53,250 nt of DNA from the NCBI GenBank assembly GCA_025363755.1, contig JANYLQ010000060.1:1-53250 (forward strand). Direction: 5' to 3'. Made by a program: the position numbers and the translations under genes. Below, piece by piece: positions 1 to 53,250 of this stretch. The DNA is from Hyphomicrobiales bacterium. Its GTDB lineage: Bacteria > Pseudomonadota > Alphaproteobacteria > Rhizobiales > Aestuariivirgaceae. Within the stretch, counting starts at the first letter, position 1, and each line of letters starts with the position of its first letter. The notes under the pieces are model-generated. The model ran no database searches and was not told the origin of the DNA. It saw only the letters and a program-made list of their open reading frames with translations.

Positions 1-1
1 G

Positions 2-148
2 ATTGGGTCAATCATGGGGGCCCTGATGATCGGTCTCATCAACAACGGGCTCATTCTGGCTGGGCTCGAGTTTTCCCAACAACTTATTGCGCGGGGCGCC
101 ATCATCATCCTTGCAGTGGCCATTTCGCAGAACAGGAAGACAACATGA
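2..148 (+). CDS. Sugar ABC transporter permease, C-terminal end (partial)
   Basis: The window opens inside a gene; the last 48 codons can be read. They give a hydrophobic, glycine-rich tail with a GALMIGLINNGLILAG segment typical of the C-terminal membrane helices of RbsC/XylH-type permeases, which form the inner-membrane channel of ribose or xylose ABC importers. The stop codon overlaps the ATG of the next gene in an ATGA, so the two are probably translated together. The substrate cannot be told from this fragment. The family call rests on pattern memory of the tail only. Confidence 0.6.
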   Translation: MGSIMGALMIGLINNGLILAGLEFSQQLIARGAIIILAVAISQNRKTT

Positions 149-456
149 AAACCCCGGGATGTACTATTATCGGAACAGTCGTTGCGAAGCCGGAAATGCG
201 CGATGAATTGATGCGCATATTGGCAGCCCAAGTCGCCCCGACACGGGCTGAACCTGGTTGCATCAACTATGATTTTCATTGCGATCAATCTGATCCGAAT
301 GTCTTCATCTTCTACGAAAACTTTGTGAACAAAGAAGCCCTCGAAGTCCATCTCAAGAAGCCGCACTTGAAGCCCTTGATCGACAGATTGGACGAACTCT
401 TGGCGAAACCGGTGGACATTCGATATATCGAAATGCTGAGCTTGCGGGCTGAGTAA
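145..456 (+). CDS. ABM-domain protein (YgiN-like putative quinol monooxygenase)
   Basis: This 103-residue protein has the size and pattern of the antibiotic biosynthesis monooxygenase (ABM) fold: a first strand (IIGTVVAKPE), a helix (RDELMRILAAQVAPTRAEPGC), then NYDFHCDQSDPN, FIFYENFVNKEALEVH and a closing strand. The R-x-EPGC-x-x-Y stretch and the FYE-x-F strand are typical of the family. Members act as small cytoplasmic dimers on quinols or aldehydes, and LsrG, which degrades AI-2, is a relative. Its ATG overlaps the stop of an RbsC-like permease, so it may process the imported sugar-like compound. That last point is inference from context. The real substrate is unknown. Confidence 0.75.
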   Translation: MKTPGCTIIGTVVAKPEMRDELMRILAAQVAPTRAEPGCINYDFHCDQSDPNVFIFYENFVNKEALEVHLKKPHLKPLIDRLDELLAKPVDIRYIEMLSLRAE

Positions 457-470
457 CAAACTCAGATACC

Positions 471-492
471 TGTCCGCAGAATGTCCGCAGAA
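471..492 (+). repeat. Tandem 11-bp repeat TGTCCGCAGAA x2
   Basis: Two perfect adjacent copies of TGTCCGCAGAA lie just after the ABM gene and about 95 bp before the tRNA-Arg fragment. Such short repeats near the end of an integrated element could be arm-type recombinase sites, but nothing here proves that. Confidence 0.5.
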
Positions 493-585
493 TGCGGGGC
501 AGTATCGGACGCAAATGGGATGATTTGGTCTCATTCTGACCCATTCAGTCATTATTTTTCAATGATTTAAGGGGTAAGCGCCTTG

Positions 586-630
586 CTCCGAAGGCAGAGG
601 TCACAGGTTCGAATCCTGTCGGGTGCGCCA
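586..630 (+). other. tRNA-Arg(CCG) 3' fragment, candidate att site
   Basis: From CTCCGAAGG to the terminal CCA the sequence matches the 3' part of an alphaproteobacterial tRNA-Arg(CCG): the anticodon loop, 3' anticodon strand, variable loop, a full T arm (CAGG TTCGAAT CCTG) and the 3' acceptor strand GGGTGC. The 5' half is missing: no acceptor or D arm is found upstream, and the anticodon stem does not pair. A tRNA cut at the anticodon loop is the usual scar of an element that integrated into that tRNA. From its orientation the element lies to the left and the chromosome resumes at about 631. Confidence 0.7.
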
Positions 631-1084
631 TTTTTCCAACGACTTAATTTGATTTCTATTTTGTTGATTCTACAAAAGTAATCACATCGTAAGTGTGAGA
701 CTAACAAAAGGTAGCCCATATTGTTATCGAAAATTTTAGCCGGTGCCATCAACCTCTCTAGAATGTTCTTTTCAATCGACTTCCGTCTCTGAATTTTGGG
801 CTTTTGGGACGGGTTGTCTGCCGGGAATCTTGAGCATGTTTCACGGATAGACTTTTCAATCAGTTTACATTAGCTGCGCGGTTTTACGTCCGAACTTTTC
901 AAATCAAAACCATCTTTAACTTTTGGTCTTTGTCGATCTAGTTCAGCGGAGCCAGAATAAACGATCATGACCGTTGCAATCGCACAGCAGTATCTTGTTG
1001 AACGGACAACAACCTTCTTATAGGTTCGTAAAATCAAAGCCTGTTATGCACAGCAACAATATTGAGCCGTGAGTAGAAGTTTCA
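631..1084. other. Non-coding stretch before the LuxR/ATPase gene
   Basis: About 450 bp without a convincing gene. The one minus-strand reading frame over it begins in the antisense of the tRNA fragment and looks spurious. It presumably holds the promoter of the following regulator, but I see no clear operator or terminator. Confidence 0.5.
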
Positions 1085-3739
1085 ATGATGAACTATGAGC
1101 TGCTCGAGCGAGATGACACAATTGCAGCTATTTCCAATTGTGTGACCCGAGCAAGTGCCGGCGATGGTTCTGTTGTGCTTATTTCAGGCGAAGCAGGACT
1201 TGGAAAAACGACCGTTCTCATTGAGCTGGCAAAGCGTCATGCGAAGTTTGTTCGCATTTTAATCGGTTATTGCGACGCATCAAAAACGCCTCAACCGCTG
1301 GGCGCCCTGTCAGATTTTGCGGAAGATCTTGACCCTGAAATCGTAGATCTATTGCGGTCAGGAGAGGCCCAACACACGCTCTTTTCGGCTGTAATCAAAA
1401 AGATTCATGACTCAAAATTACCGATCGTGATGATCATCGAAGATGCACATTGGGCAGACAGTGCTACTCTTGATTTGGTTAGATTTCTGGGACGACGCGT
1501 GGTCGCAGCGAGGTTCGTCCTAATGCTAAGTTTTCGGAATGACGAAGTCGGGGTCGATCATCCTCTCACTGCGGTGTTAGGCGATTTGCCAAGCTCCGCC
1601 GTTCGTAGAATTGTATTAGAGCCACTATCAGAAGGGGCCGTTGCCCAAATGTCAGGCGCCGAGGGCAAGCGATTGCTCAGTCTGTGTGATCTCACAGGCG
1701 GAAATCCATTGTTTCTGACGGAATTGCTTGCTCATGGTGGGCCTAGTGGCTCCTTGCCAACGTCGATACGAGATGCTGTTTGGTCTCGGCTTTCAAGAAT
1801 TTCTGACGGCGAAAGGCAGTCATTGTGCAATCTCAGCATTGTCCCAGTTCCAATAGAGCAAAAACTTGCGGAAGTTCTGGTCGAAGGCAAAATGGCGGAC
1901 ATTGCCAATCTTGTGGGCCTTGGTCTATTGCGTAAGCTATCCAATGGTAACCTGATGTTCCGCCATGAGCTGGCAAGGCTGGCCACCCTGGAATCAATTC
2001 AACCCGCAAGACTTCAGCAACTTCATGCGATAGCTGAAAATGCAATCGTTCAAATGGATACTCATGACATCGCTGGAATTCTAACGCGCCGGGTCCATCA
2101 CGCCGAAGGTGCTGGAGATGCTGGTAAAGTTCTTGAGTTAGCACCTCTGGCGGCGACTGAAGCGCGGCGGCTCGGTGCTCACGAGCAAGCCGCTTCTCTG
2201 CTGGAGTTGGCATTGCAACATGTCAAATTAGCAAGCCCTGAACAGGCGGCACAACTTTACGAAGACTGGGCTTATGAAGTTGGGCTTTCAAAGAATATAA
2301 GTGAAGATGTCATCTCTGCCTGTCACAGCGCAGCAGATCTTTGGCTTCAACTGGGGCGGCCTGAAAAGGTCAGCAAGAACTACCGTTGGCTCTCGCGTTT
2401 TCATTGGTACAGGGGTGAAGCACAAAAGGCGGATGAGTATTTGGGAAAAGCAGAGGACGTACTTTCCGACCTCGAACCCGGGCCAGACCTTGCCATGGTT
2501 TACAGTATGCGGTCACAAAATTTGATGCTTCGTGAAGAGATTGCTGCAGCGATTGAATGGGGCAAGCGGGCAATCGTTTTGGCCAAACAATTTAACGATA
2601 CAGAAACTCTGACCCATGCCCTCAACAATGTCGGAACGTCGATGCTCGCTACTGGCGACTTGGCGGGAAAAGCTCGACTTCAGGAAAGCTTAGAACTTGC
2701 ATTGTCGAACGGGCTTCATGAACAGGCCGCTAGAGCCTATACGAATTTCTCTGAAGCCGCCCTCAACAACCGCGACTATGCACTCGCAGAACGCTTGTTT
2801 GCCGAGGGAATTGCATTTGATACGACGCATGATCTTGATTCTTGGACACACTATCTTTCTGGTGGTCTCGCGCGGCTTCGCGTTGAACAGGGGCGTTTTG
2901 AAGAGGCAGATATTATTTGCACAGGCATCCTGGGTCTTCAACGGTTGACCATGATTATGAAAATGCCAGCCAAAATTGCGTTGAGTCTAGCGCGGATCCG
3001 GCTTGGCAAGAGCGATGTTGAGGTGCTTCTCAAGCAATGCCTGGAAGACGGCCTCGTCATTGGCGAACCTCAATATCTTTTACCGTCCTTTCTTGGACTC
3101 GTAGAACTCGCATGGATGGCTGGTGATGAATTGGAGGCTCAGCAACACTTGAAAAAGGCACTCGACCTTGGGGCCACTTTGACCGACCCGTGGCAATTGG
3201 GTGAAATGCAAGTCTGGGCGAGGCGTTTAGGCATTTCCATCGTACACCACAAATTGCCAAATGCGGCCGCTCAACCCTTTGCCGCAGAACTTAATGGTGA
3301 ATACATGACTGCTGCTGGGCTTTGGGATGAGATAGGGTCGCCATATCAAGCCGCGATGAGCCTTGCCCAGTCTACCGAAAAGCGAAATCTTTTTGATGCC
3401 CTCAAGCAGTTCGAAAAACTTGACGCAAAATCGGCAATTGCTTGGTTGCGTCGGCGCGCGGACGGTCTTGGGCTTGGAGATGCTTTACCGAAGCCGCGTC
3501 GCGGGCCTTATCGTGCTGCGCGCAGCCATCCGATGGGCCTCACGGAAAAGGAAGTACATGTTCTTTCACTGCTCAGCGAAGGTCACGGTAACTTTCAAAT
3601 TGCCAAGCGGCTCAATCGATCACAACGAACAGTGGAGCATCACGTAGCCGCCGTTCTTGCTAAACTGAATGCCAACAACCGCGTTGAAGTCATCTTGCGT
3701 TTGCAGTCGGAACCTTGGCTGTTGCAAAGAACAAATTGA
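1085..3739 (+). CDS. Large ATP-binding LuxR-family regulator (AAA/TPR/HTH)
   Basis: An 884-residue cytoplasmic regulator built like MalT/LAL proteins. The N-terminus has a Walker A motif, GEAGLGKTT (residues 35-43), and a Walker B-like IIEDAHWAD near 120. The middle (about 340-740) is rich in helical TPR-like repeats. The C-terminus (about 815-875) is a LuxR-type HTH (LTEKEVHVLSLLSEG, then RSQRTVEHHVAAVLAKL). Such proteins use ATP and an inducer to oligomerise and activate promoters. ATG codons at 1085 and 1088 are both possible starts. It stands alone on the plus strand, converging on a secreted cytochrome gene. The inducer and targets are unknown; the neighbouring cytochrome and protease genes are reasonable guesses. 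Confidence 0.85.
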   Translation: MMNYELLERDDTIAAISNCVTRASAGDGSVVLISGEAGLGKTTVLIELAKRHAKFVRILIGYCDASKTPQPLGALSDFAEDLDPEIVDLLRSGEAQHTLFSAVIKKIHDSKLPIVMIIEDAHWADSATLDLVRFLGRRVVAARFVLMLSFRNDEVGVDHPLTAVLGDLPSSAVRRIVLEPLSEGAVAQMSGAEGKRLLSLCDLTGGNPLFLTELLAHGGPSGSLPTSIRDAVWSRLSRISDGERQSLCNLSIVPVPIEQKLAEVLVEGKMADIANLVGLGLLRKLSNGNLMFRHELARLATLESIQPARLQQLHAIAENAIVQMDTHDIAGILTRRVHHAEGAGDAGKVLELAPLAATEARRLGAHEQAASLLELALQHVKLASPEQAAQLYEDWAYEVGLSKNISEDVISACHSAADLWLQLGRPEKVSKNYRWLSRFHWYRGEAQKADEYLGKAEDVLSDLEPGPDLAMVYSMRSQNLMLREEIAAAIEWGKRAIVLAKQFNDTETLTHALNNVGTSMLATGDLAGKARLQESLELALSNGLHEQAARAYTNFSEAALNNRDYALAERLFAEGIAFDTTHDLDSWTHYLSGGLARLRVEQGRFEEADIICTGILGLQRLTMIMKMPAKIALSLARIRLGKSDVEVLLKQCLEDGLVIGEPQYLLPSFLGLVELAWMAGDELEAQQHLKKALDLGATLTDPWQLGEMQVWARRLGISIVHHKLPNAAAQPFAAELNGEYMTAAGLWDEIGSPYQAAMSLAQSTEKRNLFDALKQFEKLDAKSAIAWLRRRADGLGLGDALPKPRRGPYRAARSHPMGLTEKEVHVLSLLSEGHGNFQIAKRLNRSQRTVEHHVAAVLAKLNANNRVEVILRLQSEPWLLQRTN

Positions 3740-3755
3740 TTTAGCGTGTTGGGCT

Positions 3756-4913
3756 TTACCATGGCTCGGCCAATGGGGTAATCTTGCAGCCGGCTTTGAT
3801 TTTTCTGAAGTAAGATTTGTAAAAAGTCATAGCGCATAATTGATAGCGCTTGGCCAATTTTTCATTCGCCGCCTTGTATTCCGCGTTTGCTCCGTCAATC
3901 ATCCAAATAGGCGAAGTGGCACTATGAGGATTTTTCGAATCTTGCGTCTTGGCTGTAGCAATTGCAGCAAACCGCATCGCAGTGCCACCATAGAGGCTGT
4001 GATGAAGCGCCAAGTGATTGGCAACAGCCAAACGATGGCAACCCGTGCAAGTGCCAGTTGGATCAGGAGGGTCAAGTTCGACCGACCAGCTGCGATCTCT
4101 CTGGTAATCAAGCCCAACATATTTGAGTGGAAGATTTTTGTTATCAAATCCTTCAGAAACGCTGGGCAGGGTATGATCGGCGTCAAAATTTGGCGCCTTC
4201 ATTTGCGCTAAATATCTCGAACGTATGAACCCGCCAGTGTCGTGACAAGACGCACAACCAATTGCTTCAGTGCCAGCAGGACTTATCCAATGCGATTTAT
4301 TATCGGCCCAGAGGGCGGTATCTCCCGAGCTTGGCGGCGGGATATTGTCGCCTGGCAAAGGGAACTTCCTGTTGGGGTGAGCCTGATCATGGCCAAGCGC
4401 TTGAAAAAAGCAGATGGCCCCGTTCTGTTTATTGTATTGGATAATCGCAATGTCATTGTAGTCCTCTCCCGCCTCTGGCTGGCCATCTTTTCGGCAATGC
4501 GCAACTGCAACGGCGTTGCCATCAGCACTTCTCTTCAAAACTTGAAATTTGCTACCTGGATCACAAAGTCCATTCAACACATTTGGATAATCACAATGTG
4601 TGGCATTGATTTCTGTCGCGGGGATTGTCCCTTGGCCCGGCACATCTGCCCCCGCGCTGCAGCTGAATGAGGGTATTGTTATGCCCGTGGCCGCGTCACA
4701 TTTTTGGGAATAGCTCAGAAGCGTGTCATGCTGTGCGCTTCCCGCTTGCGCCCGCTCCTGCGCAGTAAGATTAAGCCAATTGCGATATGCAAGATTGAGG
4801 TTTGGACGTGACAGAGACATAGGCTGTGTATTCTCTTGTGCCTGCGCGCTGGCCAGAAACCACGAATTCGCTGCCAAAATTAAAACGAATAGTTTGAGGA
4901 ATACATTTTTCAA
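3756..4913 (-). CDS. Secreted di-heme c-type cytochrome-like protein
   Basis: A 385-residue protein beginning with a signal peptide: a basic MKN, a hydrophobic core and an ASAQAQ-like cleavage region near residue 26. Two heme c attachment motifs are present, CASCH (about 219-223) and CTGCH (about 289-293), so it should carry two covalent hemes in the periplasm. Several more cysteines (for example in SFSC, THCDYPN and HCRKDG) may form disulfides. I do not recognise a named family, and the role (electron transfer or a heme-based enzyme) is open. It ends 17 bp from the convergent LuxR/ATPase gene and lies downstream of the sedolisin gene on the same strand. Confidence 0.75.
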   Translation of the reverse strand: MKNVFLKLFVLILAANSWFLASAQAQENTQPMSLSRPNLNLAYRNWLNLTAQERAQAGSAQHDTLLSYSQKCDAATGITIPSFSCSAGADVPGQGTIPATEINATHCDYPNVLNGLCDPGSKFQVLKRSADGNAVAVAHCRKDGQPEAGEDYNDIAIIQYNKQNGAICFFQALGHDQAHPNRKFPLPGDNIPPPSSGDTALWADNKSHWISPAGTEAIGCASCHDTGGFIRSRYLAQMKAPNFDADHTLPSVSEGFDNKNLPLKYVGLDYQRDRSWSVELDPPDPTGTCTGCHRLAVANHLALHHSLYGGTAMRFAAIATAKTQDSKNPHSATSPIWMIDGANAEYKAANEKLAKRYQLCAMTFYKSYFRKIKAGCKITPLAEPW

Positions 4914-5039
4914 AATAAACCCTCCTACACTTTAAAGTCTGCACCGAGATTCTCGCCCCACCAAACGATAATGCTAACGTTGGTTGGTATCAGCGACCAT
5001 CATCCAAACGGATGAGACAGAGGAAATAAACACTAAAAA

Positions 5040-6692
5040 CTATTTGAGACCCGCTAGTTGCCTCAGCAGTGCTTTCCCATTCGGTGAACCCCAACCCGTT
5101 ACAGCGTCATAGCCTGGTTTGGCACGATAACCAAAACCAGGCGGTTCAGTCCGGTTGCTGCCAACTGTAATGTCATGACAAACAGCAGATCCCAAAGTCT
5201 TGCCATTGGCAAGCTTGCGGTAAAGCAGTGGCGTAAGAAACCTTTGCCTTTTTGCCTTTGGCAGTTTTTGATTCACGCGCGCTATCAAAGCCGCCCAAAC
5301 GGGGGTCGATGCACTGGTGCCAGCGCCACGTTCAGTCTTGCCAAAGAGTACATAACTATAGCGCGGGCCTTCCGCCAGTGCCGCAACATCTGGCACGACA
5401 CGGCCATTTTTAGCACCTCGGTTGCCCGACTTTATACGCACATTTTGCCACTTGGGGCGATCAAAGATGCCGCTCACCCCGCCGCCAGTTGATGCGCCAC
5501 CACCCAACCTTGTGCCCGGCGTAAACCACCATGTTACCTCTTCCAAATTACCATTGATCCCCCCTATTTGTGTGCCACCAACACCCAGCACATATGGGCT
5601 GGAGGCAGGAAAACCAACACGCGCTCTTTTTCCCCTTCGTCCATCGCCAGCACCGTCGTCGCCCGATGCAGCACAAACAGTGATGCCACGGGCAGCCGCG
5701 AGGGCCAGTCTTTCGTTAATTGCTGTCCTCGCAGCACCAGACCAATCACTTGCGTCCTCTGTGACCGCCCAACTGATGGAAAGAACAACAGGTCGATCAG
5801 TAATAACCTTGTTGAGTAGATCAACGAAGCCTTTCTGATCGAAAGTTGCAAAATAGATTTTTATTTTTGCATGCGGGCAAAGTCCTGCAATAATCTCGGT
5901 ATCAAGCATCACTTCATCAGTGCAAGAAAGCTCGTCTTGGCGCGTTGAGCGCGGTAACTTTTTCATCTGACTCCATGTATATGCCGGACTATTGATCGAA
6001 ATGGTCTGCACATCTGGCATGTGACGACCAAATTTTTTACAATAGGCTTTCAAATCGGAGGCAATGTAGCCACCACCAAATTCCGCAATGGCAATTTTTT
6101 GTCCAGCAGCAGTACCCTTTGGAAAGTCATAGATTTTTTCAATATCAGTGGGCGTTGCTGCAGGCAAAATATCTGCTAACCTGTTTTGATCTTTTGTGAC
6201 GCGCTTGGGACGAATAATCCGTCGTTGGCTGAGGCCAATGACTGCGCTTACAATCCCTTCGAGCTCTGCTGGCACATGATAGCCACCGACACGATCACGA
6301 AATACGCCTTGATCCTCATTCTTGTACATCGCAAGACTGGGCTCAAAGGCTTTGATGGCTTGTGCGACTGTTCCTCTGATTTCAATACTTCGAGCCGCTA
6401 AATTTATATTTTGAATTTCAAAACCAAATTCACGCATGACTTTGCAAACAAATGCTGCATCTGACTTTGACGCGCCAAACTTATTATCTAATTGTTTTTG
6501 GGACAGGCCCGAAAGTGGCTTTCCATCGAAATCGGGGAGCGGTGGACCCCGCAAAGCCAAGGTCAACTCAATTGGCATCGTCCCGTTCACTTTTCCATGG
6601 TAACTGGCTTCGGGATTTTCCAGCCGCGCACTGCCAGTTAAATTTCGGCTTTTGCCTAGCAACTGTTTTCCAGATGCAAAAACTTTCTGCAT
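5040..6692 (-). CDS. Sedolisin (S53) serine-carboxyl peptidase with pro-domain
   Basis: A 550-residue acid protease of the kumamolisin/sedolisin family. Residues about 30-160 form the activation pro-domain, which is removed during maturation. The catalytic residues can be placed: Glu260 and Asp264 (DEVMLDTEIIAG), Asp345 (SGDDG) and the nucleophile Ser460 in GTSASTP. The C-terminal calcium site is visible (CHDITVGSN near 507 and GYDAVTGWGSPNG near 529). All key residues are kept, so it should be active. No classical signal peptide is seen, although most relatives act outside the cell; export would need another route. It shares strand with the secreted cytochrome gene downstream, with a gap of about 125 bp. 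Confidence 0.9.
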   Translation of the reverse strand: MQKVFASGKQLLGKSRNLTGSARLENPEASYHGKVNGTMPIELTLALRGPPLPDFDGKPLSGLSQKQLDNKFGASKSDAAFVCKVMREFGFEIQNINLAARSIEIRGTVAQAIKAFEPSLAMYKNEDQGVFRDRVGGYHVPAELEGIVSAVIGLSQRRIIRPKRVTKDQNRLADILPAATPTDIEKIYDFPKGTAAGQKIAIAEFGGGYIASDLKAYCKKFGRHMPDVQTISINSPAYTWSQMKKLPRSTRQDELSCTDEVMLDTEIIAGLCPHAKIKIYFATFDQKGFVDLLNKVITDRPVVLSISWAVTEDASDWSGAARTAINERLALAAARGITVCAASGDDGAGDGRRGKRARVGFPASSPYVLGVGGTQIGGINGNLEEVTWWFTPGTRLGGGASTGGGVSGIFDRPKWQNVRIKSGNRGAKNGRVVPDVAALAEGPRYSYVLFGKTERGAGTSASTPVWAALIARVNQKLPKAKRQRFLTPLLYRKLANGKTLGSAVCHDITVGSNRTEPPGFGYRAKPGYDAVTGWGSPNGKALLRQLAGLK

Positions 6693-6953
6693 TTGTATTT
6701 CCGAAGTTTCAATTTGTGGAATAAAAAACCATTCAAATTCAGATATTTGGAAAGTAACACTCTGCGGGTTCGGTGGTCGGATGCCTTATTATAGGCGGCG
6801 ACTGCGCTGTGATGCAATCGCCAACTTGATAGACTTGGACATTGGGCAAAGCCCGTTCCAACGCGAAAATTCGGTTAACGCGCGAAATATAGGTAGTACC
6901 ACCGAAGCATGAACTTTTCATCGCTCCTAATCTGAGCAAATAGGGAGCCGAAC
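6693..6953. other. Divergent intergenic region between sedolisin gene and LuxR unit
   Basis: About 260 bp between the minus-strand sedolisin gene and the plus-strand regulator unit. It should carry both promoters. I see no clear long palindrome or terminator. Confidence 0.4.
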
Positions 6954-7271
6954 ATGAAAAGATTAAAGCCAAGCACAAATTTGAAAACAAGAGAAATCGA
7001 CACAGATTCTTTTTACCAGCACCGAGTTTGGCACGATTTTGTGATGTTTCGGTGTGGTTTTGGTCGTTCACAACACGGCAACAATCAATCAAGTTTAGGA
7101 ATTGAAAAAGGACTACTAATTGATATCGTACCGCAAAGAAAGCCTGAGCCTGCAACCGCTATTTCATCGTTAATACCACGACTAGGCAGCTCCGCGTGGC
7201 GCACTGCATTAATTCTATACAGGGCTAGTATTCGCAAAGTCGTTGCGGGCCAGCCGGGTGACCCAAGATGA
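6954..7271 (+). CDS. Possible small hypothetical protein before LuxR regulator
   Basis: A 105-codon frame with a fair ribosome binding site (AGGGAG about 6 bases before ATG). Its stop overlaps the ATG of the next gene in an ATGA, which suggests translational coupling. The protein is basic, matches no family I know and has no clear hydrophobic segment. It may be real, or just the leader region of the LuxR gene. I keep it only because of the binding site and the overlap. Confidence 0.3.
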   Translation: MKRLKPSTNLKTREIDTDSFYQHRVWHDFVMFRCGFGRSQHGNNQSSLGIEKGLLIDIVPQRKPEPATAISSLIPRLGSSAWRTALILYRASIRKVVAGQPGDPR

Positions 7272-7927
7272 TCTGCTTACGCAACCGCCCGGCCCAAATC
7301 GTTCAACCACATGCAAACATCGGTTACGCACATCTTGAGGCCTTGCTCAACTATATTTCACTGCCCATGTTTGTACTGAACCAAAACCGAATGTTGGTTT
7401 ACGCAAATACTGTCGGTCACGAGCAGTTGGAAGATGCAAGCTTTGTATATTTAAAGTTAGGACGCCTTCAGTTACGAGGTGACAAGCGTTGCATTCTTGA
7501 TTTTGAAGCAGCTGTTCTCACAACAGGCCAAAGCAAGTGCTCTCCAAGCGATCACTTTTGTACAATGTCACTGGGTGAACATAAAAATACGAAGGCATCG
7601 GTTACCATCGTGCCCCTTCTATGTGCTCAAGAAGATGATCGTTTCGTCGCTATTATTCTAACGGCACAAGAACCGGAAGCAGGTGATGTCATTTTGCGTC
7701 TTCAGCAAACTTTAGCGCTCACGCCCGCGGAAGCCCGCATTGCCTTTCTTATTTGTAGCGGCAGACGGCCTAGAAACATTGCTAATCACTTAAGCGTGTC
7801 AGTCAATACTGTGAAAAGTCATCTTGCCCGCGTGTTGTCAAAAACTGGTTGTTCAAATCAAGCTGCTCTTTGTGTTCTTGCTGGGCAATTACTAACACCC
7901 ATCCGCGTAACCTCTAAATCTGGATAG
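7268..7927 (+). CDS. LuxR-type HTH regulator with PAS-like N-terminus
   Basis: A 219-residue DNA-binding protein. The first part (about 20-135) has a PAS-like pattern, ALLNYISLPMFVLNQNRMLV-x-ANTVG, as in single-domain sensory regulators. The C-terminal part (about 150-205) is a LuxR HTH: LTPAEARIAFLICSGRRPRNIANHL, then SVNTVKSHLARVLSKTGCSNQAAL. No receiver domain or phospho-acceptor aspartate is visible, so it probably senses a small molecule. It sits upstream of the SMP-30 gene on the same strand and may control it or the divergent protease. That is context-based inference. Confidence 0.8.
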   Translation: MICLRNRPAQIVQPHANIGYAHLEALLNYISLPMFVLNQNRMLVYANTVGHEQLEDASFVYLKLGRLQLRGDKRCILDFEAAVLTTGQSKCSPSDHFCTMSLGEHKNTKASVTIVPLLCAQEDDRFVAIILTAQEPEAGDVILRLQQTLALTPAEARIAFLICSGRRPRNIANHLSVSVNTVKSHLARVLSKTGCSNQAALCVLAGQLLTPIRVTSKSG

Positions 7928-8288
7928 ATGTTAGGGGCAGGGCCTACGGAACTCGATGCCGTCTTTATAACGCATGCTTTGTCTCTATTGGCTTTAGTTG
8001 ACCGCACCATTTGTGACCGACTCATGCAAACAGGTGCAATGCAGAAAAGTCAGAGCCATTTTCGTAGAAATAAAAGCCAGAATATCACTACCGGTAAAAA
8101 TGCTGTAGTCGCACTCACTGAAAACATAGGTTTTGTCGATGCGGCCACCTCCATCACGGCCCGCGCTAGAGCACAACACCTCAGTCCATCAGAGAAAGCA
8201 GCAGTTTTGCCCAAGACCAGTCTGTACATAGGTGCTTGGCTGTGGAAAACTCAGTTCTCGTCAAAGAATTATGTCGGAGTGCAAAACC
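7928..8288. other. Stretch without a convincing gene
   Basis: About 360 bp between the LuxR gene and the SMP-30 gene. An open frame starts right after the LuxR stop (125 codons), but it has no good ribosome binding site, resembles nothing I know and runs into the start of the next gene. I treat it as leader or spacer sequence. Confidence 0.4.
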
Positions 8289-9200
8289 ATGAACAATCAT
8301 TTTGAAATTCTAGATGATCGCTTCGCAAACCTAATCGTTGATACCGCCCACATCGACAAAATTTACACGGGGTGCAGGTTCACTGAAGGGGCGGCATATT
8401 TTCCATCAGGTCGTTATCTCATTTGGTCAGATATCCCAAATGATCGCTTGATGCGATACGATGAATGCACCGGACAAGTTGGTGTTTTCCGTGCACCTTC
8501 AGGGTATGCGAACGGCAACACCGTCGACCGGCAAGGCCGTTTGCTCACATGCGAACACGGTGGCAGACGTGTGTCGCGCACCGAGTTTGATGGTAGCATT
8601 ACTACGCTGGCTTCCCATTTCGAAGGCAAGCGCCTCAGCAGTCCCAATGACATCATTGTCAAGTCCGACAACAGCATTTGGTTTACAGATCCAACTTACG
8701 GCATCGATACGGACTATGAGGGCAATAAGGGCTTATGTGAGCAACGCGGTAATTTTGTCTATTGCATTGATCCGCAGACCAATGAACTAAATGTTGTCGC
8801 TGATGATTTTGTGCAACCCAACGGAATTTGTTTTTCTCCCGACGAAAGCATTCTTTACATTATCGACTCCGGGTTGAGCCACAAAAAGAATGGTCCAAAA
8901 CATATTCGCAGATTTGCCGTTAAGAATGGAGTTAAGTTGATAGACCAAGGTATCTTTGCCGATTCAACCGCGGGGCTTTTCGACGGACTAAGAACTGATA
9001 CTGAAGGTCGCATTTGGACAAGTGCTGGCGATGGCGTGCATTGCTACGATCCCGACGGAACGCTAATCGGCAAAATTCACGTGCCGGAAGTTGTGGCAAA
9101 TCTTTGTTTTGGAGGGCCAAAGCGGAACTATCTTTATATCTGCGGCACAACTTCAATTTACGGCATCAGACTTCCTGTAAACGGTGATAAAACTTTTTAG
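8289..9200 (+). CDS. SMP-30/gluconolactonase/LRE family protein
   Basis: A six-bladed beta-propeller of the SMP-30 family, which hydrolyses sugar lactones (gluconolactone or related) with one bound metal ion. The likely metal ligands are visible: Glu in FTEGAAYF near the start, Asn in VQPNGICFSPD and Asp in LFDGLRTDTEGRIW. The SSPNDIIVKSDNSIWFTDPTYGI segment is typical. I choose the ATG at 8289 because a CGGAG ribosome binding site lies about 10 bases upstream; frames from 8232 or 8274 would add residues not expected in the family. The length (303 residues) is normal. The substrate is not predictable, and no sugar dehydrogenase sits next to it. Confidence 0.85.
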   Translation: MNNHFEILDDRFANLIVDTAHIDKIYTGCRFTEGAAYFPSGRYLIWSDIPNDRLMRYDECTGQVGVFRAPSGYANGNTVDRQGRLLTCEHGGRRVSRTEFDGSITTLASHFEGKRLSSPNDIIVKSDNSIWFTDPTYGIDTDYEGNKGLCEQRGNFVYCIDPQTNELNVVADDFVQPNGICFSPDESILYIIDSGLSHKKNGPKHIRRFAVKNGVKLIDQGIFADSTAGLFDGLRTDTEGRIWTSAGDGVHCYDPDGTLIGKIHVPEVVANLCFGGPKRNYLYICGTTSIYGIRLPVNGDKTF

Positions 9201-9343
9201 CTGCACGTAAGAATTGATCGTGGAACTTTTTTCCGAAAAATGATTTTTCTCATGCGGGCTTTAGATGATAAGTGAACACACTCAATTGAACCGTTTTGAA
9301 AACGTGACTTAGAAACGAGACGGAATCCAACAGGTTTTATTGA

Positions 9344-10357
9344 ATGGCTGGTGTCAAAAATTTCGAATCTTGGATAAGGCCTCAGCCTGCAGGTTTATTT
9401 TGTATCCCTGGAAATTTTTATATTGATCCAATACTGCCTGTTGAGCGCGCAATTATAACCCATGCACATTCTGATCATGCGCGTCCCGGGATGGATGCTA
9501 TTCTAGCAACGTCGGAAACTCTCAATATTATGAAGATTCGTTTGGGCGATGGCGCGCCACAACGTCCACATCCCCTAAAGCTCGGAGAAAACATTAAAAT
9601 AGGTGACGTCGAGGTGAGCTTGTCTCCCGCCGGTCATATTCTTGGCAGTGCCCAAGTTGTGATGAGTTATGACGGTCAGCGTGCCGTGGTGTCGGGTGAT
9701 TATAAGCGCAGTAGCGATGCCACTTGCACACCATTTGAAGTGGTAAACTGTGACCTATTTGTTACCGAAGCCACATTTGGATTGCCTATATTCAGCTTCG
9801 GTGATGCCACACAAGAAATCCGCAAACTCTTGAACTCTGTCGAAATGTTTCCGGAGCGCACGCATCAGATCGGCGTTTATGGTTTGGGCAAATGCCAGCG
9901 CGTCATTTCCCTTCTGCGAGCTGCAAATTATGACAGACCTATTTGGCTTCATGGTGCGATGCGGGCCACATGTGATTATTATACCCGGTGCGGCATTCAA
10001 CTTGGAGATTTGAAACCCGTATCTGAGGCAAGCTCCAAACTGCGCGGGGAAATCGTACTTGGCCCACCATCAGCTTTGGGCGAAATTTGGTCGAGGCGTT
10101 TTGAAGACCCTGTAAATTGTTTGGCGTCCGGTTGGATGCAAGTTCGCGGGCGGGCGAGACAACGTAACATTGAACTACCGATGGTAATTTCAGACCATTC
10201 AGATTGGTCCGAACTTTTGAAAACTATTGATGAAACGGGGGCTTCCGACTTATGGGTCACGCATGGCCGTGAAGAGGCACTGGTTTATGAAGCCGGGAAA
10301 CGCGGTATCAATGCCAAGGCTTTGTCTTTGGTTGGCCGCGAGGATGAAGCTGAATGA
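9344..10357 (+). CDS. Ligase-associated DNA exonuclease (MBL/beta-CASP fold)
   Basis: A 337-residue metallo-beta-lactamase-fold nuclease. The zinc motif is THAHSDHA (His40, His42, Asp44, His45), followed by SPAGHILGSAQV, SGDYKR and a late ISDHSDW histidine, as in the beta-CASP group (SNM1/CPSF-73-like). Bacterial members encoded next to ATP-dependent ligases trim DNA ends before joining. The stop overlaps the ATG of the ligase gene (ATGA at 10354), so the two are made together. In many proteobacteria the same set includes a Lhr-type helicase and a PdeM phosphoesterase; neither is seen in this window. Confidence 0.9.
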   Translation: MAGVKNFESWIRPQPAGLFCIPGNFYIDPILPVERAIITHAHSDHARPGMDAILATSETLNIMKIRLGDGAPQRPHPLKLGENIKIGDVEVSLSPAGHILGSAQVVMSYDGQRAVVSGDYKRSSDATCTPFEVVNCDLFVTEATFGLPIFSFGDATQEIRKLLNSVEMFPERTHQIGVYGLGKCQRVISLLRAANYDRPIWLHGAMRATCDYYTRCGIQLGDLKPVSEASSKLRGEIVLGPPSALGEIWSRRFEDPVNCLASGWMQVRGRARQRNIELPMVISDHSDWSELLKTIDETGASDLWVTHGREEALVYEAGKRGINAKALSLVGREDEAE

Positions 10358-11955
10358 GAGCCTTTGCCATCTTACTTGATCGCCTATCTTATATGCCGTC
10401 ACGCCTTGGCAAACTAGAACTTCTCAAAAACTATTTCAGATCGACACCAGACCCCGACAGAGGCTTTGCACTGGCAGCACTGTCAGATGCTATACCTATA
10501 AAAGTTCCACTGCGCCGCATTATCATTGAATTATCGGCAGACAAGTTTGATCCTTATCTTTTCGGTTTATCGCGTGACTATGTGGGCGACAGTGCCGAGA
10601 CATTGGCATTGATCTGGCCTCAAAAGGAAACACATCAACCTCCACCTCCTCTCGGCGAAATTATTGCAACCTTGCTGCCATTGAAAACTGTGCAATTAGC
10701 ACCCGTCATCAGCAGATGGCTTGATCAATGCAATGCTGTAGAGAGGTGGGCACTCTTAAAATTTCTATCAGGGGCGAGCCGTGTTGGTGTTTCGGCGCGG
10801 TTGGCCAAAACAGCATTGGCCGATGCGTTTAGTTGTGACCTTCATGACATAGAAGAAATGTGGCATGGCGTATCGCCGCCTTATTTTTCATTGTTTGCCT
10901 GGCTGGAGGGCAAGGGCGACAAACCAGTTTCAAGTGGTGTGCCGATTTTCAAGCCACTCATGTTGTCAAACCCACTTGAAGACCAGTTGCTTCACTCAAT
11001 TGATATTTCGGAGTTCGCAGTCGAATGGAAGTGGGATGGCATTCGAGTTCAATTTTCGCGTGCTGGAGGTGTGACCAAATTATTTTCAAGATCCGGTGAT
11101 GATATCAGCACAACTTTCCCTGAACTTATCGCCGACCAAATCTTTGATGGCATCCTCGATGGCGAATTGCTGGTGATGCAAAATAATATCGTTGCCCCAT
11201 TTGCTGACCTTCAACAAAGGCTCAACCGAAAAAGTGTTACGGCCGCTATGCTCAAAAAATTTCCCGCTCACATCCGTCTCTATGATGCTTTGCAATTGGA
11301 CGGCAAAGATTTACGTGAATTGGGTTTTGATGAACGTCGGAAGCGCCTTGAATACTGGTTCAAAAAGCAACAAAGCCATCACACTGATCTTTCACCCATC
11401 CTAAAGATAAAAGACAAATCTGAGTTGCTTCATTTATGGAGTAATATCCGCGAGGAAGGCATTGAGGGACTTATGCTCAAAAGGCGTGCCACCGCCTATC
11501 TTCAGGGCAGGCAACAGGGTCATTGGTATAAGTGGAAGCGCAGCCCTCTTGTAGCAGATTGCGTACTTCTATATGCCCAGCGCGGGGCTGGAAAACGATC
11601 ATCTTTCTATTCTGATTATACATTTGGCGCATGGAAAGATGAAGACGGCAATCGCGTTTTAGTGCCCGTTGGCAAAGCTTATAGCGGCTTTACCGATGAA
11701 GAATTGCGCAAGATTGACCGTTTTATCCGCGAGAACACCATTCAAAAATTCGGGCCTGTGCGTTCGGTCAAACCCGAACTGGTCTTTGAAGTCGCATTCG
11801 ATGCCATAAATCTTTCTGGTCGCCACAAATCTGGTGTTGCTATGCGCTTTCCACGTATTTCACGGATAAGATGGGACAAACCTGCCGCTGAGGCAGATAC
11901 GTTGGACAGTCTATTGAAGTTGGTCGAGGGCCGTGTCGTAGATAACTTGAAGTGA
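10354..11955 (+). CDS. ATP-dependent DNA ligase (cisplatin-response type)
   Basis: A 533-residue ATP-dependent DNA ligase. The active-site lysine is Lys226 in VEWKWDGIRVQF (the KxDG motif), which is adenylated by ATP. Further ligase motifs are LFSRSGDD, FDGILDGELLV, EGIEGLMLKRR and HWYKWKR. The N-terminal 200 residues form the DNA-binding region and the C-terminus an OB fold (VGKAYSGFTDEELRKID). The group is annotated as 'cisplatin damage response' ligase and is thought to repair DNA together with its exonuclease. The gene overlaps the exonuclease stop by four bases. Confidence 0.9.
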   Translation: MRAFAILLDRLSYMPSRLGKLELLKNYFRSTPDPDRGFALAALSDAIPIKVPLRRIIIELSADKFDPYLFGLSRDYVGDSAETLALIWPQKETHQPPPPLGEIIATLLPLKTVQLAPVISRWLDQCNAVERWALLKFLSGASRVGVSARLAKTALADAFSCDLHDIEEMWHGVSPPYFSLFAWLEGKGDKPVSSGVPIFKPLMLSNPLEDQLLHSIDISEFAVEWKWDGIRVQFSRAGGVTKLFSRSGDDISTTFPELIADQIFDGILDGELLVMQNNIVAPFADLQQRLNRKSVTAAMLKKFPAHIRLYDALQLDGKDLRELGFDERRKRLEYWFKKQQSHHTDLSPILKIKDKSELLHLWSNIREEGIEGLMLKRRATAYLQGRQQGHWYKWKRSPLVADCVLLYAQRGAGKRSSFYSDYTFGAWKDEDGNRVLVPVGKAYSGFTDEELRKIDRFIRENTIQKFGPVRSVKPELVFEVAFDAINLSGRHKSGVAMRFPRISRIRWDKPAAEADTLDSLLKLVEGRVVDNLK

Positions 11956-12087
11956 ACTAAATCAATAGTTCTTCAAAGAACGACCCAAGCCCTTATGGTT
12001 TCCTTATACGGCAACATCACATTCCATATCGATACCTTATGCCGGATTCAGCATCTTAATGAATGAGTTTTCCAGAAGGAACCATTC

Positions 12088-12171
12088 ATGTTTGACCTTA
12101 TTTATCTCGCTCTCGGTGTTGGCTTGTTTTTTCTAGCTGCCGCCTATGTGCGCTTTTGCGATCAGCTGTGA
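12088..12171 (+). CDS. 27-residue membrane mini-protein at head of kdp operon
   Basis: A tiny frame that starts with MFDLIYLALGVG and ends with FCDQL. It is a single hydrophobic helix with charged ends and is preceded by an AGAAGGA ribosome binding site. It ends 7 bases before kdpF. I recall similar mini-ORFs ahead of kdpF in other proteobacterial kdp operons. It is probably a second small membrane component or a regulator of the potassium pump, but no function is established. Confidence 0.65.
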   Translation: MFDLIYLALGVGLFFLAAAYVRFCDQL

Positions 12172-12178
12172 GGCTAAC

Positions 12179-12265
12179 ATGGCAGAAGCATTCTTCGGCT
12201 TGATCGTGGCAATTGGGCTAGGTGCCTATTTGGTTCACGCATTGTTACATCCTGAAAAATATTAA
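12179..12265 (+). CDS. kdpF: KdpF, small stabilising subunit of the potassium pump
   Basis: A 28-residue protein with one membrane helix (FFGLIVAIGLGAYLVHALL) and the HPEKY ending typical of KdpF, whose C-terminus usually reads R/HPE-K/R-F/Y. It stabilises the KdpABC complex in the inner membrane. It is too short for most gene finders. It lies between the 27-residue mini-ORF and kdpA. Confidence 0.85.
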   Translation: MAEAFFGLIVAIGLGAYLVHALLHPEKY

Positions 12266-12289
12266 CGTTTCAATTCAAAAGGGTTTGCC

Positions 12290-13996
12290 ATGACATTCGT
12301 TGGCTGGTCTCAAATTATTATATTGCTTGCACTGGTCACATTCAGCGCATGGGCTTTGGGTGGTTTTATGGCTGCCGTGTTCACGGGCAAACGCACATTT
12401 TTATCGCAAGCGATAGCACCGCTAGAGTGCGTCATAAACCGTTTGGCTGGCGTTTCACTTAAAGAACAAAATTGGCAAGCCTATGCCCTTGCGATGTTGG
12501 CCTTTAATGCCGTGGGTTTTGTGGTGCTTTATGGTTTAATGCGCTTGCAGAGCTTTCTGCCTCTGAATCCGCGGGGTTTTTCAGCTGTTCCAGAAGCACT
12601 TTCATTCAATACAGCGATGAGCTTTGTCACAAACACCAATTGGCAGGCTTATGCGGGTGAATCAACCATGAGTCATCTTGTTCAGATGGCTGGATTTACG
12701 GTTCACAATTTTCTCTCCGCTGCCACTGGCATTGCCTTGGCCGTAGCATTCACGCGCGCATTCGCCCGCAGCTCGTCTGCAACAATTGGGAACTTCTGGG
12801 ACGATCTTGTGAAATCGATGCTTTATATCTTGCTGCCGCTCTCAATCATCGTTGCCATTGCTTTTATGACTACGGGAATTCCTCAAACATTGCAGGGCTC
12901 TGTTGATGCAACCACCCTTGAGGGTGTGAAACAAACGATAGCTATGGGCCCTATGGCCAGCCAAGAGGCAATCAAACAATTGGGCACGAATGGTGGTGGT
13001 TTCTTAAATGCGAACTCTGCTCATCCGTTTGAAAATCCTTCGGCGTGGTCGAATTATCTTTCGATCTTCGCCATGCTGGTTGTTTCAGGAGCGATGCCTT
13101 TCATGTTTGGTCAAATGGTTGGCGACAAACGTCAGGGCCGTGCGTTGTTCATTACAATGGGGCTGTTCATCGTTGTAGGGACTGCCATTGTCTATTGGGC
13201 AGAAACCAGCGGCAATCCGATCATCCAAGCCTTAGGCATTGACCCGTTACAGGGCAACATGGAAGGCAAGGAATTGCGCTTTGGCCAAGCCATGACAGCG
13301 CTATTTGTTGTGGCGACGACCGGTCTTTCCTGTGGTGCTGTAAATGCAATGCATTCTTCGCTGACACCTCTTGGAGGTTTAGTACCCTTGTTCATGATCC
13401 AACTTGGCGAAGTGCTGCCAGGCGGTGTCGGATCTGGCCTTTACGGAATTCTGGTTATCGCTGTGCTCACCGTATTCATTGCTGGGTTAATGGTTGGTCG
13501 CACACCAGATTATCTTGGCAAGAAAATTGAAGCCAAAGAAATGAAACTCGCCATGCTGGCACTGTTGATTTTGCCATTGGTCATCCTTGGCTTCAGTGCG
13601 GTTGCGGCCATGTTGCCCACCGCACTTTCAAGTCTAGCCAATGCAGGCCCTCACGGCCTGACAGAAATCCTTTATGCCTACTCATCAGCAGCGGGCAATA
13701 ATGGTTCGGCTTTTGCAGGCCTCAATGCCAACACGGGTTGGTTTAACACCACACTTGGCATTTCGATGTTCCTTGGCCGGTTTGCTTACATCGTGCCAAT
13801 GTTGGCCATCGCTGGATCGCTTGCAGCCAAGACTAAGATCCCTGCTTCATCAGGTAGCTTTCCAACCCATGGCCCAATGTTTGTTGCGCTTTTGGTGGGT
13901 GTGATTTTGATCCTTGGCGGTCTGCAATATTTCCCTTCTTTAGCACTTAGCCCGATTGTTGAGCATTTCTTGATGCTTGCCGGCAAAACATTCTGA
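12290..13996 (+). CDS. kdpA: Potassium-transporting ATPase, channel subunit KdpA
   Basis: A 568-residue polytopic membrane protein. It forms the ion path of the high-affinity KdpFABC pump and selects potassium. Selectivity-loop sequences are clear: [50 protein letters not shown] and [19 protein letters not shown]. The length matches the family (E. coli 557). The start ATG is 24 bp after kdpF and has a weak upstream purine run. It is second in the chain of structural genes and is likely co-transcribed through kdpE. Confidence 0.97.
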
Positions 13997-14009
13997 TTGG
14001 AGTCAATAC

Positions 14010-16064
14010 ATGACAACGAAACTCGCAGCTCCGGCACTTTTTAACAGCGCCATACTTGTTCAGGCCATTAAAAATTCATTCTTGAAACTGAATCCAAAAT
14101 CGCTTGCGCGCAATCCCGTTATATTTGTGACTGAAGTGGTGGCAGCACTCGTTACGGCTTTTTGGATTCGCGATCTTTTAAGTCACAACGGCAATGCTTG
14201 GTTTTCTGGGCAAATTGCAGCGTGGTTATGGTTTACTGTGTTGTTTGCAAATTTTGCCGAAGCTGTGGCCGAAGGCCGGGGTAAAGCGCAGGCTGAAGCG
14301 TTGCGCCGCACGCGCACTGATACGATGGCCAAACGGCTTATTATTCCTGAAACAAATGATCGGATATTTACAAAGGTCTCGGCCTCATTGTTGAACCCCG
14401 GAGATCTTGTTTTGGTGGAAACGGGTGATCTCATCCCAGCCGATGGAGAAATCGTTGAAGGAATTGCGTCCGTCAACGAATCTGCAATAACGGGTGAGTC
14501 AGCTCCGGTCATTCGTGAATCAGGTGGTGACCGCTCTGCCGTGACAGGCGGCACAACGGTCCTGTCAGATTGGATTAAAGTTAAGATCACGGCAGCGCCG
14601 GGTAATACATTTATCGACCGCATGATTGCTTTGGTTGAAGGTGCTGAGCGCAAGAAGACGCCTAATGAATTGGCACTGTCGATATTGCTGGCTGGCCTCA
14701 CACTCATATTCCTAATTGCTGTCGTCACATTGTGGGGCTTGGCTGGCTATTCAGGCACCACGCTTTCAATCACTGTGCTCGTGGCCCTTCTTGTCACGCT
14801 CATTCCCACCACCATTGGTGGCTTGCTGTCCGCGATTGGCATTGCGGGAATGGACAGGCTCATTCGTTTCAATGTCATTGCCACATCGGGCCGTGCGGTG
14901 GAAGCTGCGGGTGATGTGGATACATTGTTGCTCGATAAAACGGGGACTATTACCTATGGCAACCGCCTTGCGACTGCATTTATCCCCGTTTCGGGTGTGG
15001 CGGAAAAGAAACTTGTCGAGGCAGTGCTCCTTGCATCGCTTGCCGATGAAACACCCGAGGGTCGCTCAATTGTTGCACTCTGCAAAAGTAACTACAGCTT
15101 AACCGAACCTAACCTGGCTGGGCAACAAACAGAAATTATTGCTTTTTCGGCGACAACGCGAATCTCAGGCATAAATATCGGCACACGAAAACTTCGCAAA
15201 GGCGCTGTTGATGCCATATTAAAATATGTTGGAGTAACGGCCGAAAAAGCTCCGCCCGAATTTACGCAAGCGGTTGATAAAATTTCACGTACAGGTGGCA
15301 CACCGCTCGGCGTTGCCGAAAATGGCAAACTGCTTGGCGTTATCCATTTAAAGGACGTTGTGAAGCCCGACATTAAATTGCGTTTTAATGCACTGCGCGC
15401 CATGGGCATTCGGACTGTCATGGTGACGGGTGACAATCCGATCACGGCTGCTACCATCGCATCTGAAGCAGGCGTTGATGATTTCATCGCTGAAGCCACG
15501 CCTGAAGATAAACTTGCTTACATCCGTGCCGAACAAAAATCAGGCCGTATGATTGCCATGTGTGGCGATGGCACCAATGACGCGCCTGCACTTGCTCAGG
15601 CTGATGTTGGCGTTGCTATGCAGTCAGGTACGCAAGCGGCGCGCGAAGCTGGAAACATGGTTGATCTAGATTCCAATCCAACCAAACTGATTGAGATTGT
15701 GGAGATCGGCAAACAACTGTTGATGACGCGCGGATCTTTGACAACGTTTTCAATTGCCAACGACGTGGCCAAATATTTTGCAATTATCCCTGCACTTTTT
15801 ATTGCGACTTATCCTGAACTTGGTGCTTTGAATGTTATGCATCTTGCATCACCACAAAGCGCCATTCTATCAGCCATCATTTTCAATGCACTCATAATCA
15901 TCGCGCTTATTCCACTTGCCCTCAGAGGCATCGCTTATCGCCCGATTGGTGCTTCGGCAGTGCTTCGCCGCAATCTACTCATTTACGGCCTTGGCGGATT
16001 GGTCGTCCCTTTTATCGGCATCAAGATTATCGATCTGTTGGTTGCAGCACTGCATTTAGCTTAA
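14010..16064 (+). CDS. kdpB: Potassium-transporting P-type ATPase, catalytic subunit KdpB
   Basis: A 684-residue P-type ATPase that powers the pump. The phosphorylated aspartate is Asp309 in [11 protein letters not shown]; the actuator motif TGES, the nucleotide-binding KGAVDAIL and the hinge [14 protein letters not shown] are all intact. I choose the ATG at 14010, just after TTGGAGTC, rather than an upstream in-frame ATG that lies inside the end of kdpA. The length agrees with E. coli KdpB (682). Confidence 0.97.
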
Positions 16065-16074
16065 GGAGAGAAAC

Positions 16075-16653
16075 ATGTTATCGCATCTTCGCCCTGCCTT
16101 TTTAATGTTGATCATTATGACGGTTCTAACTGGCCTCGTTTATCCGCTTGCCATGACAGGAATAGCGCAAGTCGCATTTGTCAATTCTGCTAACGGCAGC
16201 TTGATCAGCAAGAACAACACAATTGTTGGCTCCCATTTGATTGGACAGGCTTGGACTTCAGATAAATACTTTTGGGGAAGGCCTTCAGCGGCTGGCAAAG
16301 GCTATGATGCTGCCGCGTCATCGGGTTCCAATTGGGGCCCGACGTCCAAGGCCCTGATTGACCGGATCAATGGCGACATTCAAAAACTTCGTCAAGCTGG
16401 CGACAAAACACTTTTACCAGCTGATAGCGTGACTGCTTCCGGCAGCGGGCTTGATCCCCATATTTCACCGCAATATGCAAATTTGCAAATTGCGCGCGTT
16501 GCCAAAGCCCGTGGTGTTGCAGAAGAAAAGATCAAAGCTGTTGTACTTGCCAACACTCAAAACTCTGCGCTTGGATTATTTGGAGAGCCACGGGTCAATG
16601 TGTTAATGCTAAACTTAGCATTGGATGGTTTAAACGCACAATCAAATGGATGA
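16075..16653 (+). CDS. kdpC: Potassium-transporting ATPase, KdpC subunit
   Basis: A 192-residue protein with one N-terminal membrane helix (PAFLMLIIMTVLTGLVYPLAM) and a periplasmic domain containing the conserved SDKYFWGRPSAAG, ASSGSNWGPTS and SGLDPHISPQYA. It increases the ATP affinity of KdpB. A GGAGAG ribosome binding site precedes the ATG, and its end overlaps kdpD by 8 bases. Confidence 0.97.
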   Translation: MLSHLRPAFLMLIIMTVLTGLVYPLAMTGIAQVAFVNSANGSLISKNNTIVGSHLIGQAWTSDKYFWGRPSAAGKGYDAAASSGSNWGPTSKALIDRINGDIQKLRQAGDKTLLPADSVTASGSGLDPHISPQYANLQIARVAKARGVAEEKIKAVVLANTQNSALGLFGEPRVNVLMLNLALDGLNAQSNG

Positions 16654-19303
16654 AGATGATATCAGACGTCCCTCAGCGGACAAACTTCTTGAGCTTGCCG
16701 CGAATGAAAAACGCGGCAAGCTTAAAATATTTATAGGTGCTGCACCCGGTGTTGGTAAAACATATTCGATGTTGGCTAGTGCGCAACGCCTGAAGGCCGA
16801 GGGAAAAGACGTTATTGTCGGCGTTGTTGAAACCCACGGCAGGTCTGAAACTGCCGCGTTGCTCACTGGACTTGAAGTTTTGCCCCGAAAATCGCTTGTC
16901 TATCGTGGTCACGCCCTTATGGAATTTGATTTAGATGCGGCGCTGGCACGCAAACCACAGCTGATTATCGTCGATGAACTTGCCCATTCAAATGCCCCTG
17001 AATCGCGTCATCCCAAACGCTATCAGGACGTGGAAGAATTATTGGACGCTGGCATTAATGTTTGGACGGCACTGAATATACAGCACATTGAAAGTCTATC
17101 CGATGTCGTGGCCACAATTACTAAGGTAAAAGTTCGTGAGCTGGTGCCCGACACAGTTATTGAAAATGCCACTGACGTTGTGGTGGTTGATATCATACCC
17201 GATGAGCTTATCCAGCGTTTGAAAGAAGGCAAAGTTTATCTTCCCGAGAACGCAAAACGAGCCGCAAATAATTTTCTCCAAATTGGAAATCTCACAGCAT
17301 TGCGAGAGCTTGCTTTGCGCCGCACCGCCCAGCGGGTCGATGACCAGATGGTGGATTACTTGCGCCAAAACGCAATTCAAGGCCCATGGCCTACAATCGA
17401 CCGTATTCTGGTTTGCGTGGGCGGCGATGATCTTTCTGAAAATGTGGTCAGGCAAGCAGCCAGAATTGCGGGAGCGCTCAACGCCACTTGGGTTGCCGCT
17501 CACGTTTCTAAACCGAACGAGCCAATGTTAAACGAAGAGCGACAAAAGAAGCTCGACTCCAACCTGGAGCTTGCATCCAGACTTGGGGCGGACGTGACCC
17601 GTTTGAGTGGCAAAGACTTGCCGGCAGAGTTGCTGTCGTTTGCGGCCCAAGAAAATATTACGCAAATTATTATGGGAAGATCGGCACCGGGAATCCTGAA
17701 ACAGTTTCGGCATCGGTCTTTATCGGATGAAGTTTTGCAACAAGCCCGCGGCGTGTCCGTTCATGTGGTAACCGCCGACAAGATCAAGAAGGCGGGTACC
17801 CCGTTTAAACGTCCATCTATCACGTTGGGTCAGACGGTTGCTGCACCTTTAGCGGTTGCAGCGGCGGTCGCCGCGGGGATGGCCGCCAGCCATTTTCTTA
17901 AATTGCCCAATTTATCTATGATTTTCTTAGCGGCAGTTTTGTTTTGTGCAATTACTTATGGCACGTGGAGTGGTGTGATTGCAGCGGCTCTTTCGTTCTT
18001 GGCCTATAATTTCTTTTTTATCGAACCCACTTATTCATTCACAATCGCCAGCCCGCACGAGTTGCTTGCTTTATTTATCTTTCTTCTCGTTGCAATTTTA
18101 ACAGGTGGGCTCGCCGGGCGCGTGCGTGAACAATCAGATGCTGCCATTTCCCGGGTGAGGCAAATCGAAACACTATTTGACCTTTCGCGTAAGCTTTCGG
18201 CCACAATGGTTGTTGACGATCTCATGTGGGTCGTTGCAACTCAGGCAGCATCGACTGCCAAAGGTCAATCTATTGTTCTGATGAAAAACAATGACGATCT
18301 TCTCATCGTATCGGGCATGCCACCTGAAGATAATTTGGGGCCCGCAGACTGGACTGCGGCGCGGTGGGCGTTGAACCACGCTGAAATTGCCGGTTGGAAT
18401 TCGCAAACTCTTCCGAATGCAAAATTTCAATACCACCCGATGAAAACACCACATGGTGTGATGGGTGTCGTTGGCATCAGGCCTGATCGTTCAGAACTCT
18501 CTTCTGAGGCGCGCCGCATGACCGATGCTTTATTGGGTCAGGTTTCAATTGCACTCGAACGTACCATCCTGGCAGATGAAGCCAGCCAAGCACGGGCAAA
18601 TATGGAGAGTGACAAGTTGCGTTCAGCTTTGCTGTCGTCAATTTCACATGATTTACGAACACCGCTATCGTCAATTATCGGCTCAGTTTCGACGCTGCGA
18701 AGTTTGCAGCACAAGATGACAAAACCAGTTCGCGATGATCTGCTTATGAATATAGAGGAAGAAGCAAACCATCTTTCGCGATTTGTTTCCAATCTTTTAG
18801 ATATGACAAAGATTGAAGGTGGCGCAATCAAGCTTTCAAATAACAGTATTCAGATTTCAGATGTTGTGTCTTCGGCAATTCGTCATGCTAAAAATTCTTG
18901 GCCCCAACGCGAAATCAATGCAAAATTAGACAATTCAGAATTGACTGTTGTCGGCGACGCGATGCTGTTGGAGCAGTTGATTTTCAACCTGATCGATAAC
19001 GCCAATAAATATACACCTTCATTAACTTCGACCAAGGTAAGAGTTCAGGAAGATGAAAACGATGTTCTATTGATCGTCGAAGATGAAGGCATAGGCATTC
19101 CGCCTACAGAGTTGAATCAGGTTTTTGAAAAATTCTACCGCGTTGCTGAAGGTGACGGCAGAGCTCCTGGAACGGGTTTGGGGCTAGCCATTTGCCGTGG
19201 GATCGCCAATGCAATGGGCGGCAGCATAAAAGCTGAAAGTCCAATTGCCAATGGACGTGGAACGCGTATTGTCGTTCGCTTATCCGCAGAAAGTAGAGCA
19301 TGA
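16646..19303 (+). CDS. kdpD: Potassium/turgor sensor histidine kinase KdpD
   Basis: An 885-residue membrane sensor kinase. In order it has the KdpD domain with a Walker A motif (GAAPGVGKTYS, near residue 35), a USP-like domain, four closely spaced membrane helices (about 395-495), a GAF-like region, and the kinase core. The phosphorylated His668 lies in SSISHDLRTPLSS; the N box (NLIDNANKYTP) and G boxes (DEGIGIP, GTGLGLAIC) are intact. It senses potassium limitation and passes phosphate to KdpE. It overlaps kdpC by 8 bases and kdpE by 4, so it belongs to the same operon. Confidence 0.96.
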   Translation: MDEDDIRRPSADKLLELAANEKRGKLKIFIGAAPGVGKTYSMLASAQRLKAEGKDVIVGVVETHGRSETAALLTGLEVLPRKSLVYRGHALMEFDLDAALARKPQLIIVDELAHSNAPESRHPKRYQDVEELLDAGINVWTALNIQHIESLSDVVATITKVKVRELVPDTVIENATDVVVVDIIPDELIQRLKEGKVYLPENAKRAANNFLQIGNLTALRELALRRTAQRVDDQMVDYLRQNAIQGPWPTIDRILVCVGGDDLSENVVRQAARIAGALNATWVAAHVSKPNEPMLNEERQKKLDSNLELASRLGADVTRLSGKDLPAELLSFAAQENITQIIMGRSAPGILKQFRHRSLSDEVLQQARGVSVHVVTADKIKKAGTPFKRPSITLGQTVAAPLAVAAAVAAGMAASHFLKLPNLSMIFLAAVLFCAITYGTWSGVIAAALSFLAYNFFFIEPTYSFTIASPHELLALFIFLLVAILTGGLAGRVREQSDAAISRVRQIETLFDLSRKLSATMVVDDLMWVVATQAASTAKGQSIVLMKNNDDLLIVSGMPPEDNLGPADWTAARWALNHAEIAGWNSQTLPNAKFQYHPMKTPHGVMGVVGIRPDRSELSSEARRMTDALLGQVSIALERTILADEASQARANMESDKLRSALLSSISHDLRTPLSSIIGSVSTLRSLQHKMTKPVRDDLLMNIEEEANHLSRFVSNLLDMTKIEGGAIKLSNNSIQISDVVSSAIRHAKNSWPQREINAKLDNSELTVVGDAMLLEQLIFNLIDNANKYTPSLTSTKVRVQEDENDVLLIVEDEGIGIPPTELNQVFEKFYRVAEGDGRAPGTGLGLAICRGIANAMGGSIKAESPIANGRGTRIVVRLSAESRA

Positions 19304-20013
19304 ACAAGCCGCGCGTTCTCATCGTCGACGACGAACCGCAAATTTTGCGGTTTCTGGAGCCCGCTCTAAAGGCAGGTGAGTTTGATGTTGTGACAGCGAT
19401 GACGGGGGCAGAGGCTGTAAAATTGGCCGCAACCAAGGCACCTGATATTATCTTACTCGATCTCGGCTTGCCCGATAAAGACGGTAAAGATGTTATCCGC
19501 GAAATCCGCCGTTGGTCGCAGATTCCGATAATCGTTCTTTCAGCGCGTGACCGGGAAGTTGAAAAAATTGAATCTCTCGATCTTGGTGCCAATGACTATA
19601 TCAATAAGCCTTTTGGCATTGGTGAGCTGCTGGCGCGCATGAGGGCCAATTTGCGCAATCATAAAAGTGATTTGGGTCCAGCAAGCGTTTATCAGTCGCG
19701 CGGGATCATTGTTGATACGATCAAGCACACCATTACAAAAGATGGGAAGTTGCTCCATCTGACGCCTAAGGAATTTGAATTTCTGTTACTGATGATTAAA
19801 AATGTCGACCGAGTTCTCACACACAAGCAGATTTTAAAAATTGTATGGGGGCCTGCCCATGAATTTGATGTTCAATACTTACGCGTTATGATCGGCCAGA
19901 TCAGACAGAAGATTGAAATTGACGCTTCTGATCCAGAAATCTTATTGACTGAAGTGGGTGTCGGATATCGCTTTTGTGGCGATGCCGTAATTCATGCCGA
20001 ATCTGCAACTTGA
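19300..20013 (+). CDS. kdpE: Response regulator KdpE
   Basis: A 237-residue OmpR-family regulator: a receiver domain with phospho-acceptor Asp54 (ILLDLGLPD), the conserved Lys in INKPFG, and a C-terminal winged helix (LTPKEFEFLLLMIKN, HEFDVQYLRVMIGQIRQKIE). It binds upstream of the kdp genes and activates them when KdpD signals low potassium. Its ATG overlaps the kdpD stop (ATGA). Confidence 0.96.
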   Translation: MNKPRVLIVDDEPQILRFLEPALKAGEFDVVTAMTGAEAVKLAATKAPDIILLDLGLPDKDGKDVIREIRRWSQIPIIVLSARDREVEKIESLDLGANDYINKPFGIGELLARMRANLRNHKSDLGPASVYQSRGIIVDTIKHTITKDGKLLHLTPKEFEFLLLMIKNVDRVLTHKQILKIVWGPAHEFDVQYLRVMIGQIRQKIEIDASDPEILLTEVGVGYRFCGDAVIHAESAT

Positions 20014-20028
20014 GAGCTTGAAACTACT

Positions 20029-20907
20029 TTGAAAACTCCATCCAATATTCGCGGCATCGGCTTTATGCTAGCAGGTGCTGGCACGTTTGTGCTGAATGAC
20101 AGCTTCATGAAAATTGCGCTGGCCGATTTACCTCCTTACGAAGTTCTGGTGATGCGCGGCACTTCGGGTATTATTTGCGCTTTGGTACTGCTTGGTATTA
20201 TGGGTGATCTTGGAAAATTGGCGCAGGGCGTTCACCGTTTTGTTTTCCTGCGCGGAATTTTAGAAGTGGGTGCAATCCTCACCTATATCTTAGCTCTCGC
20301 CCATGCACCGATTGGTGATGTTACGGCTATATTCCAGATCACGCCCTTGCTAGTGATTATGGGGATGATTTTTATTCACCGGGAAGCGGCGATGCCAGCC
20401 CGTATTGTGTTGGTGGCGCTGGGATTTTTGGGTGCATTGCTCGTGGCTCAACCTGGTTTTGGCACTGCGTCGCCATTCCTGATGTTTGCGTTCGTCACAG
20501 CCATGTTTGCGGCTTTGCGTGATTTGGCAGGCCGGCGCGTCTCATCTGAAATTCCCGCACTCGTTGCCACACTGATTACAATCATCATGGTCATGAGTGG
20601 TGCCGCAATCGTTGGTCTCACTGCTGAAACTTGGATTATCCCCAAGCCCTATCACATCATGCTCATGGCAGGTGCTGGACTGTTCATGATGCTCGGCCAC
20701 ATGTTCACATTTCTGGCCTACAGAAACGCATCAGCGCAAGCTGTGGCACCTTTCTATTATGCCTTCATGATTTGGGCTGTTATCTTGGGTTATGCAATCT
20801 TCCGCGATGTGCCAAACGCTTATGCCGTCGCTGGAATGCTGCTCATTCTCGCCAGTGGCTTAGGGATTGTCTATCTTGAGCGCAAAGGCTCAAGCGCTGC
20901 CGATTAA
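20029..20907 (+). CDS. DMT-family transporter (two EamA domains)
   Basis: A 292-residue inner-membrane protein with about ten hydrophobic helices arranged as two EamA repeats, typical of drug/metabolite exporters such as RhaT/YdcZ relatives. The reading begins at a TTG (20029), 15 bp after the kdpE stop; the first in-frame ATG is at codon 13, so a TTG start is needed to keep the full first helix. Its 3' end overlaps the convergent mbfA gene by 18 bp. Substrate unknown. It may be read through from the kdp operon. Confidence 0.8.
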
Positions 20908-21846
20908 TATGCCCGTTAAAAATACAAGTAATCCACCCACAGCGATTTGAAGTGCAGCTTTCACAATTGGCGTATCCATATATTTATTGCGGATCCACGT
21001 GATGACACTCAGCTCGATCAACACAACTATAACAGCCAACACCAGCGCTGTGTGAAATTGCGGGATGAGAAATGGCAGGGTGTGGCCGATGCCGCCAACC
21101 GCCGTCATCAAACCGGACGCAAGGCCTCTGATCAGTGGCCTCCCACGGCCAGAGAGTTTGCCGTCGTCAGACAGGCCTTCGGCCAGTCCCATCGAAATAC
21201 CAGCACCAACGGAGGCGGCAACGCCCACCAGAAATGTTTGCCACGTACTGCCTGTGGCAAATGCCGCCGCAAATATTGGCGCCAACGTTGATACAGAGCC
21301 ATCCATCAAACCAACAAGCCCAGGCTGCACCACTTCAAGCAAAAACATGCGGCGTTCAGTATCGCCTTCGTCGATTTTGGCGTCTGTCGTCACATGTTCA
21401 AGCCCTAGTTTTGACGCGAGCGATTCATGACCCTTTTCTGCAACAGCCAAATCAGACAAAAGTTTCTTGACCTGCGCGTCAGTCGAACTGGCAGCAGCTT
21501 GCGTATAGAACCTATAATTCTCGAGCTCGATTAATTCAGCGCGCCTGCGCATGGCGTCGATACCTTGGGTGTTCAGCGTCCAAGCGGGTGCATGTTTAAC
21601 AAAGCCGTTCACATCAGCCCTGCGGATCAGCGGAATAAAATCGCCAAATTTCTTCTGGTATAAATCCGTTAACCAGCGGCGGTGCTCGTGTTCCTCTTCC
21701 GCCATCTCCACGAACACTTTTGCAGATGCCGGATAATCAGCCATCAGCGCATGGGCAAAACCCGCATAGGAACGCGCATCATCATCTTCAGATGAAATGG
21801 CAAGGGCAATAATTTCTTGTTCGGTGAGATCTGAGAAGGTTTTCAT
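20890..21846 (-). CDS. mbfA: MbfA, ferritin-like membrane iron exporter
   Basis: A 318-residue fusion of a ferritin-like (erythrin-vacuolar) di-iron domain and a VIT1-type membrane transporter. The N-terminal half carries E/H metal ligands ([40 protein letters not shown]). The C-terminal half starts at [16 protein letters not shown] and has five helices ending in [16 protein letters not shown]. In rhizobia MbfA exports excess iron and protects against peroxide and acid; it is repressed by Irr under low iron. An Irr-box-like sequence lies just upstream (21855-21871). The gene is last in a minus-strand run after the sigma factor gene. Confidence 0.92.
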
Positions 21847-21854
21847 GGTCTTTA

Positions 21855-21871
21855 ACTAGAATGTTTCCAGA
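21855..21871 (-). promoter_or_regulatory. Candidate iron control element (Irr box) before mbfA
   Basis: The sequence ACTAGAATGTTTCCAGA contains CTAGAA-TGT-TTCCAG, an inverted repeat with one mismatch, and it resembles the rhizobial Irr/ICE consensus (TAGAA-N3-TTC core, quoted from memory). It lies 9-25 bp before the mbfA ATG, where a repressor would block transcription. A separate TTTAGAA half-site is at 21889-21895 (read on the minus strand). Confidence 0.4.
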
Positions 21872-21890
21872 GCAAAGAAAACTCAAATTT

Positions 21891-23108
21891 CTAAAGCATG
21901 TTCTGGCGTTCAGTCAGAAACCGAATATCAGCTTTCGATTGCGCCAAACTAATCGCCTTTAAATATGCAGCTTTGGCCTCTTCTTTAAAACCCTTGCGCC
22001 CCAGCAATTCTGCGCATGCGGCATGATAGGGTTGGTAATGAGTTAAATCCGACTGCAAACCACGCAACAATGCCAAGCCTCGGTCTAGCTCTCCTGCCTC
22101 TGCTATTGCGACTGCGTGGTTCAGTCGCACCACTACGCTTGGCTCATAGTGCAAAAGACTAGAATAAAGTGCTGCGATCTGTTTCCAGTCAGAACCCGCA
22201 CCAATATTATGACAAGCGGCAATTGCTGCTTTTATTTGATATGGGCCCGGCTTGTGTCTGGTCACCGCCTTGTCGATCAGCGCAATGCCTTGGTCAATTT
22301 CAGTCTTATTCCAAAGGCTCCGATCTTGTTTACTCAGCGCAACAGTCACACCATTGGTGTCGACACGTGCGCCACGCCTTCCGTTGGTGATCAACATCAG
22401 CGCCACGCATCCTTCAATCTCCGCCTCGTCAGGGCGCAGTTGATCCAACATTTGCCCGAGGTAAAGTGCTTCACTTACAAGCTCTGCGCCTTCTGTTGGC
22501 CCACTCGAATAACCAGCATTGAAGATCAGATAGATAACAGCCAAGACCGCCTGCAAACGCTGCGGCCATTCTTCAATCTCCGGCACTTTATAGGGAATCC
22601 GTGCAGCAGCAATTTTGGCTTTGGCGCGGGAAAGCCTTTGCCCCATCGTCGTCTCGTTATCGAGAAATGCGCGGGCAATTTCAGCTGTTGAAAGCCCGCC
22701 AATGGTTCGGAGTGTCAACGCAACTTGGCTTTTTTGATCAAGTGCTGGGTGGCAGCAGGTGAAGATCAAACTTAAACGTTCATCGCCAATGTCTTCGCGT
22801 TCAAATGCTTCATCAACAGAAAGAACGGCGATTTCGCTTTTAGCGCGCTGCTCGGTTTTGCGTTGCTTGATCTTGTCAATTGCTTTGCGGTAAGCCACTT
22901 GCATAATCCAGTTCAATGGCAAGTTTGGGATTTTGCCATCTTGCCAATGCAGGGTGGCGGCAATCATCGCCTCTTGCAAAGCATCTTCGGCCAATTGAAA
23001 ATCGCCCACGCGCGCAATCAACCCAGATATAATTCGTCCCCGATCTTCTCTCACCAAACGGCTGAGCAAAAGACTGGCCGATTGAGATTTTGAGGCCGGG
23101 GACGACAT
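21891..23108 (-). CDS. ECF42-like RNA polymerase sigma factor
   Basis: A 405-residue sigma factor with region 2 (FQLAEDALQEAMIAATLHW, LPLNWIMQVAYRKAIDKIK), region 4 (GGLSTAEIARAFL-x-x-ETTMGQRLSRAK) and a long C-terminal TPR-like extension (DUF6596 type) in place of an anti-sigma partner. This layout, with a DGPF/YCII protein encoded 4 bp upstream, defines the ECF42 group. The C-terminal extension is thought to control activity. The usual targets are DGPF genes, so it may well regulate its own operon. It ends 44 bp before mbfA. Confidence 0.88.
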   Translation of the reverse strand: MSSPASKSQSASLLLSRLVREDRGRIISGLIARVGDFQLAEDALQEAMIAATLHWQDGKIPNLPLNWIMQVAYRKAIDKIKQRKTEQRAKSEIAVLSVDEAFEREDIGDERLSLIFTCCHPALDQKSQVALTLRTIGGLSTAEIARAFLDNETTMGQRLSRAKAKIAAARIPYKVPEIEEWPQRLQAVLAVIYLIFNAGYSSGPTEGAELVSEALYLGQMLDQLRPDEAEIEGCVALMLITNGRRGARVDTNGVTVALSKQDRSLWNKTEIDQGIALIDKAVTRHKPGPYQIKAAIAACHNIGAGSDWKQIAALYSSLLHYEPSVVVRLNHAVAIAEAGELDRGLALLRGLQSDLTHYQPYHAACAELLGRKGFKEEAKAAYLKAISLAQSKADIRFLTERQNML

Positions 23109-23112
23109 TTAT

Positions 23113-23472
23113 TTAACCTGCTGGATTGTAATCCAATAATGGGCGGATTTCGATTGTGCCGTGATTGGCTGATGGTACCATTGCCGCATATTTGAGAGCG
23201 GCATCAAGATCAGCAACTTCGATGATGTAATAGCCACCTAAGTGTTCTTTGGTTTCGGCAAAGGGGCCGTCCATCACATCAATCTTGCCATTACGAACTT
23301 TAAGCGAGGTGGCGGTGTTGATGCCTTTCAGCCCCTCGCCCCCGCGCATCACGCCATCGGCTTTCAATTTTTCATTGAGGGCAAAATATCCACCCATCAT
23401 GGTTTGAAATTCGGGCGTGCCGTAGGTTGGTTCCAGAGCTGGATCACTGTAAATCAGAAACATGTATTTCAT
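23113..23472 (-). CDS. YciI/DGPF-domain protein
   Basis: A 119-residue protein with the signature VMDGPFAETKEHLGGYYIIE of DGPF (YCII-related) proteins. The small ferredoxin-like fold occurs with ECF42 sigma factors; the biochemical function is unknown. It sits directly upstream of the sigma factor gene with only 4 bp between, so the two are an operon. Confidence 0.88.
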   Translation of the reverse strand: MKYMFLIYSDPALEPTYGTPEFQTMMGGYFALNEKLKADGVMRGGEGLKGINTATSLKVRNGKIDVMDGPFAETKEHLGGYYIIEVADLDAALKYAAMVPSANHGTIEIRPLLDYNPAG

Positions 23473-23512
23473 TTGATTTATCCTTGTTGGTTGAAGTTAT
23501 CGGTTTTGAGTG

Positions 23513-23905
23513 TCAGAGGCCAGTCGCAATCCGGATCAGGGCAACGCCCAATATGGCAACCGCCAACCAGTTGCTGCTATTGCTTATATAACGCAGGGGA
23601 TGATCAGGGATTTCGGCATTGAGCCCAATTGGGTGAAGCACACGACCGAGCAAGAGCAGCGCACCTGCTGCATAGAGCCATGAATGCGGCGCACCCTGTA
23701 ATTCAGCGAGCACCATCAAAATGAGAGTGAATGGCACCCATTCCACAAAGTTGCCGTGATGGCGAATGCAGAGCAGAAGTTCTTTCGAACCCCCATCGCC
23801 AATGGAAACCTTGTGCTCACCGCGAGATTTGGCCACCCGAACCCAGAGGATGAACCAGATTAGGATGAGCGGCAGAGCGTAAAGTGTTGTGATGTGAAGT
23901 GACAT
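23513..23905 (-). CDS. MAPEG-family membrane protein
   Basis: A 130-residue membrane protein with four hydrophobic segments and the MAPEG pattern: RVAKSRGEHKVSIGDGG, LLLCIRHHGNFVEWVPFTLI, GRVLHPIGL. Family members are glutathione-dependent detoxification or eicosanoid enzymes; the bacterial role is mostly unknown. It is the first gene of a likely unit with the DGPF protein and sigma factor, 40 bp upstream of the former. Confidence 0.85.
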   Translation of the reverse strand: MSLHITTLYALPLILIWFILWVRVAKSRGEHKVSIGDGGSKELLLCIRHHGNFVEWVPFTLILMVLAELQGAPHSWLYAAGALLLLGRVLHPIGLNAEIPDHPLRYISNSSNWLAVAILGVALIRIATGL

Positions 23906-23992
23906 GTCGGATTACTCCTTTTCTGTTCCGATGTCCCAAGGACGAACGGCAGTTCAGGATTTCGACACTGTTCAAAAAAATATTTTAAAAAA

Positions 23993-25798
23993 TCAATTCT
24001 CGTCCATTTTAAGAGCCGCAATGAACGCCTCTTGTGGAATTTCCACTTTACCGAATTGACGCATCTTTTTCTTACCTTCCTTCTGCTTATCCAGAAGTTT
24101 GCGTTTGCGTGAAATGTCACCGCCATAGCATTTGGCCGTCACATCTTTGCGCATCGCAGACAGGGTTTCGCGCGCCACGATCTTGCCGCCGATGGTGGCT
24201 TGGATCGGAATTTGGAACATGTGGCGTGGGATCAAATCTTTTAGCTTTTCGCACATCACACGGCCGCGCTGTTCAGCCCGGCCCTTGTGCACAATCATGG
24301 CCAACGCATCTACAGGCTCAGCATTCACCAGAATGCCCATGCGCACCAGATCGCCTTTTTCATAGCCGATCATTTTATAATCGAAGGAAGCATAGCCACG
24401 GCTCACCGATTTCAGGCGATCATAAAAATCAAATACCACTTCATTCAGCGGCAAATCATAAATCACCATGGCGCGGTTACCCGCATAGGTGAGTTGCTTC
24501 TGGCGGCCACGACGATCTTCACACAATTTCAGGATCGAACCGAGATATTCATCGGGCACCAAAATCGTGGCTTCAATCCACGGCTCTTCAATTGATTCAA
24601 TCAACATCACATCGGGCAAATCCACCGGATTGTGCAGTGTCAACTTTGTGCCATCACGCATGTTGATGTTATAAATAACTGATGGCGCCGTGGTGATAAT
24701 ATCCACGTTAAATTCGCGTTCAATACGTTCGCGGGTAATTTCCAAGTGCAGAAGGCCTAAAAACCCGCAGCGGAAACCAAAACCCAAGGCGGCTGATGTT
24801 TCCATTTCAAACGAGAACGACGCGTCATTCAAACGCAGCTTGCCCATGGCATCGCGCAAATCTTCGAACTTTGCCGCATCAACTGGAAAGAAGCCTGCAA
24901 ACACAACGGATTGCGCCTCTTTAAAGTCAGGCAGCGCTTCAGCGCATGGGTTCTTTTCGTCAGTGACGGTATCGCCCACGCGCGTATCGGCCACTTCTTT
25001 AATCGCCGCCGTGAAGAAACCAATCTCGCCCGGCCCTAAACTGGCCACCACTTCTTTCTTAGGGCGCGAGACACCCACCCGGTCGATCAAATAAGAACCA
25101 CCAGTCCCCATCATTTTAACGCGCATACCCTTACGAAGTTCGCCGTCAATAATGCGCAGCAAAACCACCACGCCCAAATAAGTATCATACCAAGAGTCAA
25201 CCAACAGCGCTTTGAGTGGCTTGTTGCGATCGCCTTTGGGAGCAGGAAGCCTCGTAACAATTGCTTCCAAAACATCAGGCACGCCAAGACCCGTCTTGGC
25301 CGAAATCATCACAGCTTGTGAGGCATCAATGCCGATCACATCTTCAATCTGTTGTTGAATGCGCTCGGGCTCTGCTGCGGGCAAATCCACTTTGTTGAGC
25401 ACGGGAATAATTTCGTGATTGTTGTTGATCGCCTGATACACATTGGCCAGTGTTTGCGCTTCAACACCTTGGCTGGCATCCACCACCAGAAGCGATCCTT
25501 CACAGGCCGCAAGCGAGCGCGAAACTTCATAAGCAAAATCTACATGGCCTGGCGTGTCAATCAGATTGAGCACATAATCCTTGCCGTCCTTGGCTTTGTA
25601 ATCGAGGCGAACCGTGTTGGCCTTAATGGTAATTCCGCGCTCACGCTCTAAATCCATGGAGTCCAAGATCTGGTCAACCATCTCGCGGTCACTGACAGCA
25701 CCACAGAGCTGGATCAGGCGATCAGCGAGCGTGGATTTGCCATGGTCAATATGGGCGATAATTGAGAAATTGCGGATTTGGGAAGGTTCAGTTGTCAT
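23993..25798 (-). CDS. lepA: Elongation factor 4 (LepA)
   Basis: A 601-residue translational GTPase. The G motifs are intact: AHIDHGKST (G1), the RERGITIK switch I threonine, DTPGHVDF (G3) and NKVDLP (G4). The LepA-specific C-terminal domain ends with [31 protein letters not shown]. It acts on stalled ribosomes in the cytoplasm. The length is standard (E. coli 599). A repeat unit lies between its start and the upstream pgi gene. Confidence 0.98.
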
Positions 25799-25843
25799 TT
25801 GGCGCGGTGTTTGGCAGTCGTTAGCCTGAACGTCAAGCCTATC

Positions 25844-25909
25844 GTCCTCTACCGCTTGCGGGAGAGGAAAGGGGCCTATGAGCGTCAGCGAAATGGGATA
25901 GGTGAGGGG
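25844..25909 (+). repeat. Solo copy of the CCTCTACCGC...GGTGAGGGG palindromic repeat
   Basis: A 66-bp unit that begins GTCCTCTACCGC, pairs with GCGGGAGAGG to form a strong hairpin (one A:G mismatch in the stem) and ends GGGATAGGTGAGGGG. It is closely similar to the two inverted copies at 30031-30093 and 30445-30511 that flank the DUF559 gene. Here it stands alone between pgi and lepA, with no gene attached. Confidence 0.85.
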
Positions 25910-25912
25910 CCG

Positions 25913-27511
25913 TTAGCGCAAATGCTTCAACAGCCCCACGGTTGAACTATCCAATCCTTCAACCCCAACCCTTCCTTCAACAACCGGCTGCAAACCCGTG
26001 GCCAGTTCCTTGCCCAGCTCCACACCCCACTGATCAAAGCTGTTAAGGCCCCAAATCACGCCTTCCACGAATACGCGGTGTTCATAGAGGGCGATAAGGC
26101 GGCCGAGGGTGTAGGGATCGAGTTTCTTGTAAGCCAATGTAAGCGAAGGGCGGTTGCCGGTGAAGACTTTATGCGGGGCTAATGCCTTCGCCTCAGTTTT
26201 GGATTTTCCGGCTGAGATCAATTGTGCCTCGGCCTCACGCAAGGTGCGGCCTTTCATCAAGGCCTGCGACTGCGCCAAACAATTTGACACCAGCAGCGTG
26301 TGGTGAATCGCCATGCCCTTCTCATGTGGCTCAGCGGCAATCAAAAATTCCACGGGAATCACATCTGTGCCTTGATGCAGTAATTGGAAAAAAGCGTGCT
26401 GGCCGTTGGTGCCGGGTTCACCCCAAACAATTGGCCCTGAGGCATTCTTCAGTGGCTTACCGTCTTTTCCAACGCGCTTGCCATTTGATTCCATATCAAG
26501 CTGTTGCAAATAAGCCGGAAAGCGCGAGAGCCGTTGGTCATAGGGAATGACAGCGCGCGATGCGTGCCCGCAAATATTTCTGTGCCAAACCCCGAGGAGA
26601 CCCATCAACATCGGCAAGTTCTCGCTGGGTTTTGCCGTGGCAAAATGCGTGTCCATCGCGTGGCCGCCGGCCAGAAAACGTGTAAAATGATGCGGACCAA
26701 TGGCCAGCATCACGGGCAAGCCAATTGCTGACCAAATTGAATAGCGCCCGCCCACCCAATCCCAAAAACCAAAAATACGATTTTCTGCAATGCCAAAGGC
26801 TTTCACTTTATCAATGGCCGTTGAGACCGCCGCAAAGTGACCTCCCACCGCCGCCTCGCCCAATTTCTCCACAATCCATGCCCTAGCCGACCGCGCATTG
26901 GTCATGGTTTCAATAGTGGTAAAGGTTTTGGATGCGATGATAAAAAGCGTAGTCGCCGGATTTAAAGTCTTCAACGTATCAGCAATATGTGCGCCATCAA
27001 CGTTAGAAACATAATGACAGCGCGGACCGTCGTGATAAGGGGCCAGGGCCAGTGTCACCATCGCAGGGCCAAGATCAGAACCGCCAATGCCGATATTCAC
27101 AACATCGGTAATATTGCTCTTGCGAATATCAGTGGCAAACCGCGCCATGGCGTTGAGCACATCGTGAACATCATGCACCACATTATGGCCATCGACGAAC
27201 ACCATTTCCGTGTGCGGACGGCGGAGAGCGGTGTGCAAGACAGCGCGGTGTTCCGTGGTGTTGATGATATCGCCCCGCATCATGGCATCACGCGCCTGTT
27301 CAACTTTTGCAGCTTTTGCCAAGGCTTGCAGAAGCGACATGGTTTTGGAGGTTACGGCACATTTGGAATAATCGAGAAGTAAGTCTTCCTGCGCTGACGA
27401 AAACGCCGCAAACCGCTTTGCGTCTTTTGCGAAAGCTTTGCGCATATCGAGTGCGGACGCCTTACGGTGGGTCTTGAGGTTTTTGAATGCCGTTTGTGTC
27501 GTCGTGTTCAT
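25913..27511 (-). CDS. pgi: Glucose-6-phosphate isomerase
   Basis: A 532-residue enzyme that interconverts glucose 6-phosphate and fructose 6-phosphate in glycolysis and gluconeogenesis. Signatures: [27 protein letters not shown], the PGI motif [18 protein letters not shown] and the catalytic-loop region near the C-terminus ([11 protein letters not shown]). I choose the ATG at 27511, which has a GGGATGG purine run in front; the frame is open to an ATG at 27535, but that codon lies inside the edge of a GTCATTCC repeat. It is followed by lepA after the solo repeat. Confidence 0.96.
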
Positions 27512-27530
27512 TGCACCATCCCATAAATCC

Positions 27531-27614
27531 GTCATTCCAGCGAAGGCTGGAATCCAGCTCTACTTCAAATTCCGTATCTTTTGCTAGCTGGATCCCTGCT
27601 TTCGCAGGGATGAC
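27531..27614. repeat. GTCATTCC palindromic repeat pair (between pheT and pgi)
   Basis: Two facing copies: GTCATTCCAGCGAAGGCTGG at the left and its variant CCCTGCTTTCGCAGGGATGAC at the right. Each forms its own small hairpin, and the two ends can also pair over the whole unit (AGCTGGATTCC-like arms). It belongs to a family seen twice more (31617 and 39109). Confidence 0.85.
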
Positions 27615-27641
27615 GGCACAAAAAAGAAACGGGCGAGGACG

Positions 27642-30014
27642 TTATGTCCGCAACATCGCTCCCACGGCCTTCGCCGCAGTCGCTACAATCTTGGCCGATA
27701 TTGCCTCAATGTCAGCGTCGGTGAAAGTCTTATCCTTGGGCTGCAATGTCACCTCGACGGCGAGAGATGTTTTACCGCCTTCCAACTTATAAAGATCAAA
27801 CACATTGACATCGGCAATCAAAACTTTGTCCACGCCCTTCACAGCTTTGACAAGTTCTGCGGCTTGCACTTTATCATCAACAACAAAGGCAAAGTCACGC
27901 GACAGCGGCATGAGATCAGAAAAGTTCAGTGCGGCGCGCGCGTTTGATTTGGCCTTTGAGGCTGGCAGTCTGTTCAAAATAATTTCAAACGCCACCAGAG
28001 GCCCTTTCACATCCATCGCCTGCAATACACGCGGATGGATTTCGCCAAAATACGCAAGTTTGTTTTGCGGGCCCATTTGAATGGTGCCGGAACGACCCGG
28101 ATGGAACCAAGCGGGTGCGCCGGAAACAACTTGCAATGAGGCGACAGCCAGACCGCAAGCTTCAAGCACGTTCAGCACATCGGCCTTCACGTCAAAGACA
28201 TCCGCATCGCGCTTGCCGCCTTGGACGTTGCGCGACACAGCCGCACCACGGCGAATGCCACCTGCGCGCAATGTTTCATCCGTCGCCTTATCGCCCGCAT
28301 AGGCGTGGCCCACTTCAGCCAACATCAAATCTGCAAATCCCCGTGCCACATTGCGGCCTGCTGCAGCAATCAGATTAGGCAATAGTGAAGGCCGCATGTC
28401 AGTGAGTTCAGATGAAATTGCATTGCTGAGCTTTAATTCATTCAGCCCCCCACCAAATAATTTGGCATGGGCTTCCGGTAAAAACGCCCAAGTCACCGCC
28501 TCGTTGAAACCACGCGTTGCCAATGTGCGCCGTGCAGCCAGCATGCGCTTTTGCAACGGGTTGAGCACAGGCCGCGCTATATCATGAGGCCTGCTCATCG
28601 GCGCATTTTGGATATTCTCGAGGCCGTAAATGCGGCAGATTTCTTCCACCAGATCAGCCTCGCCTTTCACATCGGGCCGCCAGCTTGGTACATTTGCAAC
28701 GCCGTCTTCTGAAACCATAAAACCAAGATCACGCAATATGCGCAATTGATCCGTCCACCGAATATCAACACCACCTAGGGATTTCACGCGGGTCTTCCGT
28801 AAAGTGAAAGACCGTGCCGTATCAGGCAGAGCACCAGCAATCACCAGCTCGGAGGCTTCACCACCACACAATTCCAAAATCAAACGCGTAGCTATCTCAG
28901 CTCCTGTTTGTGTGAAGGCCGGATCAACGCCGCGTTCAAAACGGTAGCGCGCATCGGAAATAATCCCAAGCTTGCGGCCCGTTGCGGCCGTGGCTTGTGG
29001 ATCAAAATATGCAGCTTCGAGGAATACGTTGGTTGTAGTGTCCGAACAGCCAGATGCCTCGCCACCCATAATACCAGCAATGCCTTCGGCGGCTCTATCG
29101 TCAGCAATCACCGTCATCTGGTCGGTCAGCGTGTAAGTCTTGCCATCCAGCGCCAATAAGCTTTCGCCAGTTTTGGCTAGGCGCGCGGAAATATGCCCGT
29201 GCACTTTATCAGCATCAAACACATGCAACGGACGGCCATAGGTGAAGGTGATGTAATTGGTGATATCAACCAAAGTTGAAATCGGACGAAGCCCGATAGA
29301 TTTCAAACGCGCTTGCAGCCAAGCTGGCGATGGCCCGTTTTTTACGCCTTTGAAATAACGCCCCACAAACAGAGCGCAGGAACTTTTCTCATCAACAGCA
29401 ACATTGATCGGCGATTTAAATATGCCTTTCACAGGCGCTGTATTGAGCGGCTTTAATGTGCCCAAACCCTTGGCCGCGAGATCACGCGCCAATCCGTGAA
29501 TGCCCAAAGCGTCCGGCCTATTGGCCGTCACCTTGATATAAATCATCGGATCATCAAGGCCGAGTGCTTTCACCGCAGGCGTACCCACTGGCCAATCACC
29601 CTGCACATCAATAATGCCGTCATGCTCTTCCGACAGCAGCAACTCGCGCTCTGAACACATCATGCCTTGCGATTCTTGGCCGCGGATCGAACCTTTTTCG
29701 AGCGCGATTTTAGTGGCCGGAATCACAGCACCCGGCAGCGCAATAATCGCCTTCATGCCAGCCCGCGCATTCGGCGCACCACAAACAACTTGGATCACGC
29801 CAGTATCGGTTTCCACCTTGCATAGCCGCAGCTTATCCGCATTGGGATGCTTCTCGGCTTCCAACACATAGGCAACTTTGAATGCGGCGAGTTCTTGCGT
29901 GCGGTCAGAGACTTCCTCAACCTCAAGGCCAACGCCAATCAAGCCTTCGCAGATTTGATCGAGGGTCGCCGTGGTGTCGAGATGTTCTTTAAGCCAGGAG
30001 AGCGTGAATTTCAT
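27642..30014 (-). CDS. pheT: Phenylalanyl-tRNA synthetase, beta subunit
   Basis: A 790-residue subunit of the alpha2-beta2 enzyme that charges tRNA-Phe. An N-terminal OB-fold tRNA-binding domain (about 40-150, with HPNADKLRLCKVETD and VVCGAPNARAGM), the B3/B4 editing domain, the B5 domain (RKTRVKSLGGVDI) and a C-terminal anticodon-binding FDX-ACB domain (about 700-790, DFAFVVDDKVQAAELV) are present in the usual order. A TTTAGGA binding site precedes the ATG. Normally it follows pheS closely; here a 485-bp repeat cassette with a DUF559 gene sits between them, all on one strand, so the operon may still be read through. Confidence 0.97.
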   Translation of the reverse strand: MKFTLSWLKEHLDTTATLDQICEGLIGVGLEVEEVSDRTQELAAFKVAYVLEAEKHPNADKLRLCKVETDTGVIQVVCGAPNARAGMKAIIALPGAVIPATKIALEKGSIRGQESQGMMCSERELLLSEEHDGIIDVQGDWPVGTPAVKALGLDDPMIYIKVTANRPDALGIHGLARDLAAKGLGTLKPLNTAPVKGIFKSPINVAVDEKSSCALFVGRYFKGVKNGPSPAWLQARLKSIGLRPISTLVDITNYITFTYGRPLHVFDADKVHGHISARLAKTGESLLALDGKTYTLTDQMTVIADDRAAEGIAGIMGGEASGCSDTTTNVFLEAAYFDPQATAATGRKLGIISDARYRFERGVDPAFTQTGAEIATRLILELCGGEASELVIAGALPDTARSFTLRKTRVKSLGGVDIRWTDQLRILRDLGFMVSEDGVANVPSWRPDVKGEADLVEEICRIYGLENIQNAPMSRPHDIARPVLNPLQKRMLAARRTLATRGFNEAVTWAFLPEAHAKLFGGGLNELKLSNAISSELTDMRPSLLPNLIAAAGRNVARGFADLMLAEVGHAYAGDKATDETLRAGGIRRGAAVSRNVQGGKRDADVFDVKADVLNVLEACGLAVASLQVVSGAPAWFHPGRSGTIQMGPQNKLAYFGEIHPRVLQAMDVKGPLVAFEIILNRLPASKAKSNARAALNFSDLMPLSRDFAFVVDDKVQAAELVKAVKGVDKVLIADVNVFDLYKLEGGKTSLAVEVTLQPKDKTFTDADIEAISAKIVATAAKAVGAMLRT

Positions 30015-30030
30015 GATTGAGTTCCTAAAT

Positions 30031-30093
30031 GTCCTCTACCGCACAGCGGGAGAGGAAGGGGACCCGTTGCGCAGCAATGGGGGAGGTGAGGGG
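30031..30093 (+). repeat. Left inverted repeat of the DUF559 cassette
   Basis: A 63-bp unit beginning GTCCTCTACCGCACAGCGGG and ending AGGTGAGGG. Its first 27 bases are identical to the reverse complement of the right copy (30445-30511); with the adjoining AT the match is 29 bases. It ends 5 bp after the DUF559 stop codon. Confidence 0.9.
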
Positions 30094-30098
30094 CAGTA

Positions 30099-30443
30099 TC
30101 ATTTCAACGCCTCGGCAATTAAAGTCAAAACTTCATCCATACCTTCTTTGATTTCAGCGTTGTGAAAGCGGACGACTTTATAGCCTTGAGATTCAAGATA
30201 AATTGTGCGGCGCTTATCATTTGAGACTTCAGCCTCAGTTGAATGTGTCCAACCATCAATTTCAATAATCAATTTTCTTTCGAGACAAATGAAATCCACG
30301 ATATAGGGCCCGATTGGGACTTGCCTGCGAAACTTCTGCTTTTCTAATTGACGATTGCGCAATTGCTCCCACAGGCGTTTTTCGGCAGGTGTGGAATCGA
30401 CGCGGAGTTGTTTTGCGGTTTCGAGTTTTTGGCCTTCCCTCAT
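30099..30443 (-). CDS. DUF559 endonuclease-like protein
   Basis: A 114-residue protein of the DUF559 family, related to the Vsr mismatch endonuclease and the wider PD-(D/E)XK nuclease fold. The candidate active site is in IGPYIVDFICLERKLIIEID: Asp of VDF followed by Glu-x-Asp of IEIDG. GYKVVRFHNAEI is the other conserved block. The N-terminal RVDSTPAEKRLWEQLRNRQL is typical. The gene fills nearly all the space between two inverted repeats, and its ribosome binding site (AGGTGAGG, just before ATG) is part of the right repeat. It interrupts the pheS-pheT pair. Its function is not established; repeat mobility or repair is a guess. Confidence 0.88.
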   Translation of the reverse strand: MREGQKLETAKQLRVDSTPAEKRLWEQLRNRQLEKQKFRRQVPIGPYIVDFICLERKLIIEIDGWTHSTEAEVSNDKRRTIYLESQGYKVVRFHNAEIKEGMDEVLTLIAEALK

Positions 30444-30444
30444 A

Positions 30445-30511
30445 CCCTCACCTATCCCACATTGCTAAAGCAATGCGGGCCCCTTTCCTCTCCCGCTGTG
30501 CGGTAGAGGAC
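30445..30511 (-). repeat. Right inverted repeat of the DUF559 cassette
   Basis: A 67-bp unit, inverted relative to the left copy. Its AGGTGAGGG end lies one base from the DUF559 ATG and so supplies its ribosome binding site. Its outer end (GGTAGAGGAC) touches the pheS stop codon. The stem halves CCTCTACCGC and GCGGGAGAGG form a strong hairpin. Confidence 0.9.
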
Positions 30512-30512
30512 A

Positions 30513-31595
30513 TCAAGAAAGTCCCCCCGCCAGTGTCGGCACCTGCAAGCTCCGGAAGCCGTAATGCCTTAACCAGCGCAGATCACTTTCAAAAAACGCG
30601 CGCAAATCTGGGATGCCATATTTCAACATCGCAATCCGGTCTATCCCCATGCCGAAGGCAAAGCCTTGGTATTTGTCAGGATCAAGCCCACCTGCGCGAA
30701 TAACATTGGGATGCACCATGCCGCTGCCTAAAATCTCCAGCCACTTATCACCCGTACCAATTTTCAATTGCCCGCCTTCGCGCGAATAATTGATGTCCAC
30801 TTCCATTGAAGGTTCAGTGAACGGGAAATGCGAGGCGCGAAAACGCATCTTCACATCATCGACCTCAAAGAAGGCTTTGCAGAATTCTTCTAAAATCCAT
30901 TTGAGGTTGCCCATATGGGTTGTCTCATCAATCACCAATGCTTCAACTTGATTGAACATTGGCGTGTGCGTCATATCCGAGTCAGAGCGAAACGTGCGGC
31001 CGGGTGCTATAATCCGAATGGGTGGTTTCTGGCTCAGCATCGTGCGAATTTGCACAGGCGAAGTATGCGTGCGCAGAACCATACGTGAGCCATCGGGCTT
31101 TTCGTTGAAATAGAATGTGTCGTGTTCTTGCCGCGCCGGGTGATCAGCTGGCATATTGAGCGCGTCGAAATTATGAAAGTCATCTTCAATATGCGGGCCT
31201 TCAGCCACGCTGAACCCGAGATCGCCAAAAATCTGCACCACCTCTTCCCAGACTTGGGACACGGGATGAATGGTGCCAGCACTTTGCGGGCGCACCGGCA
31301 ATGTCACATCAATTTTTTCAGACACCAACCGCGCTTCTAAAGCCGCCTCGGCAAACACAGATTTCTTCGCCGATAAAGCCTCCGTCACTTTATCTTTCAA
31401 AATATTCAGCGCCGCACCCGCCGCCTTTCGCTCATCGGGTGCCATTTTGCCGAGTGCGGCCATGCGCTCTGAAATCACGCCTTTCTTGCCCAAAGCGGAA
31501 ACGCGAATGGCCTCAACACCTGCTTCATCCGCAGCGGCGGAGACTTGCGCTAATAATTCTTGTTCGAGTGCATCAAGCGAAGTTTGGTCAGTCAT
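30513..31595 (-). CDS. pheS: Phenylalanyl-tRNA synthetase, alpha subunit
   Basis: A 360-residue catalytic subunit. An N-terminal coiled-coil arm (about 1-90, rich in A, E and K) is followed by the class II synthetase core: motif 2 region [20 protein letters not shown], the phenylalanine-pocket sequence [11 protein letters not shown] and motif 3 [20 protein letters not shown]. It pairs with PheT to charge tRNA-Phe. The stop codon directly abuts the right repeat of the DUF559 cassette. Upstream lies a GTCATTCC repeat pair and the rplT terminator. Confidence 0.97.
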
Positions 31596-31616
31596 TCAAA
31601 ATCCAACTTTTCATTC

Positions 31617-31685
31617 GTCATTCCCGCGAAGGCGGGAATCTCAGTTTTGTCGCGTAACGCAGATTCCCGCCTTCGCGGGAATGAC
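31617..31685. repeat. GTCATTCC palindromic repeat pair (between rplT and pheS)
   Basis: A 69-bp unit with GTCATTCCCGCGAAGGCGGG at one end and its exact reverse complement at the other, around a short unique centre. Each end folds into a hairpin with a GCGAAGGC top. It lies between the rplT terminator and the pheS start. Confidence 0.9.
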
Positions 31686-31710
31686 GTTGGTGGTGTTTTG
31701 CCGGCCTTAG

Positions 31711-31755
31711 AAAATAAAACGGGCCTTAAGGGCGGTTTAGCCGCCTTTAAAGCCC
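31711..31755 (-). terminator. Rho-independent terminator after rplT
   Basis: On the minus strand a long stem (GGGCTTTAAAGGCGG with CCGCCCTTAAGGCCC, loop CTAAA) is followed by GTTTTATTTT. It lies about 30 bp after the rplT stop and should end the rpmI-rplT transcript. Confidence 0.85.
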
Positions 31756-31783
31756 GGTCAAGAGTCCTAAACTGTTTTAAAAC

Positions 31784-32146
31784 TTAAGCAGCCTTTCCGG
31801 CAACTTTCGCTTTTTCCACGAGAACCGCAAATGCGGCTGCATCATGCACAGCAAGATCGCTCAGAACCTTGCGGTCCACAACAATCCCGGCCTTGTCCAG
31901 ACCGTAGATAAATCGGCCGTAAGTCAGGCCCAATTCACGCGAAGCTGCGTTGATACGTTGAATCCAAAGTGAGCGGAAATTGCGCTTCTTGGTGCGACGG
32001 TCGCGGTAGGCATATTGCCCCGCCTTTTCCACGGCCTGAACGGCAACGCGGAAAATGTTTTTGCGGCGGTTGAAATAGCCTTTAGCGGCCTTGATAACTT
32101 TTTTGTGGGAACGGCGTGCGACGACGCCACCTTTTGCACGTGACAT
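31784..32146 (-). CDS. rplT: Ribosomal protein bL20
   Basis: A 120-residue, very basic protein with the bL20 signature: [55 protein letters not shown]. It binds 23S rRNA early in large-subunit assembly. It follows rpmI by 13 bp in the usual rpmI-rplT pair and ends at a strong terminator. Confidence 0.98.
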
Positions 32147-32159
32147 GGTTCAGCTTCCC

Positions 32160-32366
32160 TTATTTCTTGCGCGCATATGGCATGTGGATTTTGACCAGGC
32201 GTTCGTCGCCTGCGGCCAAAATCATGGTGCCACGTTGGTTGCGGATGGTTTTGTTGGAGCGCTTGATCATGCCGTGGCGTTTGCCGGCAGCGCCAGCGAT
32301 CACCAGGCCTGAGGCTGTGAAGCGAAAACGCTTCTTGGCCGCAGATTTAGTCTTCATTTTGGGCAT
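32160..32366 (-). CDS. rpmI: Ribosomal protein bL35
   Basis: A 68-residue basic protein beginning [20 protein letters not shown], the standard bL35 start, with the [10 protein letters not shown] motif. It is a large-subunit component. It is the first gene of rpmI-rplT. infC, which often precedes it directly, is about 5 kb away at 37576, separated by unrelated genes. Confidence 0.97.
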
Positions 32367-32676
32367 TTTGCTTGGTCCTAAAGTTAAGCGTTAATCGAGC
32401 CGCCATGGCATGCCCTATACAAGCCAGGCGACGTGAAAGCTTCAGTTTTGAGGTGAAGGTGTGGGGGATAAAGCAGAGTTTCGGGCCAAAGGCAAGCGCC
32501 ACCCCTCTTCCCATTGCCCAATTCAACATGCGTTAACCAGCGCACTATAAAATTACAATTTTGTAATGATAAGCCCCAACATTAAAGTTTTGTTAGAAAA
32601 CTAAATTTAGATGTGGCTCATTCTCTCCAAAGCACAATCAAAACGCGAGTTAGCTGTAACAAATGGGGTTTTTAGA
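32367..32676. promoter_or_regulatory. Divergent region between rpmI and the Flp pilin gene, with 16-bp palindrome
   Basis: About 310 bp with no gene. It must hold the rpmI promoter (minus) and the pilin promoter (plus). A perfect 16-bp palindrome ATTACAATTTTGTAAT lies at 32552-32567, about 110 bp before the pilin ATG, and could be a repressor or activator site. Confidence 0.5.
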
Positions 32677-32829
32677 ATGCGTAAATTTTTGAATGACCAA
32701 TCCGGCGCCACAGCCATTGAATATGGCTTGATCGCAGCAGCTATGGCTGCTTGCTTGCTGACAGCCATGCCCTATATCACCAATGCGCTCGTAAAGAAGT
32801 TCAATAACATCGGTGCAGCGCTAAAATAG
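32677..32829 (+). CDS. Flp/Fap-type IVb pilin
   Basis: A 50-residue prepilin: a short leader MRKFLNDQSG, then the processing site before ATAIEYGLIAA with the conserved Glu at +5, then a hydrophobic helix (AAAMAACLLTAMPYI) and a short polar tail. Such subunits form bundle-forming pili built by Tad machinery. I choose the ATG at 32677 because prepilin leaders are about ten residues; the longer frame from 32611 adds a non-leader extension. No tad genes are in the window, so it is an orphan pilin gene here. Confidence 0.85.
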   Translation: MRKFLNDQSGATAIEYGLIAAAMAACLLTAMPYITNALVKKFNNIGAALK

Positions 32830-32864
32830 CAAAGACACGCCGGTTCAAAAAACAGTGGCCGCGC

Positions 32865-33230
32865 TTATCTAATGCGGAGGTTACTTGCTGGGTTTTGCAC
32901 CCCAATCATCCAGGCGGGCATTGCCGAAACAGGCAATGTGACCCCCCTCGAAATAAGGGGGGCCAAATGTGGGATATCGACATCATAATAGCGGGATTCG
33001 AGCAAGTCGCGACGCTCGGTCTCCCAAATTCGGTCGGTGTAAAGTGGAACACATATCATTCGATGCAACTCGACGCGGCTCAGTCCAATGTCATGCAATT
33101 GATAGTCGCTAAACTTTTGCAGTCTTTTCAAATCTTTACGCATGCGCCAATTGGTGACCATGCGCACAATCCAAGTAAGGCGGCCAAAGGCTGCTCTTGA
33201 ATTGGCTTCATTGATCTCAAAATCGCGCAT
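32865..33230 (-). CDS. DUF1127 protein
   Basis: A 121-residue protein with the DUF1127 (YjiS-like) motif in the middle: WRMRKDLKRLQKFSDYQL followed by HDIGLSRVEL (about 30-57). DUF1127 proteins are arginine-rich small proteins linked in rhizobia to RNA turnover and stress; the molecular role of this longer version is unknown. It is divergent from a MocR-type regulator, a common pairing, and may be its target. Confidence 0.8.
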   Translation of the reverse strand: MRDFEINEANSRAAFGRLTWIVRMVTNWRMRKDLKRLQKFSDYQLHDIGLSRVELHRMICVPLYTDRIWETERRDLLESRYYDVDIPHLAPLISRGVTLPVSAMPAWMIGVQNPASNLRIR

Positions 33231-33251
33231 GATAGTCTCCTTTAAAGCTCC

Positions 33252-33319
33252 AATTGTATCGATTGTTTTGATAATAATCCACGAATACTCTTGATATTCG
33301 CTAATTGTTTAGATACAAT
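33252..33319. promoter_or_regulatory. Inverted ATTGTATC/GATACAAT sites in DUF1127-MocR intergenic region
   Basis: ATTGTATC (33252-33259) and its exact reverse complement GATACAAT (33312-33319) lie in the 125-bp space between the two divergent genes, with similar ATTGTTT words next to each. They are candidate operators of the MocR regulator controlling itself and the DUF1127 gene. Confidence 0.45.
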
Positions 33320-33355
33320 GAATGCTATGATGAACACAATCGAAACATTGTTACC

Positions 33356-34744
33356 ATGACAATTTGGGTTCCCACGCTTGATCGCTCCAAGCCATTATAT
33401 CTTGCTATCGCTGATGCAATCAGTTCTGATGTTGATGGTGGCACATTAGCCAAGGGTGACAGGCTTCCCCCACAGCGGGATTTGGCGTGGAAGTTAGGCG
33501 TCACATTAGGCACCGTCACGCGCGCCTACAAAGAGGCAGAACTGCGTGGACTTTTATCGGGTGAGGTAGGCCGCGGCAGTTACATTCGTTCAGGCAATGC
33601 GGTTTCGCCTATCCCACCGATTGCAAAAGAAACAGATGGCATTATCGATTTGACTCACGCCATTCCACCGCCAGTGGTTACCGCGCAAGAATTTGATTCA
33701 GCACTTCATGCCGTCATGCGCGATCCGCGCAAACTCGATCTTCTCGATTACGCGCCGCCAGATGGCTTTGCACTTCATAAGGTGATGGCCTCGCATTGGT
33801 TAAAGCGCAGCGGCATTGATGCAAACACGCGCGATATTTTTATCACTGCGGGCGCCCATCTTGGGTTGATCACCGTGCTCGAAGCTATTTCAGAACCGGG
33901 TGAAACGGTTATGGCAGAAGGTGTCAATTACGCGCTGCTCAGAAACACTTTCAAGAACGCGCATGTTGAACCTTTGGCTTTGGAAATGGACTCAGAAGGC
34001 CTCACACCAACCGCTTTTGAACATGCAGCTCGCACCACCAAATCGCGCATCCTCTATATCGTGCCCACTTTGCAAAACCCGACAACCAGCACCATGAGCA
34101 TGCGAAGGCGTGAAGAGATTGTGGCGATTGCGCGAAAATACAAAGTCACCATTATTGAAGATGATATTTTTAGATTGCTCGATGCGCGCGTGCAGCCGCC
34201 AACCTTTTATACAATAGCTCCCGAACTCACCTATCACATCACCAGCCTCTCAAAAACCCTTGCTCCAGGCCTGCGGATTGGATTTGTGGTCACACCTCAA
34301 GGCCAGGAAAAATCAATGCGCAGCCACGTCCGCACCATGGCTTCGCGCACGGTTGGCATCACAGGCGAGATCGCGCGTTATTGGATTGAAACTGATCTTG
34401 CAGACACGATACTCAATCGCACAAGGCGCGAACTTGCATCACTCCGCGCTTCATTTATTGAATTGTTCAAAGGCTGCACTTTCCGTTGTGAACCGGGCGC
34501 GCCCTATGCGTGGCTTGAATTGCCGGAACATTGGAATGTGTCGCGCTTTGCCGCAGCCCTCATGGCTGCGAATATTAAGGTAACACCCGGCTCTGCATTT
34601 TTACTCGTGCCGAGTTTGACGCCCCGTCATATTCGCATTTGCTTTGGAACATCAGTTGAAAATTTCAAAGTGCGCAAAGCCTTCGAAACAATCCGCACAT
34701 TGATGCGCGAGCAAGATGAGGATGAGTTTACGCCTGTTGCGTAA
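33356..34744 (+). CDS. MocR-type GntR/aminotransferase regulator
   Basis: A 462-residue regulator. The N-terminal winged HTH of the GntR family (about 1-75: LPPQRDLAWKLGVTLGTVTRAYKEAELRGLL) is fused to a fold-type I aminotransferase domain that binds PLP. The PLP lysine is Lys300 in SLSKTLAPGLRIGFV; the VPTLQNPTT and EDDIFRLL motifs are also there. MocR proteins sense PLP or amino-acid adducts. The ATG at 33356 is preferred over an upstream TTG at 33305. Its end overlaps the convergent MarR gene by 17 bp. Confidence 0.92.
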   Translation: MTIWVPTLDRSKPLYLAIADAISSDVDGGTLAKGDRLPPQRDLAWKLGVTLGTVTRAYKEAELRGLLSGEVGRGSYIRSGNAVSPIPPIAKETDGIIDLTHAIPPPVVTAQEFDSALHAVMRDPRKLDLLDYAPPDGFALHKVMASHWLKRSGIDANTRDIFITAGAHLGLITVLEAISEPGETVMAEGVNYALLRNTFKNAHVEPLALEMDSEGLTPTAFEHAARTTKSRILYIVPTLQNPTTSTMSMRRREEIVAIARKYKVTIIEDDIFRLLDARVQPPTFYTIAPELTYHITSLSKTLAPGLRIGFVVTPQGQEKSMRSHVRTMASRTVGITGEIARYWIETDLADTILNRTRRELASLRASFIELFKGCTFRCEPGAPYAWLELPEHWNVSRFAAALMAANIKVTPGSAFLLVPSLTPRHIRICFGTSVENFKVRKAFETIRTLMREQDEDEFTPVA

Positions 34745-35195
34745 GCGTATCGTTTAGCCGCTCTAACATAATGCCCAACGAAATGCGCAAGTCTTCCAAC
34801 TTTTCCTTGCCGATCATTTCAGCAAGTTCATTTTCTAAATCACCAATTTGCTGTCTTGCGGTCTTGCTGGCCAACTCACCTTTGGGAGTTATGATCACGA
34901 CCTTGTCGCGCTTGTTACCTGGTAAGTTCTTCAAAGCAATGACTTGCAATTTTATAAGGCGTTGCACTGAACTTTGTGCTGCTTGGCGGGTAATTTGCAA
35001 CTCTCTCGCAATTTCCGAAATTGTATATGTGCCACGTGAAGCCCGCACGAAAACGCGAACATCAGAAGGGCGAACATTTTCGTACGGTGTGCCGCGCCGA
35101 TACTGGGACATGCGTCCATCAATGGCCAAACCGAGATAATACAGCAGTGTTCTAATATTATCGACTGGCACTCGCGAAGACTGTTCATCAACCAT
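34728..35195 (-). CDS. MarR-family regulator
   Basis: A 155-residue winged-HTH regulator: LRNIRTLLYYLGLAI-type dimerisation helix near the start, recognition region TISEIARELQITRQAAQSSVQRL, beta wing KRDKVVIITPKGE, then C-terminal dimer helices. MarR proteins usually repress their own gene and a neighbour and are released by a ligand. The ATG at 35195 is preferred over an in-frame TTG at 35204. A dense set of TTGACAA/TTGTCAA palindromes lies directly upstream (35198-35315). Confidence 0.9.
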   Translation of the reverse strand: MVDEQSSRVPVDNIRTLLYYLGLAIDGRMSQYRRGTPYENVRPSDVRVFVRASRGTYTISEIARELQITRQAAQSSVQRLIKLQVIALKNLPGNKRDKVVIITPKGELASKTARQQIGDLENELAEMIGKEKLEDLRISLGIMLERLNDTLTQQA

Positions 35196-35197
35196 GG

Positions 35198-35315
35198 TTG
35201 ACAATAAACATGTCCATGCAAATTGCGCAAGTGTCCATGCACAACTTATTGTCTAGTTAAGTTGACAATAAAGCATGGAATACTTATGTGTTCTTTGTCA
35301 ATTTCGATTGACAAA
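35198..35315. promoter_or_regulatory. Cluster of MarR-type operator palindromes
   Basis: Two perfect inverted repeats lie here: TTATTGTC (35246-35253) with GACAATAA (35264-35271), and TTTGTCAA (35294-35301) with TTGACAAA (35308-35315). A further TTGACAATAAA starts at 35198, and TGTCCATGCA occurs twice, 21 bp apart (35211 and 35232). All are just upstream of or at the start of the MarR gene and look like autoregulatory sites. Confidence 0.6.
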
Positions 35316-35398
35316 AGACTCGGATAGCGGGCTCCCCCAGCATGGCGGTCGGGCTGATCCGTTAGTTTGATCGCCTTCACGCAAAGTCTGAGTCTTTT
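35313..35398. repeat. 86-bp element with near-perfect 12-bp inverted ends
   Basis: AAAAGACTCGGA at the left and the reverse complement AAAAGACTCAGA at the right, one mismatch. CGGATAGC (35321-35328) can pair inside with GCTGATCCG (35353-35361, one bulged base). It may be a structured RNA or a tiny mobile-element remnant; no target duplication is visible. Confidence 0.4.
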
Positions 35399-35440
35399 TA
35401 ACCAGCAGAAGCATGTTCGGGGGCGCTCTGCTTCTGGTTG

Positions 35441-35476
35441 TTGCGGCCGGTGGTGCCTATCCCACCATCGGCCGAT
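35441..35476 (-). terminator. Hairpin after SGNH hydrolase gene
   Basis: Directly after the hydrolase stop, CGGCCGATGGTG pairs with CACCACCGGCCG (one bulge). The stem is strong and GC-rich, but there is no T-run, so termination by this hairpin alone is uncertain. Confidence 0.4.
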
Positions 35477-37474
35477 TTATTTCTGCTCTTCGGAAAATAC
35501 CTTGGCCAGCTCAGGCCTTAAATCGATCAATATGGCATCGGCCATGGACGCATGTCCTTCAGCTGACGGATGCATGGCCCCAGTTGTTTCAGAAAAGTTA
35601 GCTTTCGAAGCGGGCTCATCAATCACGCCGTATTTATCGACCACCTTCTGGTTCATCACCATTACAGCATCATTAAAACTGCGCACCCAGCGTTGACGCA
35701 GTGCATAAGGATAGTTTTGCGTCGCGGGATCATAAGGCTTCCACCCTGCTCCATTGGCAAAAATAGTTGACTGGCAGGTCTGGGTCGGCCGTTCGGATTT
35801 TCCCCAACACGGAATCATCAACATTTCAGCTGGATCATCAGCCCGGTCTTTGCGCTGCGCACAAAAACCATGACCTTTGAAGGGTTGATCGTTGTATGCA
35901 CGCCCCGCATAAGTCCAGCCGTTAGCCTCCGCCAATTCACCCATACTGCGGTGAAGAACATCAAGCTGAGCATGGGCTTGGTCGAGTTTGGACTTTGTCA
36001 CCACGAGCCAGGATGAAAATCGGTCCAGCGATTGATTTGCGGCATAAGCATCTTCAGGTTGATCAGAGCCATCGACGCCGGCACAAGTATTGCCATTTTC
36101 ATCGGCGAGAATATCGGGATAAGCTGTCAGCACGATGCGCGATGGATCATAGGCCATGTCACCATTACTCAAGGGAACGGAAGCCTCCAAAGCATGGGCC
36201 AGCCTCGCATAAGAAGGTCCCAATTTTTCTTTCACATTGGCGGCAAATTGGTCAGCTGGCACCGTTGCACCGAAGAATTTGGCGAGTACTGATGACGCGC
36301 CATCGCGTAATGTTGACCACGCCACAAGATTGGCAAAGCCCACATCATTGCCGCCCACGGATAAAAATACAAAATCAACATTTCGTCTGAACTGACCTTG
36401 CGGGCAAATCCAAGTGCCATTGTCGTTGCCAAGTTCAACTTTGCATAGCTCTCGCAAGGCCCAATAGAGCTGGGTGTCTTTCTTTCCACCCGTGGTGGGC
36501 CTGATAAGCGAATCGGAAGATTTTCTCGATTTTTCACTGACATATTCCACATAGGACTGCGAACCTAGAATACCCTTATCAATCGATGCGCCCGAACAAG
36601 AATAGCCCATGAAAGTTACAGCGCCATGGGGGTTCTCCAGTCCAATCTGCAATGCAGCGCGCAATTGATGGCTATAAAGTGAACGGTGGCATAATTGGTC
36701 AAGCCACACCGCTGATCCCGAAACATCACCATTCACTCGGGCGGGATATAGGTTTTGCGAGCGGTGGTTCTCGTCCAGTTCCACTGGCACATCAGGGTTA
36801 CCTTCGCCTGAAGCGAAACTATCTCCCAGACCTAAAATCAGAATATCTTTCACTCGTGCATCAATGCTGATGGGTCTTTCGCCTTCAACATTGACCGAGA
36901 TCGTGGCACCCTCGGGGTATGGCAGGTAGGCTTTCACAGACTCATCACAAGGCGCTTTCAGTTCCTTGCCATCACCCACGTGCCAAATGCAGTTAAATTC
37001 CGACACAAGATTTTTGGAGTCTACGGGTTTCAGCTGAATCTCAATTTCATGAAATTTCGGATTCACATAAGTTTCAATATCGCTGCAACCGGTGTGGCGG
37101 CGTTGCTTTTCATTCCAGCAGGTTTCACCCACCGCGGAAGCGGCCCATCCCCGCCAATCAAATTTGGTGCGAAGGATATTTGTAAAAGGAATACGCCGAT
37201 CATTCAGCACATGCTCGGTGCCCAGCACAGAGCTGTTATAGTAAAACATCGCGCTGTCTTCGGTAGAGCCAGAGCGCTGGTTCACATGCTGGCCATATTG
37301 CCGCCAAGCCAATTCTTGTTGCTTGAAAATATTTGGGTCGCGGAACAGGCGAAAGCGGTTGGAAACTTTCCAAACGATCTGTACATTAGAAGAGGTCAGC
37401 GTTTCCGCTGATGCGGGCGCAAAGTCGCACCCTAAAAACAAAACTAAAAATATAAACCGCCACACCATGATCAT
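35477..37474 (-). CDS. Secreted SGNH/GDSL-family hydrolase
   Basis: A 665-residue protein with an N-terminal signal peptide (VWRFIFLVLFLGCDFAPASA). The SGNH blocks are visible: block I ILGLGDSFASGEGNPD with the nucleophile Ser, block III FLSVGGNDVGFA, and block V TGAMHPSAEGHASMAD with the catalytic His. Four or more cysteine pairs in the middle suit a periplasmic or secreted place. The substrate is unknown; family members cleave esters of lipids or polysaccharides. It is larger than typical single-domain SGNH enzymes, with about 200 residues of extra N-terminal domain. It stands alone, with infC upstream and a hairpin downstream. Confidence 0.8.
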   Translation of the reverse strand: MIMVWRFIFLVLFLGCDFAPASAETLTSSNVQIVWKVSNRFRLFRDPNIFKQQELAWRQYGQHVNQRSGSTEDSAMFYYNSSVLGTEHVLNDRRIPFTNILRTKFDWRGWAASAVGETCWNEKQRRHTGCSDIETYVNPKFHEIEIQLKPVDSKNLVSEFNCIWHVGDGKELKAPCDESVKAYLPYPEGATISVNVEGERPISIDARVKDILILGLGDSFASGEGNPDVPVELDENHRSQNLYPARVNGDVSGSAVWLDQLCHRSLYSHQLRAALQIGLENPHGAVTFMGYSCSGASIDKGILGSQSYVEYVSEKSRKSSDSLIRPTTGGKKDTQLYWALRELCKVELGNDNGTWICPQGQFRRNVDFVFLSVGGNDVGFANLVAWSTLRDGASSVLAKFFGATVPADQFAANVKEKLGPSYARLAHALEASVPLSNGDMAYDPSRIVLTAYPDILADENGNTCAGVDGSDQPEDAYAANQSLDRFSSWLVVTKSKLDQAHAQLDVLHRSMGELAEANGWTYAGRAYNDQPFKGHGFCAQRKDRADDPAEMLMIPCWGKSERPTQTCQSTIFANGAGWKPYDPATQNYPYALRQRWVRSFNDAVMVMNQKVVDKYGVIDEPASKANFSETTGAMHPSAEGHASMADAILIDLRPELAKVFSEEQK

Positions 37475-37531
37475 TATCTATAAATCCTATTGAAGGACTT
37501 TAAACCATACAATCAAGCCGAAATTATGGCA

Positions 37532-37566
37532 GGAATAAAAAGAACGCATAATAATTTTATGCGTTC
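37532..37566 (-). terminator. Rho-independent terminator after infC
   Basis: On the minus strand GAACGCATAA pairs with TTATGCGTTC around AATTA and is followed by TTTTTATTCC. It lies 10 bp after the infC stop. Confidence 0.85.
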
Positions 37567-37575
37567 CAAATATTG

Positions 37576-38145
37576 CTATTTTGCGGCTTTTGGAGCCAGA
37601 ATCATAATAATCTGGCGGCCTTCAAAGCGCGGTTCCATTTCAACCTTGGCAATTTCCGCAGTATCCACTTTCACGCGGGCCAGAAGCTTATGGCCCAATT
37701 CTTGGTGGTCCATTTCGCGGCCTTTAAAGCGCAGCGTCACTTTCACTTTGTCGCCTTCATCAAAGAAGCGCTTTGCAGCTTTCATCTTTGTTTCATAGTC
37801 ATGATCATCGATCATGGGGCGCAGCTTCAATTCCTTGATTTCAATGACGCGCTGCTTTTTGCGCGCTTCATTGGCTTTTTTCTGTTCTTGAAATTTGAAT
37901 TTACCAAAGTCGAGAATCTTCGCCACGGGCGGTTTGGCATCTGGGGAAATTTCAACCAGATCCAATTCGGCTTCTTCAGCCATGATGAGAGCTTGACGCG
38001 TTGGCACGACGCCAACATTGTTTCCTTCAGCATCAATCAAGCGCACTTCGCGGCTGTCAATTTTGTTGTTGATGCGGTGGGTTTCTTCCTTCGGGGCCGG
38101 CTGGGCGCTGCGCACAGGTGCCGGTTTGCGTGGGGGTATACTCAA
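37576..38145 (-). CDS. infC: Translation initiation factor IF-3
   Basis: A 189-residue factor that keeps the ribosomal subunits apart and checks the start codon. N-domain: [19 protein letters not shown]; linker rich in K and E; C-domain: [21 protein letters not shown] and [18 protein letters not shown]. The frame has no ATG near the expected start. I choose the TTG at 38145, which has an AGGAG 11 bases upstream; another TTG at 38187 would add 14 residues. A rare start codon fits the known autoregulation of infC by IF-3. It ends at a clear terminator and is separated from rpmI-rplT. Confidence 0.94.
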
Positions 38146-38255
38146 GGGTGGTGTATCTCCTAATGTTGATCGGGTGCGGTTTTGCAATGGTTATTGCGAA
38201 TCCGGTGGCCACCTCTTAGCAGATCAATGGGCATGGCGTATAGACACTGAATCAG

Positions 38256-39068
38256 ATGAGGATTTCCAGCGTGGCTGCACTTGAATTTGATGATGCGCTC
38301 GAAGATGTGCGGCTCGCCTACATTCGCGATGGGGGCCATGACGCATTTGGGCCAAGCGGCTTTTTCTGGCTTGGCGGTTTTCGGTCGGACATGCGCGGGT
38401 CAAAGGCCGAGAGCTTGGCCAATCTCGCCAGTTCCACAAGGCGGCAACTAACGCGCTTTGACTATTCCGGCCATGGTGAGTCGTCAGGGCTTTTTACCGA
38501 TGGCACGATCAGTGACTGGTTGGAACAATCTACCCACATGTTTTTACAACACGCCAAAGGCAAGCGCATCATTGTCGGCTCCAGCATGGGTGGCTGGCTA
38601 GCTCTATTACTCGCAAGACGATTACGCGAGGAAGACCCATCGGCATTTCGCCGTATCGCTGGCATGGTGCTCCTCGCTCCGGCGACTGACATGACCCAGG
38701 ATTTGATGTGGGACCATTTTAACGATGCAGCCCGCCAAGAACTCCGCGACACGGGCATGTATCAGAGGCCATCGGCTTATGGCGAGCCCTATTCCATTAC
38801 GGTCAAACTTCTGGCCGATGGCGAAAAGCATTTGCTGCTCCGCGATAAATTATATCTGCCCTTTCCGGTTCGAATCTTACAAGGTTCCGATGACGTCGAC
38901 GTCCCACCGCCGCATGCGATCAAAACTTTCGAGGCCCTCACCGGCCCCGATATTACATTGACCTTCATCAAAGACGGCGACCACCGTCTCTCCTCTGCAG
39001 GGCAACTGCGCTTTTTACAAGAAACAGTTTTGGATTTAGCCAAACGCGCAGATGGCGAGATGTTTTAA
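38256..39068 (+). CDS. Alpha/beta hydrolase
   Basis: A 270-residue hydrolase with the nucleophile elbow GSSMGG (Ser110), the acid region LQGSDDVDVP and the histidine in GDHRLS. An FDYSGHGESSG oxyanion-side loop is also present. It looks like the ABHD10-like/acyl-esterase group, but the substrate is unknown. It is divergent from infC with a short shared promoter region and ends before a GTCATTCC repeat. Confidence 0.85.
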   Translation: MRISSVAALEFDDALEDVRLAYIRDGGHDAFGPSGFFWLGGFRSDMRGSKAESLANLASSTRRQLTRFDYSGHGESSGLFTDGTISDWLEQSTHMFLQHAKGKRIIVGSSMGGWLALLLARRLREEDPSAFRRIAGMVLLAPATDMTQDLMWDHFNDAARQELRDTGMYQRPSAYGEPYSITVKLLADGEKHLLLRDKLYLPFPVRILQGSDDVDVPPPHAIKTFEALTGPDITLTFIKDGDHRLSSAGQLRFLQETVLDLAKRADGEMF

Positions 39069-39108
39069 ATCCTGATCGGTTCGTAATAATTCCACTTTTG
39101 AGTAACAC

Positions 39109-39181
39109 GTCATTCCCGCGAAAGCGGGAATCTGCGTTTCCTAGCCCCTAAAACGCAGATGCCCGCCTTCGCGGGCATGAC
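39109..39181. repeat. GTCATTCC palindromic repeat pair (between two convergent genes)
   Basis: A 73-bp unit: GTCATTCCCGCGAAAGCGGG at the left, CCCGCCTTCGCGGGCATGAC at the right, with inner arms ATCTGCGTTT and AAACGCAGAT that pair perfectly. It lies between the convergent hydrolase and SDR genes and could serve both as a terminator-like structure. Confidence 0.9.
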
Positions 39182-39215
39182 GAATTAATGTAACGAACTA
39201 ATAGAAAAATTAAAA

Positions 39216-40049
39216 CTAAAGCAACGCTCTCAAACCAATTCTATAATTTGGATATTTCAACACATAGCCGAGTTCGTTTTTGACCCGCGCATTCGAAACG
39301 CGCTTTGAATCCGCATAAAAACTTTTAGCCATTGCTGATAACTTCGCATCTTCAAACGGGACATCGGGTGGAATTGGCAGCCCCAATAGTTCCGCAGCAT
39401 AGGCGATTACATCTTGCGGCGGGCAAGGTTCGTCGTCGGCCAAATTATAAATGCGACCCGGATTAGGACTGTTGATCGAAGCCAATAATGCACCAGCAAT
39501 ATCTTCAACATGAATACGGCTAAAAATCTGCCCCTGCTTAATCACCCGCTGCGCCTTGCCCGATTTTAAACTTTCAAAAGCATTGCGCCCCAGCCCATAA
39601 ATTCCGGCAAGTCTAAAAATATGAAGTGGCAAATCCACAATCTGCTGCCATGCAGCCTCCGCATCAACACGGCGTTGCCCACGATCTGTATTGGGCTGAA
39701 GCGCACTATCCTCGTCTACCCACTCACCAGAGCGATCGCCGTAAACACCGGTGGTCGAGAGATAGGCGACCCATTCAAAAGTTTTGGCACGGTTTATTAA
39801 TTCATCTTTGAAACGCAGCAGAACCGGATCGCCATCATCGCTTGGTGGCGCTGAAATTACGATATGAGTTACAGATTCTGGAATCGTTTGAAGCTCGCTG
39901 AATAATACGCCTTTAAACCCTTGTGCATTAATTACAGCAACACCCTCAAGCGAACGGCTAGTTCCGGTGACACTCCACTCAATTGGATCAAGCTTATGCG
40001 CCAAAGCTTCCGCTGAAAAACCAAATCCAAAACAAAGAAGGTGTTTCAT
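39216..40049 (-). CDS. NAD(P)-binding SDR-family epimerase-like protein (YeeZ type)
   Basis: A 277-residue protein with an N-terminal Rossmann fold, HLLCFGFGFSAEALAHKL, and the SDR-type pattern AYLSTTGVYGDRSGEWVDE and RLAGIYGLGRNAFESL. A catalytic YxxxK is not clear, so it may be a binding protein or have lost activity. The ATG at 40049 overlaps the stop of queG (ATGA) and has GGAGG in front, so it is made together with queG. The function is unknown. Confidence 0.8.
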   Translation of the reverse strand: MKHLLCFGFGFSAEALAHKLDPIEWSVTGTSRSLEGVAVINAQGFKGVLFSELQTIPESVTHIVISAPPSDDGDPVLLRFKDELINRAKTFEWVAYLSTTGVYGDRSGEWVDEDSALQPNTDRGQRRVDAEAAWQQIVDLPLHIFRLAGIYGLGRNAFESLKSGKAQRVIKQGQIFSRIHVEDIAGALLASINSPNPGRIYNLADDEPCPPQDVIAYAAELLGLPIPPDVPFEDAKLSAMAKSFYADSKRVSNARVKNELGYVLKYPNYRIGLRALL

Positions 40050-41080
40050 GCCGATAGTTCCTCCATCGCCCAATGTGCGGTTTCGCTAACAATAGTCGAA
40101 GGATCATTCAGCAAAGCTCGCACAGCAAAACGCAGATTTGCATCACCGCTATTGCCAGCTGCAATTAAAACATTACGAATAAACCGATCACGCCCAATGC
40201 GCTTCACAGGTGAGCCTGAAAATAGCTTCCTGAATTCCGCATCATCCAATTTCAGCAACTCTAAAAGCGATGGCGAAACTAAATCTTCTCGCGCTTTTAA
40301 TTTTATCTCCGATGATTCACGCGCAAATTTATTCCACGGGCAAACACCCAAGCAATCATCGCAGCCATAAATTCGGTTGCCCATAGCTTTACGAAACTCC
40401 GGGGCGATGTGGCCTTGGTGTTCAATTGTTAAATAGGAGATGCAACGCCTTGCATCAATCTGGTGCGGAGCTGTGAATGCTTTTGTGGGGCAAATATCCA
40501 AACAGGCTTGGCATGTTCCACAATGATCAATCTCCGCTTCATCAAAATCTAATTCTGCCGTCGTCAAAATCGAACCGATAAAAAACCACGAGCCCAATTT
40601 GCGCGAGACGAGATTTGTATGTTTGCCCTGCCAACCTATACCCGCTTTCGCAGCTAGAGGTTTTTCCATCAGTGGGGCTGTATCAACAAAAACTTTTACA
40701 TCATGCCCGCTCACGCCTGCGAACCAGCTTGCGAGAGTTTTCAGTTTCGACTTAATGACATCATGATAATCGCGGTTCAACGCATAAGTCGAAATCACAC
40801 CCGCTGATTTTTTCTCTAACCTTTCAAAAACATCCAAACCTTGATCATAATTTATTGCAAGCATAATGGCTGATTTTGCTTCAGGCCACATTGCATCAGG
40901 CGTTCTTCGTCGATTTAAAGTTTCGACCATCCAGCCCATATCGCCGTGACGGCCTGCTTGTACATAAGCTTCAAGCTCATCACCAATAGCCGGACTCAAA
41001 GAAGCCGAAGTAATGCGCACATCGTCAAAGCCCAACTCATGCGCTTTGAATTTGAGGCTTGCGACTAAATCAGAAATCAA
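40046..41080 (-). CDS. queG: Epoxyqueuosine reductase QueG
   Basis: A 344-residue enzyme for the last step of queuosine tRNA modification (epoxyqueuosine to queuosine), using cobalamin and two 4Fe-4S clusters. Cluster ligands are in CGTCQACLDICP (about 187-198) and CDDCLGVCPWNKF (about 238-250). The N-terminal cobalamin region contains YALNRDYHDVIKSKL and VFVDTAPLMEKPLA. The frame runs open back to 41383, but that part overlaps the GST gene and looks like shadow. A TTG at 41080 gives a normal length; no ATG is available. Ends with an ATGA overlap to the SDR gene. Confidence 0.93.
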   Translation of the reverse strand: MISDLVASLKFKAHELGFDDVRITSASLSPAIGDELEAYVQAGRHGDMGWMVETLNRRRTPDAMWPEAKSAIMLAINYDQGLDVFERLEKKSAGVISTYALNRDYHDVIKSKLKTLASWFAGVSGHDVKVFVDTAPLMEKPLAAKAGIGWQGKHTNLVSRKLGSWFFIGSILTTAELDFDEAEIDHCGTCQACLDICPTKAFTAPHQIDARRCISYLTIEHQGHIAPEFRKAMGNRIYGCDDCLGVCPWNKFARESSEIKLKAREDLVSPSLLELLKLDDAEFRKLFSGSPVKRIGRDRFIRNVLIAAGNSGDANLRFAVRALLNDPSTIVSETAHWAMEELSA

Positions 41081-41753
41081 GATCAGCGTAATTTGGCGAG
41101 GCTGGCATAGCGGGCAGTGTGTCGGCCAACAGCACGCGGAAGGACGGCCTCGACTTAATCCGTTGATACCAGCTTTTGGCCACCGGATTTTCCGACCAAT
41201 CAATATCGCCCAAATAATCAATCGCCGAAATATGCGCAGCTGCGGCCAAATCTGCCAGTGACAATTCTTCGCCCCCCAACCAAGACCTTTCCTCAGCCAA
41301 ATAAGCCACATAATCCAAATGCGGTTTAATCCGCCCTTTGGCGCTGCGAACACGCGCCATGTCAGGAGCACCACCGCCTGCATGATAATCCATAAAGCGT
41401 TTAATCACTTTTTCGGTCAGCAACGGTTCTGTGACCTCGGTATAAAATTTCACATCAAACCAAGCAACCAACCTTCTAATCTCAGCGCGCGCAAAAGCAT
41501 TGCCGGGCAGCAACCGCATCTTGCCCATGCGGGTTTCTTCTAAATACTCGCTCAACGCCTCAATGCCACCAATAGCAAGGCCGGAATCTTCGACAAACAC
41601 AGGCAATAGCCCTGAAGGGTTTAAATCCCGCACAGTTTGACTTGGCATCCATGCGCGTTCGTCGGCCAATTGGCAGGCCTCGCCATATTCAGCTAAACTC
41701 AACCGCACTCGCCTCGAATATGGATCAAGCGCAAAATGATAAAGTTTCGGCAT
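41070..41753 (-). CDS. Glutathione S-transferase family protein
   Basis: A 227-residue protein: N-terminal thioredoxin-like domain (PKLYHFALDPYSRRVRLSLAE, NPSGLLPVFVEDSG, IGGIEALSEYLEE) and a helical C-terminal domain (LSLADLAAAAHISAIDYLG). GSTs conjugate or reduce with glutathione; the role is not predictable from sequence. Its stop overlaps the start of queG by about 10 bases, giving a GST-queG-SDR operon. It is divergent from uppP. Confidence 0.88.
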   Translation of the reverse strand: MPKLYHFALDPYSRRVRLSLAEYGEACQLADERAWMPSQTVRDLNPSGLLPVFVEDSGLAIGGIEALSEYLEETRMGKMRLLPGNAFARAEIRRLVAWFDVKFYTEVTEPLLTEKVIKRFMDYHAGGGAPDMARVRSAKGRIKPHLDYVAYLAEERSWLGGEELSLADLAAAAHISAIDYLGDIDWSENPVAKSWYQRIKSRPSFRVLLADTLPAMPASPNYADLDF

Positions 41754-41883
41754 CTTAGTTTTCTGACCAATCTAAATTAAAATTAAAAGGCTTGCCGCAC
41801 TTGCCTCAGGTAACATCTGGCATATAAGCCCAGACTGGTATAGCAGCAAGAGATTCGAAAACGAGGGTAAACCGGGAAACTCT

Positions 41884-42705
41884 ATGTCCATTGAACAAAT
41901 TATCGTTCTGGCTCTCATACAGGGCATCACTGAATATCTCCCTATTTCATCTTCTGGCCATGATATTTTAGTGCCAGCCCTCACCGGCTGGCCTGACCAG
42001 GGTGCTCTCACTGATGCCATCACCAATGTCGGAACTGTTTTAGCGACCATATTTTATTTCTGGCGCGATGTTGTTTCGATGTTCCGAGGGCTTCTCGATT
42101 TGATCAAGCGCCAAACAACCGCTTCGTCCAGACTGGTGCTCAATGTCATCATCGCTTCCATTCCCGTTATGGTCTTAGGCCTGATTTTCCAAATCACGCA
42201 TTTTGATGAAATGTTGCGTTCACCTTTGATCATCGCCATCAATTCCATCGTCTTTGGTTTGGCGCTATATGCGGCTGATGCTTATGGTCTGAATCGTAAC
42301 CGCGTTGCAGACATCACACCAAAGACCGCACTTTATATCGGTTTGGCCCAAATGCTGGCACTGAACCCTGGCACCAGCCGTTCAGGGATAACCATGACTG
42401 CAGGACGGGCCTTGGGGTTTCTGCGCTCTGATGCGGCGCGGTTTTCATTTTTGATTTCTATTCCAGCCAATGCTGCAGGTTCAATCGTCAAAATTGGCCA
42501 TGCCATCAAAAATCATGACCCCATCACAGGCCCGATGATCCTGTGCGGCATTCTCACATTCTTCATCGGCTTGATGACAATCGCATTTTTAATGCGCTTG
42601 ATCCGCAACCACAGCTTCCTGCCCTTTGTCATTTACCGCGTCATTCTGGGCGGCGCATTGCTTGGATTGATCTATTCGGGCTTTGCGTTTGGCAAACTGA
42701 ACTGA
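41884..42705 (+). CDS. uppP: Undecaprenyl-diphosphate phosphatase
   Basis: A 273-residue integral membrane enzyme (BacA type) that removes a phosphate from undecaprenyl diphosphate so the lipid carrier can be reused for peptidoglycan and surface polysaccharide. The active-site motifs are QGITEYLPISSSGH (Glu17, near 13-26) and PGTSRSG (about 162-168). About eight hydrophobic helices. Its 3' end overlaps the convergent NDUFA9-like gene by 34 bp. Confidence 0.97.
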   Translation: MSIEQIIVLALIQGITEYLPISSSGHDILVPALTGWPDQGALTDAITNVGTVLATIFYFWRDVVSMFRGLLDLIKRQTTASSRLVLNVIIASIPVMVLGLIFQITHFDEMLRSPLIIAINSIVFGLALYAADAYGLNRNRVADITPKTALYIGLAQMLALNPGTSRSGITMTAGRALGFLRSDAARFSFLISIPANAAGSIVKIGHAIKNHDPITGPMILCGILTFFIGLMTIAFLMRLIRNHSFLPFVIYRVILGGALLGLIYSGFAFGKLN

Positions 42706-43652
42706 CCGGCTTTGCGGAATCGGTAAAGATAGCTCGGTACAATTGCTTCAACAGTGCGCGCGGTAATGCCGAGGCCTTCCAAGGTGCGGCCTTCGGTTTC
42801 GGCTTTCGCATCAACCAGATTATCGGCTTTCAAAAGTTCAACTTGATCCTTGGTCAACGCCGGATTTGGCAGCAAGCCTGCAACGGCGCCCATGATTGAA
42901 GCCACACTAAATGGGATAGATAGTAAAACGCGCTTGCGCTGTGTGGTTTTTACGACGAATTGCAAAATCTGTTTGAAACTCATCACCTCTGGCCCGCCAA
43001 GTTCGTAAGTTTTGCCGTCTGCAACGCCGCGATCAACGAGAGTGACGATAGCCTCAGCCACATCGCCCACAAACACAGGCTGGAATTTTGCTTGGCCTCC
43101 ACCAATCAAAGGCAGGATGGGCGAAAAGCGCGCCATTAATGCGAATTTATTGAACAGATTATCTTCTGGCCCAAACACGACACTGGGGCGGATGATGATG
43201 GCATTGGGGAAATTCGCTGCTGCATTAGCCTCGCCCTTGGCGCGGCTTTTGACATAGATACTGGTTGAGGGCTTATCAGTTCCAAGGCCAGACATATGGA
43301 TGAATACTTGCGCCTTTGCGGTTTTGGCCGCCTTGGCAATCGCCGTTGCGCCAAACTCATGCACAGCTTCAAAAGTTTGAGCACCTGCATTGTGAAACAC
43401 GGCTGTCAGATTAATCACTGCAAAGGCACCTTCGCAAGCCGCAGCAAGAGAAGCTGGAAAACGCACATTGGCCTGAATCGGAACGATCTGGCCCGGAACT
43501 CCCAGCGGCACAACATGGCCCGCCAAATCTGGTCTGCGACACGCCACGCGCACCCGGTAGCCGTGTTTGGCCAAGGCCCTCACCACATGGCGGCCGATAA
43601 AGCCTGAACCGCCGATGATGGTGACCAATTTATCTGAGTTTGAAGTCGTCAA
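42672..43652 (-). CDS. NDUFA9-like NAD(P)-binding protein of complex I family
   Basis: A 326-residue SDR-type protein close to the complex I NDUFA9 subunit. The Rossmann motif is LVTIIGGSGFIGRHVV; ASIYVKSRAKGEANA holds the tyrosine of the YxxxK pair, and IIRPSVVFGPEDN is the family block. The frame is open up to 43808, but that would run through the tRNA-Leu gene, so I choose the TTG at 43652, with AAGGG in front. In alphaproteobacteria homologues act in lipid or quinone-related steps or complex I assembly; the exact role is unclear. Confidence 0.88.
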   Translation of the reverse strand: MTTSNSDKLVTIIGGSGFIGRHVVRALAKHGYRVRVACRRPDLAGHVVPLGVPGQIVPIQANVRFPASLAAACEGAFAVINLTAVFHNAGAQTFEAVHEFGATAIAKAAKTAKAQVFIHMSGLGTDKPSTSIYVKSRAKGEANAAANFPNAIIIRPSVVFGPEDNLFNKFALMARFSPILPLIGGGQAKFQPVFVGDVAEAIVTLVDRGVADGKTYELGGPEVMSFKQILQFVVKTTQRKRVLLSIPFSVASIMGAVAGLLPNPALTKDQVELLKADNLVDAKAETEGRTLEGLGITARTVEAIVPSYLYRFRKAGQFSLPNAKPE

Positions 43653-43778
43653 TTGCTGAGCCCTTGCTTTGAAAAATATGTTGGTTCGCCTTTTAACGAT
43701 CTTACATGACAGATGCAAAGGCTCAGGTGCCACAGTTTGGTTGACAGCCAAATGCCCGCCCCCTAAGGAAGCGCCGTT

Positions 43779-43863
43779 GCCCTGATGGCGGAATTGGTAG
43801 ACGCGCACGGTTCAGGTCCGTGTGCCGAAAGGCGTGGAGGTTCGAGTCCTCTTCAGGGCACCA
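43779..43863 (+). tRNA. tRNA-Leu (anticodon CAG)
   Basis: The acceptor stem GCCCTGA pairs with TCAGGGC, followed by ACCA. The anticodon stem CACGG/CCGTG encloses TTCAGGT with anticodon CAG at 43813-43815. It has the long variable arm (TGCCGAAAGGCG) of a class II tRNA and a T arm GGTTCGAGTCC. An integrase gene starts 186 bp downstream in the same direction, so the 3' end is the probable attachment site of the island that follows. Confidence 0.97.
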
Positions 43864-43896
43864 AATCTTAATTCTAAGAAGTTCAAGAAAGTCCAG

Positions 43897-43925
43897 AAGC
43901 CCCGCGAAACCGGGGCTTTTTCTTT
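43897..43925 (+). terminator. Rho-independent terminator after tRNA-Leu
   Basis: GCCCCG pairs with CGGGGC around CGAAAC, followed by TTTTTCTTT. It starts about 35 bp after the tRNA. Confidence 0.9.
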
Positions 43926-43964
43926 GTTTAATGGAAAATCTTTGTGCAGTGCCGTCCAAAGAGA

Positions 43965-44049
43965 TTTGTTGGTATCCAGCGCGATTGTTGGTATAATAGT
44001 TGGTAGTTGAAGCCTTTCCAGCGCGTTTTCCGAATTGGATACCAACAAA
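43965..44049. repeat. Integrase-proximal repeat block (14-bp inverted repeats plus GTTGGTA iterons)
   Basis: TTTGTTGGTATCCA (43965-43978) and its perfect reverse complement TGGATACCAACAAA (44036-44049) enclose two more direct GTTGGTA copies (43987, 43999). The right arm ends on the first base of the integrase ATG. These are probably arm-type integrase sites, an excisionase site or an operator for the integrase gene. Confidence 0.75.
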
Positions 44050-45239
44050 TGGCCTTGAATGAGAAGAAAATCAATAACTTGAAGCCTCAAAACAAGATTT
44101 TTAAAGTGAGTGATGGCGGTGGTTTGTTCATTCAAGTTTCACCCCAAGGCAGCAAGCTTTGGCGTATGGCTTATCGCTTCAATGGCTTACAGAAACTCTT
44201 GTCATTTGGGGCCTATCCAGCCATTGGTCTTGCAGCGGCGCGGCAAAAGCGGGAAGACGCGAAGAAGTTGCTGGCAACGAAAATTGACCCCGCTTTTCAG
44301 GCGAAACAGGAAAAGCTGGTCCGACTTTCAGCTGGCAAGAACACTTTCGAATGTGTGGCTAAAGAGTTTTTGAAGAAGAATGAGCGGGAAGGTAAAGCCG
44401 ACGCCACCTTGGACAAAAAGCGCTGGCTTGTGAACCTTGCTTTGCCGGACTTGGGCAAGAGGCCAATTGGTGAAATTACGGCTTCAGAAGTCCTTGTGCC
44501 ACTCAAACGTGTAGAGGCTTTGGGCAACTTCGAAACGGCGAAAAGATTGCGGGCGGTTATCGGGCAAGTCTTCCGATTTGCGATATCATCGGCGCTAACA
44601 GAAGCAGACCCGACTTATGGTCTGAAAGGTGCCTTGACGTCGCCCAAGGTGAAACACCGTGCCGCCATCACAAATCGGGAAGCCTTTGCCGGATTGCTTC
44701 GCGCGATCTGGCACTATGAAGGGACATTGGAAACGCGGGCGGCACTAAAACTTATGGCCTTGCTTTTTCCAAGACCGGGCGAATTGCGCAATGCGGAATG
44801 GGTGGAATTTGATCTGCATAATGGAACTTGGACAATTCCAGCCGAACGCACCAAGATGCGCCGTGAACACAAGAAGCCTTTGTCCGCTTTGGCAGTTGAG
44901 GTCTTGCGCGATCTTCAGCGCCACACAGGCAATCGCCGTCTGGTTTTCCCGTCAACCCAATATGCTGAACGGCCTTTGAGCGAAAACACCATGAATGCAG
45001 CATTGCGGCGCATGGGCTTTTGCAACACTGAAGCGACTTCCCACGGTTTTCGCGCCAGCGCCTCTTCACTGTTGAACGAAGCAGGGCTTTGGAATGCCGA
45101 CGCCATAGAAGTAGAATTGGGCCATGTCGATGCCGACAATGTGCGCCGCGCTTATCATCGGGCGCTATATTGGGATGAACGGGTGAAGATGACAGAATGG
45201 TGGGCTCTGGAAATAGCGAACGTGCAACAATCGCGGTAG
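44049..45239 (+). CDS. P4-type tyrosine integrase (DUF4102)
   Basis: A 396-residue site-specific recombinase. The N-terminal DUF4102 domain (LNEKKINNLKPQNKIFKVSDGGGLFIQV, FNGLQKLLSFGAYPAIGLAAAR) is typical of island integrases. The catalytic residues are Arg in LFPRPGELRNAEW, His-x-x-Arg in SHGFRASASSLL, a second His in LGHVDADN and the tyrosine in VRRAYHRALYW. It acts on tRNA 3' ends, here tRNA-Leu. The ATG at 44049 is chosen; a TTG at 44007 falls inside the repeat block. Confidence 0.95.
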   Translation: MALNEKKINNLKPQNKIFKVSDGGGLFIQVSPQGSKLWRMAYRFNGLQKLLSFGAYPAIGLAAARQKREDAKKLLATKIDPAFQAKQEKLVRLSAGKNTFECVAKEFLKKNEREGKADATLDKKRWLVNLALPDLGKRPIGEITASEVLVPLKRVEALGNFETAKRLRAVIGQVFRFAISSALTEADPTYGLKGALTSPKVKHRAAITNREAFAGLLRAIWHYEGTLETRAALKLMALLFPRPGELRNAEWVEFDLHNGTWTIPAERTKMRREHKKPLSALAVEVLRDLQRHTGNRRLVFPSTQYAERPLSENTMNAALRRMGFCNTEATSHGFRASASSLLNEAGLWNADAIEVELGHVDADNVRRAYHRALYWDERVKMTEWWALEIANVQQSR

Positions 45240-45294
45240 CAAAAATTTCGAAATTAGATAATCTTCTTGGTCGAAGCTGAAAAACAGGATTCCA

Positions 45295-45921
45295 ATGGTT
45301 GTCGTTTCAAACTGGATGCACGTTGACGTTTTCACGGTCGATCAAGCTTGTGCTTTATGGTGCGGATTTGATCCAGCCGGATTCGGCATTTTCAATGACC
45401 AGTATCCCTCTGAAATGGAAGCTGTCAAACAGCTTATTGTCGGGGGAATAGTAAGTGGTCAAATTATCTCTGATTCCACGCGAAACGTCTTTCACAGCAT
45501 TGGGGATTACTCAAAAACCTATGTAACCAGAGAGCAACTGGAGAAATTTGCGCGAAAAAAACAGTTGTTTCCTGATTTCTTGTTTAATACTTTGGCACCA
45601 TTTACACGCGGAAAACCAACAGGATTGCTGAGTGGCGCATTATACACTCCCGTCGCACAAGTTTCTCTACCTGAAACGACCAACCGGGGAGGAAGACCCA
45701 GTGAGTATGATTGGGATTCTTTCATGCTGGAAATTATTCGTCGGGCAAATTCGCTTGACGGCTTGCCTGATTCTCAAGCCGAATTGGTTCGCGACATGCT
45801 TCAATGGTTTTCCATAACTACTGGCCTAGAACCCGCTGAAAGTTCTATCAAAGTCAGAACGTCCAAGATTTACAAGTATTTGAATGAAAGTAAGGGAAAA
45901 GTTAATAAGCCCGGCGATTGA
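45295..45921 (+). CDS. Island hypothetical protein
   Basis: A 208-residue protein of unknown function. It starts with a tryptophan/cysteine-rich stretch (VDVFTVDQACALWCGFDPAG) and ends in a GGRPSEYDWDSFMLEIIRRAN segment and a helical ESSIKVRTSKIYKYL tail. The last part resembles proteins I recall near integrases and AlpA regulators in alphaproteobacterial islands. No catalytic motif seen. It lies 56 bp after the integrase and 77 bp before the AlpA gene. Confidence 0.7.
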   Translation: MVVVSNWMHVDVFTVDQACALWCGFDPAGFGIFNDQYPSEMEAVKQLIVGGIVSGQIISDSTRNVFHSIGDYSKTYVTREQLEKFARKKQLFPDFLFNTLAPFTRGKPTGLLSGALYTPVAQVSLPETTNRGGRPSEYDWDSFMLEIIRRANSLDGLPDSQAELVRDMLQWFSITTGLEPAESSIKVRTSKIYKYLNESKGKVNKPGD

Positions 45922-45998
45922 GTTTTTGGCCTTTCCGGCTGAAGAACCTGTTTGGTCCGCGCAAGTCTGCAACCGTCAACAAACGACGGAGATAGACA

Positions 45999-46205
45999 TT
46001 GTCGCACAACCAACAACTTCCCCAAACTGGCTTCCTTCGCCTTCGTTCCATAGTCGCACCCCACGGCCCAATCCCCGTAAGCAAATCCACATGGTGGGCT
46101 GGCGTCAAATCCGGGCGCTACCCCAAGCCAGTTAAACTCAGTACTCGCGTTACGGCATGGCGCGTGGAAGATATTCGCGCCTTTATTGAAGTAGGGGTGA
46201 AATGA
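45999..46205 (+). CDS. AlpA-family HTH regulator
   Basis: A 68-residue protein of the AlpA (phage transcriptional regulator) type: FLRLRSIVAPHGPIPVSKST, then WWAGVKSGRYPKPVKLSTRV and AWRVEDIRAFIE. AlpA proteins activate excision of P4-like prophages through the integrase. It begins at a TTG with GGAG seven bases upstream; no ATG fits. Its stop is followed directly by the ATG of the next gene. Confidence 0.88.
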   Translation: MSHNQQLPQTGFLRLRSIVAPHGPIPVSKSTWWAGVKSGRYPKPVKLSTRVTAWRVEDIRAFIEVGVK

Positions 46206-46664
46206 ATGGTGTGGAGTAAGGGTTGGCGATTGGTTAAAATCCACCAAACCTACTCGGTGGAGGAAGCGGCGCGCAACCAAGGGGTGGCGAAAGGCACGGT
46301 CCGCCTCTGGCTCAAAAACGGTTTACCAGCTTTGAATGAAAGACGGCCTTGCCTCATTCTCGGTGGCGATCTTGCCGATTTTTTGAAAAGTCGCAAAAAA
46401 CCAAAACAGACCTGTAAGCCGGAAGAATGTTTTTGCTTCAAATGCAGGGCACCACGCGAGGCTGCCTTTGGCGAAGCTGAATTCATACCCATTACACAGA
46501 CCAACGGGCAGTTGATTGCGCTTTGCGGGCAATGCACCACCCTTATGCACAAACGTGTTTCCTTGGCCGCGTTACAGCTTTTGGAGGGCATTCGTCTCAT
46601 CACAATCAAACAAGCACCAGACCGCATAGGTATTATTAGGCCAACCCGTTTGAATGATAACTAA
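46206..46664 (+). CDS. HTH/zinc-ribbon protein of the island recombinase module
   Basis: A 152-residue protein. The N-terminus is a MerR-like HTH (TYSVEEAARNQGVAKGTVRLWLKNGLPAL, about 15-43). A four-cysteine zinc ribbon follows (CFCFKCRAPREAAF ... ALCGQCTTLM, about 78-117). The real start may be the TTG at 46230 (VKIHQTYS), as in homologues I recall. It stands next to a tyrosine recombinase, 18 bp upstream, a pairing that suggests a regulator or directionality partner. The function is not established. Confidence 0.75.
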   Translation: MVWSKGWRLVKIHQTYSVEEAARNQGVAKGTVRLWLKNGLPALNERRPCLILGGDLADFLKSRKKPKQTCKPEECFCFKCRAPREAAFGEAEFIPITQTNGQLIALCGQCTTLMHKRVSLAALQLLEGIRLITIKQAPDRIGIIRPTRLNDN

Positions 46665-46681
46665 TTGAAGGAACAGGATCT

Positions 46682-47788
46682 ATGCATAAACACCATCCCA
46701 AAAATGAACGTATCAAGCGCCAGTATTTTATCTGGCTTCAGGAGACGGAGGGACTTTCGCAGAGTTCTATCGACCAGAAAGCAGCTGCGATTTCCTTGTT
46801 TGAGGCTTCTACAAACTATAAGGATTTTGCAGCTTTCCATATCGAACAAGCCAGAAACTTTAAGAGACAACAGACAGATGCGATTAACGAGGCCACCGGC
46901 AAACCGCTGGCTAAGGCAACGATAAAACCACGCTTTGCAGCACTTAAAGCCTTCTTATCTTGGCTGGCAGGTCAACCAGGCTATCGGTCAAAGATCAAAC
47001 ATTCAGACAGTGAATATTTCAATATTTCTGCAAATGATGCTCGCATTGCAATGGCGAAAAGGGAAAAGCTGGTGCCTGATTTGTCACAGGTCCACCAAAT
47101 GATCGATAGGATGCAAGCCCAAACACCCTTTCAAAAACGTGCCCGCGCTATAGTTGCTTTCACCCTCATTACCGCAGCAAGAGACGACGCGATTGCTTCA
47201 TTGTCCCTAAAACACGTAGATTTACAAAATCGCTTTGTGATGATGGATGCGCGCCAAGTTCGCACAAAATTCCGAAAAACATTCAAAACGACGTTCTATC
47301 AAGTTGGCGGCAAGGCAGAAGTTATAGTTCGTGAATGGGTGGAATTCCTAAGAACTGAGTTTGCCTTTGATGAGGATGACCCACTCTTCCCGTCTACTCT
47401 CATCGGGCTGGACCAGAATGGAAACTTCACTCCCATTGGATTTAAACGTGAACACTGGAAAAATGCAGATGCAATCCGTTCGATTTTTAAAGAGGCCTTT
47501 GCCGAAGAAGGAATGCCCTATTTCAACCCGCATTCCGTCCGATCGACGATCGCACGGCTAGGCGAGCGGGTTTGCAACACACCTGAAGCCGCAAAAGCAT
47601 GGTCGAAAAACATGGGCCACGAAAACACGATTACGACTTTCAATTCATATGGCGACGTTTCGCCTCAAAGGCAGTCTGAAATTATTCTGAGTTTGGGTGT
47701 AGAAAATAGGGGTAAGCAAAATCATTCGGCAATTGCTGAATTGGAAGCATTGCTCATCCGCATGAAAGCGCAAGATTTTACCACGTAA
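46682..47788 (+). CDS. Second tyrosine-type recombinase (XerC/D-like)
   Basis: A 368-residue tyrosine recombinase. It has a core-binding N-domain (about 5-105) and a catalytic domain with Arg in ITAARDDAIASL, Lys in VRTKFRKTF, His-x-x-Arg in NPHSVRSTIARL, His in MGHENTITTF and the nucleophile Tyr in NSYGD. It is not of the DUF4102 type, so the island has two different integrases. It is the third gene of an AlpA-HTH-recombinase run. Its target site is unknown. Confidence 0.92.
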   Translation: MHKHHPKNERIKRQYFIWLQETEGLSQSSIDQKAAAISLFEASTNYKDFAAFHIEQARNFKRQQTDAINEATGKPLAKATIKPRFAALKAFLSWLAGQPGYRSKIKHSDSEYFNISANDARIAMAKREKLVPDLSQVHQMIDRMQAQTPFQKRARAIVAFTLITAARDDAIASLSLKHVDLQNRFVMMDARQVRTKFRKTFKTTFYQVGGKAEVIVREWVEFLRTEFAFDEDDPLFPSTLIGLDQNGNFTPIGFKREHWKNADAIRSIFKEAFAEEGMPYFNPHSVRSTIARLGERVCNTPEAAKAWSKNMGHENTITTFNSYGDVSPQRQSEIILSLGVENRGKQNHSAIAELEALLIRMKAQDFTT

Positions 47789-48037
47789 ATGATGGCCAAA
47801 AGCTTACAGGTGATCAATGAACCATTGCTTCAAGCTAACACTTACCGCTACCAAATAGCTATAGGGGAATTATGTTTATTCAGTCTGCCACACATGGACG
47901 CGTTTGAAATTAAGGAAGCGGTAACGAAACTGGCCGGCGAACCGTTTGACGCGGCCAATTTTCCGTTCGCCTTCTTAGAAGCCTTTGGCAACCCCGAAGC
48001 TACCATCACCAGGTTGCGAGCCTGGGTTCAAAAGTAA
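47789..48037 (+). pseudogene. Truncated N-terminus of an MmeI-like methyltransferase/nuclease
   Basis: An 82-residue frame starts directly after the recombinase stop. It reads IGELCLFSLPHMDAFEIKEA and FPFAFLEAFGNPEATITRLRA, which I recognise as the start of MmeI-like type IIG restriction-modification proteins (normally 900 or more residues). After LRA, where such proteins continue with a GxSNxSD-like stretch, the frame changes to WVQK and stops. The rest is absent. So only the beginning of a defence gene remains, and the break at about 48020 marks a recombination junction. The identification is from memory and needs a search. Confidence 0.6.
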
Positions 48038-48138
48038 TTTACATATTGCGTAATCTGATGCGTCTCGATTACAAGTAAAATATAGAGTTCAAAATTCGAA
48101 AGATAGTCTATGCAGAATAGTAAGTTCAGAAAAATAAA

Positions 48139-48909
48139 ATGAAAGCTGTTATTCTGGCTGGTGGATTTGGTACTCGCCTGTCCGAGGAAACCCACCTCAA
48201 ACCAAAACCGATGATTGAGATTGGTGGCATGCCTTTAATCTGGCACATCATGAAAATCTATTCACACCACGGCGTGAATGATTTTATCGTTTGTTGTGGC
48301 TACAAGGGCTATGTGATCAAAGAGTATTTTGCGAATTATTTTTTGCATTCGTCAGATGTCACTTTCGATATGAAATCGAATGCGATGGAAGTGCACCAAC
48401 ATAACGCAGAGCCTTGGCGGGTTACATTGATCGATACTGGCGAAAATACGATGACTGGAGGCAGGCTTAAGCGCGTTGCAGGATATCTCCGCCAAGAAGA
48501 ACGTTTCTGTTTCACCTATGGCGACGGGCTCGCCAGCATTGATGTTAATGCCCAGCTAAAATTCCATGCAAAGCATGGCAAGCTGGCAACTGTAACCGCG
48601 GTTCAACCACCTGCGCGCTATGGAGCGCTTGATATGGACGGCGATATGGTTCGGGGCTTTCTTGAAAAGCCACGGGGAGAAGGTGGTTATGTGAATGGTG
48701 GATTTTTTGTGCTGTCGCCCAAAGTTATTGATTTGATTGATGGTGATGCAACATCATGGGAAGGAAAACCGATGGAACAACTTGCGGTTTCGGGCGAACT
48801 TGCGGCCTATAAACATGATGGTTTCTGGCAACCCATGGATACGTTGCGTGAAAAACTTCTGCTTGAAAAGCACTGGGACAACAATTCCGCACCTTGGAAG
48901 GTTTGGTGA
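48139..48909 (+). CDS. rfbF: Glucose-1-phosphate cytidylyltransferase
   Basis: A 256-residue enzyme that makes CDP-glucose from CTP and glucose 1-phosphate, the first step to CDP-deoxyhexoses. The nucleotide-binding motif LAGGFGTRLSEETHLKPKP is at the N-terminus, followed by TYGDGLASIDVNAQLKFH and GGYVNGGFFVLSPKV. The length matches the family (about 257). A ribosome binding site is weak. It overlaps rfbG by one base (TGATG). Confidence 0.95.
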   Translation: MKAVILAGGFGTRLSEETHLKPKPMIEIGGMPLIWHIMKIYSHHGVNDFIVCCGYKGYVIKEYFANYFLHSSDVTFDMKSNAMEVHQHNAEPWRVTLIDTGENTMTGGRLKRVAGYLRQEERFCFTYGDGLASIDVNAQLKFHAKHGKLATVTAVQPPARYGALDMDGDMVRGFLEKPRGEGGYVNGGFFVLSPKVIDLIDGDATSWEGKPMEQLAVSGELAAYKHDGFWQPMDTLREKLLLEKHWDNNSAPWKVW

Positions 48910-49976
48910 TGAGGCCAGACCGAAATTTCTGGCGTGGTAAAAAAGTTTTAGTTACTGGTCACACCGGGTTTAAAGGTGCGTGGTTATGCTTCTGGCTTCA
49001 TTCAATGGGCGCTCATGTAACGGGGGTGGCTCTGCAGCCAGAGAGCGAACCAAGCTTGTTCAAATTGCTGGGGCTTGAAAATATAATTTCAAGCGCTTTC
49101 TTGGATATTCGCAATCATTCTGAACTCACTCAAGCCATTGAAGCGAGCGAGGCCGAGGTGGTGTTGCATCTTGCCGCCCAGGCATTGGTGCGCGAGGGAT
49201 ATAACAATCCACTTTCCACCTTTGAGACAAATTTTGGAGGCACTGCCAATGTGCTTGAAGTTCTGCGCCGCAACAATGCAGCGCGTGTTGCCGTCATCGT
49301 CACAACCGATAAGGTTTACAAAAATCTTGAGAAGCATGCGCCATTCGTTGAAACTGATGAGCTAGGTGGATGCGACCCTTACAGCGCTAGCAAGGCTGCT
49401 GCGGAATTACTCGTTGAGTCATATCGCGAAAGTTATTTTCGTAACCAAGGGTTAGCTGTTGCGACAGCACGCGCTGGTAATGTTGTTGGCGGTGGAGACT
49501 GGTCACCCGAAAGACTAATTCCAGACTGCATTAAGGCGTGGAGTGCTGGGCAAAGTGTTGAAATCCGCATGCCAGATGCCGTGCGGCCTTGGCAGCATGT
49601 GCTTGACCCGCTCGCTGGATATTTGGTGCTAGCGCAAAACCTGTGGGAAGACCCGTCGCTCGCGTCAAGCTACAATTTTGGGCCAGACGCCGAGGGTTCT
49701 GCGTCGGTGCGTGAAGCAGTTACATTAGCACGGGCCAAATGGGGCAATGGCGACGCTCATGTAAAGTTTGGCACCGAAATGAAGGGGCCAAAGGAATCAG
49801 AAATTCTTCGACTTAACAATGCGCGGGCTCGCGCTGTATTGGGCTTTGATCCGCTCTGGCCGCTCGGCATAGCAATTGCTCGCACAGTTGACTGGTACGA
49901 AAACGCCAAGAATGGAAAGTCAGCATCGCTTCTATGCGCCAATGATATTGATGCTTATGAACGCAGGGCCCTATGA
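48909..49976 (+). CDS. rfbG: CDP-glucose 4,6-dehydratase
   Basis: A 355-residue extended SDR that turns CDP-glucose into CDP-4-keto-6-deoxyglucose. NAD motif VTGHTGFKGAWLC near residue 14, catalytic YSASK in DPYSASKAAAEL, and ARAGNVVGGGDWSPERLIPD. The ATG at 48909 shares its first base with the rfbF stop; AAGG lies upstream. Its stop overlaps the next ATG (ATGA). Confidence 0.95.
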   Translation: MRPDRNFWRGKKVLVTGHTGFKGAWLCFWLHSMGAHVTGVALQPESEPSLFKLLGLENIISSAFLDIRNHSELTQAIEASEAEVVLHLAAQALVREGYNNPLSTFETNFGGTANVLEVLRRNNAARVAVIVTTDKVYKNLEKHAPFVETDELGGCDPYSASKAAAELLVESYRESYFRNQGLAVATARAGNVVGGGDWSPERLIPDCIKAWSAGQSVEIRMPDAVRPWQHVLDPLAGYLVLAQNLWEDPSLASSYNFGPDAEGSASVREAVTLARAKWGNGDAHVKFGTEMKGPKESEILRLNNARARAVLGFDPLWPLGIAIARTVDWYENAKNGKSASLLCANDIDAYERRAL

Positions 49977-50530
49977 GCCGCTTTGAGATCGCCGAATTTG
50001 GTCTTGGTGTGAAAGGTGTAAAACGTCTGACACTTGGCGATGCGCGTGGTTCGCTCACACGTCTGTTTTGTGCTCAAGACTTGGCTACTGCAGGGTGGAA
50101 TAAACCGATCTCGCAGGTCAACTGGGTTGAAAATAATATGCGTGGAACGGTGCGCGGTTTTCATTATCAAATCGCACCCTTTGCGGAAGACAAGTTATTG
50201 TTTTGTATGGACGGCGAAATGCATGACGTTGTTATTGATGTGCGCCGTGGATCGAATTCGTTTATGCAGCATGTGGCGGTAAATCTTTCAGCAGAACGCG
50301 GGGACGGTCTTTTAATACCTGCAGGTTTTGCGCATGGTTATCAATGTTTGAGTTATGATGTGAAATTGATTTATTTTCATAGCGCATCTCATTCGCCTTC
50401 CTCTGAGCGTGGGCTCAATCCTTTAGACCCCACGTTAAAAATTAAGTGGCCCTTGGCTGTTGAAAATTTGTCTGAACGCGACCAAAAGCACGCACTTATA
50501 AATATGACATTTGAAGGAGACCAGTTTTGA
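49973..50530 (+). CDS. RmlC-like sugar 3,5-epimerase
   Basis: A 185-residue cupin of the dTDP-4-dehydrorhamnose 3,5-epimerase family. The catalytic histidine is His64 in RGFHYQ; the family blocks FCMDGEMHDVVIDVRRGS and IPAGFAHGYQCLSYD are clear. In this operon the substrate is more likely a CDP-4-keto sugar than dTDP-4-keto-6-deoxyglucose; that is inference. Overlaps its neighbours by 4 bases on both sides. Confidence 0.9.
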   Translation: MSRFEIAEFGLGVKGVKRLTLGDARGSLTRLFCAQDLATAGWNKPISQVNWVENNMRGTVRGFHYQIAPFAEDKLLFCMDGEMHDVVIDVRRGSNSFMQHVAVNLSAERGDGLLIPAGFAHGYQCLSYDVKLIYFHSASHSPSSERGLNPLDPTLKIKWPLAVENLSERDQKHALINMTFEGDQF

Positions 50531-51750
50531 ACTGTCGTTTTTGCCAAAGCGAGCTTCACGAGACATTTCTTGATCTCGGCTTTGCACCACCATCAAATTC
50601 ATATCTGGCGGTAAAAGACTTATCGCGGCCAGAGCAATATTATCCCTTGCGCGTGATGGTTTGTGAAAGTTGCTGGCTTGTGCAAACACAAGACTTTGCC
50701 AATGCCGATGAATTTTTTAATGCCACCTACGCATATTTTTCAAGCACATCGGCAGGTTGGCTTGATCATGCCAAACGCTATTGCGCTGATATCACTGGGC
50801 GCCTCGGTCTGGGCCCCAAAAGCTTTGTCATTGAAGTTGCTTCCAACGACGGATATTTGTTGAAAAACTTTGTAAGTGCAGGCGTTCCCTGCCTTGGCAT
50901 TGAACCGACCGCCAGCACTGCTGCGGCGGCTGAGGCACAAGGCGTTCCAACATTGCGTGAATTTTTCGGAAAAACCCTTGGAGAGAATTTGGCACAAGAA
51001 GGGCGTAACGCCGATCTGATCATCGGCAACAATGTGTTTGCCCATGTGCCCGACATCAATGATTTTACAACGGGCATTGCCACAGTGTTAAAGGCAGAAG
51101 GCGTGGTAACTTTGGAGTTTCCTCACCTTCTTAATCTGATCAGGCTCTCCCAATTCGACACGGTTTACCACGAACATTTTTCTTATCTGTCGCTTGCCGT
51201 TGTGCAGAGGATTTTTGCCAAAGCGGGTTTGCGCATATTTGATGTTGAAGAACTTTCGACCCATGGCGGAAGCTTGCGGATTTATGGTTGCCATATGGGC
51301 GGACAACACAAACAAACGCCTTCTGTTGAAAACATAATTCACCAAGAACGTGATGCCGGGCTGGAACGCCTTGATGTGTTCAGCGCCTTTCAAGCCAAGG
51401 CTAATGCCATCAAGGATGCATTGGTCAGCTTCCTCATCGAGGCTAAACGCAATGGACAAAAAGTGGTTGGCTATGGCGCCGCCGCAAAGGGCAACACGTT
51501 GCTCAACTTTGCTGGCGTGAAGCCAGACTTGTTGCCTTTTGTGTGCGACGCGGCCCCATCAAAGCAGGGCAAATTCATGCCCGGCAGCCACATCCCAATC
51601 TTGGCACCCGAAGCCTTAAAAACCGCAGAAGCCGATTTTGTGTTGATCCTGCCTTGGAATATTGCAACAGAGGTAATGGAAAAGACCAAACCACTCGTCT
51701 CATCCAAAACCCGCTATATCGTGGCCGTTCCAGAATTGACGACATTATGA
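50527..51750 (+). CDS. Sugar C-methyltransferase-like SAM enzyme
   Basis: A 407-residue methyltransferase of the NovU/TylCIII type. The N-terminal zinc site uses CRFC and CESC (residues 3-6 and about 46-49). The SAM motif is VIEVASNDGYLL, and the C-terminal part has KVVGYGAAAKGNTLLNFAG. Such enzymes add a methyl group to carbon 3 of 4-keto deoxy sugars, which fits the operon. It starts at a TTG (50527) behind a strong AAGGAG and overlaps the previous stop. Ends in an ATGA shared with a 13-codon mini-ORF. Confidence 0.85.
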   Translation: MNCRFCQSELHETFLDLGFAPPSNSYLAVKDLSRPEQYYPLRVMVCESCWLVQTQDFANADEFFNATYAYFSSTSAGWLDHAKRYCADITGRLGLGPKSFVIEVASNDGYLLKNFVSAGVPCLGIEPTASTAAAAEAQGVPTLREFFGKTLGENLAQEGRNADLIIGNNVFAHVPDINDFTTGIATVLKAEGVVTLEFPHLLNLIRLSQFDTVYHEHFSYLSLAVVQRIFAKAGLRIFDVEELSTHGGSLRIYGCHMGGQHKQTPSVENIIHQERDAGLERLDVFSAFQAKANAIKDALVSFLIEAKRNGQKVVGYGAAAKGNTLLNFAGVKPDLLPFVCDAAPSKQGKFMPGSHIPILAPEALKTAEADFVLILPWNIATEVMEKTKPLVSSKTRYIVAVPELTTL

Positions 51751-51788
51751 AGCAGCGCATTGATGATTTCAGAATGCACACCGCATGA
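51747..51788 (+). other. 13-codon mini-ORF bridging two ATGA overlaps
   Basis: An ATG overlapping the methyltransferase stop opens a 13-codon frame (MKQRIDDFRMHTA), and its TGA overlaps the ATG of the next gene. It may be a coupling device passing ribosomes to the next gene. There is no evidence for a stable peptide. Confidence 0.35.
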
Positions 51789-52603
51789 TTAAGCCTCAAG
51801 TCATCGTAACGGGAGCAACTGGTTTTGTCGGACAACATCTGATTCCCTTGCTGCTTAAAAATGACTATGAAGTTATTGCGATGGGGAGAGACGAGGGCAA
51901 GGCTAAGCTCTTCGATTGGTATGAAAAAGTTAAATTTGTTTCGCATGATTATCATGTGGCTAAGACCAGCTTCAAACCAAAATCAGACGCCAGCCTGATA
52001 CACTTGGCATGGCATGGGTTGCCAAATTATATGTCGCTGTTTCATTACGAAGAAAACCTGCCAAAGAATTACGAATTCATAAAAGAACTTGTGCAGTCTG
52101 GCGTTTCAAAAGTTTTAGCTGTTGGAACATGTTTTGAGTATGGGAACCAATCCGGCCCACTCTCCACCAGCAAACCTGCAAATCCCAACAATCCCTATGC
52201 GCTGGCAAAGGACAGTCTCAGGAGACAGCTAACCACTCTAAAGGTGCAAACTGGTTTTACGTTTCAGTGGGCGAGATTATTTTATATGTATGGAAAAGGG
52301 CAGAACCCCAAATCAATCCTTGCGCAGCTTGATACAGCAATACAAAATGGCGATGCGATATTTAATATGAGTGGTGGTGAACAGCTCAGGGATTATCTGC
52401 CAATTGAGGAGGTTGCACTTCAGCTGCTGGCAATATTTGAGAAGAATGATGGCGGAGTGTTTAATGTCTGTAGCGGCGCACCGATTTCAATAAGGCGGTT
52501 GGTCGAAAATAGAATTCAAGAAAAAGGTGCAACAATTAAAATGAATTTGGGATACTACCCCTATCCAGAATTCGAACCGATGGCATTTTGGGGTGAGAAA
52601 TAA
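51785..52603 (+). CDS. NAD-dependent epimerase/reductase for CDP-sugar (RfbJ-like)
   Basis: A 272-residue extended SDR. The NAD(P) motif is VTGATGFVGQHL (about 8-19), the catalytic pair is in PYALAKDSLRR, and RLFYMYGKGQNPKSIL follows. By position it would reduce or epimerise the 4-keto CDP-sugar, like CDP-abequose synthase. The exact product cannot be told. The ATG overlaps the mini-ORF stop. Confidence 0.82.
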   Translation: MIKPQVIVTGATGFVGQHLIPLLLKNDYEVIAMGRDEGKAKLFDWYEKVKFVSHDYHVAKTSFKPKSDASLIHLAWHGLPNYMSLFHYEENLPKNYEFIKELVQSGVSKVLAVGTCFEYGNQSGPLSTSKPANPNNPYALAKDSLRRQLTTLKVQTGFTFQWARLFYMYGKGQNPKSILAQLDTAIQNGDAIFNMSGGEQLRDYLPIEEVALQLLAIFEKNDGGVFNVCSGAPISIRRLVENRIQEKGATIKMNLGYYPYPEFEPMAFWGEK

Positions 52604-52612
52604 GAGATAACG

Positions 52613-52963
52613 ATGACTGACGACCGTAATTTCGACTTTAAATGTACAGCTGAGTTTCAACAATACCTAAAAAACAACAACACAAAAATTACAGTTTCTC
52701 CCAATTGTTTGAATGAGATCATCAGAATGAATAGTTTTCGGATACCAACAATACCAAACAGTCCACTGAACTCCACTGATGATCCACAAGATTTTGGATT
52801 TATGCGCCTACGGCTCAACTCACATCTTAACTTCGTTGAAAATGCAGAATTTGAATCATCGCGCGCTACTTACGATAAAAATTATCAGAACAATCAATCT
52901 TATTCCAATTTTTTTATTCTGCACATGCAGAATGTAATTGAGCTTTTAAAAAAAGGCTGGTAA
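52613..52963 (+). CDS. Hypothetical protein in the sugar operon
   Basis: A 116-residue protein that I do not recognise. Rich in Asn and Phe, without signal peptide, membrane helix or known motif. An AAGAGATAA ribosome binding site precedes the ATG, 10 bp after the epimerase stop, so it is probably in the same operon. It is more AT-rich than the upstream genes. Confidence 0.55.
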   Translation: MTDDRNFDFKCTAEFQQYLKNNNTKITVSPNCLNEIIRMNSFRIPTIPNSPLNSTDDPQDFGFMRLRLNSHLNFVENAEFESSRATYDKNYQNNQSYSNFFILHMQNVIELLKKGW

Positions 52964-53000
52964 TACCGGTGATGAAGTTAATTTAATTTGAGGAAATAAA

Positions 53001-53250
53001 ATGAAAACAGCTATTTTAGTATTTTTAGCGGTAATATTATTGGCAGGATTTTCAAATGCCGACCCTATGGCATTTGACACCAGGCCTGTTATTAAACAAG
53101 GCTCACTAGAAAAACTTATGCAAGTGGATACCAGAGGCGGTAAGCTCATCAAATTAGATGGATTTGTGCTGAAGAAGCCAAATGCTGGGATTGGAGTTTT
53201 CAATGGGCTTAATATGGTTTATAAGCAAACTATTGAAGCTCCGTATGGAT
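53001..53250 (+). CDS. Secreted protein of unknown function (partial, runs off window)
   Basis: The first 83 codons of a protein with a clear signal peptide (MKTAILVFLAVILLAGFSNA, cut before D). GAGGAAAT lies 5-12 bases before the ATG. The mature part (DPMAFDTRPVIKQGSLEKL, then a Gly/Lys-rich stretch) matches no family I know. The 3' end is outside the window. Confidence 0.65.
   Translation, partial: MKTAILVFLAVILLAGFSNADPMAFDTRPVIKQGSLEKLMQVDTRGGKLIKLDGFVLKKPNAGIGVFNGLNMVYKQTIEAPYG

Follow-up and report, generated by a model that had tools for sequence, protein, structure and literature searches.

Among described systems, the closest to the locus analysed here are the REP and REPIN elements with their RAYT transposases (TnpA-REP), in which the enzyme gene is flanked by inverted palindromic repeats, gene-less doublets are dispersed, and the repeat type is inherited together with the enzyme. 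In other palindromic repeats a hairpin is followed by a third strand, and a triplex of this kind needs a tail that mirrors the 3′ arm of the hairpin. The RIMEs are palindromic intergenic elements of rhizobia. In the accessible part of the REP literature (PMC3733652), REPs carry a GTAG tag, and those with a CGTC tag are said to be without a dedicated transposase. Intrastrand triplex motifs (TM/PIT) were described by Holder et al. in 2015, for example as a hairpin CCCTCTCCC..GGGAGAGGG followed by GGGTGAGGG; in the accessible portion of that report (PMC4666352), one such motif occurs in over 260 genomes, a link between triplex repeats and genome instability is drawn, no mobility gene is described beside the E. 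coli sites, and the five triplex pairs of E. coli K-12 always combine a type A motif with a type B motif.

The window, a stretch of 53,250 nucleotides from a Hyphomicrobiales bacterium, contains a unit in which a DUF559 gene is enclosed by two repeat arms between pheS and pheT (Table 1). A DUF559 gene between inverted repeats had been reported in the sequence-only reading, and this was borne out, far above chance, by the PF04480 match of the intact gene and by blastn, in which the two arms were aligned in inverted orientation with 86% identity (E 6e-14). The outer 29 bases, claimed to match perfectly, were identical on alignment; the repeat lengths, given as 63 and 67 bp, were measured as 64 and 69 bp, and of the two gene spacings the single base between the start codon and the right repeat stood, the stop codon lying 6 and not 5 bases from the left repeat. 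Both arms point at the gene with their GGTGAGGG ends; for the repeat end next to the start codon, proposed earlier as the ribosome binding site, GAGGG is found only 1 base from the ATG, closer than the usual spacing. Each arm consists of two DNA hairpins, an outer and an inner one (z of -4.7 and -6.3; none of 200 shuffles reached this stability). In an ORF-level view of the locus, neither an intron or intein nor a methyltransferase gene was noticed next to the DUF559 gene. In 12 of the 28 relatives with a readable junction pheS and pheT share 4 bases, so the unit does split normally adjacent genes, as had been proposed. CGTC-tagged REP-like palindromes also flank the phe genes of the window (27530-27554, 31616-31646 and 31656-31686), and similar ones were seen in the pheS-pheT gap of two relatives, G017 and G005.

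Table 1. Features of the unit between pheS and pheT and of a related gene-less copy (window positions).
Feature	Position	Strand	Details
DUF559 (PD-(D/E)XK, Vsr-like) nuclease gene	30099..30443	-	114 aa; PF04480 E 3e-37
Repeat arm, 5′ side of DUF559 gene	30445..30513	-	outer hairpin 30486-30510; inner hairpin 30456-30479; GGTGAGGG end towards gene
Repeat arm, other side of DUF559 gene	30029..30092	+	blastn, folding
pheS	30513..31595	-	stop codon shares one base with outer end of unit
pheT	27642..30014	-	unit between pheT and pheS
Gene-less copy of window repeat, between pgi and lepA	25844..25908	+	blastn; both arms intact in G003

The repeats around DUF559 genes are, as judged from their sequence, of the intrastrand-triplex type. 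They resemble TM/PIT as described in the accessible portion of PMC4666352 in their pyrimidine-purine hairpin followed by a G-rich third strand and in their inverted pairs of two subtypes; the DUF559 partner is an addition, and the window family differs by an extra hairpin in the linker. A downstream 9-mer with a mirror match at 8 or 9 positions was found for 357 of 902 hairpins near DUF559 genes (40%), compared with 15% when the arms were exchanged. In the window genome the variable arm base (G or A) agrees with the matching tail base in all 28 arms read (19 G-G, 9 A-A; Fisher p 1.4e-7, overstated since the repeat copies are related), which is the covariation expected of a three-stranded structure, here predicted from sequence. 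A triplex-type purine hairpin lies within 250 bp in 157 of 182 DUF559 rows and in 3 of 180 random stretches, and in none of 30 Vsr and 59 GIY-YIG loci. Rfam gave no match at the window repeats and one sub-threshold match elsewhere.

In the window genome (G000), blastn with the right arm gave 29 matches, which, read with their flanks, form 18 places: the pheS-pheT unit, 12 inverted doublets without a gene and 5 single arms. A gene lies between the arms in only one of the 13 inverted pairs of this family, that of the pheS-pheT unit, and the spacer was 18-24 bp in the eight doublets measured. The gene-less copy reported earlier at 25844-25909 exists, but it is a decayed doublet (25844-25908) and not a simple solo copy, because the sister genome G003 has both arms there. 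In many of the doublets (L004-L032) a GTCCTC..GGTGAGGG arm is combined with a GTCTTC..GATGAGGG arm, and these mixed pairs resemble the type A and type B pairing of E. coli K-12 in the accessible portion of PMC4666352. A count of places common to G000 and G003 (5 of 18) was discarded: the G003 list had been drawn up with a strict pattern, which made the count unreliable, and the place at 25844, scored as confined to G000, is actually shared.

Two further DUF559 genes of the window genome, on C47 and C2, each have repeats of another family on both sides, arranged as a whole doublet per side with the inverted copies facing across the gene (inverted-repeat scores 48 and 68). With up to 3 mismatches allowed, 8 matches in this genome were found for the C47 repeat and 5 for the C2 repeat, of which 4 and 2, respectively, belong to the loci themselves; the reversed control pattern gave 0 in both cases. 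The window-family pattern has matches in 11 of 41 genomes, all of the genus. A count of solo repeats in genomes with and without the gene had been proposed as a check in the earlier reading, and the number of window-family copies is no simple reflection of the pheS-pheT gene: among genomes without that gene, G003 has 15 matches, but also four other DUF559 genes, and G005 and G011 have 3 and 2, and among genomes with it G013 has 4 and G001 and G006 have 1 each. These counts speak against a simple dose effect of the pheS-pheT gene and are a point against movement of the repeats by DUF559.

The framing of DUF559 genes by inverted repeats at other loci was scored by comparing 400 bp on each side of the gene, a score of 40 or more being taken as strong. 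Strong pairs flank 118 of 182 DUF559 loci, mostly picked best E-value first and not randomly, one locus being doubled in the pooled set (L046 and L173 are identical in sequence), compared with 1 of 208 control ORFs, which were longest-ORF picks on the same contigs and not called genes (62 of 270 picks near DUF559 were left out), and with none of the 30 best matches to Vsr, a related nuclease family. The expectation that other DUF559 genes are flanked in the same manner was upheld in both sets, with 42 of 57 loci in the first (genus and order) and 76 of 125 in the second (order, 11/26; named public genomes, 54/75; phylum, 11/24), after loci with less than 250 bp of flank had been left out (7/64 and 7/132). 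Control flanks were measured from ORF ends and DUF559 flanks from domain ends; the Vsr loci were run both ways with the same result (0/28 with the other flank definition). Named loci at or above the threshold include records titled Chloroflexi, Desulfobacteraceae, Nitrospirae and Planctomycetota, the MAG-derived loci of other phyla being possibly misassigned, and a Deinococcus plasmid locus has a strong pair with a score of 113 at slightly longer flanks. The 64 DUF559 loci without a strong inverted repeat count against the reading that DUF559 moves the repeats. One repeat family common to all DUF559 genes, as supposed in a check proposed by the sequence-only reading, was ruled out because the repeat differs between loci and between DUF559 lineages.

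The canonical triplex motif and DUF559 were scored in 397 Pseudomonadota genomes, of which 77 have both, 84 DUF559 only, 12 the motif only and 224 neither (OR 17.1, Fisher p 4.5e-24). Stratification by family gave an OR of 11.9 (p 5.6e-9; 16 informative families of 94), so that the co-occurrence across genomes, among the tests proposed earlier, held also within families, and the reversed control pattern of the motif had 0 matches in each of the 397 genomes. Of 23 genomes with at least 20 motifs, 22 have a DUF559 match with E of 1e-3 or better and 21 one with 1e-20 or better. The 12 of 89 repeat-bearing genomes with no DUF559 match, and the 84 of 161 DUF559 genomes without the canonical motif pattern, count against movement of the repeats by DUF559; many of the latter genomes likely carry other repeat families.

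Of 181 loci, the 142 with a mirror match at 8 or 9 positions could be given a repeat label, composed of hairpin-arm type and linker length. For these 142 loci the label changes 58 times on the DUF559 tree, compared with a mean of 85.0 (lowest 77) in 200 label shuffles, and within the genus 7 times for 32 loci, compared with 15.6 (lowest of 200, 12), the shuffles ignoring relatedness in both cases. In the genus, linker type alone gave a weak signal (2 changes compared with 3.9; 1 of 200 shuffles as low), and the host genome, used as a negative control label, gave none (25 changes compared with 25.5; 95 of 200 shuffles as low). Because label changes are few on the DUF559 tree and the host label is without signal, the repeat follows the nuclease and not the host.

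Whole units have been duplicated at unrelated sites in two genomes. The two units of G005 lie 8 kb apart and are 87% identical over 676 bp, with no other match in the 2.4-kb stretches compared, the homology beginning no more than 2 bases from the outer hairpin at one end and extending about 25 bp past it at the other. Those of G261 lie 5.7 kb apart and are 86% identical over 589 bp, the match stopping between a few and about 20 bases beyond the outer hairpins. Two further pairs were rejected as clean unit duplications: in G293 the shared stretch starts 54 bp ahead of the domain, at a point that has no repeat, and in G286 further repeat copies surround the shared stretch. A Sinorhizobium unit (doublet-DUF559-doublet, about 720 bp) is located between genes that are only 10 bp apart in Shinella, where the unit is absent and the flanks are 82% and 77% identical; the comparison would fit gain and loss of the unit alike. 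Together with the pheS-pheT overlap in 12 of 28 relatives and the gene-less doublets, this site shows, in answer to the comparison proposed earlier, that empty and gene-less sites exist. Inspection of the Shinella/Sinorhizobium site and of unit pairs by eye revealed no target-site duplication, which counts against the reading that DUF559 moves the repeats, and no empty site was found in Azospirillum, where the seven plasmids covering the site all include the gene region. Among genus gene pairs at 60% identity or more, 31 of 68 share flanking genes, which indicates vertical descent and likewise counts against that reading, and 37 do not; descent and movement of DUF559 genes both occur. The Sinorhizobium doublets around DUF559 look, by description, like the elements for which the name RIME is used in the accessible part of PMC2245857. 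The DUF559 gene of S. meliloti Ak57 has an annotated ISRm16 element (L273:3065-4228) close on its 3′ side, and this element lies inside a unit region otherwise shared with strain K101.

At the pheS-pheT junction, the DUF559 unit is present in four genomes of the genus (G000, G001, G006 and G013). Because their genes form a single clade (SH-aLRT 90 in a quick tree that left out the G034 gene), we read the unit as what would be one old insertion followed by several losses; a recent hop into the junction is ruled out by this clade. In G034, of another family, a DUF559 gene lies at the junction without clear repeats; G016 and G005 have gene-less doublets of another type in the gap, and G003, the nearest relative of the window genome, has an unrelated ORF. 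The sequence-only reading had named, as evidence against itself, a pheS-DUF559-pheT order inherited vertically throughout the order together with DUF559 genes that lack the repeats elsewhere, and neither was found. The junction is an insertion hotspot (L062-L091), other stretches, apparently small ORFs, being found there in several relatives.

The window DUF559 protein has conserved residues E21, D50, E61, D63, H67 and D76, of which the first five are all present in 179 of 181 proteins (E or D being accepted at 61 and 63), and its earlier assignment to the PD-(D/E)XK/Vsr relatives agrees with the profile match and with these catalytic residues. It is related in sequence to Vsr and to Vsr-like homing endonucleases, with which it shares conserved acidic and histidine residues, but the score of the NCBIfam vsr profile, 17.3 bits, is below the cut-off of 97.85, and the 30 Vsr loci are without flanking inverted repeats. 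The nearest solved structures are 3hrl (E 1.6e-35), a DUF559 relative, and 3r3p, titled 'Mobile intron protein' (E 9e-5), which we take to be I-Bth0305I, whose motif is presumably the one called EDxHD; a PADLOC homing endonuclease was matched at 6.6e-7. No transposase family was found among the profile matches of the window protein, neither an HUH (Y1) nor a DDE domain. The unit is therefore unlike an IS element or MITE with a DDE transposase, also in that no target-site duplication was seen at the sites inspected. The dN/dS of DUF559 genes was 0.08-0.19 in eight of nine pairs, the G005 duplicates among them (the ninth was saturated), and 0.41, 0.29 and 0.04 in three further within-genome pairs.

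DUF559 is probably the dedicated nuclease of its palindromic triplex-type repeats, in a manner like that of RAYT and REP without being a member of that system. The likeness to RAYT/REP, as far as the accessible part of PMC3733652 describes it, lies in the enzyme gene between inverted palindromic repeats, in the dispersed gene-less doublets and in the repeat type inherited with the enzyme. The differences lie in the enzyme, a DUF559 PD-(D/E)XK nuclease and not an HUH tyrosine transposase (Y1), in the repeats, each a purine hairpin with a mirror-symmetric G-rich tail, and in their ends, which in the window are GTCCTC and GGTGAGGG in place of the GTAG tag of REPs (PMC3733652, accessible part). 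The arrangement itself, that of enzyme-associated palindromic repeats, has precedent in RAYT/REP; the enzyme family differs by profile matches. The proposal that nuclease and palindromic repeat belong together as a single genetic unit, similar to RAYT/REP apart from the class of enzyme, is supported by the flanks, the empty sites and the co-occurrence; that the nuclease itself moves the repeats is what we infer from them. Because the anatomy (a framed enzyme, short-spacer gene-less doublets and a co-inherited repeat type) is that of RAYT/REP, DUF559 probably recognises the folded or double-stranded form of its cognate repeat and nicks or cuts the ends of doublets. Through this cutting, doublets would be copied in trans to further intergenic sites, as would, on rare occasions and in cis, the unit that bears the gene, a process modelled on what RAYT transposases are thought to do for REP/REPIN, and the DUF559 gene would afterwards persist largely by vertical descent.

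In view of the enzyme relatives of DUF559 (3r3p and the PADLOC homing endonuclease), the main rival is a homing-like selfish gene, in which DUF559 would cut an unoccupied site or a gene-less doublet and homologous repair would copy the unit in, the repeats serving as homology arms or ends and not being moved by the enzyme. Such a gene would be expected to sit, as it does, at the position of the spacer in gene-less doublets, and it would suit the filling of the same pheS-pheT gap by gene-bearing units and by gene-less doublets of another type in different relatives. Homing nevertheless seems unlikely to us, since it accounts for the spread of the gene but not easily for gene-less doublets at unrelated sites, since units were duplicated at sites without shared flanks, and since the ORF-level view of the window locus brought neither an intron nor an intein to notice. 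Still less probable is a role in genome maintenance, in which DUF559 would process the hairpins or triplexes of the repeats, or mismatches in them, and would be kept nearby because the repeats, spread by other means, are harmful without it; a trans-acting repair enzyme needs neither inverted framing nor a repeat type of its own when moving, although the Vsr-like active site, the purifying selection on the gene and the tie of triplex repeats to genome instability (PMC4666352, accessible portion) are in its favour. So is the Caulobacter DUF559 protein VsrA, which in the accessible part of PMC12907096 is reported to be responsible for an SOS response when a methyltransferase is absent and is proposed as a mismatch-repair enzyme, a proposal that counts against movement of the repeats by DUF559. 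That repeats merely insert between genes anyway near small nuclease genes, or that the gene is cargo of repeats moved otherwise, was already disfavoured and is very improbable, for although such repeats are dispersed in the genome and 64 of 182 DUF559 loci are without a strong pair, only one of the 208 control ORFs and none of the 30 Vsr loci are framed, the repeat class differs with the nuclease class, and the repeat type is co-inherited with the nuclease on the tree.

If DUF559 is the nuclease that moves its repeats, a mismatch-repair or homing fold would have been turned into a mobility enzyme for non-coding elements, which would be of a new kind; if it is not, a nuclease travelling with its own repeat type requires another explanation. 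The component parts are known and the pairing of nuclease and repeat appears to be new: no published link between DUF559 or GIY-YIG genes and such repeats was found among the matches listed, which covered chiefly freely accessible literature, in part, and GIY-YIG more thinly.

The sole control ORF framed by a strong inverted pair, L094:8942-9313, turned out to be a gene for a GIY-YIG nuclease (PF01541, E 9e-14). Among its relatives (L330-L399; 59 testable of 70 loci, a set without control ORFs of its own), 35 of 59 have an inverted-repeat score of at least 40, comprising 18 of 30 close and 17 of 29 distant ones. Motifs of the CCTGAG/CTTCGA type are found at 23 of 30 close relatives, compared with 20 of 180 random stretches and 11 of 182 DUF559 loci, and a C/T-rich arm motif lies within 400 bp of 1 of the 30 close relatives; at distant relatives, CGTC-type repeats are found at 13 of 29 with a loose motif within 400 bp and at 4 of 29 with a strict one within 250 bp. 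The GIY-YIG repeats, of the CCTGAG..CGAAGG type and partly of the CGTC type, form a second nuclease-repeat pairing. It is quite possible, though we would stop short of calling it probable, that several small solo nucleases of unrelated families, DUF559 and GIY-YIG at the least, make up a general class alongside RAYT/REP, in which every nuclease has, and spreads, a palindromic-repeat superfamily of its own. If so, this class would explain many orphan bacterial repeats, namely triplex motifs, CCTGAG..CGAAGG repeats and some CGTC-tagged REPs, and DUF559 would be a DNA-mobility enzyme of a previously undescribed kind.

For the triplex motif, a widespread repeat without a known partner enzyme, DUF559 may be what spreads it, and the link makes the origin of the repeat testable in E. 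coli through ycjD, the DUF559 gene of that species. A 2005 survey counts YcjD as an already known PD-(D/E)XK superfamily protein, as given in the accessible part of PMC1189080. Places covering at least 80% of the query were found in 3361 of 5426 E. coli genomes, and ycjD was carried by all 37 such rows of a spread listing. In the four sapF-ycjD-fabI stretches scanned (L262, L263, L270 and L271), a triplex motif lies just downstream of ycjD. A clean empty site in E. coli was sought and rejected, the three ycjD-less strains examined having efflux genes beside sapF; a swap of ycjD with the eef operon is described in the accessible part of PMC12817139. In Klebsiella (L264:1997-2281), a DUF559 copy in two frames, apparently decayed, is still located beside a triplex motif.
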